From Cyathus striatus (lineage: Eukaryota; Basidiomycota; Agaricomycetes; Agaricales; Nidulariaceae): a stretch of 64,000 nt of DNA. The notes beneath the pieces are model-generated. The model was not told the origin of the DNA, made no database searches, and worked only from the letters and a program-made list of their open reading frames with translations. Each line of letters starts with the position of its first letter. The stretch's first letter is position 1. Shown here in pieces: positions 1 to 64,000 of the stretch. The translations under genes and the position numbers were made by a program. Location of the stretch: NCBI GenBank assembly GCA_025738555.1, contig JAOVFP010000001.1, positions 5,642,001 through 5,706,000 on the forward strand, read 5' to 3'.

Positions 1-318
1 GGGCGAGCTCGAGTGGTAGGGAAAGGAGAGACGGCATGAATGTTACGGGATCCGATTCATGGTAAGGTTAGGCATGTATAGCTTCTAATTACACGAAGGA
101 ATGTGTAGGAAGGAAGTAGGATAACATCTGGGCGAATGTGCGGTGATTTTTAAGGAGTTGGATTGATATGGCAATTGACCTTGATTTCGAAAGTTGCCTG
201 GGACGCACGTAAGCGGGATTTCCGAGAAATCCCCGCAGATGGCGACATTCGGTGGACATACCGGTGCTATCTGACATCAAGCTGTTCAGATGCAAAAGTT
301 ATCGACTAAAGGAGTCAA
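1..318. other. no gene seen (left edge)
   Basis: I see no coding exon, RNA gene or repeat in this edge stretch. The only open frame is a short one on minus without recognisable content. Confidence 0.4.
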
Positions 319-415
319 TGTCGGTAGCTGGAATCGAACCAGCGGCTCCTCGGATTATCGCTGTCATCCAACATATAACCACAACGAGGTGATTTAACCC
401 CTAATCGATACCGAC
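319..415 (-). tRNA. tRNA-His (GTG) with a 25-nt intron
   Basis: Read on minus, the acceptor strands GTCGGTA and TACCGAC pair over 7 bp, followed by discriminator A (complement of T319). The D stem is GATT/AATC, the anticodon stem CCTCG/CGAGG, and the T arm GCTGG-TTCGATT-CCAGC. The anticodon loop becomes TTGTGGC, with anticodon GTG, once a 25-nt intron at 354-378 is removed directly after position 37, the canonical nuclear tRNA intron site. The G1:C72 pair with A73 and no encoded G-1 fits eukaryotic tRNA-His, where G-1 is added after transcription. It delivers histidine in cytosolic translation. The RNA polymerase III A and B boxes lie inside the D and T arms. Confidence 0.93.
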
Positions 416-711
416 TCATATGATTTAACGATAGTTTGTTATCATGACAATGTCCACTGTGGCCTACGCTCTAACATTTGACAAGTTATTGAACACAGGC
501 TCATTCAAGGAGATTCAAATAGGTGATACATGTGCAAGTAAAAACAGCAATTCGATAAAGGACAGTAATAAATGTAAAGAAAGTGTTTAAATAAAGGAAA
601 GTGAGGTCGAGACTGTACAAGTCCCGTTGAAAGTATTTTAGCCCAGAACGCTGATAGAGCCACAGACGAGAGGGTTACGAAGCACAGAATAAACGCTCTC
701 CGATCAAGAAC

Positions 712-3700
712 CTAAATGGTCAACGAGCGGCCGTGCGTAGCCCTCCGGTGAAACGGGAAATGAGACGATCCGCCACTGCTCCATGCCGTGACCATGGACA
801 CAAATCCATTAAGGTTCTTCGACTGGTCGATAACGCCGTTTCCGTTCACGCTTATCTGACTGGAGGATGCAACAGTTGCCAAACTGTAGATGCTGACAGA
901 AGACAGGGAGTCGATGTTGGCAATTTGCGCTTGGCAATTCCTGGTGGTTATGCAATCTTGTCCGTAATTCTAAGGAAGGTATTAGGACGAAGAAGTACGT
1001 CAACGGTCATTATTGAGATACATACCTGGAAGAAGCTGTAAAGCCCAGCGCCGAAGATGAGGATATCCTGGGAGAATTTGACGGAGAGACCCCATGCGGA
1101 GGCGGAACCGGGGAAGGGGACAGGATCTTGGAACAGAGGATTTATGCCGAACGGAGCAGGTGTCGGCGGATTCGGTTGGAAGTAGGGCTAGAATACGACA
1201 GTTTTAGTTCATACTTCAAGGAAAGTTAAGCAAACACCCACAGATTCCGTTTGGATAAGACCCATGTAGTGATTCTTCGCGTTGACTAGACTGTACTGAT
1301 ACAGGACATGATGTTCAGCTAACATAACAATATATGAGCATCTGAGTAATATATATGATGAGACCGTTAAACATACATGCTGTCCCGATGAGCCAGACAG
1401 GTCCTTGAGATTCGGAGAGAATACCACGACCCGAGTAAGAGGATATTTGAGTCCCACCATTGACATCAAGGTCGTGGTCAGCATTCCATACCCAAGTGCC
1501 CTACAAAACGAAGCTTCAGCACAGATACATGTGAGTGAAACATATTACTCATACCTCTAGATATGCATTCGATAGGGGGGTGAAATGAAGACCAAGGAAC
1601 GACGAAGTGCACCTGGCAATATCAGTATTCGATGTACCACAGGTTGTAGATTCGAGATTTGTTCCGGCAGCTAAATGAGATGCAAATCAGACATTTGTTA
1701 CACCAGTCTTTGATATATACTAACCTCCAGCAATTCTAAAAACGAAATAATTAGTCGATTAGACGATACAATAACCGTGCTGTAACATGCCTGATGTGCG
1801 AATTGAACATTGCAGCACCTCCAGGCTTGTCCCAAGGCGCCTTAACATTCCATTCCACGATAATCGCACCAGCAGCTATTATACATAAGCATCACGACTC
1901 CAAAAATGCAATTAAAGCAACCCACCAGGCCCGACCGTAGTAAAGAGCATGTCGGTGATTTCAGTGACACCTTGCGAGTCAATTTCACCAACGCGAACGA
2001 CAGCCCGAGGCCAGTTTTTGTCTTCGAATGCGGAACCCTTTCCAGCAATCACGCTCCATGCCTCTCCGACGACGCGAGATCCAGCGGGAATGGTGATGGT
2101 CGAAGTAACGATGTACGTTCCAGCGTCGAAGAAGATTATTTTGCAACCACCGTACTAATAGAAGGAGAGAAGGTAAGAAGCATTCTTAAACTTTCGTCTA
2201 TAGAAGAAAAGCTTGCCTTGGCAAAGACGGCCTTTAGAGCCTCGGTATCATCCGTCGTTCCATCACCCTTCGCTCCCTCATCACGAACACTAACAAACTG
2301 GCTCATAGCATAATCCTCGTACTGAGGCTGCATGCGCTTGAATATCTGACCGTTATTGTCCAGTAACACTGAAGGTTTGTTGGGTTCAAAAATGGAATCT
2401 TGAGTGAACTTGCCATTTCCACTGTTTCCTCTGTATACGTTTCCTTGACCCCACGAACTGATTGTTTTAGTTCCTCCTGGGAGGACAACAGTCCCATTAA
2501 CGACACCCACTGCAACGGGGACGTTGTTGAGCTTGATGTTGTTGAGGACGAGGGAGCCAGCGCCGGTCAGTGTTCCGTTGCTGGGTGCTGAGGTGCGGAG
2601 GAAGATGGGTGTGTTGGAGGCTACCCCGTCGATGATTGCGAGTGCGCCTCCTGCTAGAACATCAAATCCAACCTGGATGGAGAAAGATGTTAGCCTCAAG
2701 GGTCGCATGTAAGTTTCAAGGAGGCAGGCGTTTCACCTGACAATTGTTGAATGTAATTCCCTGATAAGTCCAGCCCCAGTTCCAAACGCTAAAGACGCCG
2801 GTCTGAGCATTATTTATGGTGACGTTCTTTACAGTAAACCTGGGAGTAGAGTTAGACGACGCGACCGTGACAGCGATAGCGAAGACGCACTGTTGGTTTC
2901 CAACCCAAAGTCCAAATTTGCCTCCGTAAAACACCATATCTCCCATGTATCCACCACTTCCGTTCTCCATCCAAATACCTTGATGAGCGGTATTTGCAGC
3001 GGTTGACATTAAGAAGACGATGTTCATGAGCGAGGTGGCTTGAGAGACTTGCCAGTGTATACCGGTGCCTTGTGGTTTCTCCGGGGGCACTCTGGTAACA
3101 TCGATGACGAAGTTTCGGACAACGCGGAAGCTACGAGCCTAGTGAGCAGAAGCTATAAGAAGATGAAATGAACTCACAAATTATTCTGGTTGATATAATA
3201 TTGGTTGCCGTTCCCTCCCGGAATGTAGGGATCGGCGTCTAGTAATAGTTAGCTGCTATAACAGCATCCTAACATAAGAACGGACCAATAACAGCAATTC
3301 CGTCGAAGTCTTGTGAAGCAAGGAGCGTAGGTGGGCTTCTGGCGTCGCCAATTAATTGAGTATAGTAGTAAGCAATGATCGGTGTGGAGACCAAGTATGT
3401 CCTGGTAGCATATGCAAGCGTAAGGAAGACTTCGAAATTGATCAACAGGATAATGGAACACACCCCTTTGGAAAGAAAACTACAGCTGGTGTGATGCTGC
3501 AACCACGCGGTTAACAGAACATAAGGCGAGTGAAAGTTGACACACTTACGTTGATGAAGGACAGCTACCACCGCCGCAACGCCCCTGTGAGTTGATGGCG
3601 GCACTAGAAGCGCATGTCATTCAAGTTCAGTGATATGAAAGGTTGTGTGGATTAATGAAACGCGTACTTGATAGCTGCGGTATCATCGTGTACACCATCG

Positions 3701-3977
3701 CCCACGGCCCCGAAGTCCTGCAAATAGCTTTAGAAGACTTCGTCGTTACCAGAAGTCTTTAGGTCACTACCTTCACATTTCGGAAAACCTTGTAGCCAGT
3801 AGGATCGGAGTTGTACGCGGAGATGCCTTGGTGCTTGATGCTTTGCATCCAGAAGGGATCGTTGGGACCGGCAGTACCAGCACCGAGGGGAGTGCATTTT
3901 GGTCCAAATATACCGGTGGCATTGGCTCCGATGTTGAGAAGAGTGCTCAATAAGACGAAAACGCTTATTGAGAACAT
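712..3977 (-). CDS. secreted GH55 family beta-1,3-glucanase
   Basis: Multi-exon gene for an extracellular exo- or endo-beta-1,3-glucanase of glycoside hydrolase family 55, which degrades laminarin or fungal wall glucan. The start at 3977 opens a hydrophobic signal peptide (FSISVFVLLSTLLN). Exon 2 carries the first pectate-lyase-like repeat signature DFGAVGDGVHDDTAAIN. Family blocks follow: PAVVFFPKG, QDFDGIAVIG, DADPYIPGG, GIHWQVSQATSLMNI, FYGGKFGLWVGNQQ and VWNWGWTYQGI. A second repeat start, VRDEGAKGDGTTDDTEAL, begins near 2280. The C-terminal block WGLSVKFSQDILIFGAGLYS ends near 1045, and one more intron separates it from the last exon, which stops at 712-714. All exons join in frame, so the gene looks intact, about 750-800 residues as usual for GH55. 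The last 20 residues, rich in H, R and S, match nothing I know in the family. Confidence 0.93.
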
Positions 3978-4025
3978 GATGGGGGTCGTCTGGGCTCTGT
4001 CGGATTCATCGACAGAAGGCTTTAA

Positions 4026-4031
4026 TTTATA
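4026..4031 (-). promoter_or_regulatory. TATA box of the GH55 gene
   Basis: On minus the sequence reads GGTATAAATTAAAG, about 50 bp upstream of the GH55 start codon. It is a standard TATA element in a suitable position. Confidence 0.6.
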
Positions 4032-5454
4032 CCTAGAGCTTTTTCATGGTCCCGAACAGGGCCGCCAACGCATCAGTTCTTTTGCTTCAGGAACCGGGCG
4101 TCATGGTGTCGTTGTAGACTTGACCAAAATTGACGACTCCGAAGCATAGATTATACTGCCGCATAAACCGCAAGATCTGAAGAATACTCTCGCAACATGA
4201 ATATTCCTCGGGGGATGGAAGATAGAAGACTCGCTGTAACTGGGGGCGTTAACCTATAGAATATGAGAATCTGTTGAACGGATTCGTAGGAGAAAATTCA
4301 CTTGCTAATTTTGAAGTTGTCGGGCTTGGCGGTATGTATCGAGGAGAAGGTGCCAAGAGATGTTCATATGAATAATACATTATAGCTATTAGCTCCACAA
4401 TCGCACAATCGCTAGCAATATCTGGCCTGATAATTTTCAAATAATGTACTGACTTACAGTCATTATTTATCTTCTGGTACAATGTTTCTTTTGTGTTGTA
4501 ATGTACATTCGCAAGTCTTCCTTACATAAAAGTGGAAGATGATTGGGAGAGGCAGTTACGGAAGTTTTGACGGTGGAAGTTGTACGGATCCAAGTTTACT
4601 GACGGCCCTGGGAGGCCCTGGGGCTTGCTCGGCACTGAGTTTAAATATCAAAGGCCTCTAGTTAAAATACACACAAATACTGTGTATGCTGAGTCAGCCT
4701 AATGTTTCAAGGTTGCAACGTCCATCGTCGCGACGCGCGTGTAAGATCCAGCCTTGGTTAGCTTCTGCAGTCCGGCAATCTGGAACAACTGGTAGCTCTT
4801 CATTCCTGTCGCAGAGACAGAACTGGGCTCGCCGCTTAACCGCCATAACCCACAGCCACATGGATTATATGATGGATATCCGACGAGGCACTGATTATGG
4901 TCCTGCGAAGCTCCTCGCAAAACTGAGTCCTAAACAACGGGTCCCAAAGATCAAGTATTTTTCACTTGAGATTCACGAAGTTCTCTCCCGCAGTAGTCAT
5001 ATGATTCTCTCAGCTAATACCATCCGAATTGTATTCAATATATGTATTGAATTCTTTCCAGACGTTCATCACTGTTTCTAACTGATCATAGACGGAAAGG
5101 GAATCAATATCAACTTCTATGGCTACATAACATCACCCAAACTTGTTCTTTCCCATCGACTTCTCTTGCCACGATGCTGTCCAACATTGTCTTACAATTA
5201 TATTTCCCAGCCTTATTAAGATAGGGAAATCAACTAGTGTGGTCTACAGTCCAACCATATTTGTTCAGGTTATTATTAGATCTTGTGGGTCTTGTGGAGC
5301 TTCGAATTTCATAGCTCAAGCACTTAATTTCAAGTTCAAGATCAGCGTAGCGAATCTAGCGAATCATGTTCGTGGCTGTGCGCAGCCGATGTTGCTGTAC
5401 ACTTGCTGTATAGTGCAGTGGTCACAATCTGTGACTCATCAGTTATTCCCTACC
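4032..5454. other. divergent intergenic region, no supported gene
   Basis: Separates the GH55 gene (leftward) from the membrane-protein pair (rightward), so it must hold both promoters. Open frames of 70-131 codons exist on both strands around 4690-5081 and 5143-5526. None shows a known domain or an exon chain I could follow. Confidence 0.4.
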
Positions 5455-5463
5455 TATATAAAG
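5455..5463 (+). promoter_or_regulatory. TATA box upstream of the first membrane-protein gene
   Basis: TATATAAAG lies about 90 bp upstream of the ATG at 5549. This leaves room for a 5' leader of roughly 60 nt. Confidence 0.6.
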
Positions 5464-5548
5464 CCCCGCTCTATTCGCAGAAGCCGTATTATAAGATCTC
5501 GACGAGTTATCCATAGCGCTGCTTAGGACTTCACGCACTTAGTCTAGG

Positions 5549-8178
5549 ATGGTTTCAACCAACCAATCAGGTCTCAATTTGAATCCAGGAGGCCCACACC
5601 GAAGGCCCGTTTCCATATGGATGTGCTACTTCTACACCACGACTATATTCCTCTTGTCAACACTCGCAGTGCTGAAACTTGCCGATCCATGGAGATTTTA
5701 TAAGAATATCCAGTCTCCGCATGCATCGATATATCAAAATGCGACACTGGACAAAGTATTAAACCGGTCTTCCGTAATAAGGCCTATGGTTGATGAAAAG
5801 CAGAAATTTGATATTGTCGCTAGCGTATGGGTTCGCGATGGTCCTGTACTAGAGGAGAACGAAACTGTCCCAGAGAAGCTATTGTTCTCAGATGTTGTTT
5901 TTCGTGATGTATCGCTAAAGGACAAAGGGGTTATGAGCGAAGTGAACATTCAAGTTCCCACTGCCATATTGTGCGTTTCCTCACTAAACGACTGTCTTGT
6001 AGTTGCGCTAATCCATAGCATAGTAAAAGTTCTGGGATCTTAACAAGCTTCGACCTCAGAGGATCGTTTGCTCTTGTTCCCTCAGGGTCATCGCTACTTG
6101 GGAATGTCGTGAGCTTCACTTCTTGGATTCCCGATACAGTTATCATACCATTAGCAAGACCAATGGGGTAAGGATCTCTTATCATTGTCATCAAATTCTC
6201 AAACTATATCCTCCTGTCCTCAGAGAACGCGAGTCATCGCTGTACGACGAAGTCATTAATCAATATAGCTTACACGTACCACTTGTTGAATTCCACCCAG
6301 CCAAGTTTCGCTGCGCCGATGAAGGTGTAGAAGAATATCCGACGGACGATGAAATGATTTCTCTACAGAGGCAGGCAGAAATTGACAAATCTATATTCCG
6401 TACGAATGAAAATCTTACCACATTGACGGGACATCCCTACTTTGTTACACGGTTCGTTCGCTAGGAAGTTGTTACGACTAACATCCACATTTATTCACTT
6501 GATTCATATTAGGAGCCACGTTCGGGCCGTCGACTTTACTCAAGTGCTAAACTTCGAGGAGTTTAGTAAAGCCCACCAGAAATTCAGCCAAAGCTCGGTA
6601 GGAACTCGTCTGCTTCACATGTAATCTAACTAATTAGCTATATTTCGATAGTGTGGTCAGGGAAAACCAAATACGACAGTATCGTGGCAATCCTGTCTGA
6701 GAAGCGACAAGTTATCAGACAGCGGTCTTTGGAAGACGACGCTCTTGAAGCTAGGAATTCCAGAGGAGCACAGTGATGTACTTAAAAACTCAACTGAGTG
6801 GGCGTATACCCCGTATATGTCTGCTATTAAGCACGCCGGTGGACCGCTAGTACGTTGTACGAATTTCTAAACGTATTATTATTATTTGACGCTTGTTCTA
6901 AGGACCTTCAATCTGTTCCCGTTAATAGGCAAGAATGCAGCAGTGTTTCTGCTCCTGGTATGCTGTTTTTATCTCCTTATACATGTTATATGTAACCATC
7001 TTACTTTCCCTATTCCAGATGAAGATTTCGTCAATATGACATGGAAAATCACATACTCGGGAAGGAGCCCAGTCAAAGTGTGGGTTGGAGATAAGATTGA
7101 TGATATCTTCATTCATCCGAATATGTCGGATCCCGAACACCTCAAGGAAGGTCAAGCATTTTCTGAGATGAAACGTTTGTTTTCATTTCAAACTCTCCTT
7201 TGAGCAATTTTGTTGACATGTAGTTGTATCATACCAGATGGAATATATGGGCATCGCCACAGCGAAGACGCTCATCCAAGAAGATATTTAGGTGTCAGGG
7301 CACTGCAGTGAGTCTTATTGCTTCAATTTCACGTTTTAGACATTAATTTCCTCTGCCCAGAATCTTTGGAAGCATAGCCATAAAAATTCTCAACATATTG
7401 TATTGGTATACGAGAGTGTCGACTGTTGGTATCAGCCTCTCTGGATACCTGCTTATGACAGCCTCCGACATCATAGAAATAGCTTTCATTGGTGCTAACA
7501 ACGTCAAAGTTACTCTTGGAAAAGACGTCCTAGTCCGGGATCATCTATTACTTTATCTTTGGATAACGTTGTTCTCTATAGGACCATTTTGGGCTATTCT
7601 AAACCTTCTGAAATTGAAAGTTATGATGAGAGTACAGATTAGTCGGTGGGGGATTATTCCAACATTCAAGAGGCTCCCTTCCAATCATGCCGAGCGAACC
7701 AGTTCACGTATGGATGCGAAGTCGTCATGGCCGGCTAGAGTCTTTGTAAGTTATCATCCATTTATACGTTTGTTAGGTGCTTATCAACATGTAGGGTGTA
7801 ATTTCTTTAGCATTCCTTTATGTCTACGAGAGCCGAGACTATAATCCCTGGAGAGAATTTCCATTATACCGGAAAATTCTTTATGTGACAGTCGTACTGC
7901 ATCCACTGCAGCTCATAGGAACAGTATCGCAGCTGGTCCTTAATCATCGAGGGCAAAAAATCGCTTCTATGTACAAGCTCACGGCATATATTATGTTGTT
8001 CAAGTCGCTGCTGGATTATGTCCCTTCTCACAGGTTCTTACTTTCGGAGGAAAGTGGTTATGTTTCAGAACCTAGTAATTCCTATTACTATATCTGTACA
8101 GGAGTGCAGATAGTTATGGCTTATCAGGCTCTACAGTATCCGTATGCGGTATATAATGCCGAGGAGGACGATGATTAG
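5549..8178 (+). CDS. multi-pass membrane protein, copy 1 (distantly CLPTM1-like?)
   Basis: Intron-rich gene whose exons all join in frame by comparison with the paralogue at 8580. It has a short N-terminal tail, one membrane segment (residues about 25-45, WMCYFYTTTIFLLSTLAVL) and then PWRFYKN. A long, probably lumenal domain of about 350 residues follows (LLFSDVVFRDVSLKDKG, then NQYSLHVPLVEFHP, then VDFTQVLNFEEF). The C-terminal half has several membrane helices (STVGISLSGYLLM; LFSIGPFWAILNLLKLKV; QLVLNHRGQKIASMYKLTAY). It ends in an acidic tail, NAEEDDD. The topology and the pattern near LVLNHRGQKIASMY recall the CLPTM1 family of ER/Golgi membrane proteins, but that is a weak inference from memory. 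An intron at about 5974-6022 is needed to restore KSSGILTSFDLRGSF, which aligns with copy 2. Confidence 0.75.
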
Positions 8179-8579
8179 ATACTAATGCTTCAAATTGTGG
8201 ATAGATACTCGTATACCGATCGTCCAGAACATGTATATTATTTAATATTTTCAGGAGTTGACAGTGATAGTCGAAGGTTCCATTTGGTTTTTATGTATAC
8301 GTACTGGGGTAAAATTTCCCAATACAAACATCCTGAACTCTTAGAAACCTACCGCTTTGATAGGTACGGTGATGAAGCATCTTCATAGCGATGTAGGAGA
8401 GTGCGCCAATTGCAACCAGATTGCAACCTTGTCGCTTGTCGCCGCCAAGAAGATGACCGGGACCGAGGTCTCGAACCAGGGGTGGGCCGGATGGCGCGGT
8501 GTTGTCGAATACGTGCAAATAGTCAAATAGTTTAACGACAGAACTTTTTGATTAACAAACACGCTGAGCATCTTCCAAC
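8179..8579. other. intergenic spacer between tandem paralogues
   Basis: Holds the 3' end of copy 1 and the promoter of copy 2. I see no convincing TATA box and no gene. A short GC-richer stretch at 8390-8520 stands out from its flanks but has no recognisable content. Confidence 0.35.
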
Positions 8580-11098
8580 ATGGCTGAGAAGAGCAACTCC
8601 AATCTATCATTGAATCCGGGAGCTACACGACGAAGGCCCTCTGCATTAAGATGCTGTCTCTCCATCATTTGCATTTCTCTTGCACTTGTGATTACATTCC
8701 TCCTTTATTACACACCCTGGCGATTTTACAAGGATGTTCGGTCACCACACGCATGGGTATATCAGAATATGACACTGGACGAAGTGAAAGACCGGACTAC
8801 AGTCGTGCGGCCACTAATCGATGAAGGACAGACGTTCGACATTTTCGTTAACATATGGGCACGAGACCACACTATCCTCCAAAATCGGCTTCCATCTGAG
8901 TCTCTCCTATTCTCTGGACGTGCATTCCAGAACGTCACACTGAAGGACAAGGGACGCATCGTTCAGGCTAGTTTTAAAGTTCCGACTTATATGTTGTACG
9001 TTTGTTTTTCCTAATGACATATTTCAAACTGTACAAAATCTTTCCAGTAAAGCATCTGAGACCCTTACGAACTTCGATATAAGAGCGTCATTCACTCTTG
9101 CTCCCAATTATTCTCCTTCGTTACTCGACAATGTTGTGGGAATGTCTTCTTGGATTCCTTTTGGCATCACAATGCCGTCTTCCTTCGAATACGTAGGGAG
9201 GTCCTGGACGTTGTCTGAAAAAGTAGTCGATCAATACAGCATACATGTGCCGCTTATCGAATTTCACCCCATCGCGTCGCGTTGTACCACTGCAACAGAG
9301 GACGACAGCGACTATATGTACGAAAGCGAAATAGAAATGGAACCAGAAGATCTATTGAATTATCATACGAATGCCGGTGCTCCAGCTTTGAAAAGCCACC
9401 CTTACATTGTGACGAGGTACGTACATACTATACTACGAAATGAAGTAAACTTACAGATCATAATGTTTTTATTATAGGAGTCATATACGTGTCGTTGACT
9501 TCACTAAAGTACTAAACCTCGAAAGATTTAATCAAACTCATCAAGAATTTAAGCAAAGCTCGGTGAGTCCTATTTACTTTAAAACCGCATGAAATCTTAT
9601 GCGATCTGCAACCGTAACCTAGTGTGGTCAAGATGACCCAAACGGTACCATCGGCTGGCATCGTTGCATTGACAAAAGTGTTCTGTCAGGAGACGGGTTT
9701 TGGAAAACTTCACTTCTAAAGCTTGCAGTTCCAGACAACAATGGAGAGATCCACACAGAATGGGCTTATTCCCCATATATCTCCGCCATAAGATATCCCC
9801 GGGGACCTTTAGTACGTCAGTTTAAAGTTCTATGATTTTCTTTCTTCTAACTCTCGTTACAGGACTTACTACCCGTTCCCGTAAACAGAGAAAAATGCCA
9901 TGACGTTTATCCGCCTGGTATGGTATTCAAATATACTGTCCATAGTTTTGTAGCTGATATTGCACGTTTAGATGAAAGCGACGTTGATGTAAACTGGATA
10001 ATCTCCTTTTCTGGTGAAAGTCCAGTCAGAACATATTTAGGCGACGTAATTGGATCCATAAATGGGTATTTTACGATGACAGATTCATATGATCGCCTTG
10101 AAATGTCTCAGCTTATTGCTCAGAATATGCGTATGCATCTTCCTAATATCATGTTATAGTTCCAATCTACTAACAACACTACAGACGGTTTCTACGGACA
10201 ACCATACTACGAAGGAGCCCAGCCATTAATTTATATTATAATTGACTATTTGAAGTAAGCTTACTTACTTTCCATCTTTCACAAGAGATGTGACAGCTGA
10301 TATTATCCCGCCTTCAGTGAATTTGCAAATATGATCGAATCAATGCTCCAATTGTTATACTGGTGTAGCCGTGTGTCAACTGTGGGAATCAGTCTCTCCG
10401 GACTTGTTCTTTTCGCTCTCTCCGAAGTCATTCATAATATTTTACACGGGATGTTTAACGCAGAGCACAACGTCGGGTTACCTCCAAACATCCACATTTA
10501 TCTCATGCAAGCGTTGTCTATAACAGGCCCGTTTTGGCCTATCATAAGCTTCTACAAATTGAAAGTTGCAATGCGATTGCAGGCTAAAGGAACAGGTGTC
10601 ATCCAGAAGCTGGAGAGGCTCCCTGCCACGCACGCTGAACGTACGAGCTCGCGTATGGATGCACAACTTTCGTGGAAGATAAAATTCTTGGTAAGTGCTA
10701 ACAACATCCTTCGCAAAGCACATATACTAATTACCATATAATAGTCTATCTTATCACTTGCGCTGATTTTCTTCTACTCCCAAATCATACCCTTAGTCGA
10801 TTATACCTCGCTCTCCCTGACAGCAATAATGCGACTTCTAGCATACTCGCTCTTTTACACAGCTTCAATATCGCAGATAGTTCTAAATTATAAAAGCCAT
10901 AAATTTGCTTCCATGTACAAGACAACAGCATATTTATCGGCGTGCAACTCTTTATTTTTCCTTTTATCCCAATTCTTCATCTTAGATAACGGTGTGCATC
11001 CGATTAATTTGTGTGCGACATGTGTCCGGATTGTTATGGCTTTTCAGGCATTTTGGTATCCTTACGCAAGGAATAGCGTAGCTGAGGATGAAGATTAG
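8580..11098 (+). CDS. multi-pass membrane protein, copy 2 (distantly CLPTM1-like?)
   Basis: Paralogue of the gene at 5549, in tandem and with the same exon plan. The N-terminus (LSLNPGATRRRPSALRCCL) leads into one membrane segment and PWRFYKDVRSPHAWVYQNMT. The lumenal domain includes LLFSGRAFQNVTLKDKG, KASETLTNFDIRASF, SIHVPLIEFHP, VDFTKVLNLERF and VNWIISFSGESPVRTYLGD. The membrane part follows (STVGISLSGLVLFALSEV; SITGPFWPIISFYKLKVAM; QIVLNYKSHKFASMYKTTAY). The protein ends at SVAEDED. The intron at about 8999-9048 splits a codon at the same place as in copy 1. No frameshift or stop is needed, so both copies look functional, roughly 600 residues each. Function unknown; membership of the CLPTM1 superfamily is only a suggestion from topology and a few shared residues. 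Confidence 0.75.
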
Positions 11099-11381
11099 TT
11101 ATATATTGCCAGTACTTATTTTTATAATACTACCCATATCGAATTACCAACCAAATTAAATATCACGAAAGAGTTCACGAAGTTACTCTCGAATCTCATA
11201 CACGAGTTTCAGATCAACGTTGTCGCACATGTGTTCATGATTAAATAATGATTGCAGCAAGCATTATTTTATTCACAGTATCCGGATCCTAGGATTGGAA
11301 GATGGAACTTTCGTCGCCACCCAGAATTATGGTGAGCATCGTCGAAAGCACATGGCAGTATTAGAAGACACGCGGTGGGTA

Positions 11382-13497
11382 TCACCTTACTCGTATAGAG
11401 CACTTGCATATTTCTGGATGGCTACCAAATCCACGTATATAGAATCCTTCAACCGACGATATAAAACTAAGACATACCTTGTAATTCCTGATGACAATTT
11501 CACTTCCGGAATAATCTCCTTGCCATCTTTTGAAACTGCCCGAGAAATCTTGCAGCTGTGAAGGACATATGCTATAGCAATCCAGATTGTCCCGTCAGCA
11601 AGGTGTAATCCGGGACAGACCCTGAGGACAAGATTGAAATGTAAACGTCATGGCACAGTGAATTAAATGCGATTATCAGTCGTTCACCTCCTTCCAAATC
11701 CAAATTGGGCCACCGGATAAGGTTCTGCGTTTCCTTCTGGCTTTGGAAGGTAACGAGACGGGTCAAACTCGTTTGGATTACGATATATTCTTTCGTCTAG
11801 ATGCATCCCCCTGCAATGACGTAAATTTGTCACATCAAAGGAAAAGCACTGGTTGATACAGAAACTAGCCTTGTGTTAGCAATTACAAGGGCTCCTTTAG
11901 GAATATGCATTCCCTTGTAGACGTCGTCCTCGATGGCACGATGTGGAATTCCTAAATAACGAATGATTAAAAGCTACGCATACTATAAAAGAAAATTTAC
12001 CTATTGGAACAACACTGTTCCACCTAATATTGCAGGCTCAGTAAAATTTGTTAATTATCGCACTGGAGCACACTTCTACCTGTAACATTCCTGTAAAATG
12101 CACTCCAAGTAAGGAAGCTCTCCACGGTCCTCGAATTCGGGAAGCCTGTCCCGGCCAACAACCCGGTCTAACTCAAGTTGTGCTCTTTGTTGAACTTTAG
12201 GGTATAAAATCATAGCTATAACGAACATAGTGATGGTCGACCTAGTCTAATTTCTTTATGAAGTGCCTAATTTAATATAGTGTAAAATGCGCTTACGGAG
12301 TCGGTACCAGCAGCCCAGATAGTGGCAGCAGCACCTTTGAGATCTTCCACGTGTTCAGCGGTGTTGGTTTCACTATCCCCTGATGATATATTCGAAAGGT
12401 GAAATGTTAGGAATGATGGTAGAGCGGTGCCATTTTTCTATTGCAAACTTTTAGCTGAGAAACCGTTGAACATATTGTATAGTACCTCACCATATTTTCC
12501 CTTACTAGCTCAAACGGAAAATCAAACATTTTCCTCACAGTGGCCTTGTGTCTCCTTGCCAAGCCAGCATAATATGTCCCCGGAAACCAAGATGGAAAGT
12601 ATCTTACTATTCAAAAATTTGAGCGGTTTAGTAAAGTCTAAATCATAATGAAAGCAGGCTTACATATAGGCACAAGGTCTACTATGGTTGAACCAATCGG
12701 ACCCGAGTTTCCTTGGGCAGCGCCAACCTCTGAAGCAATTTTAAACAGTTTGTCATCGGACGACCTTACAGGATGACCATAAGCTATCTGGAGTATAACG
12801 GAAGTTGCATATCTGCGTGACAAATCAGAGTTTATTTCAACGTGACTGAAGTACAAAAGGAACTAACAAGAGAATATGATCATCATATTGTTCTGGTTTT
12901 TGTATGAGGCGTTGAACAAATAATCTCGCTTCTTCCTTTTGCATGTTTTGGTAGGAACGACACTGTTCTTTGTTGAGATAGGCGTGCATTAGCTTGCGGT
13001 GTTTGTTAACTTTCTTTCCACTACGCAGAAATGTCAGTGAAGGCACCCAGCCCATCCTAAAATATAAAATATAAGTTCATGTATCATGTGGCGGATGGCG
13101 CCAGCGAAATTACATCTCGAAAACAGGGAAGCCCGGTCTATCACTGTAATTCAAGTTTCGTTTCTCAAGCAGGTCTTTCGCAGCGTCCAAGCTATTCAGA
13201 ACTACCAACTCCCGCCCTGGTATACGAAAGTACATCACATCGCCTAATAAAGTTAGCAGCAATAATGTAACATATTTAAATCTACTTACCGTAGACTTTT
13301 GAAAGGTTGAAGAACAAATCACCCTGATTGTCCGGCTTTAGAATGCGGAGGTGTCCAATTATAGGGTCTTGCGGAGGTCCAGGCGGTAATTGTTTCTGTG
13401 GTCTTAAAGAGTTAACTATCCATATGGAAACCGCTGCACCTAAGCCTATAGAGAATGCAGCGAGCAGAGTGATGGGGATGCTAAGTACGGTGCTCAT
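11382..13497 (-). CDS. cytochrome P450 monooxygenase (microsomal, OrdA-like)
   Basis: A complete P450 in many short exons. The N-terminus has a membrane anchor followed by the proline hinge QLPPGPPQDPIIGHL. The I-helix reads AAATIWAAGTDS, the oxygen-activating region. The K-helix ExxR is present as ECYR in LPYLECILQECYR. The haem loop FGFGRRVCPG is split by an intron between RR and VCPG near 11635-11700 and supplies the axial cysteine. The last exon ends HPEICKCSIRVR, typical of the family C-terminus, with the stop at 11382-11384. Class II fungal P450s of this type sit in the ER, take electrons from P450 reductase and oxidise small hydrophobic molecules; the substrate cannot be told. The intron at 11811-11869 appears to be GC-AG. 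No other secondary-metabolism gene lies nearby. Confidence 0.92.
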
Positions 13498-14373
13498 GAG
13501 AAAAGTGGGGCACTGGCTGGTTTGATTCGTACCTTATAGTAAGTATACTATATACTTAGGTACTGTGCTTCGTAATCAAGTCACATTGCCACAAAGCGAT
13601 CAAGCCCCGTTCATAATTATTAACTGTATCAGAATAGCGCCACCTCGCTTTTTATATTTGAGTGGGTAGATTGGATGATCCGAGCAGCCTTCATATGCGG
13701 CTCAAGCTAGTTCAAGATATGTTTCGAAATATTTCTTGAGGATGTGAAATACCGTAGTACCCTACGAATGTGGATTCCCTTGCACGGTACGCGCTTCAGA
13801 AGCCATCTTGAACAACAGAGGGATACAAGTCATATATAAAATTCTGAGATGGAATGACAGTGGTATTGTGTGAATTAATCTCATTGACAATGAAGGCCTC
13901 GTTATATTCAAAATTTGATACGTCGTGTACACTGTAGCGATGTGTACACTCGATCGAGGAATATGTAAGACGTACTCGGAGCTTTAACTGTATCGAAGTG
14001 ATATTGAGCCCCCCTCTAGGAAAGGTGCATGAGTATATCCGGCGTTAATACCCCTAAAGAGAACGAGCCATAAAATCGAAGAAGCTACTAAAACAGTCAG
14101 GCCTCCAGGATACCACAACGGTAAGATGTGATTGCAACTTGGACTCCAGGCTGAGAGCCGGAATCTATAACGACAGCGTACATCGTGATTTCGTTAGAAC
14201 AATTGGATACTTAAACTTGCATTAAAAGAATCATACATACATATAAATATATCGTTAGCAATTGTCCTGCACGAATCTTTTTGCAATCTGAATCTCAACT
14301 TCCATTCCTTCAGTTTTAATTCATAAGGCAATCTCGTTCACCTCTCATACGACCCTCACATGGTAATGTTTGT
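13498..14373. other. intergenic region upstream of the P450, no gene seen
   Basis: Likely contains the P450 promoter: on minus, AAGTATATAGTATAC at about 13541-13556 and TATAAAAAG near 13650 are TATA-like. I found no coding exon or repeat. Confidence 0.4.
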
Positions 14374-14473
14374 GGCAACATGGCCGAGCGGTCTAAGGCG
14401 CCAGAATCAGGTTATACGACGAGGTTCCTCTATCTGGTCCTCCGGGGCGTGGGTTCGAATCCCACTGTTGTCA
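14374..14473 (+). tRNA. tRNA-Leu (CAG) with a 20-nt intron
   Basis: The acceptor GGCAACA pairs with TGTTGTC (one G-T pair), with A73 at 14473. The D arm is GGCCGAGCGGTCTAAGGC, usual for class II tRNAs. The anticodon stem is CCAGA/TCTGG. After removal of 14412-14431 the loop is ATCAGGA, giving anticodon CAG. The long variable arm (TCCTCCGGGGCG) confirms the leucine/serine class. The T arm is GTGGG-TTCGAAT-CCCAC. The intron lies directly after position 37. It decodes CUG codons in cytosolic translation. Confidence 0.92.
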
Positions 14474-15185
14474 TTGATTTCATGCAATATTTTTGCACTT
14501 CCTGGGTCAACGATATAGTCTAAGCAGTAGTTATCCCGTGTATTAATAACATGCATACAAAAGCCCAAGAAACATATCGAAGAAAGCGACCAAAAAACTT
14601 GTACTTTACCACCGAAATTTTGCCCCGTTTAAATTCAAATGTTCCCAAGAAACAAGAAAAAATAAACTGTACACGACATGTGTCCATCTAAGTTGTTTAA
14701 AAGAAAGCGAATTGGATAAGGGAATGAAGAACTTGAACTAGAAGGATTTTTCGAGTGGGTCTCCATATCCCAGCACGTGACTTCCAGATGGAAACGCGGT
14801 AGAGATAAAAGCCCATGATAAGGGTGCGAGCGGTGATGTTACCCGATGAGTCGATGACGATGATGATGTCAACCGTGAGCGTTTTGGTTCGGCTGTACAG
14901 TATTTTTGAGGCAGGAGTAGAGAGTGGGGGAGGAGCTCGGTGGAGGTGAGGGAGGGTGTCCTCGATCCGGGGTAGCGTGGGGTAGACAGCACTGGACAAC
15001 GCTGAGGCCAAGAAACTTGTAGATCACGCTGAGAGTCGCAGGGAGGGATGTCAGCTTCGTGTTTCTGAAGTATCCTAGCCCCATGATCATCCCGTCTGCG
15101 TGGTATCAACTCCTGTTGAAGGCGTCGTGTCGTTTCGCAGTACCCAGATCCAAGATTACCCCGTCCCACAGCCCGAAGGGCAGCA
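14474..15185. other. 3' flank of the small gene; open frames without support
   Basis: Several overlapping minus frames of 60-143 codons cover 14697-15169. They share no recognisable motif, and the neighbouring gene already stops at 15186. I regard this stretch as 3' untranslated or decayed sequence. Confidence 0.35.
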
Positions 15186-15787
15186 TTATGAGCAGTTGGC
15201 AGCTTTGTACGCTGTCCATCCTACAACACGAATCAGCATGATCAGCAACAAGCCCCATCGACAACATGAAACAAAGCAATAAATAACCCACCTCTGCTCT
15301 CCAAATACTTATCCATAGCCATAAACGCACACCTCTTAATCTCCCGCTCAAGCAACCACACATCGTCGCACGTAACAACACCACAATCATGCAACACACC
15401 AATCCCATCCAAAAACCATGTGCGCGAGTCGCTCTGCTGCGGTACATTCACCGCGCCAAACATGGTTACCAGACCATCCTTCCCTACAATATCCTCGTAG
15501 TCGCCCAAATACTCTACGTTGGCAAGCTGCACGAGAGCCACGACGATAGGTGACGAGACCACGTCCTTGGTATCGATTTCGAATTTCCACTGGGCAGGCG
15601 TTTCGCCTTGGATGTGGAAGATTGTCCCTGAGGAGCCGACGGGTGTGATTTTGGGGTTGGGGACGAAGAAGGACCAATTCCAGGATGCGAGGTCCCCTCC
15701 GTATGTTAGGACCGCGTAGAGGTATCCTGGTTCGAGTGTTTCGAGGGGTTGGGCTGCTCGTGGTGTGTCTGGAGAGTAGGACATCAT
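15186..15787 (-). CDS. small protein of unknown function (possibly DUF6914-like)
   Basis: The start is the double ATG at 15782-15787 (MMSYSPDTPRAAQP). Longer upstream reading adds only low-complexity S/P residues and is not favoured. One intron (about 15240-15293) joins YLESRG to WTAYKAANCS and a stop at 15186. The protein has about 180 residues. The core has YLYAVLTYGGDLASWNWSFF, then GSSGTIFHIQGE, QWKFEIDTKD, VALVQLANVEYL, RTWFLDGIGVLHDCGVV and EREIKRCAFMAMDKYLE. The order (opening strand with W, G-T-x-F-H-I-Q, then a W-x-x-x-x-I-x-x-L-H helix) is what I remember of a fungal domain of unknown function, DUF6914. That is a recollection, not a search result. No signal peptide or membrane segment is visible. 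Confidence 0.6.
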
Positions 15788-17511
15788 TCGGACGTGTATG
15801 GGGGACGAGGGGAATGGGAGGAACGACGGGAGAGAGGATGGGGACGATGGTGGGGACGATGGAGGCAAGTGGCAAGGTTGCCTGGATAGCTGAATATAGC
15901 AGGATGCAAACAAGATCACACGCAGCGTCTGGAAAAGTCGCGTGCCCTCGACACTTTTCACTAAAGTTCTATTCGATTCGATTTTTGAATATGTCCTTTT
16001 TCCGGCATCAAACGTTGCGGAGATAATCATGAGCGTATCATATTCAGATCTTTACTTTGTAGCCCGCACTCGCTGAGGTTATTCGATGATTATTGCTGCA
16101 ATTACTGAAGCTCCGATACACCGAGGGGAGCGCTTTATCAACGAGTGGCGAACGGCGTATCTATCTCAAATCTATTCTTTCAACGAGCTTCTTTACTCTG
16201 TGGATGATGCAGTTTGCCGCTACTCCTATTTCCCAGCGTGGTGTCGATGGTCGGTATTTATGTATATGATTAATCAATTGATTTCTTCTAATCGCCTCTC
16301 TATTTCGACGAGACATCAATGACGCCTTTTGGGTATTTAAAAACCGCGGGAGACCTCTATTTTTGTACCCGCGAAGTAAGTCGTAGCATGCGAATGTCAC
16401 TGTAATGGATTAGCGCAGTGCCTGGATAGTAAGTGCGGATTAAGAATATCGGAAAGTACCTTTATCTGAGCTTTCTCCCCGAGATAATGCACGAATAGTG
16501 TTTATTACCTTTGTAAAATACATGCTATTCTAAAACAAAAATTCAATTGATTCACTACTGAAAACTCAAACGTAGAAGTGCTCTGTCCACTGGGACATTG
16601 CTCTGCACACCATTCAAAATTTGGTAGTACATTGATATACCAGTCACCGGTTACTCTCAGTAAAAACGAAAAATCATGCGCGGCATGCTTCTGTCATTGC
16701 AATAGCGCTTTTCGTCATGCATTGGTCATGTGCGACAGGGTGTGCGAACTTCATGAAGACAGATAATTATCACTCATTTGCGCTCATGTATTCGAAATGC
16801 AAAAGTCATGTACAAATCATACATTTGGCATGTGTATGATAACTTTCAAACCGTGTAAATATTTAAATTCAAACATTTGAATGCACTTATGTTTCATTTT
16901 GCTGCTATGTCCGGTGATAAGAACCTCCAGTGCTGGAATAACTTGTTATGCAAGGTTCTCTCATGTGACTTTCACCTTATAACATATTCTAAGTGCTGTG
17001 CTGACATTGCTGAGGCATGGATAATGACATGGAAAGATTTTTCCAACCATTTTACCAAAGCTTTTAGACAATGCAAGGGTACGGTTACTTAAGCAGCAAG
17101 ATATCATTTACCATATGATATCTGGAAGAATCAAATTGCTTGGTAAGAGTAAGTGTGACGGTAGTAACTACAGTCTATACCAGCACAAATTGACTTAGAG
17201 AACTATTAGAGATATTAAAACCCATGAGATGACAGCATAAAATGACTATGTACTAATAACATCATTTTAGAAATCAATATAAGTAGTCAGTTGCCTCAAG
17301 GTCAGACTCCAAACCAGTCACTCACGTGTTCAAACATTCAAGTTTGGCTAACGCTGTAAAATCCTGATCAAGGTTAGTACTTTAGTGTACTGAGGTGAAC
17401 AAGACGAGTGTTTACTGTACAAACAAATAACCTTTATGTAGGTAGGTAGCTGCTCTTACCTGATCCAAATGTACCTGCCAGTGTCCACTACTCTATTCTC
17501 CCAGTAACAGA
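15788..17511. other. intergenic region entering the repeat block
   Basis: No supported gene. From about 16850 rightward CpG becomes scarce and the sequence turns AT-rich, marking the left edge of the repeat block. A 71-codon frame at 16877-17092 shows nothing recognisable. Confidence 0.35.
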
Positions 17512-17516
17512 CTTCT
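17512..17516 (+). repeat. target site duplication, left (CTTCT)
   Basis: Five bases repeated exactly at 18282-18286 on the other side of the solo LTR. Confidence 0.85.
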
Positions 17517-18281
17517 TGTTATATCCGTGTCCGGATACATCGTGCCGACATTCCCACGTGACCTTCTAACATACCCGGTCTGTTCCCGGAACGTACCCGC
17601 TTCGGGTTTACACTTCCCAATGTTCCCGCCCAGGAACGTACCCGGAACCCGTCGGGTTTTCTATCGGATACTTCGGATACGTACTTTCTCTTATGACGGC
17701 CTCACCGCGTCATCATTCTATTACTCCTCTCTTCCATTCCTACTTATATGTTTCATTATGGCCTTTGTAGATTAGTTCCTTATTCTTCATTCTGAGTGCG
17801 TCATTTGCGCCCCTACTCCGCTTTGCCAAGACTTCATTCCTACTTACTCCTTTGACTTGTCCTTTGTATAATACTTCTACATTCGTATCTACAGGTTACT
17901 ACTTAGTATAAGTAGTCTTCCAGATGTAATAGGTAGTCTTCAGTATTCGTATCAACTCTGTACACTTTCTTCCTACACTAAGTTCTGAAACCCGCTCCAG
18001 GTTTTCCTTCAGGTTTCTCTCCCACTGCCTAGTGTAGTGGCGAAGCCCTCTCTTATACTCTGGAACGTTTCCTTACATTGGATATCGTCTGTTGTGAAAT
18101 ACGAACCATTCCCTGGGGATATCCAGGCGGCGCAGCACATACGCTGAAGCCACGGTTCACTTCTGCACTTCCGCTCTCGTTCCCATACCCATACTCACTT
18201 TGGGTTTCCATTATAGTTCTCCCATGCCCTCTGGGTGTCGTCGCATTCGTTTCCCAGTAGGAAGGGAATCGGTACATAACA
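17517..18281 (+). mobile_element. solo LTR of the Ty3/Gypsy family
   Basis: A 765-bp copy beginning TGTTATATCC and ending GGTACATAACA. It is nearly identical, in reverse orientation, to the two LTRs of the complete element at 24907-32989. It is flanked by perfect 5-bp repeats, CTTCT at 17512-17516 and 18282-18286, the hallmark of integrase-made insertion. No internal sequence remains, so the element was reduced by LTR-LTR recombination. The open frame inside it (from 17527) is only LTR sequence; the same frame recurs in the 3' LTR. The LTR is CpG-rich while its host sequence is not. Confidence 0.92.
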
Positions 18282-18286
18282 CTTCT
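18282..18286 (+). repeat. target site duplication, right (CTTCT)
   Basis: Matches 17512-17516 exactly. Confidence 0.85.
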
Positions 18287-19129
18287 CAACTCTGATACCC
18301 TCTCCCTTTGTCCTCCACTGTATGATGTTACACTCTGGCCTTCTTTGAACCCTACCCATCCCTCTCATGAAAGCAATAAATAGATGTGAAAGCGGCAAGA
18401 GCAAACACCAGGACCAACAATGTGGCTCAAGAACTGGTGTAGTGATGGTGGGTGGGGATGGTGTCTTTATTCCCAATCAAGCGTGAAAGGTGGGAGGGAA
18501 GACAATACTATTCATACATGACATTATTATCCTTCAGCATCATATGTCACTCTCTCACTTGAAGCCATTAAGGAATGTTGCCAAAGGACAGTGCCAGTGC
18601 TTGGCCAGCTCATCAATAGATTGAAGCATACATCCTGCAGAAGACAACGGATGGCGACTGGATGATGACTTAGTACCTCTTAGTACACAGAGCCAGGTAG
18701 CTATACTTAGTTAGATAGTCACAGCCCTGTATTTAAATTAGATGTCAATCACAAATGTTGATACCATGTTTAATATTAGATTTCAGTACCATGTTCACTA
18801 AATGAGTTATACATGGCTATAAGATGGGCTACCCATGTCTATAGGATGAGATATAAATGTTGACAAGATGATTTGGACATGTAGCTTAGATGTTCTACAC
18901 ATGTCCTATAGATGCTTAGTAGCTGTATGAACTAAAGTCATTTGAATGACTCTTAGCTGTTGCTCAGATGCCCTTTGAGAGCCTGATACATGACCAAAAA
19001 AAGTGCTTTCCATCATGCACTAGGCATGTATGTTATAGACATGATATTAAATGATTTTTTGTATTTACTGAGGGTTACTGGTGAAGCTTGAAGGTTAATG
19101 TCAATGATGCCTCATACTCATTTAACTGT
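18287..19129. other. CpG-poor AT-rich sequence, no gene
   Basis: Old non-coding matrix of the repeat block. Short motifs around ACATGTC-TATAGATG recur degenerately between 18690 and 18930. No coding potential seen. Confidence 0.4.
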
Positions 19130-20075
19130 CCAGAGCTGAGAGATCATAGTTTAAGAAGAGCAAAAATTTGTCCATGGATTTAAACACAATGCAGAAGTGC
19201 TATAGCCACTGAACCACTACACTGCTTAATTTTCTATTCCCATTGTGCACCTTGTACTTATGTGGATAAATTTCACATCATAATTTTGGACTCTAATAAA
19301 CAGAAATAAAAACCGTGTACTTTAAGTTAGTTGCTTTGAAGATATATTCCTATAAGTACTCAAAAAAACTTTGAGCAAAGAAATTCCACAAGCTGACACA
19401 GTGTGAGGTGCTATTGCTATTGAACCAACACACCATTTAGTCTTTAAGCCTGGCTATGTACCATATATTATAATGATCAGATTAATGTGGTGCTCATGAA
19501 CTGTAATAAACAACTATGTACTGAGTTAAACATATCACTTCAAAAGTATACTTGAAAACATGCAATTTAGATGCCTGTCTTGTGTCTTGATGAATGTACC
19601 ATAGCTAGTGCCAATAAGCTACCACACCTCACATTCTACAAATGTGGTTATTCACTTTTTAGTTAATTAATCAGATAACATAACATCAGATGAAATGTAA
19701 TATGAACAACTGCACACTTCAAACTTATTGCTCCAATAAATTATAATCACATAAGGCAATAATTAAAGCTACATATAAGATACAAAAAGTTGTGGCACAA
19801 AATGAATGGAATCATGTGGATATCAAAGCTATGACAAGTACTACTGAACTGTCATGCTCCACATTCCACAAACCAGATAGTGAATCTTACAGTAAAATGT
19901 TGTTGTAAATTGTAGTACAAACAATACATACTTCAAACCTACTGCTTTAAAAGTATAGTTGAAGTTATATATAAGAGGTTGTGGTATATTCACTTACACT
20001 CCTAAGTGCAGGACAGTAAAAACTGTTGAGTTACCATGCTGCACATTTTTTAAATACATTCATGTGCCATGTGTT
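19130..20075 (-). repeat. degenerate tandem array with tRNA-like boxes
   Basis: About five degenerate units, spaced roughly 200-240 bp, centred near 19210, 19420, 19620, 19850 and 20030. On minus the first unit reads GTGTAGTGGTTCAGTGGC followed by TTTAAATCC, resembling RNA polymerase III A and B boxes. The second reads GTGTTGGTTCAATAGC. Each unit also has, on plus, an ACTTCAAA...GTATA-type segment. This may be an array derived from a tRNA-like SINE. CpG is nearly absent, so the array is old or was methylated. Confidence 0.45.
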
Positions 20076-20299
20076 AAAACCTAAGGAACATGTAACATGT
20101 GGAGTGTGTCTCAGCACTGTGCATGTGCATATGAACTATGTATATTATCATTATACCTAAGGAACATGTGGAGTGTATCTATGTAATGATAATAAGCATG
20201 AATGAATAAGTGAGTAGAATAACATACCTCAGTACCATGCATATGCATATGAACTGAGGTATGAAAGGAAGAAAAAATTCCAAATCCCTATGGGCCATT

Positions 20300-20853
20300 A
20301 TGAAACATGTGACTTGTGCTCAATTGGTTTGAGTGAGGTAGACTGATGAGGTGGTGGGTAGTAGATGGTGATATATATCAGTTAGTCAAGTGGAAATACA
20401 AGGCAGAATGCTGCATTTTATTGGGCACAAATGTAATTAATATAACTGAATCTGAGGAATATTATTTGTCAAATTTTTTATACCTGATTTCTTTATTCAG
20501 GTTCAAGTTGGTTTAAGTGAGGAGAGATTAGGTGGGATGGTAAGTGTAGATGGTGATATATATCAGGTAGTGGAATAGAATTACATGACAGACTGGCTTA
20601 GCTGTTAGATGTTGCAGTGCATTCAGATTCTATTAGGTGCAAGGTCAGTCTGATAGGGGCTACACAAAGACATCATTTGTCAAAGTTTTTATATCTAACT
20701 ATTTTTTTTAGGTTCAGGTCAGTGAGAGGCAAATATTAGATGGGATGGTATGCAGTAGATAATTATATATATTAGGTAGAGGAATAGAGATATAAGGAGC
20801 ACTGACTTAGCTGGTAGATGCTATGCTGCATTCTATTTGGTATAATGTCATGA
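20300..20853 (+). repeat. satellite array, block 1 (about three units of 170-210 bp)
   Basis: Three diverged direct units share, in order: TTTCTTTATTCAGGTTCAAG, TTAGGTGGGATGGTA, GATATATATCAGGTAGTG, ACTTAGCTGGTAGATG and a TGCTGCATTCTATTGGGTGC-type end. The same family forms block 2 at 33340-34095 in the same orientation. No open reading frame spans a unit. Confidence 0.7.
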
Positions 20854-21263
20854 AAGTCGTAAACATCTTGTAAGGCCTTAAGCCTTTACTTTCACTGTAG
20901 GTGCTTGTCAGATTGTTGTAAGGCATGAGCCAATGTATTGCAATAGTGCCAAAAGCCACTGTAAGGTGTCGACTGCCATATAAGGCATCATATTATTCCC
21001 TGTGCAATACAGTGCATTTTGAGGCTCTCATAATATTAAGACCATCTTTCAATTACAGTATAATATTATTAGGCTACTCTGAGGCATTGTAGGAGTACCT
21101 CTATTCACATTGTTATTCATTTTGATTTATACATGTCCACTCATCAAATTCAGTTATCTTGGTTATCATTGATTCTTATCTACTCTCATGCCATTGATGT
21201 TCATCTTTCCTCTTACTTGAGGTTGATAATGACATACTACTTTGACTATGTAGATACACCTAA
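20854..21263. other. AAGGC/GCCTT-rich non-coding stretch
   Basis: Between about 20870 and 21080 the words AAGGC and GCCTT recur many times. A similar stretch lies at 33060-33260, again next to the satellite. No gene seen. Confidence 0.35.
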
Positions 21264-21715
21264 TTAAACTTCATTTCCAATACAATCCATCAATTCATTG
21301 TTACTTGTGTCATCTGTTCTCATACCAGTATCCTGCTCATCATTCTGGTTAGGGAATATCATATTATTGTACCACTGAAAAACTTCTTGAATACTGGGCT
21401 TGTTGTAAAATTTGTATAACATCAGTTTGTATGCCTTGAAGTCTTCAGCATACATTGTCAGGCTTGATTATTGATTATATATAATGCATGCAAATGCACT
21501 GTATACCACAATAAAAGGAATTTCACAGTCATGTCACATGACTGAATAGCTCACACAATCACATGATACAACACACTAATAATCAAATATACCCAATACT
21601 ATACATGAACAAATCAATACCTTACATGAACAAACAACTCTAAATCACCATTAAACATAATACACATATCAATAAATAATCGCTTGCACAAACAATGCAC
21701 AAACAAAGGATAACA

Positions 21716-21861
21716 CATTATCTGAAGACAATGTGAAACTATTTATATATGACTCCATTGTTTTCACTCCTATTGTTCATCACAAATGAACTACATTGTA
21801 CTATTCATCCATTATCTGAAGACAATGTGAAACTATTTATATATGACTCCATTGTTTTCAC
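21716..21861 (+). repeat. perfect 52-bp direct repeat
   Basis: Copies at 21716-21767 and 21810-21861 are identical over 52 bp, separated by 42 bp. They start CATTATCTGAAGACAATGTG and end CCATTGTTTTCAC. Confidence 0.85.
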
Positions 21862-21884
21862 CACCATTGTTCACACAATGGTGG
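21861..21884. repeat. perfect hairpin, 10-bp arms
   Basis: CCACCATTGT and ACAATGGTGG flank a 4-base loop (TCAC). It lies directly after the second 52-bp repeat copy. Confidence 0.8.
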
Positions 21885-22218
21885 AAAGGTATCTATTGTT
21901 CTCTACTCCATTGTTATAAAAATGGATTCCTATTGTTCTTGCCCAGAACAATGTAGCTCTTTATTTAGAACAATGTAATTCATTACACATTGTTCTGATA
22001 TATGCTATTGTTCTCTGCTGACTAACCCTCAAATACCATTGTCCTGTACAGCCTCAGATCTAAAATCTACACTTGCACATTACTCATTTTGGAGAACAAT
22101 GTAGATTGGTAGAGTGGGAATTGGATTACTAAGCAGGTTAGGAAAAGGTATATAAGGAGGGCAGTTTGGCAGTAGATAGATAGCTACCCACCCCCCAGTA
22201 GTCTCACCCAATTGTCAT

Positions 22219-22376
22219 TAGTCATTAGTTATTAGTACAGTTTTATCAGCACAGCCAGTACAGTTAGTATCAGTAACAGTCACAGAAATCGAAGCAGTCA
22301 CAGTTACAGTCACAGATAAAGTATCAGTCATAGTCACAGTATCAGTCAGAGTAACAGTAACAGAATAAGAAGCAGA
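22219..22376 (+). repeat. degenerate CAGTCACAGT/CAGTAACAG simple repeat
   Basis: Roughly 160 bp of imperfect hexamer-like repeats of the type CAGTMACAGT, without coding content. Confidence 0.65.
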
Positions 22377-23940
22377 TCATAGGTCAAGTTCTAAGCAAGT
22401 TGAACATTGATCTATTCAATATACACATTATAAATAGCATTAGGTCTATAGTGTGTACTATACCCCTTTCATTATACTTGACATTATATACAGCCTTTGC
22501 TGTACATTATCCTTCATACCAAGTTTCATACAATTCATACAGCTTTTGCTGTACAAGATCACCTATTAAATTTCCAAGAATATCCTTGCTAAATATTTCC
22601 TGACACTCAGGTGTTGTAACACGAACAAAGTCAATTCCTGTTAGCACCTTAGATTAACTTAATCTTAAATGACAATGTGATGCCTGATTCTCCTACTGGG
22701 ACAAACTCTGGATCTCCAGATAGACCAAATTGTGCCTGTAGTATATGTATCAGCAGATATCATAGAATACATAAACAAATAACCTACCAATATAGCAATG
22801 AATGCAATAAATCCTGGAGTAATGCATGTTAATCCCCAGTGTTTGGCAATAGTATTTGTATTAAGGGCTTTCCCTTCCTTCCAAGCTCAGAGAGTGCTGC
22901 GACCACAGAGTAGACATAGTCCTAGCTGAAATAAAATAAGACATCAGCCAATTTAAAGAAAAGGCAAATAATTACTTACATTAAGTAATACATTGGAAGT
23001 GAAGACATGCTTGTCTTTTGTGTTCCATTTCGGAAAAAAAACAGGCGGCAGCAAATTGTACTTTTGTGCCTCCAAGTTGAAGCCAATGAGCATATCTCGA
23101 TCCAGTCCATTGTTGACAAGCAGTGGTAATACTTCACAAACATGTTCCACTGCATTTGAACATTGCTGTTGCATCCCATGATTGAACTACATATGTTCAT
23201 TAGTATTGATCCACTTAAATAACATTAAAAAGTCTCTCACCTTCACAATGAAGTGATCAGTCATTGAACCAACCATGGAATTGTGCAAAAATTTGGGTAC
23301 AACTGCCTGCAGGTTATGTTGAATTCCTTCCAACTGTACCTTGGGGCTACTATACCTCTTGGCTGAATTCCAATTGGTATCATCAAAGTCCGGATCCAGG
23401 TGAACAACAGCCAACTTCATTGCATCGCACATCCATACTTCATACATACCTGTAAAGTGCTGACCAGATTTCACTATGGAATCGTCATTGGGGTGTGTAG
23501 CTGTACGCTGAAGCTGACAACGAGTGCCAGATTTGGCAGCTTCGAGTATTGCTTTCTCTTTATTGACAGTCTTTAGTTTATTGTATAGCTTGGAGACTTT
23601 AAGCTGAGCACTCCTAAGTCCCTGTATAAGATATAGATAAGTGGAGACATTGAATAAGTATAGGACAGGAACACCTTTCATAAATCTTTCTTGCTTGCAT
23701 CTGGTCCAGGAATAACAATCTCCAGGTCTGTAGGCAGACATTCCTCTTCGACATCTTCATTGTCGAGAATTCCATCCTCTCTATCCGAGCCACTCTCAGA
23801 CAGAAGAAATAGTGTGGTTATGTTTATGAACCATGAGAAATAACAGTGAATAGACAATGAGTGAATTACTCTGAGGTGTAACAATTGGAATACATACCTT
23901 TTAAATAGGAAGTTATAGCACTGCTTCAAGCCAGTCTTCT

Positions 23941-24901
23941 AAGTGATTGTGATTCTATGATATTGCATTGCAATAGGCTAGAATAAATCTAGGACATGTC
24001 AATTTGTGTATGAAGTCCTCAATGGAGGCATGAATGGATGAGGATGTACTAGGCTATATGTTTCGACTTTCCACTATGGCCGGAATACAAACAGTTGATG
24101 AATTTGGACCATACACTGACAGGTGTCAGACCACGATACAACGCATGCCACATTCGACTTCAGGCCAGTAAAGTTTAAGCCAGTTCAGTACAGGATGTGA
24201 TAGCATTCAGAAAATGTGATTGTGTCGGCATAGCTGAAACAACTAGACTCTGGCCTTGGAAAGTTGGAATGTAGAACAAAAGTCTAGAGAGACCCTTGAT
24301 GCGCGCATGATGTCCATACATGCACTAGCCATCTGCTTCAGCTGTCAAGAACATGCAAGTTCTGGCTCCTGCTGACTAACAACCTCATCCAAAAGGTATA
24401 AATTGATGAGGATTCTTTGTGCTTTGGGGCCTCAGAATGACTTGTCTATGACATGCTAGATGTGTGGTGACCATGAGAGATAGCCAGGTAGGTGATCTGT
24501 TCTGAATGTTGTACCACATTACTGACAGACTTGTTGTTGAAACATTGATAGAGTGCCATGATAGTTTGCCGGAATAGGGGGGTTAGAATACTAGAGGACA
24601 TCGTGCAGTCTGGTGCTGTGCATTGTTCTTGTTGATTGATACTTATGACTAGGTGAGTGTCGTTGTTTACCGATCTGAAGGCTGCACACTTTGGTTGTTA
24701 CGTAGTAATGTATTCAATGTAAATAAACCATTTAATATCATTTTCATTTGAATTCATGCCTATTATTAAGTATTAGCCCCTGGTAGTAATACTGTATTTG
24801 ATTGAGCAGACTAGATTTAGAACATTAATGGGGTTACAAGTTAAGCAGGATCCATGTGTACTATAGCTCAATTCGTCAATTCCTGACAAGGCATTTTAAG
24901 A
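23941..24901. other. non-coding flank of the LTR retrotransposon
   Basis: No gene or repeat recognised. CpG is somewhat more frequent here than at 18.7-22.9 kb. Confidence 0.35.
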
Positions 24902-24906
24902 CAATG
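24902..24906 (+). repeat. target site duplication, left (CAATG)
   Basis: Repeated exactly at 32990-32994. Together they define the integration site of the complete LTR element. Confidence 0.85.
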
Positions 24907-25670
24907 TGTTACGTACCGATTCTCTTCCTGCTTAGAAGTGGTTGTGAAGACACCCGGGGGTGTGGGAGAACTATAACGGAAACCCGAAGTGAGTACGGGT
25001 GCGGAAACGTAGAGCGGGAGTGCGGAAAGAACCGTGGCTTCAGCTTGTGTGCTGCGCCGCCTGGATATCCCCAGGGAATGGTTCGTATTTCGAGGAAGAT
25101 GATATGTAACCAAGGAAGACGTTCCAGAGTATAAGAGAGGGCTTCGCCACTACACTAGGTAGTGGGAGAGAAACCCGAAGGAAAACCCGGAGCGGGTTTC
25201 GAAACTTAGAGTAGGAAGAAAGTGTACAGAGTTGATATGAATACTAAAGACTACCTATTACATCTGGAAGACTACTTATACTAAGTAGGAACCTGTAGAT
25301 ACGAATGTAGAAGTATTATACAAAGGACAAGTCAAAGGAGTAAGTAGGAAATGAAGTCTTGGCAAAGCGGAGTAGGGCGCAAATGACGCGCTCAGAATGA
25401 AGAATAAGGAACTAATCTACAAAGGCCATAATGAAACGTATAAGTAGGAATGGAAGAGAGGAGTAATAGAATGATGACGCGGTGAGGCCGTCATAAGAGA
25501 AAGTATGTATCCGGGATACCCGATAGAAAACCCGACGGGTTCCGGGTACGTTCCCGGGCGGGAACGTCGGGAAGTGTAAACCCGAAGCGGGTACGTTCCG
25601 GGAACGGACCAGGTATGTTAGAAGGTCACGTGGGAACGTCGGCACGATGTATCCGGACATGGATATAACA
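24907..25670 (-). repeat. 3' LTR
   Basis: 764 bp, nearly identical to the 5' LTR and to the solo LTR at 17517. It contains a 48-bp stretch, missing from the 5' LTR, within the GC-rich part around 25530-25595. Confidence 0.95.
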
Positions 25671-25689
25671 GTATCCCCCTTTTAGGGCC
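25671..25689 (-). other. polypurine tract
   Basis: On minus the sequence just inside the 3' LTR reads AAAAGGGGGATAC and then TGTTATATCC. An A/G run at this place is the usual primer for plus-strand DNA synthesis in LTR elements. Confidence 0.7.
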
Positions 25690-25812
25690 GAGCCCACGAG
25701 GTCATACTGTGTGCGAGAAAATATAACTAAAAATAATACGAGAAATCCTATTGGTCAGTAGATGTTCAAATAAGAGAACATATGTGCATCTGATTCCTTT
25801 CTAACCCCCATC

Positions 25813-26901
25813 ATGGATAAGAGTGTCAATCTAGCAAATATTTCTTCGGAAGATTATGCTGCTTTCCTAGCCTATCGTGCGGCCAACCAACAGTCAGAAA
25901 ATTCGACTCCAGCATCCCGGAGTAGTTCCGGAAAGCCGAGACCAAAGCCGAGGCCTATAAATCCGGCTCCAAGGCGGGAGAACGCCGCGTACGTAGCTGT
26001 TCCACCGGCAACGCTTCCCTCTGTTCATTCCGGGACGGCGGCAAACACGGTTACGCCGCGGGTCGTAAATCCGACGGAGACGAGTGTCGGGAGTGGGTCG
26101 GAAGCATCGGGAGACGTGACAGGTTCTGGATATGAGGCGGAAAGTGGTGGAAACATAGGAAATAGTAAGGGTAAGGGTACAGATGATTCTGGGGAGCCAA
26201 AGGAACTACGATACTATCATGATGTGCCTTGCATAAACTGTCAGGATCGGGGAACTGAGTGTTATCGCTTGAGGGAGTCAAACAGGTGAGTAAAACATGA
26301 TTATCGGTCTGTATAGTTTATAGGAACTCCCTGTAGTGCTTGCGTTGCTTGCAGGGTGCTTAAGGGAAAATGTTCCCTTAGCACTCGAGGCCGGAACAAA
26401 GCCGGAACAAGTCCCGTTCCATCCGGTCCTTCGGAACACTCGGATACTCACATGGGTCCCCCATCCGTTGCGCCATCTCGCCAGTCGTCTCGTCAAAGCA
26501 TGAAGCGGGCTCGGATCGACGACACGGATGATGAGTTTATCCGTCCTTCATCCGCAGTAGCGGGTCCATCGTTCCGATCCTCTAGTGCAAACGATTCTGC
26601 TAATCTGGTCTCCTTGTCCACTTCCATGAATGTCGCAACATCCATCCTAAGCGCGATGCAGCTGCAGAACGATACTATCATCTCTTTGCAAAGGGAGATG
26701 ATCACTCAACTCGGAAACCTCGCGGATACCAATCGCAAAGTGGTAGGCGAACTTGGTAAGTTGTCGCGAGTAGTTGCTGAAGTATCCGAGCACGTCGTCC
26801 ATGTTTCCAACATCGAAACCCTGCTCGCGGAACGCCTCCGGGATCCGGATGCGTACGAGGAAGTTGTTACGGGTTCGGGATTGCGTCGGAAGGTGAAGTA
26901 G
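25813..26901 (+). CDS. antisense accessory gene of the chromovirus: Zn(II)2Cys6-like coiled-coil protein
   Basis: Lies inside the LTR element but on the strand opposite gag-pol. Exon 1 is 25813-26285. A 51-nt intron, 26286-26336 (GTGAGT...CTGTAG), leads to exon 2, 26337-26901. The splice keeps frame over 345 codons. It joins CINCQDRGTEC to ACVACRVLKGKC and so creates C-x2-C-x6-C-x9-C-x2-C-x6-C, the spacing of fungal Zn(II)2Cys6 DNA-binding clusters. Residues 1-135 are rich in S, P, G and T and probably disordered. The C-terminal part (QLQNDTIISLQREMITQLGN onward, through VVGELGKLSRVVAEVSEHVV) has heptad leucines and valines, suggesting a coiled coil. An inverted CCAAT box (ATTGG) lies near 25750. 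Neither intact frame nor splice would be expected by chance. DNA or RNA binding in regulation of the element is inference. Confidence 0.75.
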
Positions 26902-27060
26902 GAGCTCGGGTCGAGTCGCAGACGCAGAGGGAGTGATGGAAATGGTCGTAACACATTACCAAAGAATTAATGTACTTGTATCTCGCTTTTTGGATGTTAT
27001 TCGTTGTTTTTGGTTTTTGTATAAGGTGAAACTGCAAGCGGATAATAAGTAACGTGAAAT

Positions 27061-30000
27061 TTAAGAAATAGGAGTAGGGCCGGGCTTATCCGGATAGCGG
27101 GAGTGGAACTCTTCAATGATATCCGTAGCGTGTTCCAGTTCCATGGCCGGAAGCCATGAAAACTCTTCATCTGTCCCTTCATACCCTAGCCAGCGTACGT
27201 AGTACCTCAGTTTGCAATGCAAACGACGATCCAGTTTAGAGTCCAAGATTTCCGAGACCTCATATTCAATATCACCATCAACCTGGACAGGTGGTGGTGG
27301 AGGAATAATGCGATCTGGGATAGTATTTTCAGTATTGGGTTCAAGCATGGATACATGGAATACTGGGTGGACTGCACGAAATTGTTCTGGAAGGCGCAAG
27401 GTACGCGAATGCGATCCGGCAAGTGCGATGACTTCAAAAGGTCCTAGGAACTTTTCTGCAAGTTTCCGGGATGGTCGGGTTGTCCGGAAGTACTCGGCTT
27501 TGACGTATACCTTTGTCCCGACGGGGAATGCGGGTGCGGGTTTGCGACGCGCATCGGCGGGTGCTTGGTAACGTTTCTGTGCACTGAGTATTTCGGTCCG
27601 AAGCATCTCGTGAAGTTCCTCGAGGTTTACTGTGAAGTGCCGGGCACGAGCGGAAGTGAGATCACGTTCCGGATGTATCGCAAGGTTCGGGTGATAACCC
27701 TTGTTTGCGTAGAACAGTGAAATTCCTGTGGTTGCGCTCGGTGCATTATTGTAAGCAAATTCAGCAAGAGGTAAGAGATCACACCAGTTATCCTGCTGGT
27801 AGTTGCAGTAGGCCCGAAGGTATTGTTCCAGAGTTTGGTTTGTGCATTCCGTTTGGCCGTCGCCTTCGGGGTGATAACCCGAGGTGAAATGTAAAGTGAT
27901 GTCGAGGGCTGTACCGAGGGAACGGAAGAAATGCGACACAAACTCGGAACCACGATCGGAAGTGATGTGTTCCGGGACTCCGTGCTTGGAAAAGACATGA
28001 AGTACAAATAGAAGCGCAAGGTCGGAAGAAGAGCAAGTGGTATGAGTGGGAATGAAGATAGACTGCTTGGAGAAACGATCCACGATAACGAGTATAGAAT
28101 CATACTTGGAAGCCGATGATTTTGGAAGTTGATCTATGAAATCCATAGATATCGAATGCCATGGGCGTCCGGGAACCGGAAGTTGTTTCAGGGTTCCGTA
28201 CGGGCAGTGGCGTTGTGGTTTAGAACGCATGCAAGTATTACAAGACTTACAATAGTCCTTTACAAACGTTCGTATAAGCGGCCAAGTATATTCGCGTCGA
28301 ATTAGCTCGAGGGTCTTGTTCTGTCCAAGGTGTCCTGAAAGCGGGTGGTCGTGTTTGTACTGTAAAACCCAAAGCCGAAGGGTTCCGGAGTCCGGAACAT
28401 AGATCCGGTTATCTAGACGGAGGAAACCGTCCGGGGTTACAGTCCAACGATTCTTGGGAGTCCGCATTCGGATAACTGCGACCGGGTCATTAGGGAGAGC
28501 TGATAATATGTCAGTATGTAACTGTTCAATGTCCATGATGATACTAGCGCGAAGAGCGGGTACAATAAGTGATGTTGCTCGGAGAGAAGTGATAAGCTGT
28601 TCCTGTGTGAACACTGGACGATAGTTATGCGGATTGACCTTAGCGTAGTCGCTATCCCCCTCTTTAGGGTAGACGTCCCATCGTCTAGTCAGAGTATCCG
28701 GCTTCGCCCCGAGTTTTCCAGGTCGAAAGCAGATAACTAGATTGAACTGGGAAAGATACTCGGACCATCGGGCTTGTCGTCGGGACAAGATCTTGGTTGT
28801 GGAAAAGTATTCCAAGTTCTTGTGGTCTGTGACGACGTCAATGGGTGAACCGGAACCTTCCAGGTAATGACGCCACGCCAGAACTTGGAATGCTTCGAAG
28901 ATAGCAAGCAATTCCTTGTCATGGGTGTCGTAGTTTAACTCGGGAGGTGTAAAGGTTCGTGAGTGGAAAGCGATAGGGTGAATCTCACCATCATCGGAAA
29001 CTATAGACAGGATAGCAGCCAACGCGTAATCCGAAGCGTCGGTTTCCACGATGAGCTGCTTGTCGGGAACCCAATGGGTAAGAATGGGTGCCGACGTGAA
29101 AGCGTCCTTAAGTTCAGTGAAAGCGGAACGGCATTTTTCCGAGAAGTTCCACGGATTACCCTTCCGGGTAAGGCGGGTGAGCGGAACAACTATGTCGGAA
29201 TAGTTGTATATAAAACGCCGATAGAAATTAGCGAACCCAAGGAAGGATTGAATGTCTTTTACTTTCCTTGGTTCCGGCCATTCTTGAATAGTCTTCACCT
29301 TTGTTGGAGACATGGTGAGACCGTTGGGCGATAGTATATATCCGAGATATTCCACGGATTCGAGTGGAACTCACACTTATCGCGCGCGTACAACCCGTGC
29401 TTCCGGAGTCGACGCAAAACTTCCCTGACATGTTGGCGATGTTGCGCAAGGTTATCAGAGTATATAAGGATGTCATCCAAATAAACTATGACGCACACAT
29501 CAAGAAGGTCTTTGAAAACATCGTTCATGAAGCGTTGGAAACCCGCGGGTGCATTGGAAAGTCCGAAGGGCATGACTAGCCATTCAAAGGATCCATAGCG
29601 AGTCCGGAAAGCGGTTTTCCATTCATCGTCCTCGGCAATGCGGACCAGGTGGTACGCATGACGCAGGTCGATCTTGGTGTAGATACGGGCACGACGGGGA
29701 CTGTCGAGCAAATCTGAAATGAGTGGCAATGGATAACGATCCTTTTTAGAAATAGCGTTCAACCCGCGGAAATCCACACAAAGCCGAAGCGATCCGTCCT
29801 TCTTGCGGACAAAAAGGACGGGAGCCCCATGCGGAGAGCGCGAAGGTTGAATGAATCCGATCCGGATATGTTCATCGATGAAATCCCGAAGAGCGGAAAG
29901 CTCGGATTGGGAAAGGGAATAGATCCGACCTACAGGAGGTGAAGCACCTTCCTCTAGGTTGATCTTTAAGTCGTAGGGACGGTGAGGGGCAAGTGTATCT

Positions 30001-30725
30001 GCCCGGGACTTGCTAAATACATCAGCAAACTCGTGATACTCAGACGGTATTGAAGAGAGATCCGGAGCTTCCTCTGGATTGAGGGCAGCGGCGGAAGCGA
30101 CAGAAACGGCATGCACGCGAGAAGGCGGCACCATTTATTAGCGAAATGCTAGGAGGAGGTGGCAGAGACTCATCAGAGGTGACCGGAGATGGATCCTCGG
30201 AAGCAGAACCTGGTTCCGAGATCCCGGATTTGAGTGGAAGTTGCTCGGAAGTGTCTGGAGTCCGGAATGTTAATGAGCCCGATACCCAGTCAATCAACGG
30301 ATTGAAGCGGGTGAGCCAATTGTATCCTAGGACTGCAGAACACACGGAATCAAGAGGTGTCACATAGAGTTCGACTGTAATACATTCACCGGTAGGGAAT
30401 AGTACAGGCAGTGTAACGAACTCGGTTATAACATGATTGGTGGTGCCATCGAAAAGTCTGAGAGCAATAGGTGGAGTAGGTGAGGTAGGAATAGCATGTG
30501 TCCGAACGAAAGATGAATCCATAAAACAATGGGTAGAACCCGAATCGACTAGAGCGCTATATGAAACTGTACAGGGTGTAGGGAGAGCATGGATGGTACT
30601 ACAAAGTGGAATATGAAGGGCATTGGGGTCGGAAAGAGCGGAAGCGTTGAGTCTTACCTGCATCGGCTGCGCACAAGGGGGAACAACGCGGTCCTCGGCT
30701 TGTGTGGTGTCCAGAGGACCGCTCC
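27061..30725 (-). pseudogene. pol: chromovirus pol (PR-RT-RNase H-IN-chromodomain) with two frameshifts
   Basis: Read in the -1 frame relative to gag. The aspartic protease has [17 protein letters not shown] near 30540. RT includes [40 protein letters not shown] and the catalytic YLDD in [14 protein letters not shown]. RNase H has VETDASDYALAAIL and VVTDHKNLEYF. Integrase has a zinc-binding HHCC region ending CKSCNTC and the DDE core (SMDFIDQLP; TSDRGSEF; HPEGDGQTECTNQTLEQYL). The C-terminus is a chromodomain (YEVSEILDSK...YYVRWLGYEGTDEEFSWLPA), about residues 700-755 of the last segment. The frame shifts by one base near 30110-30134 (apparent extra base) and back near 29345 (apparent missing base), so the RT half lies in another frame. 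This copy therefore looks defective, unless both are sequencing errors in short A or T runs. Confidence 0.93.
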
Positions 30726-32237
30726 CTATTTTTTCGAACCCGAAGCCGGGTTGGAAAGAGGCGTGGATCTGCGGGTCGAGGGACCCGCAGAAGCCGACGT
30801 AGGAGCCGAAGCGGATATTCCGGATGCCCGGGCTCTAGCCGCGGAAGAGGCAGAGCGGGGACATTCTTTGGCGCGATGCCCCGGATTACCACAGAACAAG
30901 CATAGATTGTTGTCCATGCGACACTGACGTTCTTGTGGCAAAAGTTTGCCATCTCGACCAACCTTGTCATTCAATTCCGGCCTCCGCTGTTGGGGAGGCT
31001 GCGAGGAACGAGGTGGGTGACTACCAGCACGGTGGGGATAGCTCGGACGGGGTGCATATTGGCCCGAAACGAGGCGGGAAGGCGCCGGGGTGACTGCGGG
31101 GTGGTTTGTAGTAGCTCTAACAGAGCTATCCGGAACCCGCGGACCCCGAGGCTGGTGGGATTCCCGCGTACGCTCGGACTGGCGTTCCCAGTACCGACTA
31201 TCGATCCCTTGAGCTAGCTTAATCATCCCGCGCTTTGTGGTAGGTTTCCCAACATGAGAGATCTCATCCTTAATGCGACCCGGAAACCCGGAATAGAGTC
31301 GGTGGCATAAGGATTTATCATCCCAGTCGGTGCGCTGTGCAAGCCTGTTGAACTGTACAAGATACTTGGACAGTTTCTGTGAATCCTTCATAACGAGGAC
31401 ATCCAGATCATTCTCGGCATCCCCTTCCGGGTTCACTAACCCGAAGTTATCCTCTAGCATGACGATGAAAACCTCCCAAGAGTGAAGGAACTCATCATCA
31501 GCGTAGGGATTGGAGAGGGTCGGCATAACGAGCTGAAGCGCGGTATCCCGAAGATATGCGAGAGCGAAGTTGACCTGGGAATGTCCATCCGAGTATTGGG
31601 AAGGATTATTCCGGAAGTAAATTTGGCATTGAGTAATGAACTGCTCCAACTTCTCAGCACTGGAACCGTCAAAAGTATCTGGCTTTTGAACGTTGCGTTC
31701 CCGACGTGTTCCCGATGTACCCTGGGCAGATTCCGCAACTCTCAAAAGAGCTTCGGCAAGCCGGTCTTCCCGGGAGTGGCGCGCAAGAGGTGTGCGCCTG
31801 GGATTGTCGACATCATCCTCATCACCATCATCCCCTGAGTCTGAGGATGGTGGAGACGGAGGATTGGGCTGAGAAGGAGGTGGAGGTGGCGGTCCAATGG
31901 TACCACCATCGGAGCCGTGACCCTCAGGAGTGTCCCGGTCTGCTGCGACTGTACCATATGGCGGTGGAGTGCCATCCGGAGGAGCCTGAGCGGATCCGAG
32001 GTTCCCGGCTGCAGGAACAGAAAGTAGCTGAGCGGAAGTCGAGGGTGGACCCAGGAAAGTAGCACTAGGAGGTGGTGCTGGGCTGGGTGTAACCCGAGAC
32101 GGTGTAGAAGGTAGAGAACCTGAAGTACTCCTTGGAGGCTGTTGCCTCGTAGCTGCACGGGTGGCACGAGCACCCACAGCATTGGTATGACTAGTGGTAT
32201 GCGCTGTGCGAGTAACCGAAGTCCCAGTTGGAGCCAT
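30726..32237 (-). CDS. gag: chromovirus gag (capsid and CCHC nucleocapsid)
   Basis: 503 residues. The N-terminal third is rich in P, S, T and G. The capsid-like core includes [54 protein letters not shown] and [20 protein letters not shown]. One zinc knuckle, [14 protein letters not shown] (CCHC), lies near residue 450, followed by a basic, S/A-rich tail. It packages element RNA into cytoplasmic particles. The last codons are TCG AAA AAA TAG; slipping back one base on the six A residues enters the pol frame directly. The frame is intact. Confidence 0.94.
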
Positions 32238-32273
32238 GATAAAGAGATATCCAAGGTATCAGTATTCGTATAC

Positions 32274-32989
32274 TGTTACGTACCGATTCTCTTCCTGCTT
32301 AGAAGTGGTTGCGAAGACACCCGGAGGGTGTGGGAGAACTATAATGGAAACCCGAAGTGAGTACGGGTGCGGAAACGTAGAGCGGGAGTGCGGAAAGAAC
32401 CGTGGCTTCAGCTTGTGTGCTGCGCCGCCTGGATATCCCCAGGGAATGGTTCGTATTTCGAGGAAGATGATATGTAACCAAGGAAGACGTTCCAGAGTAT
32501 AAGAGAGGGCTTCGCCACTACACTAGGTAGCGGGAGAGAAACCCGAAGGAAAACCCGGAGCGGGTTTCGAAACTTAGAGTAGGAAGAAAGTGTACAGAGT
32601 TGATACGAATACTAAAGACTACCTATTACATCTGGAAGACTACTTATACTAAGTAGTAACCTGTAGATACGAATGTAGAAGTATTATACAAAGGACAAGT
32701 CAAAGGAGTAAGTAGGAAATGAAGTCTTGGCAAAGCGGAGTAGGGGCGCAAATGACGTGCTCAGAATGAAGAATAAGGAACTAATCTACAAAGGCCATAA
32801 TGAAACGTATAAGTAGGAATGGAAGAGAGGAGTAATAGAATGATGACGCGGTGAGGCCGTCATAAGAGAAAGTACGTATCCGGGATACCCGATAGAAAAC
32901 CCGAAGCGGGTACATTCCGGGAACGGACCGGGTATGTTAGAAGGTCACGTGGGAACGTCGGCACGATGTATCCGGACATGGATATAACA
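32274..32989 (-). repeat. 5' LTR
   Basis: 716 bp, nearly identical to the 3' LTR apart from point changes and one 48-bp deletion whose ends share an AAACCCGA-type direct repeat. Just inside, on minus, follows GTATACGAATACTGATACC. I do not recognise a match to the 3' end of a tRNA, so the priming site is unclear. Confidence 0.95.
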
Positions 32990-32994
32990 CAATG
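32990..32994 (+). repeat. target site duplication, right (CAATG)
   Basis: Exact copy of 24902-24906. Confidence 0.85.
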
Positions 32995-33339
32995 TAGTCA
33001 TAAAAATGATTATATGGTAAGGAGTTCTTACAATGTGCAACCAGTAGCCCTATAAACTAGATATAGAATATTGTGAACCTATAGTGTATTACAGTATGTC
33101 ATAGAGTGCCTTAAAGCTCGTCATAGGACCACACGAGATTAGCTGCAAGGCATTGCAAGGCCCTCAGCCAAGCCTTGAAAGAGCCTTAAGGTTTCGTCCT
33201 CAATTTAATGCCACTTAATATGGCCGATGCCTTAAAGCATTAAAATGCATTGAAATACTTTGTGTGGCAAACTAAGTTTTCATGACAAAAATGTCTGATG
33301 GTCCCTGGAAGTTAGAGCTAGGATACATTGTTTGTCCTT
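32995..33339. other. AAGGC/GCCTT-rich flank, no gene
   Basis: Non-coding. AAGGC and GCCTT words are dense between 33105 and 33245, as at 20870-21080. Confidence 0.35.
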
Positions 33340-34095
33340 TTTTTTATGTCTGGTTTCTTTGTTCAGATTTTTATTGGTGAAAGTAGTAGGAAATTAGGTG
33401 AGATGGTAAGTGTGGAGAGTGATATATATTAGGTAGTGGGATAGAATTACATGACAGACTGACTTAGCTGTTAGATCCTGTAGTGCATTCTATTGGGTGC
33501 AAGGTTGGTCTGATAGTCCATTTGAGAGTAACAAATAAATTTTTCATACATGGTCTTTTTGTTCAAGTTCAAGTTGGTAATAGTCCAGAGTGGAATATTA
33601 GCTAGGATGGTATGAGTGGTAGATGGTGATATATATCAGTTAGTTGAGTGGAAATACAAGAAGCACTAACTTAGTTGGTAGATGCCATGCTGCATTCTCT
33701 TGGGTGCAAAGTTAGTTTCATTCTGACATCTTCTAGAATTTTTATATATCTGGTTTCTTTATTCAGGTTCAAGTTGGTAATCAGAGGACTCATGAAATTA
33801 GGTGGGATGGTAGATAATTATATATATTAGGTAGTGAAGTAGAAATACAAGGAGCACTGGCTTAGCTGGTTGATGTTATGCTGTATCCTAGGGACATGTA
33901 TGAATCACATTTTTTATATCTGGTTTCTTCATTCAGGTTCAAATTGGTAGATGGATGGTAGATGGTTATATATATTAGGTAGTGAAGTAGAAGTACAAGG
34001 AGCACTAACATAGCTGATAGATGTTATGTTGTATTCTGTTAGGTGCAACGTCAGTCTTAATGATGACTCTATGAGACTGAATATTTTTTTCTGGT
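33340..34095 (+). repeat. satellite array, block 2 (four units of 160-210 bp)
   Basis: Units start near 33342, 33551, 33749 and 33919. Each has TCTGGTTTCTTTATTCAGG, GTTCAAGTTGGTA, a GGGATGGTAGATGGT-type word, TATATATTAGGTAGTGAAGT, ACAAGGAGCACTGACTTAGC and TGGTAGATGTTATGCTG-type blocks. It is the same family as 20300-20853. The array ends sharply near 34095, where CpG returns. Confidence 0.75.
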
Positions 34096-35345
34096 TTTTC
34101 GACTCATGCCCACGTCGTGGATGTAATTATATTGATATTACTGAACATGGAAGAACACGGAACGGCAATTCCACCTTCGACTCTCCTTGAACACGTACAT
34201 TAACAAAAACATTTACCGGACCGATCTCCGACGCAAAAATAGCACGCGCTTACCTACGCGGGAGATAATGCGGATCTGGACAACGTTATAGGTAGTGATA
34301 TAAGTCGATCTTTGTTGATTTTTAGTTAATTTCTTTCCATCTGAATCAGTTTGGTAAGAGGATGGTTGTTAGGCTACTTTTGGAGCTTGTTACGTCGGAT
34401 GATTTTGGTGGTTGGGAAGTTATAGAGGGTGGTTGGGAGGTAGGGAGGGTGTTGGGAGGAAGGGGGCATGCGGTGCGCGTGGTGAATGCACGAATGCGAG
34501 GGATGTCTGTGTGATACATTGGTAACAGGTTACAGTTTGCGTAGTGTATTGTAAGAGGCATGTACAAGTTTAGATTTTCGGCGAAACGGAGAAACGGAGA
34601 TGTGGAAAAAATAGAATTTATGTACATACAGCCAATATTTAGGTGTTAATATGACGTATATCCAGGCTAGTATTGCTCAAACATCCTTCATGCTTTCATA
34701 GTTGTTTCCTTGTGAAACTGGGTTGAAACGCGGTTATTAGGATCGTGTGGTGTTCTAGGCTGGTTTGAAATGGTATTGATAGAGACTGAAAATTACCGCC
34801 TAAGAATTTGCATCCGTGTTCTTGGTTTCTTGTCGGCGTGAGGGGGGCGAAAAGTACAACGACATTGACGGTGAAAATCGGCCAACGAGCGTTTGGCGCA
34901 GGGAAGTTGAAGAATGGGATTTTCGCTGTGGTGTAAACGCCGGCGTACGAGGGAGAATGGAAGATGTGGTAATGAAAAAAAAGGTGGAAAGGTGTCAGTA
35001 TGTGTTCGGAACAAAATGACAATCAACGACCCGCATTGTAAGCGAAAATGGAAAGATGTGCCTGGAAGTGATGTGGTGATGTTTCCTTATAAGGATGAGA
35101 TTGTGTGTTAATTTGTTGGATTCCTCGAGGCTTTCATTTGTTGTGCTGCTGAACCTGCTCTCTTCTGTCGTTCTCTTGCTCCCTTCTCTTCTCCTCTCTT
35201 CCTCTCTCTCTTCTCTGTTCTGCTCTCTTTTGTATTCTATCTGTGTTTGTGCTGTACTGCCCCTGGGCCTCCGTTCTTTTCTTTCTTATAATCTGGATAT
35301 CTTCCTGTCCTGCATACTTCACACTCTTAGCTTAAACAACAAGCG
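34096..35345. other. intergenic; promoter side of the large Q-rich gene
   Basis: Unique sequence resumes after the satellite. A plus-strand frame from about 34326 to 34512 (SDDFGGWEVIEGGWEVG...HAVRVVNARM) looks protein-like and could be the last exon of a gene cut off by the repeat block, but I cannot find preceding exons. 35150-35230 is a long C/T-rich tract just before the next gene, a common fungal promoter or leader feature. Confidence 0.35.
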
Positions 35346-36491
35346 ATGGCAGGTTTCCTTCGCAAAAAGTCAAAGCAACAGCCACCCTCTGGTGGAACGC
35401 TGAAGAAATCTCCTCCTGCGCCTGCAGCCGCCCCATCAACTGCTCCTCCACCCTCTTTGCGCGGTTCACTTCTAATGCTTCTGGTCCTGGCTCTGGGGAT
35501 GCTGGGGGCGGGGGAGGGAGAGCAATTGTTTCTGGTCCTATGGCGCTGAGTTCTGGATCGAGGAGGGAAGTGCAGCAGAGGGGAAGGAATAGTAATTGTT
35601 CGTATTTTTGGCTTTTTTATGGGTTTGGTAGGGTTTGACATGGGGTTAGATGCGGAGCAGCAGGCGATGCCACTGCCGCAGCATATGCGGCAACAACAGA
35701 TGCAGCAGAGGGGAATGTCGTATGATAAACCTCTTCCTGTGCCTATTCCTACTCCTCCTGTGCAGGATGCACGAGGGAGAGCTGGAGCACCGTCTTCTTA
35801 TCATCCTCTCCCGCCTCAGCCTCAACAGCGTCCACCTTCCGCGCAAGGATACTCTAATCAACAACAGCAGCAGCAGAATTATGCACGTCCCCCATCATCT
35901 CAGGGATACACACCCCGCCCCGCATCCACAGGATACCCACACCGAGCTCCGTCTGTAAATGGATACATCCAACCACACCATCCATCACAATCTCAACAAC
36001 AATTACAATTACAACAGCAGCAGCAGTTGAATTATCAACGCCCACCATCGTCGCAAGGACATGTATCCCAACGGCCTGCTGCACCGGGACAACAAGTGGG
36101 TTATCCACGTCCTCCGTCTTCACAATCCCATTCTTCGCCTCCACCTTCTTCTCCGCCTCTGGCGAATTTTGGTGGTTCGCCTCCGCCGACGCAGGCAAGG
36201 TCGCCGCCGACGCCTGCGAAGGGTGGTGCCGCGGGGAGGCCGCCGTCGATATTGAGAGATCCGAATCCGCCGCCTAATTTATCGCTTTTTGAGAGTTCGA
36301 AGGGGGGTGGGAGTGTTGTGCGGAAGGGGAGTCAGAGTCAGATGCAGCCACAGCAGCAGCAACCACAACAGCAGGGGCAGGGGCAGTATCAACAGCAGCA
36401 GATGCAGGGTGGGAGAGGAGGACCACCGAGTGCGTTTGTTTCTCAACAGCGACTTCCCCAAGGACAGCAGCAGTTTCAATATGGTCAACAA

Positions 36492-36551
<60 letters not shown>

Positions 36552-39500
36552 GTATATCAACCTCAAAGCCAGCAGCTAGGAAGACCTGGACCACGACCGA
36601 TATCGCAAGGATCGCTACCACCACCACCGCAGGAACAAAGACCGCCCTCACAGGTGTATACCCATCAAGGACAAGGACAAGGACAGAGGCCGGAGACGCA
36701 GTATTTCGAGACGGAGGCGGGGGTTGTGCTTCCTGATGAGGTTGCGTTGTTTCAGGTGAGCCTTTTCGTGCTTTTTCGATTCGGTTTCTGTCTTTGTTCT
36801 TTTCTTCGTGTTTTTTCTTCCTTGTGTGTTGGATTATGTGGTTCTTCTCGTCGGGAAACACTCATATGCACACTTTGCCGTTCTTCTCTTCTTTCATCTC
36901 TCGGAGACTTGTACCATTCTCACATTAAACCAACGCCAACCTGCTTTTACATTCACCCTACGCTACGTCTATGTCATGCCAAGCATGCTCTCGTACAACT
37001 TCCCGCCCGCACCGCGGCATCCCCTCGCCTCGGACACCGGCCGGCAACCTACGCTCTTTTCCCAATTCACCGCTCCTTGCCTGCCTCCTTCTACGAGATA
37101 GTCTATCTATCGATATTCCTATTCCTATTTCCAAACTCCCCCTTCGACTTCGACTTCCTGCGGAGAAGGAAGTACTAGAAGTCGAGTGTCGGGTTCGCTG
37201 TTCAGCCCCTTTTTCTTATTTTTCTCTTTTCGTTCTTTCGTTTTGCTTCCCGGCTTTGAGTGATTGATGATTTGGCGATTTGTGATTTGTGATTGGGAGA
37301 GTGATTGTGGGGGAGAAAAGGGAGGGATGGGGAAGGGAAGGAGCCAGCCACCTCCTATATCTACTCCGTACCCGCGAGAGTTGGGTGTACTAGATCCCTG
37401 CGACTGGTGAACTTCTAGCGGGGGGCTGGGTTCTGTTTTTTCTTTCTTTCTTGCTGATGCCCACTACCACCGAGAACTGGAGAATCCGTGGGTTGTGGGG
37501 AGAATCATTATCGTTCGTCCTTGGGCGAGGGGTGGCGGTGGCTGCTTTCGTATCTTCTTCATGTGGTGGCGGGTGGCGGGTATGGTGTGGCTGCGCGTCA
37601 TTTTCATTGTTCATTGGAGCGAGGGTGGGTGGTGAGGCGCATGATGTGCAGAGGTGGACAGCGAAGTAGAAGGACGAGAATCCTCACCTTCGTGTCTGTC
37701 TGTTCATTGTTAGATGGAGGTGGATTGTGGCGGATGGTAGCGATGTAGTGGGCGTGCGGCGCGAGAATCATCATTTCCCTTCCTCTTCGTATCGCGAGGC
37801 TAGTAGCACGGAACTAGCTGAACGTCGTTAGCGTGTCCTCGGTTGCTCCCTGCTGCTGCGCAGTAGGGGTGTGGATAGGGGGACCCTGTGGTGGATAGCA
37901 TGATCGCCAGTCAGTCACAGGTGGAGACGAGGATTGACCCTGGTAGTCGGTCGGCTTCTCGTGCTGATTGTGGAGGTTATTGGATTGGATTGACTAGTTC
38001 CCCCATCCTCCTTTACCCGCCTACCCCGCTCGCTCCCTGTCTCCGTGTCGGGACGGGAGGCATTTCGCACCAAGCAGAGAGAGAGGGGGTGGCTGGTTGA
38101 TCTTGCATTTTGAATTCACTCCCTCATACATGCTTTTCGTTTCCCTTGTTCCCCTTGTTCACCTTTCCTTTTCGTTTCTTTTGCCTCTGGGCCGGTGCTA
38201 TCTCATATCACCGCGACCGAGTACAGTTCAAGGATCAGGTTCATGGGATCACTCCGCGATTGTGTATGCGTCTCTTTCGCGGGTTGGTTTATGGGTGCCT
38301 TTTTTCCTTGCGTGGGGTGGTGACACTGATAGTGGGCATGCTTGAATCAGGAGTTGCTTGTTATCTGTTATCTGTTCCGCTGTTGTGATCCTCTACCGCT
38401 GTGCAAATCATTTTTTGCCACTTCGTATGGGGATTTGCTAGTGGGGATTGGCCTAGGGGAGTGGTATTCCGCCACTTTCAGGCTCCGTGCTACGTGTGGC
38501 CCTTACGCAGCCTGCTCTAGTGCAAGGGTGCATTCCCCGCAGCAAGCTCGTTCTCCGCTTGCCAATGCGCTCATATTAGCGTCATTTCACAACTCTATGC
38601 CCAGAGTTTTGCTCCATCAGAAGAAACGCGAGGATGATGAGGAGAGGCCCGCGTTATCAGCATTGCTCAGCCGGGATGGCACTAGAAGCTTAATTCTTTT
38701 TTTGTTTTTAATCTTCATGTTCCATCTTTTCATTTCGTCTGTGGGTTTGGGCGTCATTTATTTTGATTGATTGATAAGTGGTGTTCTTGGTGCCTGCCGC
38801 GGTTCAGCACTGAGTATTGTCGTTGACCGCCCCTGACCGTTTTTTTTTCTTGTTTTCTTTCGTTTATTTCTATCCGTCGTTGGTTCATTTTGAACCTCGG
38901 CTTTTTTTTCTTTCCGGGGCGGAATGGGGCGGAGAGGTGATATCTGGCGCGAAATGAAACTTCGTTGTCTTTTCACATTGGAACGTATGGGACGCGCCAC
39001 GAGGACCCACATGACAGGATTATCGTTATCCTACGACAACGAGGCAAACAAATCTCGTAACTCTTACCCCTGGACTAGAACTGCGAACGCGTGCTTGGGG
39101 CGGTGGTGCTTTCGCTCTCGTTTACTCGCTTTTTGTTCTCTCTGTCTCACACTTTTGCGTTATCATTTGTCCCGCTGCGTTATTTTACTTTATCATTCGT
39201 CCCGTTTTTTATACTTTTCTTTTCTTGTTATCCGTCTCCGAGCTCGGGTACTAATCATCTCTCCACTCGGCCTTCACGTATAGGAATACACCCAAACGAT
39301 CCCTACACCCCCTGACTCTCTTGGTATCAGTTCCAGGCAGTCTCAACCTCTGCCTGTGGAGAAGGATAATAACTACAACAAGGGTACTCCCGATGGTTCT
39401 TCCGGTAATCTCGGCAAGGTAAGCGTATTTCCCGGGTGGGTATTTTCGGAACGACCTTGCTGATCTACGCACTCTCTCCCCTTTCTGCCCTTGTTTGAAT

Positions 39501-42500
39501 TCTATTCTTCTTCTTTTCAATGCACTGCCCGGATCTGGCGTTTGCTTTTGACGGTATGGACGGGATCGGTAATCTGTCCTTTTTCTTTCGCTCACTGGAA
39601 CGCAATCGATCTTTTTTTGGCGTCCGGTTTGCTTTTCGCTCGAATCACTGTTTACCTCTAATTTCGAACCTGCGCTATTTGCGCTTTCGGCTTCCACTTT
39701 TTTCAAATGAATCTTGGTTGGGAACTATATGCGTCCTCAAACGGCATCGACATCGGATGACGTCGCGAAAATATTAATATCCGATTTTCTATTGCCCTCT
39801 CGTCCCCCTTCTTTTTGGACGTTTCTCGTCTGCTTTGATTTTTCGTTAATAGGAAGAGCATACTGCGTCTGGATCGGTTCTAGCTACTACGTCGCCTTCG
39901 GATACAGCAGAGATGGGAGGTGCTTACAGTCGGATAACACGGCGCAGTCCTGAACTCCAGCGGAGGGATACTTCTTTGTCCTCTTCCACATCCCCACCAC
40001 AGCAGCAGCAACAACAACAACAGATGATGCAGCAGAATAGTCACCGACAGCCTGTTGTCGTTCCTCCACATGCTCCTGCTCCGATTACGAACTACAGCGT
40101 ACCGCTGCGGGCCCCAGTTGCTGTTGCGTCTAAGGCTTCACCCTTGGTAAATGCGAACCCGAACCACGTAATACGACAGCCTACGACGTATGCGCCTGTT
40201 GAAGTCGAGCCTGGATTCCCCACGCCTTCCCCTCCACCATCTATTCCTTTACCGCCAGCTTCTTCTCCACCATCACCACCACCTCATCAGCCATTGCAAC
40301 CCGCGTTTGGATTCACACCACCGCCATCTTCTGACTCTTATCCTTCCTTTACATCGTTATCGTCGTCGTCATCGTCGTCACCCAGCAAGTCTCCGAGTAT
40401 GAGGACTACCAATATGCCGATGGCTGCGAGGGGAAAGCCGTTGATTTTCGCTGCTATGGCGAATGTGGATGATGGACCGCAGATGCACCAGAGACCCCAG
40501 GAGAGGAGGGTGAATAGTGTGGCGAGCCCTAGGGTGCAAGGGAGGACGTTGCCTCCTGGTGCCGCGCACCTAAGCCCACCGGTAGAGTTCGCGTCGCCAA
40601 GGAAGGAGCCTGCAACGTTGAATAACGCCGAGACGACGTCGAAAAATCGCCCAATTTCGGGTATGTCCTCTTCGCCTCCGAAGACATCAGGGCCTCGAGC
40701 AATACCACCTTCAAAAGCGCGCACGCCTTCCCCACCTGCTGTGAATTCAACCCCGCAGAGTGTGCACTCTCCTCGCATGCATGGGCCCAGGCAGTTACCT
40801 CCCTCTTCTCCCCAGAACCCGCGGGTAAGGAAGCAAAGTAAAGCCCGTGGAGGTGCTGGTGAGGCGGATATCAATGGCAATGGAACTTCTGAGGGAGCGG
40901 GTCCGTCGTCCACTTCCAGCGTTTCCATTCCTCCTCCCTTCTTCAATGAGCCGCCTCGTTTACCACCCAAAAGCGCCACCTCTACTGTCGATCCTTCTGC
41001 GCATGTGGATGAAGAAACAGTGCGGAAAGCCGGGTTACCTCTGGACGATGATCCGTTTGCGAAGACGGAGGGCGTGAAGATGCTCCCTCCCTCTTCTCCT
41101 CCCCCCTCGAGGGATGGACATACAGCCCCCAGCAAGAAAGTGCGTAAGATGGATGGGTCATTTGATGATTCGAGGAGCGTGATAACGCATGAATCAAGAC
41201 CATCCACGGCGAACCGTGAGCCAGCCCCCTCGTTTGAAGCTGAAACACACCCTAGAGAAAGAAAGGAGGCAAGGGAGGCTACTAAAGAGGTCAATGGAAG
41301 CAAAACTGCGGCCTCTTCTTCGCCTGGTTCTCCAGACGATACCCGTTCTACAAGGAAGTTGCGGGTGAAGGCTGAGAAACTTGCAGCTGCAGCTTCAGTT
41401 ACTCGACCTCAGTCTGATTTACCATTCCCGATGGACAAGCCTGAAGATCGCTCCCCGTCCCGCATGGGCCAGTTTTCTCTTACTCAATTCCTTGCTGATC
41501 CGCATCTTCTCTCCACGCTGCTCTCGTTCTTATCGTTCTATGAGTGGCTTGTGCTCTCCAGTGTCTCACGGGAAATTCGGATTCAGCTTGTGCAGAGCTC
41601 GCCTTTGAGAGAGGAAGTGTTGGAGAGGTATCTGCGGACTGTTGGGTATGCGAGGTGGGTTTGGGACGAAGCGGAACCGATTTCATTGTCGCTGCAGGTT
41701 CGTGGTTGGTCGTTCTGTTGTAGAAGATGTGACTGACGGCTTCGATAGGACCTTGCTGACTATATGCGAGGTGTTTCCACCCCAACACACGAGTATGCTC
41801 GCATTGCTGCGATGTACGTTCAGTCTCTTACCGTACACCCCAACCTCCGAGACCCAGAAGTGAATGAAATTGTACTGTCATACACTGCCGCTACACGGGC
41901 CTACACCCGCGTGGTTCTACGTCTCCGTGCTCAAGCTGAGCGTGAACAGGCCGCTCTTTACCAGCGGGGCAACACAACCCCCACTGGCCGCGCTACCTCC
42001 CTTGTTCGTAATGGATACACGTCGCCGTCACGTATGGGAGCTTCTCGAGCCTCCAGCCGCGCTCCATCGCCGACGCACTCATCGTTCTCTCATGGAAACC
42101 ACCAAATGTCTCCAGGTGGTGTCCAGCTAACTCAATCTCAAGCACGAGCATTCCAGAGTCCTTTGTTCCGGTATCGTCGGGCACCGCTTCTGCGTGTATT
42201 CGTGCCGTCTCCTGAGGGCGATTGGCTTTCCGATAAGAGTGTATTGGAGTGCGAAGCAGAGTGTAAGCGGGCCGGTGTGCAGCATCTCCTTCGTATGGGG
42301 GATGTTGTGTGGGATGTAGCTGTCAGCGATGAGGGTAATGTGGGGAGACTAGTCTGGGATGGAAGTTACCTCATTGTGAGTTACCACATCTTCTATTTAG
42401 GCACTTTGTTATTCCTTCTATATCTTCGACGACGATGGCTTGGTTGTTGTCGTTGGCATCGTTTACCTTCATTTTCTTGTCATGTGGGGCTGAATGCTGA

Positions 42501-43210
42501 CGCGGTATCTCGTATTACAGGATTTGGATTACACCTACTCCCGAACCGGTGATCTACCCAAGTACCTACCTGCCTTGGCCTTCCCTCCGTCTTACTTCCA
42601 TAGGGTAATCCGAACAGGCGCCATAGCCAGCAATCCGATAGTGCACATTGATATCAGTTCATGGGGAAGTGAAGTCGCAGCGAATCTCCAGTTGCTTCAG
42701 GACAGAGTCAAAACGGAGACGTAAGTTTTCCATCCTTCTTTCCATTCTCTTTATCTCCCTGATTGCTGACGACCTACTTCTAGACCTCAAGGTGCGATCC
42801 ACAACGTCGTTCGTTGGGTACACCGTTCGACATTTGTTATCCGTCCTCCACCCCCACGGCCTCGTCTTCCACCGCCGCGGATTCAGATACCAGATTCTGA
42901 CATGTTTGTCGATTCTGGGTGGTACGGCACCATTGTAGTCGAAACGGAGGGAACAAACGAGGCGCTTGCGGACCTGCAGGATCGATGTGGACCTGGGGCA
43001 TTCCCTCCGCGTGTGAGGCCTGTTGCGGCACGCCATGGCCCAGCTCAGGTTGAGGCTAGGAAAGTGTGGAGGATTATGAGAGAAAAGAGGTGAGTTTCTT
43101 TTCTTTCGTTCATTGCGTTGGCTAATAATTGGTTGCGATTTAGTCGTCCCGGGGAAATATGGATTAAAGCTGTCACCGGCAAGGAACGGTTGCTTCCTCC
43201 TCCAATGTAA
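35346..43210 (+). CDS. large Q/P/S-rich protein with conserved F-box-like C-terminal half
   Basis: The first exon opens MAGFLRKKSK, a start I associate with a conserved basidiomycete family of unknown function. The exon to 36754 is disordered and Q-rich (22 Q in a row) and ends LPDEVALFQ at a GT donor. After a 2.5-kb intron come exon 39284-39418 (EYTQTIPTPPDSLGISS) and exon 39853 onward (TASGSVLATTSPSDT). The C-terminal half is well ordered: FLADPHLLSTLLSFLSFYEW and LREEVLERYLRTVGYARWVW (F-box-like), LADYMRGVSTPTHEYARIAA, APLLRVFVPSPEGDWLSD, ECEAECKRAGVQHLLRMGDV, DLPKYLPALAFPPSYFHRVI and VDSGWYGTIVVETEGTNEAL. The stop is at 43208-43210. An apparent one-base frameshift lies near 35452, after APPP; the conserved LFARFTSNASGPGSG reads in another frame. 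The family's role is unknown to me. Confidence 0.72.
36495..36548 (+). repeat. (CAG)18 microsatellite coding polyglutamine
   Basis: Eighteen uninterrupted CAG codons, extended by CAA codons on both sides to 22 glutamines, inside the Q-rich exon. Confidence 0.95.
36755..39283 (+). other. 2.5-kb intron of the large Q-rich gene
   Basis: Starts GTGAGC after ALFQ and ends CGTATAG before EYTQT, with TACTAATC near 39248 as branch site. It is unusually long for this kind of genome and rich in C and T. I find no supported gene inside it on either strand. Confidence 0.5.
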
Positions 43211-46200
43211 ACATAATACGACTTTCTACCCTTCATCATTGCCGTGCCAGATTACTTCTTTATTTTAACCCCCGTGCTCTACCCTTCTTGTATACAGCTG
43301 CTTCGCTCTTCGTGATATCTGCCACTAACCATCATACCTAGACCTTCTAACACACTGAACCGTACACATCTATCTACTTACTTACATTCTTATGCGCACG
43401 CTGTACGTACTGACTTTATCCGAAAGACTGTCGGTTTTATTTTATTCAATTACTGCACAATATTTCCCGGATCATGACCTTTTAACGTTGTAGTGTTTGC
43501 GTTCTCATCTCTGTTCTCTCAATGGACTGTTTCCATTTCGGACCGGAGTTTTTATTACTTACGAGTTGTACGAACTTAGTTCTAGATGTAGTTAATGTTA
43601 TGTTGTTACTTACGTGTTTGGAATATAAGTTTCTGCTCTGAGAATGGGAGATAACGGCGCATTAGCTTATTAGTTTAAGGGCTCATGGCTGGCTGGCTCC
43701 TAATAGTCCAATTCCTATTTTATCACTTCTGTTGGCATAAACTACCGCTTATTAGGAGCGAATGCAACGCATCGCGGGAGTCGTCCGACCCACCCATTGA
43801 ATACTTTTAATGGAAATGGGGAAGAAAAGGAGAACATATACATAACTTGATTCAGGTCACATGTTTAAACTTTATCGCTTCAACTTGAACATCACCTTTT
43901 TCCGATGCGACATTTTACCCATACCTTTCTTACGTTGTTTCACTAGTTCACTCTCGATAACCTAGATGCGAGAAAAAGATCTACAAATAATCAAATCAAG
44001 ATCGATTACGAAGCCTACGAGAAATCATATGTACCGTCCAAGTACCGTCCTGAATGGACTGGCTTGCGTAAATTTTAATAAAAATTCCGAACGATAAATT
44101 TACTATCGGTCGTTACACCAACCATTCCTAACTTTTTGTCAGATGAAACCGACCTACTACATTCCATCACGGACATGGTTGGTGAGGCCACCTTATCTCC
44201 CAAAGACTGTGCCATCGTCGTTATGAGATCGAGGTTCTACCCGAGAACGGAGGCCGAAGATAGAGGTTGAAACGTTGAAGACTGGAATCTGTATATGATG
44301 GGCAGAAGTTTGGTCACAGGTGCAGTTTACTTTAGTTCTATACAATACGCCGCTGACCTATAAAGTGTTCTAGAACTTGCTACTACTTACTATCAGCCTG
44401 GATTGGAATTGCCTCGTCTCGACCTTTCCCATCTTGATCACAATAACCAAACCGTATTGGCGCTTTTAGACATTTGAAAAGTTTAAAAGAGATAAAGTAT
44501 CGTGCCCTACCTATCTACCATCTTCCCGCAATCGCCATCTAGCCTGGTTACCTACTTTAACCAGAATGCTAACTTACGTCCTCCTGCACCTGGTGCCAAT
44601 TGTCAACTCCATCTTTGGAATTAATGTCCTTGTCCTGTCCGGATACTACTTTAGATCCATCCCCTAACTTGCACTAACTGACATGAATATCTATCTACAG
44701 CTGACGCCTTGCCTAATTCTATTTGAGTCTCATCTGGGGTTCGTTGTGCTGATTCAGTCAGGAGTCAGGACCCAGCTGAATCTCGTATTCTATCATATTA
44801 GCTTGAAACTTACCTATGCGTAGTACTGGTGACCTTTCTTACTCCGACGTAGGGCAGTTTCACAGTTCCAATTTGCTATTGTCACCACACTCATGTTCCA
44901 GCAGGATTCCCTCTCCGTTGCTCGGGTGTCTTGTGGGCTGGCGTAGCCAAGCTGTTATCACTACCGTATAAAGCTGCTTGCTATAAATAATTTTGCTGGT
45001 GGCTGAATTTATTTTTGCTAGCTAAGCGGTGAACGTTTGAACGTTTGAACTCTTTGCCACCACCTGGGCCTCTCAATGTCAAAATCCTTTTCTCAGAAGT
45101 CAGCTTGGCGACAATAATTTCTGTCATGTATAATTCTTCACAGGGCATTCGTAGTCAATTGGTTATTGATATAGTTACAGCACGACTGACCCATATCGCA
45201 AAACCTAATGAATATATTTTTTAAAGAGGTCGATCTTCAGCGAATTTCATCGTGCTATAATATTCATTACTCCTTACCCATGTTCTATAAAATTAAAAAC
45301 ATTAGGTTAGTTATTTAACTGCAAAAACATAACTAACGCAGGTCTTGGCTTTCTTAAACGCAACAACTTGCGGGGCTAAAGTGGTCTAACGGCTATAATT
45401 TTGCATACGGAATGGATGACAAAATTTCCAGCATTTTTTGCCGCTTCCAATTTTCTGAGAATTACGAAGATAATGACAAACAGGAAGAAAAATATTAATG
45501 ATACCTAGGGGGAAAGCAATAATATGAGTATGCAATTACATCTTTCGTGAACATTGACAAGGCAACCATGGGGTAGCGGGTCCGTGCAACTTCACATGCC
45601 ATTTTCCGAGCTTGACTCTTGCGAATATGCAAAAAATTTGAACTAGGACCGAACCTATATATGAGAGCAGGTGATTTCATTGTCGAACGCTCTTTTAATC
45701 TCAATATCTTAGTGTGAATTCTATAACTATGATAGCTCAGAAGTGCTAATGAGAGGTAAAATACTAAACTATATTGGAAAGCCTATTCTTCATAGACTAA
45801 TTTCACATGCAGAGTGAAACATGACAGATAAACAAGTCTGGCATGTCTGGTTGAGGCATGGAATAATACACAACGTGCTTGAGTACACTTACTGGTAACT
45901 GAGGGTTCTCCCAAAAACATTGTGAATATAAGTAGAGTGTCATAGTATACATGGTATAGCATGATTACTTCTGCTATTGAAAAAATGGTAAACATTTCCA
46001 TTTTTACCACTTAAATTAGATCTCCAACTTTCTTGCTTTACCACGCTGAATTATGATGTAAGGATAGTAGTGCCGCTCCTTTGCTTGATACTCATGAACA
46101 TCTTAAATTGTATAAGTGGAAAAGGAAAAACTATTTTTCATATCCCTTTGGAACCCAGGCCAGCTTCACATTAGTCTTCATACAGTAAGGGTACAAAGTT

Positions 46201-47445
46201 ACTGGAATGCCAGCCAAGCTTATCGGTCACATACTCTGCTAAGCATGCTTTACTGTTCTAGCATTACTAAATTATACTTTTCACCTCTGAGCACTTGTCG
46301 AAACAAAAATAATGACTAACCTTCAATGTCTTTTGGTTATTATAGTAACAAGACTTCTCTGAGAGAGTAACGAGGCTTAACTTTCCCCTTTTATGTTGAA
46401 TATAATTAGAGTAGTGCAGTACTGGTGACGTAGTGGTTAAATACAACTTGATACTCGTTATTGTTGTGGCTGATCCATATTGTATCTCTATTAGTGAAAA
46501 ATAACACGACTTCAGTGCTGTATATTCACATCTTTTCATTTCGTAGCTTATGAGTGTAACATTATTGGATATAATATCACCAGCTTAAGGCAACTTCAAA
46601 GCTATAGCGATTGAGTAATTCCAGCTTACAGATTCTGATGCATTTGTACCTTGGGATTAAGCAGTCCCTACTACTAACTTCGAAAGTAGCTTCTTTCTGT
46701 TAATTTGAGTAACGCAACTTCGGTTACTATAGTCGATGGCATACTGATATGATGATAGTCATTGATATCATACAAATGTACAATATTTTTAATCTGTTGG
46801 AACGTTAAATATATTCCACATTCAGTTTGTGTAGCTGTTCTTCAAGAAGTTAGTACTTTGGATCACTTACTACGCGAGGTATCATTTCCAGATATACTTT
46901 ATTGGTAGTATGGACGGTTTTCTGATGTGTAGCAAAAGGTAATGTTCAGACGGTCGCTGGGATCTACTTACGGTATATTCGGTGTCAAGTGGAAACATAG
47001 TCTATATTTCTATCTATTCTTAGATACATTACTCACAGTTTGTATACTATCGGCTCCATGAGCTTCTGAGTTTACCATTACATCTGTCAGCTGCTTCCGA
47101 GGCTCGGATCGAACCTTATGCTACTGACACTTGGAGCTACTTTGCGTCGAAAAGGGGAGAATGGGCGGATGAAGGTGAAAAGATATAAATGCATGCTATC
47201 AACAAGTTACCCGAATGATCTGCGCAGGTATCTCAACTCTTTTCCACATTGTCGATTATAAAGAAGACGCTCGTGCATCAACACGTTCTATTCGCTTTCG
47301 TAACCGACGCATTTTTGAAAAAATATAAGTACTTGCATTCGAAGAGTACGTCCGTTCTTTGAATCCTGGCTTTCTTTTCTTTACACACACGGTCCGTTGT
47401 TAAGTAGGTTGATCCTGTGAACAACCTTCGAAACGGCTTTTCGGC
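43211..47445. other. 4.2-kb gene-free region
   Basis: No exon chain, RNA gene or clear transposon. Two spots recall polymerase III A boxes: GGCTAAAGTGGTCTAACGGC near 45376 and GACGTAGTGGTTAAATAC near 46427. Neither folds as a tRNA. A short GAACGTTT tandem lies near 45030. Confidence 0.35.
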
Positions 47446-47736
47446 ATGATTCTGTCGGAGATTGCAACCCTATTCCGTTTCCCTAATATACAGTCCAACT
47501 CCGCCTCGGATCTGGTAAACTCAACCCCAACTTCCACGGCCATGTCCTCCTGCAAAAGTTTACCGGTTTTTCATAATGTACCACAGGAAATTATCAACCT
47601 GATCGTTGACATTGTTTCTGATCAACAAGGAGACCTTTCTACGCTCAAGAACCTGTCCCTTGTAGCTCGCATATTCCGAGATCAATGCCAGCGTTATCTT
47701 TTTAGACGTCTGGTCTTCACAGTGACGCCGTACAAC

Positions 47737-47751
47737 AAAATGAAGTGCTCA
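47737..47751 (+). repeat. LINE target site duplication, left
   Basis: AAAATGAAGTGCTCA, repeated at 54191-54205. Flanking A runs make the exact length 11-15 bp. Confidence 0.85.
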
Positions 47752-47902
47752 AAAAAAACCACCATCATCTATAAATTTTCCCACGGTAAATTTTCACTGA
47801 GCAGGACGTCAACGACGACGCCCTCGCTCCATTCTCACTCGTACCCTCCTCTCCCCCTCATAACTCTTGTCGCTACACTCCTAGCTACACGTCGACACCA
47901 AT

Positions 47903-49843
47903 ATGTCGAGGCTTCCACCCCGGAAAGATCCGGAGATCACAATGCCTCGCTCAACATCTCTGTCCACCCCACCTTCAAACGGAACGGCTCCCACTCGACC
48001 ATCTCCTACATTGTCGACGACAACAAGATCGAAGACGACTGACGATGGGACAGGGGGTTCAAAAACCCGATCCAAGACAGCACCGACACGTGTCAACAGC
48101 GCTCCCCCCCTTATGAACACATCGGAGGCGCGCGACATCTTGGACCAGGAAGGATATGTGCCAGCCACATGCGCATTTGAGGCTTCCACCGCCTGTATCA
48201 TCCTGAACCAGGTTGCGGGCTTGCTACCAGCTGCTTATCAAAGTAAGTGTGGATCTATTCTTCGCGCAGTGGCCGTTTTGCTCGATGACAAGGCGATCAA
48301 TGCGATCGCTACACGAACACAGGCGTTAGTGGAACACCAGTTGGAACGCTTCGAAACTGCTACGTTAAGACTCGAGTCAACCCACACTCAAGCCTCCGCA
48401 ATCTTACACCATCTCAAGGAGGGTGTTGCGGAGGAATCGAATCATCGGCATGACGTCCCTGGTGTAGGGGAACCCCAGTTCATGGGTCGTCCGTTGTACG
48501 CTGCTGCCCTAGCTTCAGCTGCCGCCCCCCATTCTAGTGCCATCAGAGCAGCTACCCTTCGAGACCGCCAGGTGCCAATCAAATTGGCGGATCCTGGCAG
48601 CTCTGAGCCCAACAGTGTGGGTAATTTATCCCCCCGTGAGCTTGTTGCGAAAGCAAATCTTGCATTGGATGGCTTGGTAGATGCCACCTATAGTCGCCCT
48701 GAAGGGGCAATGATTATGGCGGCACACCGGACTGGTGGCATGGTCATTTTGGAAGCCAACTCAGCCTATGCAGCTGGATGGCTACGGGGCAAGGACATTA
48801 TGCCCTCGTTCATTTCTCATTTTGATGGTTCCTCCACTGCGAATCTTTCCCTCTTTTCTGTTGTTGCCGAATTTGTACCCACTTCGTTTCACCCCTCACC
48901 CTCTTATAATTTTGGGGACTTGGAGACCAACAATGGTCTCCGGTCAGGCTCCGTTGCAGAGGCAAAGCCTCTCAAGGATCCTGGATACTGGAAGGAGGGC
49001 CAGCGTTTTGCCCACTTCCTGTTGGCATTCTCTGACCAACAGAGCGCCAACAAAGCCATCTTCAATGGCCTTGTCATTGAGGGGGCACGCATCCAAGTAC
49101 GCAAATTTATCCCAGAACCCACCCGATGCCTACGCTGTCAACGTTTTGGCCATTTTGCACGTGAATGCAAAGCCACAGCTCCTACATGTGCTCGCTGTGC
49201 AAAACCACATACTACTGTCAGTTGCACAGCAGCGAAGGGTATCTTTTCTGGCCACCGCTGTGCCAACTGTGGCCTGACGGGCCATGGAGCGGCGGCACGT
49301 GCATGCTCCATTTTTGCCCGACGACTTTGGGTTTACTATAACCACTCCGATTCCACGAAATACATAGGCTTCCCTTCCGATGATCCTGCAACATGGAAGT
49401 TGGCAGCTATTAAAGCGCCATGGGGTATCTCTGCCTCATCATGGGCAGCAGCAGCTCACCCATCTCGCTCTTCCCGTGTTACACCCCCTCCCATGCCACC
49501 CCAGGAGGTGGAGACGGAGATTAGACAGCTTCCCATGGGCCCCCCACCTGTTACTCTTGGGGGTGGCCCTGTTACTACTTCCCAACCTTTGATGGCCAAG
49601 CGCCCCAGTACTAAGGGGCCAGGCAAAAAGCTCCCTGGTGCCCCCGCGGATTCTTTTGGGGGACGGACTGCAGGTCCTCCCTCCCAAGATCCTCTTATCG
49701 CAGGGCGTCAAGGACCACTGGATACCTACATCTCCAGGTCTCGTCCAAGCTCGCGGGCTAGTGCTGCTCCCACTTCCAGTGAGTGGGCTAATGATGTAGA
49801 GGAGGGAGAATTACCGCAGCCTAACACCTCATTGCCTACATGA
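47903..49843 (+). CDS. LINE ORF1 (gag-like, CCHC zinc knuckles)
   Basis: 646 residues. The N-terminus is rich in P, S and T. A middle region holds a possible coiled coil (VLLDDKAINAIATRTQALVE). Three cysteine motifs lie at about residues 412-470: CLRCQRFGHFAREC, CARCAKPHTTVSC and CANCGLTGHGAAARAC. Such proteins bind the element RNA and act as chaperones during target-primed reverse transcription. I prefer the ATG at 47903; an out-of-frame ORF from the broken host gene runs across this leader. The stop overlaps the ORF2 start as ATGA. Confidence 0.88.
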   Translation: MSRLPPRKDPEITMPRSTSLSTPPSNGTAPTRPSPTLSTTTRSKTTDDGTGGSKTRSKTAPTRVNSAPPLMNTSEARDILDQEGYVPATCAFEASTACIILNQVAGLLPAAYQSKCGSILRAVAVLLDDKAINAIATRTQALVEHQLERFETATLRLESTHTQASAILHHLKEGVAEESNHRHDVPGVGEPQFMGRPLYAAALASAAAPHSSAIRAATLRDRQVPIKLADPGSSEPNSVGNLSPRELVAKANLALDGLVDATYSRPEGAMIMAAHRTGGMVILEANSAYAAGWLRGKDIMPSFISHFDGSSTANLSLFSVVAEFVPTSFHPSPSYNFGDLETNNGLRSGSVAEAKPLKDPGYWKEGQRFAHFLLAFSDQQSANKAIFNGLVIEGARIQVRKFIPEPTRCLRCQRFGHFARECKATAPTCARCAKPHTTVSCTAAKGIFSGHRCANCGLTGHGAAARACSIFARRLWVYYNHSDSTKYIGFPSDDPATWKLAAIKAPWGISASSWAAAAHPSRSSRVTPPPMPPQEVETEIRQLPMGPPPVTLGGGPVTTSQPLMAKRPSTKGPGKKLPGAPADSFGGRTAGPPSQDPLIAGRQGPLDTYISRSRPSSRASAAPTSSEWANDVEEGELPQPNTSLPT

Positions 49844-52800
49844 GTGACACCGTCACTCCAGATGCGCAGAAGGAGCTTCGGTTCTGGCAACAGAACGTGA
49901 ATGGCTCCTTATTGGGACATCAGGACTTACTGGTGTCCCTTGGGCAGTTCGATTATGACATTTGTGCCATCCAAGAACCCTACATCGGGTTTAATGGAAA
50001 ATCACGCGCCAACTGTTTCTGGCGACCGGTTTACCCCTCTACCAAGGCACCGGAGGGGCGGGTTCCCCGTTCACTTCTTCTTATTAATACTGCTATTTCT
50101 TCCAATGCTTGGGCTGAAGTGCCGATTAAATCCTCTGATATTACAGCTGTGCGCCTCCACTTGGATGGGGGACGTACCCTCTTCATTTTTAACATTTATT
50201 TGGCTTGCACCCACAATGACGCATTGCGCCCATTGGTATCTGCTATGCGAGAGATCCACTCTCAGCCGCTTGGCCTGGGAGAATCTCGACATTTCATTTG
50301 GATGGGAGATTTTAATCGCCATCATCCCCTTTGGGATGAGGAGCGTAATCATCATCTCTTCACTAACCAAGCTCTCATACTCACACAGCCTCTCCTCCAC
50401 CTCCTGGCAAGATACCATCTACAGATGGCTTTACCTAAGGATATCCCCACCTTGGAGGCCTTCAACACCAAAAACCTTACACGCGTGGATCAAGTCTTTC
50501 TGAGTGAGGAGCTGATGGATCAGGTTGTCCTTTGCATGACAGTCCCAGAGTTCCGCCCACCAAGAGTAGATCACTTCCCCATCATCACCAGACTCCTCGC
50601 TACCACTCAGACCTCTGTTCCCCGACCACGCCGCAACTTCAAACAGATCGACTGGGCCACATTTCGAACACATCTGCGCACACAGCTGGATCACCTCCCG
50701 CATCCTGATGAGTTCACCTCTATTGAACAATTCACCACATCCTTAAACATGTTCACTGACATCATCACACAGGCAATTGTGGACAATGTTCCACTGGTTC
50801 GGCTTTCCCCCCACACTAAACGATGGTGGAGTCCTGAGCTCGCTGCTCTTAAAAAGGTGAAAGTTCGGCTGGAACGCAAAGCACATCGTATGCGCCGACA
50901 GCCTAACCACCCATGTCATGAGGAGGCTCGATTGGCCACTCGGCTATATGCCAGCAGCATGGATGATGCGAAGGATAAAACTTGGCTAACATATTTGGAG
51001 AGTCTGACGGATTCCACGATATGGGATGCTGGACGCATGGTGATGGCGCCTGGCACAGATAGTGGACGAGCTCGTATACCTAACCTGGTACAACGAGATC
51101 CTATTACCAAGCGGGTTAGTGCCACAGCGTGCACTAATGAGGAGAAGAGCGAAATGTTTTACAAGACGTTTTTCCCTCCTGACTCTGCAGCGGCAGCTCC
51201 TCCTCCGCACGCTGATTACCCAGAGGCTGCATGGCAGTTTGACAACTTTTCTAATGAGCAGATTGATCGTGCTATTGACCGCATCAATCCTGCCAAAGCC
51301 ACTCGCCCTGACTCTATCCCCAATGTGGTGATTAAGGAGTGCAGGTCCCTCCTTCTCCCCTTCCTCGGGCCATTTTTCCGTGCTACTGTTACACTTCGAT
51401 ATTACCCTGCAGAATGGGCACGCACAGAAACCCTTATTCTTAGGAAACCGGGAAAAACAGACTACTCGTCTCCCTCTTCCTGGCGCCCTATAGTCCTCTC
51501 TGATGGACTTGCGCGCTTGTTGAACAGTTGCATGGCTGAGGAACTCACCACAATGTGTGAACAGCATAAACTCCTCCCCTCACATCATTTCGGTGGACGT
51601 CCAGGACGCGCCACCACTGATTCCTTACAGCTTTTGACTTACTCAGTAAAGGCTGCCTGGCGACGAGGAGAAGTAGCTTCACTCCTCAGCCTTGACGTTA
51701 AAGGAGCGTTCCCAAGTGTTTCACTTGACCGCTTGTATCATGAACTGCGCTTACACGGGATCCCTCCTACATTGATAGAGTGGCTCTTTCGGGCTCATCA
51801 GCAGCGTAGTACAACTTTGGCTTATGATGATTATCTATCTGCGATTCTCCAGCTCCTATCTGGGCTGGACCAGGGCAATCCTGCCTCTTCTATTCTTTAC
51901 CTCCTGTACAATGCTGGTCTAATAACCGCAACACAGGGGGCTCACCTTTCTTTGCTTTTTGTTGATGACTCTGCCATGTTACTCACAGGACGCACACTAC
52001 ATGATACGCATTCAGCTATCCGTGGGATTATGTCGCGTCCAGGAGGAGTATTGGACTGGGCTACGACTCACAATTGTGAGTTTGGAATTGAAAAATTCCA
52101 GTTATGCGACTTTACCCGACGACGTATCCGCGATACATCTATCCTACAATATTTTGGCCGCACGCAGCGACAACGTACACGCACTATACCTATTCCCCGT
52201 CCCTCATTGGAGATCGAGGGACGTATTATACCCTCCTCTCCTACTCTTCGATTCCTTGGTATATTATTCGACAATGAACTACGATGGGGGCCACAGCGGG
52301 CGGCAGTACTAACCAAGGGACAGCAGTGGATCCAACAGGTTTCACGATTGGCCCGCCCCTCAAAGGGGGCCTCGGGCACCTGCCTACGACGTTTATATAT
52401 TGCCCAAGCTGTCCCTCGTATTTTGTATGCTGCTGACCTATTCCTAACCCCCCCAGACCTACACCAGCGCTCACCACCCTCTAGCCTGGTAAAGTTGACG
52501 TCTTTGCAACGGCAAGCGACACTGCTCATCACTGGTGGATTGCGGTCTACACCGACGGATGCCCTCGATGTCCTAGCCGGTTTACTACCGTTTCATATCC
52601 TACTGGCCAAACACCAACACAGAGCCCTCCTTCGATACTGCACCCTTCCGCCTACTAACCCCATCCACAAGATTGTCTCCCATGCTCGCAACCGCCGCAA
52701 ACTGCGCTCTCACAATTCCCCCCTCCACCTCCTCTTTCATGCTTACCCACTCAATCCTCGGATAATCGAGACAGTGCTGCCCATACGACACCCTACTTCA

Positions 52801-53832
52801 TGGACCCCCCCATTTTCTACGCTGGTCGCACCTAGCAAAGAGGCAGCCATCGCCATGGACACGGTGGACAATGCTGACATTATAATTTATACAGATGGAT
52901 CTGGGTTCAAAGGACTTATCGGCTCGTCGGCGGTAATGTATCGTGGAGCGCGTGAAGTGGCACGCATTCGCTACCTCCTCGGACCTGACTCTTGTTATGT
53001 AGTATACGGTGCAGAGTGTGTAGGCCTCCTCCTTGGCGCCCATCTCCTACGAAAGGAACGGGGATTCAATTCTGTGACCTTCGCGATTGATAATCAAGCA
53101 GCCATATCAGCCTCAGAGAGCCACTACTCTCGTCCTGGACATTATATTGTGGACACCTTCCTTGAGACCCTCGCGAATGTTGTCGACGATGACATCGAGA
53201 TTACTATTCGATGGGTCCCGGGGCATTGTGACGTGCCTGGCAATGAGGCCGCCGACAGTGAAGCGAAGCGTGCCATCACACAGGGCTCAAGCCCTCACCT
53301 TGACCTTCCTCGACCACTCCGCCACATACTCCCTCTCTCCAAAGCCGCTATACGAGCAGAGTTCCAGAAATGCCTCAAAGCAGCTGCCACTACCCACTGG
53401 AAACAGTCGCCCTCCCACGCAAGGATCAGCCGCAATATCCCAGCTAAGCCGTCCCCCTTTACCTCTGCATTGCTCCTACAATTACCTCGCAAACTCACTA
53501 GCTTGATTACACAGATGATCACGGGGCACATCGCCCTCAACATGTACCTCCACCGCATCGGCAAGGCTGCATCCCCAAACTGCGGGAAATGCTCCCGAAA
53601 CTCCCCGGAGTCCGTCGAGCACTTCCTGCTACGATGCCCGGCCTATGCTGACCGGCGTGGACCACTACTTGCACAATGTGCTCAGCGCGGACACCGGATT
53701 TCCCTGCGCAAGATTCTTTCTGCTCCAAAGAACCTATCAGCACTAGCTGTCTTCGTCAATGCCACAGGCCGACTACGGCAGACACTAGGAATCATACCAC
53801 GATGGACCCCCCACAGGAGGATAATTAGTTGA
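49840..53832 (+). CDS. LINE ORF2 (endonuclease, reverse transcriptase, RNase H)
   Basis: 1330 residues. The apurinic-type endonuclease domain is N-terminal (LRFWQQNVNGS; DICAIQEPYIGF; MGDFNRHHPLWDEE near residue 154; RVDQVFLS; DHFPIITRL). The RT domain spans about 440-750 (SSWRPIVLSDGLARLLN; HHFGGRPGRATTDSLQLL; LSLDVKGAFPSVSLDRLY; GLDQGNPASSILYLLYNAG), with catalytic FVDD near residue 705. RNase H lies at about 1013-1140 (IIYTDGSGFKG; YGAECVGLLLG; FAIDNQAAISAS; WVPGHCDVPGNEAAD). A zinc-binding C-terminus, CGKCSRN...HFLLRC, starts near residue 1247. The protein nicks DNA and copies element RNA at the nick. ORF1 stop and ORF2 start share ATGA, so translation probably restarts there. No damage is seen. 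Confidence 0.95.
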   Translation: MSDTVTPDAQKELRFWQQNVNGSLLGHQDLLVSLGQFDYDICAIQEPYIGFNGKSRANCFWRPVYPSTKAPEGRVPRSLLLINTAISSNAWAEVPIKSSDITAVRLHLDGGRTLFIFNIYLACTHNDALRPLVSAMREIHSQPLGLGESRHFIWMGDFNRHHPLWDEERNHHLFTNQALILTQPLLHLLARYHLQMALPKDIPTLEAFNTKNLTRVDQVFLSEELMDQVVLCMTVPEFRPPRVDHFPIITRLLATTQTSVPRPRRNFKQIDWATFRTHLRTQLDHLPHPDEFTSIEQFTTSLNMFTDIITQAIVDNVPLVRLSPHTKRWWSPELAALKKVKVRLERKAHRMRRQPNHPCHEEARLATRLYASSMDDAKDKTWLTYLESLTDSTIWDAGRMVMAPGTDSGRARIPNLVQRDPITKRVSATACTNEEKSEMFYKTFFPPDSAAAAPPPHADYPEAAWQFDNFSNEQIDRAIDRINPAKATRPDSIPNVVIKECRSLLLPFLGPFFRATVTLRYYPAEWARTETLILRKPGKTDYSSPSSWRPIVLSDGLARLLNSCMAEELTTMCEQHKLLPSHHFGGRPGRATTDSLQLLTYSVKAAWRRGEVASLLSLDVKGAFPSVSLDRLYHELRLHGIPPTLIEWLFRAHQQRSTTLAYDDYLSAILQLLSGLDQGNPASSILYLLYNAGLITATQGAHLSLLFVDDSAMLLTGRTLHDTHSAIRGIMSRPGGVLDWATTHNCEFGIEKFQLCDFTRRRIRDTSILQYFGRTQRQRTRTIPIPRPSLEIEGRIIPSSPTLRFLGILFDNELRWGPQRAAVLTKGQQWIQQVSRLARPSKGASGTCLRRLYIAQAVPRILYAADLFLTPPDLHQRSPPSSLVKLTSLQRQATLLITGGLRSTPTDALDVLAGLLPFHILLAKHQHRALLRYCTLPPTNPIHKIVSHARNRRKLRSHNSPLHLLFHAYPLNPRIIETVLPIRHPTSWTPPFSTLVAPSKEAAIAMDTVDNADIIIYTDGSGFKGLIGSSAVMYRGAREVARIRYLLGPDSCYVVYGAECVGLLLGAHLLRKERGFNSVTFAIDNQAAISASESHYSRPGHYIVDTFLETLANVVDDDIEITIRWVPGHCDVPGNEAADSEAKRAITQGSSPHLDLPRPLRHILPLSKAAIRAEFQKCLKAAATTHWKQSPSHARISRNIPAKPSPFTSALLLQLPRKLTSLITQMITGHIALNMYLHRIGKAASPNCGKCSRNSPESVEHFLLRCPAYADRRGPLLAQCAQRGHRISLRKILSAPKNLSALAVFVNATGRLRQTLGIIPRWTPHRRIIS

Positions 53833-54160
53833 AGTAGAAGGATGAAGGGGTTTTGGTTCCCTTCTTAGTTTCTCGGAATCTTCATCGCTCACACACGCTG
53901 CCACGCTCAGCCCTTCACAAGTCTCGCTGCACTGGCATACAGCCACCTCACTTTATATCACGGTGCGCACTTACACCATGTAGTGCCTCCTTTCTCATCC
54001 TCCTGACGTCATGCTCTGGCACGACGCCCCGAGGCTCTATCTTACAAGCCGCCGTCCTGCACTTACACTACTCTCTCCCTTATATTTACGATACCTTGCA
54101 CTACACCTTACTACATGGTAGACACTTCACTGTCGCGACATATGGGTCACCATCACCGAC

Positions 54161-54166
54161 AATAAA
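54161..54166 (+). terminator. LINE polyadenylation signal
   Basis: AATAAA, about 11 bp before the poly(A) tail that starts at 54177. Confidence 0.7.
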
Positions 54167-54190
54167 ATATGGATTCAAAAAAAAAAAAAA

Positions 54191-54205
54191 AAAATGAAGT
54201 GCTCA
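54191..54205 (+). repeat. LINE target site duplication, right
   Basis: Same 15 bases as 47737-47751. Confidence 0.85.
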
Positions 54206-55181
54206 CTCTTCGTTCTTAAGGAGTCCCCTCATATCGGACAATATGTCGATTCCTTGGAAATATACGGCTCCAACTCGATCACACTCATGATTCAGGGGGA
54301 CCGTTCGTTCTCGGAAGAGATATATGCACGCCACAAGACATTTCGCGAATTGCTCATTCTCTTGCCCAACGTCAAGAGCATCACCGCCAGGGCATACATG
54401 CCTCTTCCGCCGACGGAATGGACGTACGAGTTTTTGACAGCAATGCAGTCTTACATCGCCTCTCGCTCCCAGATTACCCAACTGTGCCTTCATAATGTAC
54501 CCCGACTAATGCTTCCGACAGAGACGGGATCTGTAGGTCCTTTCGACCAACCTTACTTCATCAAAGCGGAGGTTACACCATCAGCGTTCTCATCATCCGA
54601 AGAATTATCAAGAGCCATGGTGTCTGTTCGCTGTCGTAACCCGTCACCTAAGATTATATATGACTGGATCTGTTCGCAAGTCTTAAACCCAGTAGAGAAG
54701 GTTGCGGAGCTCGTTATTGAACTTCATGCTGGATTTACAGAAGGGACGTGGGGCGCTATCCTTCAGTGTAGTTCCAACCTTCGAATTTTGACTTTAAAGT
54801 CAGAAGAATGTAAGCACTAACAGTGCCACTGATAACGTCGTTATTCTTACCCAAAATATCGTTTCAGATTGGGACGCCGATTTATCAGCGTTTAACTTGA
54901 ACCTTCTCCCAAAGCTAGAGATTCTGATTATTAGTACGACGTTCTTTCTTGATTACAATGGCCGACCGTTACACTGGTGGACCTCCCTCCGTCAACTATT
55001 TAGTAGCATTGACCCACAAATCTCGCAGATCGAGGAGATTCGCATTCTGGGTGCTGTATGCTTTCATGATGGGCGAAAAATACCTATTTCAAATTCGATA
55101 ACGGTTCCAGCATATCAGTTCGATTTGATACCTGAAATTGTACATCAGTTTATGCCTTTCGCTGCAGATGCAAGTGGTTGA

Positions 55182-56076
55182 GCGATCGATATGGTGGTTT
55201 AACATTGAACGTCAGTGAGTCTTGTCGATCATTGTGTGATACCGTGCCCATTGCCGCCTACTTATGCGCTCTAGATTGTCCATACTGATATTGATATCTC
55301 AGTAACTTTTTAAGTTCGCTATGATTCCTAGCGGTGTATGGGTACTTGTATTCATGTCACTCATCCGCTGCGCCATTCCTCCCATCAAAACCGCTCTGGA
55401 TACATATCAACTTGTACATATTCAACACCTACCATGCCGCGGTGCGAACGCAGATGTCAATGGACGAGCTAAAACATTTAAATGCCCCAAGTAGTGGATT
55501 TGTAATGTGATACCCGCTCAAAAGAAAAATACTTACACCTCTCAATAAAAACCTTTAACAGATCAAGAGAATGATGGCGATAGTGCAACGCAAGTTTCAG
55601 TGTCTGTGCATTATAAAAACTGAAAGAAACCTTTAAGGCCTATGCACCAGCGGTTATTCATGCAGTGCTGAAATGAGGTACTAACGTAAATCTCAGATGA
55701 TACCGATCTGACCGTAGTACGGTATCTATGCTATCACCGTACCTGTATTCCCTCGACCACTGATAGACATCGACCAACGACATCGTACAGTTTCCTCCAG
55801 AACTTCGTAATTAGTGAAGACCAGGATCTTCATTCGAGGTATTTCTGAAAAGCTTCGTAGAATAGAACCATGATATGGAATCAGCCGCTGTACCACTTTT
55901 CCACGACCGAACCAATACTCCGTGCCAACAGCCTCAACCTTTTAATGGGCGCTGCACTGACGGCACCAGAACAAGAACTTTCCTATCGGGAGATAAGACA
56001 ATGTCTGATGAGAGTCAATGTGTACAAATTCCCCCAGCGGAAATGATGCACTGATGGACCGTGCTGAGGTATTATT
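55182..56076. other. intergenic, no gene seen
   Basis: No exon or repeat recognised between the broken F-box gene and the membrane-protein gene. Confidence 0.4.
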
Positions 56077-56083
56077 TATAAAT
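56077..56083 (+). promoter_or_regulatory. TATA box of the membrane-protein gene
   Basis: TATAAAT. A start of transcription about 30 bp downstream would exclude the in-frame ATG at 56104 and favour 56170. Confidence 0.5.
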
Positions 56084-56169
56084 GTGGAGTGTAAGCAAGT
56101 TCAATGAATTTGGAGTCTCGGACAGTCTCTCTCACCTCCGTTACCCAGTCTCTAGAAGCATTCGATACG

Positions 56170-57361
56170 ATGTCGCAACCGACACAGACTATCATCGATG
56201 ACCAGGACAAATCGAAAGTCACGTACAACGGAAATTGGATAAAAGGAGGATCGAGTGGCGAGTACGCAGGTACAGTTGCGAGTTCTACCCGCGTTGGGGA
56301 CTCCTTTATTGTATCTTTCAGTGGTAAGCCATGCAAAAAAATATAACCTGCACATGCTGAACATCAGTTAAAGGAACCGCGATTGCAGTATATGGAACTA
56401 TCGATGCTACGTCCGGAGGAGTACAGACAAATTATACAATAGATAATGCTCCACCAACACAAGTTACATCGCAAGCTGGAAACGGAGATACGTCTCACCA
56501 GCTGTTCTATTATTCGGATGTTATTGGATTTGCAGACCAGTACGCCCCTAAAAACTTCTATCCATAACCAAAACTGAGGCTTGCTGTCCAAAGCACACTG
56601 AATGTAACAATGGTAAAAATCATGCCGTCCGACCCTGGAGAAGGTACCATATGGTTCGACTATTTCGAAGTAGAAAACTCCTTAATAACAAACCCGCCAA
56701 AGAAGAAACCTGTAGCAGCGATAGCCGGGGGTGTTATTAGCGGTGTGGTTGGATTATTAGTCATCGTTGCTCTGTTCTTGTTATGGCGTCGTCGACGTGA
56801 TATGTCCAGATGGCGCGTCGAGGTCAGTGGGACATCCGAAAAAACAGGAGACGGGAAAGAGCAGTTGCCAGGTGTGTTCTATTTCGAGCTTACATTGCTT
56901 ATGAAGTTCATTGCCGTACTTCAGTAATCGATATCCGGCGTTTATCAAGACCTTCACGAATACAACCCTTCAGTCTCGAAAGTTCCACAGATACACAGTC
57001 ATCATATCCATCCTTGAGTGCCCAAGTCAATGAATTGGTATTCAGAAAGACACGCGTAGATACTTTGCAGGGCACCACAGCTGACCAGAGTACCCATTCA
57101 CCTATCTCGCCCGGCGACAACACAGTTACGGTCACTTCGAACGAGACATCAACACCGCACTTGACTCGGATAAAGGCGGTGGCAGTGGCGCAACAACCCC
57201 CTTCACTGGGGACAGAGCCGTCTAGCTCTAACACGAATGCTGAGGAGACTACACCTGAAACGGTATTGCATGTTGATAGCGGTCTACGTGCTGTCAATCC
57301 CGATGCTATAAATATCCCACCAACAATCGTTGAGCTGCCTCCCGTTTATAGCCCGGTGTAA
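56170..57361 (+). CDS. single-pass membrane protein with carbohydrate-binding-like ectodomain
   Basis: A type common in Agaricomycetes. The start at 56170 gives MSQPTQTIIDDQD, the usual opening; no signal peptide is needed. The ectodomain has VTYNGNWIKGGSSGEYAGTV, IVSFSG, then GTAIAVYGTIDATSGGVQ, NYTIDNAPP and QLFYYSD, a jelly-roll-like pattern. A short intron (about 39 nt, 56545-56583) joins FADQ to LAVQSTLNVTM. WFDYFEVENS precedes the helix AIAGGVISGVVGLLVIVALF and a basic stop-transfer, WRRRRD. After an intron at about 56871-56925 the cytosolic tail is rich in S, T and P and ends with the proline motif IVELPPVYSPV. All exons join in frame. Similar proteins are guessed to sense extracellular material; ligand and partner are unknown. 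Confidence 0.8.
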
Positions 57362-57563
57362 CGGACGAGTCCTCAGTATAGTATGTTTCTCCTGTACTGC
57401 GATACAATATTGCTTGTTATATTTCATGCTGCAGGTATGCGCTGTAATATTATTAATATAATTACGAAGTGTATTATGATAGATAGAATGCTACCGGAGC
57501 AGATTCTGTCTGCATATATGTTAATGTACGATAAATCGATATATAGATCCATATGTATAATCC

Positions 57564-58500
57564 TTAGACTTGATATAAAATCTCAATTGATGCGGATGTA
57601 ACATGGTTCTCCCAGCCAGGATACTAATAAAGCAATCAGACGAATGATACTCTGGTGGAGTAAAATGACATACCAGGGCCCGTGCCATGATGCAAATGCA
57701 GTCTCCCGGTCTCAGGGATTCAATGAAACCTGCACCAGCGCCCTTTCCATCGACCGTCGGGGGGTTCTCTTTGTGCAAGGTGCCGGGTGTCCAGATCACC
57801 TCGTGCAACCTCCGGGACCTCGAGGCGTGAACGTTACGTTGTACTTCCCATCGCTTTGGAATCCCCGGCGGAAGCATGATTTCTCCACGCACGTATGTTG
57901 TATCTGACAGAACAGGGCGAATGATTCCAGCTTCAAACCATGTCCAGGACGGGTTGTATGTTCCTACTCCGAAGTCGGGATCATGGTAGGTTAATGGAAG
58001 CGACGAAGAAAGCGAACAGACATAACATACCTCGAGCGAGGGCACATCCTCCCCCTCCTTGATCACAGCTCCTAATCGTGAACTTGACCATCTTAACTTT
58101 GGTCGGTATGACCTCGCCATCGCGCATCGTCTTGGGTATGGGAGCCGATAGCAGGTAACACTCGTCCGCGCTATTGTTTGGATTATCTGAAGCTTTAACT
58201 ATCACTTCTGCCTTTCGCGAAGTGACGAGCTTTGCCCAGTACTCGGCCTCGTTCATAATGTACTCGACAAGCTCTGCAGGAGCTAGATGTAGGAGTATAT
58301 TGCGGACCTCAGAGACATCGTTTCTACTGGGATGCGAATCTTCCAAATTTCCTAGTGCCTCTATCATACAGGGAAGGGTTGGTTCTGGTTAGGGTCACGA
58401 CTCACATGGCCTGAATAAAAATACCTGGTGGGATATATTTGCCTCTAGAGGTAAACGCCGCTGAAGCAGAGCTGTCTTCGAAGTGGAGTACGGTCACCAT
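57564..58500 (-). CDS. cluster paralogue 1: F-box-like-helix protein of unknown function
   Basis: First and only leftward member of the five-gene cluster. The stop at 57564 follows YPGWENHVTSASIEILYQV, in a last exon split by an intron after ICIMARAL. The middle exon has SWTWFEAGIIRP, WEVQRNVHASRSRRLHEVIW and GAGAGFIESLRPGDCI. The 5' exon has HPSRNDVSEVRNILLHLAPA, ELVEYIMNEAEYWAKLV and MVKFTIRSCDQGGGG. A first exon starting at 58498-58500 (MVTVLHFEDSSAS) joins in frame through an intron near 58370-58424; the ATG at 58367 is the alternative start. No signal peptide or membrane helix. The PAELVEYIM helix resembles the start of an F-box. No function is known to me for this family. Confidence 0.72.
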
Positions 58501-59352
58501 CCTTGCGACGTGGACTAGGTGTGGGGTAATACGAGGTAAAGCTGGGGAAGCCTGGGGCACCGTCTCATGGCACTTATTTCAAACTCGCTTATGAAGTACT
58601 TTGCCGTCATTGTCGAGCCCTAGTTCCTATTTGAGCACACGTGTAAAACGTGTGCTCGCAAATAGCCGTGGTTACAGATGGTTTTTCCGCATTCATTGTT
58701 GTACGTCTGCAAGATGAGAGGTTTAGCTATAATTGGTGAATGAAGGTATCGCCTCACCTTCGCCGCTACGCCTAACTGTAATTATATGCATTGTGATTCA
58801 GTTACCATCGACTGCATACACTCTGTGAAGCTATAGAGTGGTACAAAGTGCTAGGAAGCTCTTATGATCGCAGTCGGTCTGATTCGTTCTGAGGTAAGGG
58901 CGGATACTACAGTCTTCTACATGTACCGCAGACCCGCAAGCGGTCTAGCTTTGACTAGCCTTTCACACTATTGACATCAAATATGAGCTCCGTGACTCTA
59001 CAAGCTACAGCATTTCGATAGCTCTGTGTAGCAATGAATTGCTGAGGATCAGTCGATGATTACTGGTTCATCGGGTTGCATTCTTACCCAATAATGCAAA
59101 AAGTAAACGACTGCAATTTCTAAATTCTGCCAGTTTTGACGTTTGCGCGATAGGGTGATGTAAAGTGTAATGGACCAGGATGGTAGACGAGAAAGTTTCG
59201 GCGTGAGTAAATTAAAACCAAGACTCGAGTCAGACTCAGAGTACATAAACAATGTGTGACTTATCCACGTGCGCGGAAAGTGTGACAAAGACACCTTCGC
59301 GAACAGTCACTTACCCTTTCCAGCCCTTTCACTAAAACCATCATATACTATT
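58501..59352. other. divergent promoter region of the paralogue cluster
   Basis: Between the leftward first and rightward second paralogue. No gene; a minus frame at 59049-59294 has no support. Confidence 0.4.
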
Positions 59353-60405
59353 ATGAGCAAACCGATTACAAGTACATATGATGACGAGGATGAAGAATCA
59401 TCTCAATTATCTGACTTGTCAGAAGACGAAGAACACAATGAAGGCGAGGAAGGGGATGACAGTAGCGAGGAAGAAAACAGCGAAGCTTCCGTTAATGATT
59501 ACGAGGACCAGGATGGTTGGCCAAGCGAAGGGAAATACTATCCATCACAAGACGATATCCTCAAAGCACAAGATATACTACATACCTTGTTACCCATAGA
59601 ATTAGTGTCTTTAATCTTAGATGCGGCGGATTACGGACAGTGTCATTTAGATTACAACTGGCGGGCCACCTCCATTCCTGTGCGGTATATGGTTATCGTT
59701 GGCCAGCTTCTGGATGCTCTTCCGTGGCAATTTCTTGTTACAACACCGATAGGCTTCTACCAAGGAGATGGGAGCTTTTCAGAAAAGGTGAAGGTTAAGA
59801 AAGTCGTGTTCTGGATGAGAAGTCGTGAGTAATACGCCTTAGGTTTCGCTTTCTACATTACTCTCAGTGGTGTTATACTAAATGCCAAATTTATATCAAC
59901 GTAAACTGTACAGGTACATATTCAGATGACAAGACATCATTTGAAGCAAGTGTCTACCGACGTATGCGGTATTCTGGACGCGGCTCAAAAGTGGAAGCGT
60001 TGCGAAGGATAGTCGAGGCGCGTACAAGTGCTCCTGATAAAGAAGATCTTGAGGCTGCACGTATTGAACTTGTCCGAAATGATGCAAACGGACAGTACGC
60101 ATGGCCTATCCAGTGCAATCTCGAACCCACAGATGATATAGTTGATCATAAAGTGGAATGGACAGCGAAAGACGAGTTGATATCTGATGACGAAGCTCAA
60201 GGTCGAGGTACGGGAACTGGCTTCGTTTCTGCTCTTCGCCCGGGTGATAAGATTGCTGTTATTGCACGGACTATGGTATGATTTTCCCTTTATATGTTGC
60301 TTCAAGCTGAATTCTGACATGAGTGCATTTACGACTCAGGGCCACAGCTGGGAGAACAAGGTTACGAGGGTCTCAGTCGAAGTTTATTACACAATTTCTG
60401 ATTAG
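59353..60405 (+). CDS. cluster paralogue 2, acidic N-terminus
   Basis: Starts MSKPITSTYDDEDEE, chosen over an upstream in-frame ATG because family members begin shortly before the acidic or proline stretch. An extremely acidic segment of about 50 residues (SDLSEDEEHNEGEEGDDSSE) is unique to this copy. Then come YPSQDDILKAQDILHTLLPI, ELVSLILDAADYG and VKKVVFWMRSR. The next exon has KTSFEASVYRRM, APDKEDLEAARIELV and GTGTGFVSALRPGDKIAVIA. The last exon ends GHSWENKVTRVSVEVYYTIS. It lacks the SCDQGWGG and SWTW residues of its neighbours, so it is the most diverged member. All exons join in frame. Confidence 0.75.
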
Positions 60406-60894
60406 TGATAATCACTGGAACTTGTATGTTTGAAGATGTTATATCTCACTGTTACACCTCCGTCTCGATTCTGTTCTTTTTCTGTTACACATGTACGGAC
60501 GTTCTTGGGGTGTTCGTTCCTTTCTCATACAGAAGTACGCAACTGTCATTTTTAATACTTATTGCCGGCAACAGTGTTATTAATATGTATGTGCACTGGT
60601 AATAGTAAGTATCTTGATAATATCTCTAGTCCAGTGCCAATTAAAGGGCCAAAAGGGGGTAGTGACTCTCTCAAGTCTTTCTACTTTGTCGGAACCAACA
60701 AATAACTCGTCACTAGGACTCCGGAATCGACTTCAATGAAAGTGACGCAATCACGTGAGGAGTGCTTATGTAATGACAATGGCACGTCATCGATTGCCCT
60801 GTACCACTGCCCAGTTGAGCAACAGTAACTTACTACATCCTCTCCACTACAGTTGATCTTGCTAGAACCCCGGAAACTTATAACTTCACTTACA
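60406..60894. other. spacer between paralogues 2 and 3
   Basis: T-rich 3' flank followed by promoter sequence; no gene recognised. Confidence 0.4.
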
Positions 60895-61799
60895 ATGGGA
60901 AATCACACCTCAAGCTACTTCAACCATCACCCTTCAGTGGAAGATATACTCGAGACACGAAGTATTTTGCTCGCGTTTATACCCTTGGAACTGGTTAATA
61001 TTATCCTGGAAGAAGCTAGGTATTGGCATCGCGTTGTCTGTTGCAACTATGAGGCACACACACTGCATACCGAGCATGGCAATATGGAACCAAGATGGCA
61101 GTTTCTTATAACATCCCCCATCCCTTCCCCACCCAAGAACGAAGATGGGGAAGAGATGCACATAAAAATTCGCGAGGTGGAGTTTCGGATTCGAAGTTGT
61201 GATCAGGGTTGGGGAGGTGATCATGACCTTACAGGTTCGTTTCGTACTTGTTTCGTACCCTTCCATGTTTGTCTTCGGCTTGTCTAATACTGTTGATTAG
61301 GGCTATATGATGGTTCTTGGACATGGTTCGAAGCTTCTATATATCGCCGCCTTCCCGGAGATGTGTCTGAATATCTGCGCTATGGCATAGAACGAAACAA
61401 TATTCCAGCTCCCGACAAGGAAACTCTTGAAGCTGCCCGCATTGAGCGTGTCACTAACCATATGGATGGGAGCGATACATGGCATTTGCAAAGGAATGTC
61501 CGCGCTTCATCAACAGTTAAGCTGCATAAGGTTCTTTGGACTCTGGAAAGAGATGGAAGTGTGAATAGGCCGGATGATTCATCTGAGTATGATAAGGAGA
61601 CAGGAGCAGGATTCGGAGAGGGATATGTTAGCTCCCTGAGAGTCGGTGATAGGATTGCGATCATTAGCCGCGCAAGGGTGAGCTTCGGATGATATTGTTA
61701 ATCTTTTGCAGCAATTTATAGCTGACCTCGTATCATTAGTTTCCAGGATGGGCTAATAACGTTCACGGGGCTGCTGTGGATGTTTACTACTCCATCTAG
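60895..61799 (+). CDS. cluster paralogue 3
   Basis: Starts MGNHTSSYFNHHPSVEDILE at 60895; an in-frame ATG at 60853 is the alternative. The helix IPLELVNIILEEARYWHRVV is the F-box-like part. Next are WQFLITSPIPSPPKNEDGEE and VEFRIRSCDQGWGGDHDLTG before an intron. Exon 2 has GSWTWFEASIYRRLPGDVSE, APDKETLEAARIERV, LQRNVRASSTVKLHKVLW and GEGYVSSLRVGDRIAIISRA. Exon 3 has FPGWANNVHGAAVDVYYSI and the stop. About 250 residues, in frame throughout. The closest relative is paralogue 4, so this pair is the youngest duplication. Confidence 0.8.
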
Positions 61800-62239
61800 A
61801 AGTGATTTGGGAGAATGGCAGTCTGCAGTCGTACATCGCCTTATTCTTGCGATCAGAATGGATATTCAAACGTGCTAATCATAGCCTGCGCATTTTTGAA
61901 AGCTGTAGATTTGAACTAACATACCGTAACATCACGTCTTTATTGACTCACATCTACATTGTGATCTGTCGGTTGCGGTAGTAGGTCAGACATGGGAACA
62001 ATTAATAACCGCATAGCCTTCTGTCCTTAATACATATGTATATTATTGGTTTTCCTATGGAAATTTCGTGGCGCTAACGCACCAATCGCAGTTCAATCAT
62101 ATTGACGCCGTGAAAACGATGAAGTGCTAGATGAGATTGATAAAGCCAGGTTGTTCTTCCAAACGCCCCCGGGGCGGCTCAACTTACTACCTTCTCATTA
62201 ACCCCTTCATTCGTCCTCTTCAAACAAATTTATGCTAGA
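61800..62239. other. spacer between paralogues 3 and 4
   Basis: No gene or repeat recognised. Confidence 0.4.
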
Positions 62240-63183
62240 ATGTCCATAACATTTCCATCTCCACCTACACAACCAGAGAATAGTAGCGACATACCAGAAT
62301 ACCTCAACGACTATTACCCTTCAGGTGAAGATGTGTTGGAAGCTAGACACTTTTTTCTCAGATTTATGCCACTGGAGCTTGTCAATGCCATTTTAGAAGA
62401 AGCAAGATACATGCCGCGCCTCGTCATGCACAATAGGGAGTCACACATCCTGGATACAGTCGACAGGGATGACGCAAGTTGGCATTACCTTATCATGCCG
62501 CTCATCCCTCCTCCACCTAAGGATGAAGATGGCGAAGATGTGCCCATGAAGATCCGCGAGGTTATTTTTTGGTTTAAAAGTCACGATCAGGGTTGGGGAG
62601 GCGATGTTGGTCTTACAGGTTCGTCTCCTATCGATCTACACTTATCCATCGTCAGTGATTTAACTAATGGATCGAACATAAATCAGGATTGTACAGTGGG
62701 TCTTGGACTTGGTTCGAAGCATGCATATATCGCCGTCTTCCGGGTGATGTATCTGAAGATCTTCGAGCTGGCATCGAACAAAACGACATTATGACCCCGA
62801 AAAAGGAGGATCTCCAAGCTGCCCGAATTGAGCGTGTAACTGATCATACTAATGGTAGCGATATATGGAATGTACAGCGTAATGTCCGCGCGTCATCGAC
62901 GGTTAAGCTACATAGGGTCCGTTGGACTACTGATGAGGAAAGTAATACCAAAGAATTCACCTCTATGGATATCGATTACAGCACAAAATCCGGTGCAGGG
63001 GCAGGAAAAGGGTTTGTTAGCTCTCTAAGAGCTGGGGATAGGATTGCGATCATTAGTCGCGCAAGAGTAATTCCCTAATTATAACGAATTTCTATTTTTA
63101 TGGCTGATATTTATGTTTTCTAGTTTCCGCGTTGGGAAAATCATGTTATTGAAGCTGCGGTGGAGGTCTACTTTTCTGTCTAA
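62240..63183 (+). CDS. cluster paralogue 4
   Basis: Starts MSITFPSPPTQPENSSDIPE. The F-box-like part is MPLELVNAILEEARYMPRLV. Then WHYLIMPLIPPPPKDEDGED and VIFWFKSHDQGWGGDVGLTG lead to an intron of about 65 nt. Exon 2 has GSWTWFEACIYRRLPGDVSE, LQAARIERVTDHTNGSD, VQRNVRASSTVKLHRVRWTT and GKGFVSSLRAGDRIAIISRA. Exon 3 ends FPRWENHVIEAAVEVYFSV with the stop at 63181. It has the same three-exon plan and intron phases as paralogue 3. No breaks. Confidence 0.8.
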
Positions 63184-63495
63184 ATACGATTTCAAAGTCT
63201 AGATCTTAGCAATAAGGCTTCTAATGAGGTCTTTTATTTTGCTGTAAATATAGCTTTATTAAATTGTTGCCTAAGCTTCAAGCCATGTTCGTATCGCTAT
63301 GTTGTCGCTGGTCAGATTTTCTAGTACTAATACCACATTCACATGTGTTTTTTCGTAATTCGTCCGTCTTTAGTCATTTCGGCTGCGGGCATCGAGTCAT
63401 TTGACATTTGACAAACATCTTAAAGTTTATTAAAAGCCGACTGATTCACCACCGTTTGTGATGACTACCTCCTAAAAACATTCCAAACAGAAACT
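63184..63495. other. spacer between paralogues 4 and 5
   Basis: AT-rich, no gene recognised. Confidence 0.4.
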
Positions 63496-64000
63496 ATGCC
63501 AGTGTGGATACCAAACGATGGCGACTACGAATCAGACGACGGTGAACAACCAATCCCACCCCTCTATGACAAGTACCACCCGTCGGCATACGACGTACTT
63601 GAAGTTCGGCACCTTCTTCTCATCGTCATCCCGGTCGAATTAGTTGACGATATATTATTCAAAGCAAAATACTGGTGCCGTCTTCTTGCGCACAACAATA
63701 AACCTCATGTAATCAACGATTACTCAAAGTCTTCGAAATGGCAATATCTGATCTCTGCACCGCTACCTACCCCGCCATTGTCCGAGGATGGTGAAAAGGC
63801 ACACCTAAAATTTAGGGAGGTTGTGTTTTGGACTAGAAGCCGCGATCAAGGACCTCCTCCCATACCCTATGACTCTGACGATGAGAGTAATGAATGTTGT
63901 TTGTGCAACTTTATCGTCTTGTGTAATATCTAATGAAGCTGTAAACAGGGGTGCCAGAACTGTATTCCGATTCTTGGACTTGGTTTGAAGCGTGTATATA
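63496..64000 (+). CDS. cluster paralogue 5, cut by the window edge
   Basis: Starts MPVWIPNDGDYESDDGEQPI. Then YHPSAYDVLEVRHLLLIVIP, VELVDDILFKAKYWCRLLAH, WQYLISAPLPTPPLSEDGEK and VVFWTRSRDQGPPPIPYDSD. An intron begins near 63889, and the next exon (SDSWTWFEACI) runs off the right end. It belongs to the same family and strand as paralogues 2-4. Confidence 0.75.

What the first reader, a model, noticed from the sequence alone, without database searches (positions are those of the whole stretch)
25813..26901. Antisense, intron-bearing gene with a Zn(II)2Cys6-like motif inside a chromovirus
Opposite gag-pol, between integrase and the 3' LTR, a two-exon gene is conserved enough to keep 345 codons and a 51-nt intron in frame. 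Splicing unites two half-motifs into C-x2-C-x6-C-x9-C-x2-C-x6-C, followed by a likely coiled coil. An intron in antisense survives retrotransposition because the genomic RNA carries its complement and cannot splice it. A transposon-borne, host-style transcription-factor motif could regulate the element (for example silencing the LTR or competing antisense), or be a captured host gene. I know of antisense ORFs in some plant LTR elements; this arrangement in fungi is, to me, not described.
Basis: partly seen in the sequence, partly recalled or inferred. Interest (0 to 1): 0.88.

Follow-up and report, generated by a model that had tools for sequence, protein, structure and literature searches.

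The report
Antisense zinc-motif gene inside retrotransposons
A mobile genetic element, probably in a fungus, carries a small split gene on its opposite strand that has kept a zinc-binding-like motif over many rounds of copying, and a second, related group of elements in the same genome carries a gene of the same design, so these elements seem to encode their own accessory, perhaps regulatory, protein.

Summary
A Ty3/gypsy chromovirus (24907-32989, minus strand) carries a two-exon plus-strand gene between pol and its 3' LTR; a 51-nt intron separates two half-motifs with six cysteines in all. It looks like a selected gene: 48 of 51 aligned sequences cover the intron and all 48 keep GT(G/A)AGT...TAG; 45 of these keep all six cysteines; median dN/dS is 0.34, against 0.80-0.88 in four control frames and 0.44 in a fifth. 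The window copy is frameshifted near its end; the family protein is 357 aa, not 345.

New here: (1) a second chromovirus family in this genome carries an antisense 499-aa gene with the same double motif, a phase-2 intron between the same cysteines and heptad repeats (profile match over the motif only: 86%, E 5e-6); (2) the half-motifs match the Zn(II)2Cys6 profile weakly, in swapped order; (3) a gene-less sibling has at least 40 near-identical copies, and one close relative shows no such gene, so it is dispensable in cis.

Likely a trans-acting DNA-binding accessory protein; function untested.

The parts
24907..25670 (-). 3' LTR of the chromovirus
   Evidence: direct repeat with 32274-32989; starts TGTTA, ends TAACA; preceded by CAATG
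32274..32989 (-). 5' LTR, followed by CAATG
30726..32237 (-). gag ORF, 503 aa
   Evidence: Retrotrans_gag 26.7 bits and zf-CCHC 21 bits, both just above cut-off
27061..30663 (-). pol, in three overlapping ORFs in this copy (27061-29355, 29295-30134, 30040-30663); the 764-aa piece has RNase H, integrase, SH3_Tf2-1 and chromodomain
   Evidence: the two upstream ORFs were not scanned
25671..25812 (+). interval with the polypurine tract (sense) and the presumed promoter of the antisense gene
   Evidence: 92-94% identical in three older copies whose LTR is 85-86%; promoter activity inferred
25813..26285 (+). antisense gene, exon 1 (ATG 25813)
26286..26336 (+). intron, 51 nt, phase 2
   Evidence: donor and acceptor kept in 48 of 48 rows that cover it; splicing not shown
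26337..26901 (+). antisense gene, exon 2 as read in this copy; family frame would end at 26936
26230..26262 (+). first half-motif C-x2-C-x6-C (residues 140-150)
   Evidence: matches Zn_clus positions 17-34
26341..26373 (+). second half-motif C-x2-C-x6-C (residues 160-170)
   Evidence: window form matches Zn_clus positions 2-14, the commoner Gly form does not match
26671..26796 (+). heptad-repeat stretch (residues 270-311), likely coiled coil
   Evidence: 0 of 500 shuffles as good; no structure prediction could be run

Best explanation
The feature is an accessory gene of a chromovirus lineage, carried antisense between pol and the 3' LTR. It is read from its own promoter in the conserved interval beside the 3' LTR, spliced once, and translated into a 357-aa protein with a six-cysteine, zinc-cluster-like motif followed by a coiled coil. 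I think it works in trans in the nucleus as a dimeric DNA-binding protein that acts on the element itself (LTR transcription or the integration step). Because it acts in trans, gene-less derivatives can spread beside gene-bearing ones. Shown: gene structure, conservation of frame, splice sites and cysteines, the second family, the gene-less sibling. Inferred: transcription, splicing, zinc binding, dimerisation, nuclear action on the element.
For: 74 places with the gene by my merging of the match lists (some are fragments of one split copy, and the lists are capped). 30 of 33 copies held with long flanks show LTR - gene - antisense pol in the same order; in L038 and L046 no LTR was found, in L047 it lies 484 nt off. 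Selection; cysteine and heptad regions have the lowest ratio (0.24 each). Copies at 76-88% identity mostly keep frame by 3n indels. A second family (L077; 75 places by my merging of 99 matches) has a 499-aa antisense gene with the same cysteine pattern, phase-2 intron between Cys3 and Cys4 and heptad repeats; hhalign 86.3%, E 4.8e-6 over the motif (no shuffled control). Of 150 pol SH3 hits scored (656 candidates), 27 have the window-type gene, 15 the L077-type and 27 the gene-less segment directly downstream on the opposite strand (one hit is in both the first and third count); 1 has an L077-type gene upstream, 81 none. Gene-less siblings.
Against: No expression, splicing or binding data. I see no canonical branch point in the window intron (L077's has GCTAAT). 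Zn_clus is below cut-off for both families and absent for L002. LTR CGG pairs are not specific. McDonald-Kreitman-type counts are significant in 2 of 5 comparisons (p 0.015 and 0.03, the same two groups) and not in 3. One reverse frame has dN/dS 0.44. 44 of 50 other copies are not fully open. Spread without the gene also fits a dispensable passenger.
Confidence: 0.5

Rival explanations
1. Self-limiting repressor: the protein damps its own element (copy-number control), so that loss of the gene is favoured in derivatives.
For: A gene-less sibling with at least 40 copies at 97-100% identity (40 of 70 candidates scored) and a gene-less close relative, L076.
Against: Selection on the frame over subfamilies needs a lasting benefit of keeping it; a trans-acting repressor would also act on the sibling. 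Not tested.
Confidence: 0.17
2. Protein used in the particle or at integration: a zinc-binding, coiled-coil nucleic-acid protein (chaperone or chromatin tether), not a transcription regulator.
For: Cysteine motif and heptad stretch fit a nucleic-acid-binding oligomer as well as a regulator; supply in trans would let the gene-less sibling spread.
Against: Gag already has a zinc knuckle and pol a chromodomain; the weak profile match is to a DNA-binding cluster.
Confidence: 0.13
3. Captured host gene carried as a passenger, with selection that reflects its host ancestry or occasional host benefit.
For: It has an intron and a host-style motif; the gene can be lost without stopping spread.
Against: No copy outside the family was recognised in the genome (capped, limited sensitivity); two element families share the design, and 30 of 33 copies sit in the same place in the element.
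Confidence: 0.12
4. The antisense RNA, not the protein, is what matters (interference or double-stranded RNA with the genomic RNA).
For: Convergent arrangement over the pol-LTR interval; intron and upstream interval are conserved more than synonymous sites or the LTR; reviews discuss this role for plant elements (passages).
Against: In-frame constraint, cysteines and mostly 3n indels in older copies point to protein.
Confidence: 0.08

Closest known systems
brtn, the antisense gene of Boty-like elements of Botrytis cinerea (Zhao et al. 2011; paper not held; seen as citation and in passages of other papers)
   Same: Fungal LTR element with a chromodomain in gag-pol (passage) and an extra antisense gene between pol and 3' LTR (passage).
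   Different: Homology, intron and cysteine motif of brtn could not be compared: neither its sequence nor the paper is held.
Plant aORF-3R genes: Grande gene23, RIRE2, Retand TRP28, PvRetro13 (PMC7264820 and PMC11963269, passages read)
   Same: Same position and orientation; DNA binding suspected; for Grande gene23 an own promoter and a nuclear product are reported.
   Different: Plant elements with other domains (TRP28, SMC); 'intron' and 'zinc' occur 0 times in both texts.
Fungal Zn(II)2Cys6 (Gal4-type) binuclear cluster, Pfam PF00172
   Same: Six cysteines as two C-x2-C-x6-C halves, with a heptad-repeat stretch further on.
   Different: Below Pfam's cut-off; half-motifs match in swapped order; element-borne and antisense; linker of 13 in the second family.
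HTLV-1 HBZ (recalled; antisense HTLV genes are mentioned in passages)
   Same: Antisense, spliced, nuclear regulator encoded by an LTR element (recalled).
   Different: No sequence relation tested; HBZ is a leucine-zipper protein of a retrovirus (recalled).

Membership tests
Chromovirus (Ty3/gypsy with chromodomain) | RNase H, integrase and a C-terminal chromodomain in pol | tested here: met
   PF17917, PF17921, PF00665, PF00385 above cut-off
Chromovirus (Ty3/gypsy with chromodomain) | Paired LTRs and target-site duplication | tested here: met
   LTRs 24907-25670 and 32274-32989, CAATG on both sides
aORF-3R (antisense additional ORF between pol and 3' LTR) | Position and orientation, in many copies of the family | tested here: met
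   30 of 33 copies with flanks; a gene-less sibling subfamily also exists
aORF-3R (antisense additional ORF between pol and 3' LTR) | Antisense transcription from an own promoter | not testable with these tools
   No expression data; only conservation of 25671-25812
Zn(II)2Cys6 / PF00172 | Score at or above Pfam's gathering cut-off (21 bits) | tested here: not met
   13.8 bits window protein; not listed for L002, 12.4 for L077; 20.9 for the window's 53-aa motif piece
Zn(II)2Cys6 / PF00172 | Spacing C-x2-C-x6-C-x(5-12)-C-x2-C-x(6-8)-C (recalled) | tested here: inconclusive
   Window linker 9, within; L077 linker 13, outside
Zn(II)2Cys6 / PF00172 | Canonical order of the two half-motifs | tested here: not met
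   7 natural half-peptides scanned, E 0.0066-0.019 at best: 4 matched, all in swapped order (first half to profile 17-34 and 16-34; second half to 2-14 and 1-15), 3 gave no match; both yeast GAL4 control halves matched in canonical order
Zn(II)2Cys6 / PF00172 | Binds two zinc ions and CGG-type DNA sites (recalled) | not testable with these tools
   LTR CGG-pair enrichment not specific
brtn family (Boty) | Sequence homology to brtn | not testable with these tools
   No brtn sequence at hand; paper not held

The most novel reading that the evidence does not exclude
A clade of chromoviruses encodes, antisense and split by an intron, a half-swapped (circularly permuted) Zn(II)2Cys6-type DNA-binding protein with a coiled coil: a transposon-borne transcription-factor family older than the split of two element families, lost more than once while the elements live on, and able to act in trans for gene-less parasites.
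Probability: 0.25. Interest if true: 0.8.

Novelty: new variant of a known kind. Interest (0 to 1): 0.62.

Why it matters
Antisense accessory genes of LTR elements are known, mainly in plants, with no settled function. Here one genome holds two families with what looks like a homologous gene, and a natural gene-less sibling of the same element, each in tens of copies: a ready comparison for what such a gene does for its element. If the protein binds DNA through a swapped zinc cluster, it would also show that the Gal4-type cluster tolerates reordering of its halves.

Tried and rejected
Protein database: three searches (window protein, alignment A1, L077 protein; limits E 1, 10, 1) gave nothing; the collection may hold few fungal proteins, so this says little about rarity. 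PDB sequences: window motif nothing at E 10; L077 motif only LAC9 (E 0.83) and LEU3 (E 8.8). CGG repeats in the LTR as binding sites: set aside, since gag, pol and the gene are enriched too and L077's LTR is not. Ten other chromovirus loci were fetched beside pol SH3 hits (L073-L077, L079-L083, several of one family): 1 of 10 (L077) has the antisense double motif. The organism was not identified; that it is a fungus is inferred. Paper searches; 'circularly permuted' occurs 0 times in the 15 papers listed of 302. Structure prediction never ran.

Full report
What is in the window. The element is a Ty3/gypsy chromovirus on the minus strand, 24907-32989, with LTRs 24907-25670 and 32274-32989 that differ at 9 of 714 aligned columns (8 transitions) plus about 48 nt of length, and the target duplication CAATG. 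Gag is open (503 aa); pol is broken into three overlapping ORFs in this copy, and the 764-aa piece carries RNase H, integrase, a Tf2-1-like SH3 and a chromodomain. The genome held as G000 has 107 Mb in 24 contigs and no name. That it is a fungus is inference from the element type, the short introns and the motif.

The antisense gene. Exon 1 25813-26285, a 51-nt intron, and exon 2 from 26337 give 345 aa with C-x2-C-x6-C-x9-C-x2-C-x6-C. I aligned 50 other copies from G000 with the window gene (51 rows); L053, L055 and L065 are deleted over the intron. In the 48 rows that cover it the donor is GTGAGT (46) or GTAAGT (2) and the acceptor TAG; none lost the intron cleanly. 45 of these 48 keep six cysteines (exceptions L017, L024, L038). 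46 of the 50 other copies have an extra base near 26875, so the window copy's C-terminus is frameshifted. The family protein is 357 aa and fully open in 6 of 50 copies. Stops in older copies recur at arginine positions 133, 175 and 302, which are CGA in the window, as CGA-to-TGA decay would give. Many of the youngest copies carry single-base indels; whether these are real or assembly errors was not settled.

Selection. On 17 copies chosen from the 51 rows, stop codons skipped, median dN/dS was 0.34 (133 of 136 pairs), against 0.85 and 0.80 in the other forward frames and 0.81, 0.44 and 0.88 in the reverse frames; the 0.44 frame is the one control that comes near. By region the ratio was 0.63 (residues 1-60), 0.40, 0.24 (cysteines), 0.37 and 0.24 (heptad region). 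McDonald-Kreitman-type counts: 17 N / 26 S fixed against 95 / 60 polymorphic between the group at 95% or more and the 87% group (p 0.015), p 0.03 with the polymorphism of the other group, and not significant in three other comparisons (0.44, 0.24, 0.79). In three older copies with full flanks (L024, L026, L035) the 142 bp before the ATG are 92-94% identical to the window, the LTR 85-86% and exon 1 79-84%. The intron differs less than synonymous sites do, which I cannot explain.

A second family. Of ten further chromovirus loci fetched beside pol SH3 hits (several belong to one family), one, L077, has an antisense gene of the same design: 499 aa, a 48-nt intron GTAAGA...GCTAAT...CAG in phase 2 between Cys3 and Cys4, C-x2-C-x6-C-x13-C-x2-C-x6-C, heptad repeats. 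The intron splits the 8th residue after Cys3 in the window and the 5th in L077. Profile comparison with the window family gives 86.3%, E 4.8e-6, over the motif only, with no shuffled control. L077's chromodomain is 72% identical to the window's; of the eight fetched loci of other clades, three were compared and are 25-31% identical (L073, L079, L082). The L077-type gene has 99 matches, merged by me into 75 places; the window type 74 places, some of them fragments of one split copy; both lists are capped. Of 150 pol SH3 hits scored (656 candidates), 27 have the window-type gene, 15 the L077-type and 27 the gene-less segment directly downstream, in each case on the opposite strand (one hit is counted twice); one has an L077-type gene upstream; 81 have none of the three.

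Natural losses. Six loci (L067-L072) belong to a sibling whose LTR and following interval are 96-97% identical to the window's and whose pol end is 98-99% identical over 373-412 nt in the three loci measured, but with about 370 bp of non-coding remnant in place of most of the gene. The remnant is 64-73% identical to gene copies in the 40 rows listed, far less than its flanks, which suggests recombination with an older broken gene. At least 40 copies exist, at 97-100% identity to the query (40 of 70 candidates scored), and one on C11 sits beside a 1268-aa open pol frame. L076, with a chromodomain 85% identical to the window's, has LTR-like matches ending about 100 nt from pol and no antisense ORF of 80 aa or more. 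So the gene is not needed in cis; it may serve in trans.

The motif. Pfam Zn_clus scores 13.8 bits for the window protein and 12.4 for L077 (cut-off 21), and is not listed at E up to 1 for L002, the commoner form. The window's 53-aa motif piece scores 20.9. Of seven natural half-peptides four matched (E 0.0066-0.019): first halves to profile positions 17-34 and 16-34, second halves to 2-14 and 1-15, the reverse of the canonical order; three did not match; both GAL4 control halves matched in canonical order. Two of the four are versions of one peptide, and one is the window's Arg-164 form, a minority state (8 of 51 rows AGR; the common Gly form did not match). The L077 second half resembles the first half of LAC9, at E 0.83. 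So I do not file it as a Zn(II)2Cys6 protein, but it may work like one.

Literature. [quoted passage not shown] PMC11963269, passages), and brtn in Boty of Botrytis cinerea is a fungal case (Zhao et al. 2011; citation and passages in other papers). 'LTR Retrotransposons in Fungi' (PMC3248453) has 0 occurrences of 'antisense' in its main text. Among the titles and abstract starts listed I saw no paper on an intron-bearing, cysteine-motif antisense gene; subscription journals are mostly not held, so this is weak evidence of absence.

Noticed in passing
L067-L072; G000 places: Gene-less sibling of the same chromovirus, at least 40 copies, with a non-coding remnant of the antisense gene between nearly identical LTR and pol: probably a recombinant.
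   Followed up: partly
window 26286-26336 and copies: The 51-nt intron differs less between copies (4-18% from the window for older copies) than synonymous sites (dS about 0.3-0.6); unexplained.
   Followed up: no
G000 places: Many young copies, gene-bearing and gene-less alike, share an open pol frame of 345 aa at the SH3 hit, as if one pol break spread with the family or a frameshift is used.
   Followed up: no
L073-L075: Another chromovirus clade has a long ORF (427-429 aa) in the sense direction after the chromodomain.
   Followed up: no
window 47903-53832: Non-LTR (LINE-like) element: an ORF without Pfam hit, then a 1330-aa ORF with endonuclease and reverse transcriptase and a below-cut-off RNase H match.
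   Followed up: no
window 17517-18234: Inverted LTR-like copy (82-95% over pieces) of the chromovirus's LTR, about 7 kb from the element.
   Followed up: no
window 319-415 (-) and 14374-14473 (+): Two tRNA genes by Rfam.
   Followed up: no
window 33340-34037 and 20361-20804: Degenerate spaced direct repeats on both sides of the element that look alike by eye.
   Followed up: no
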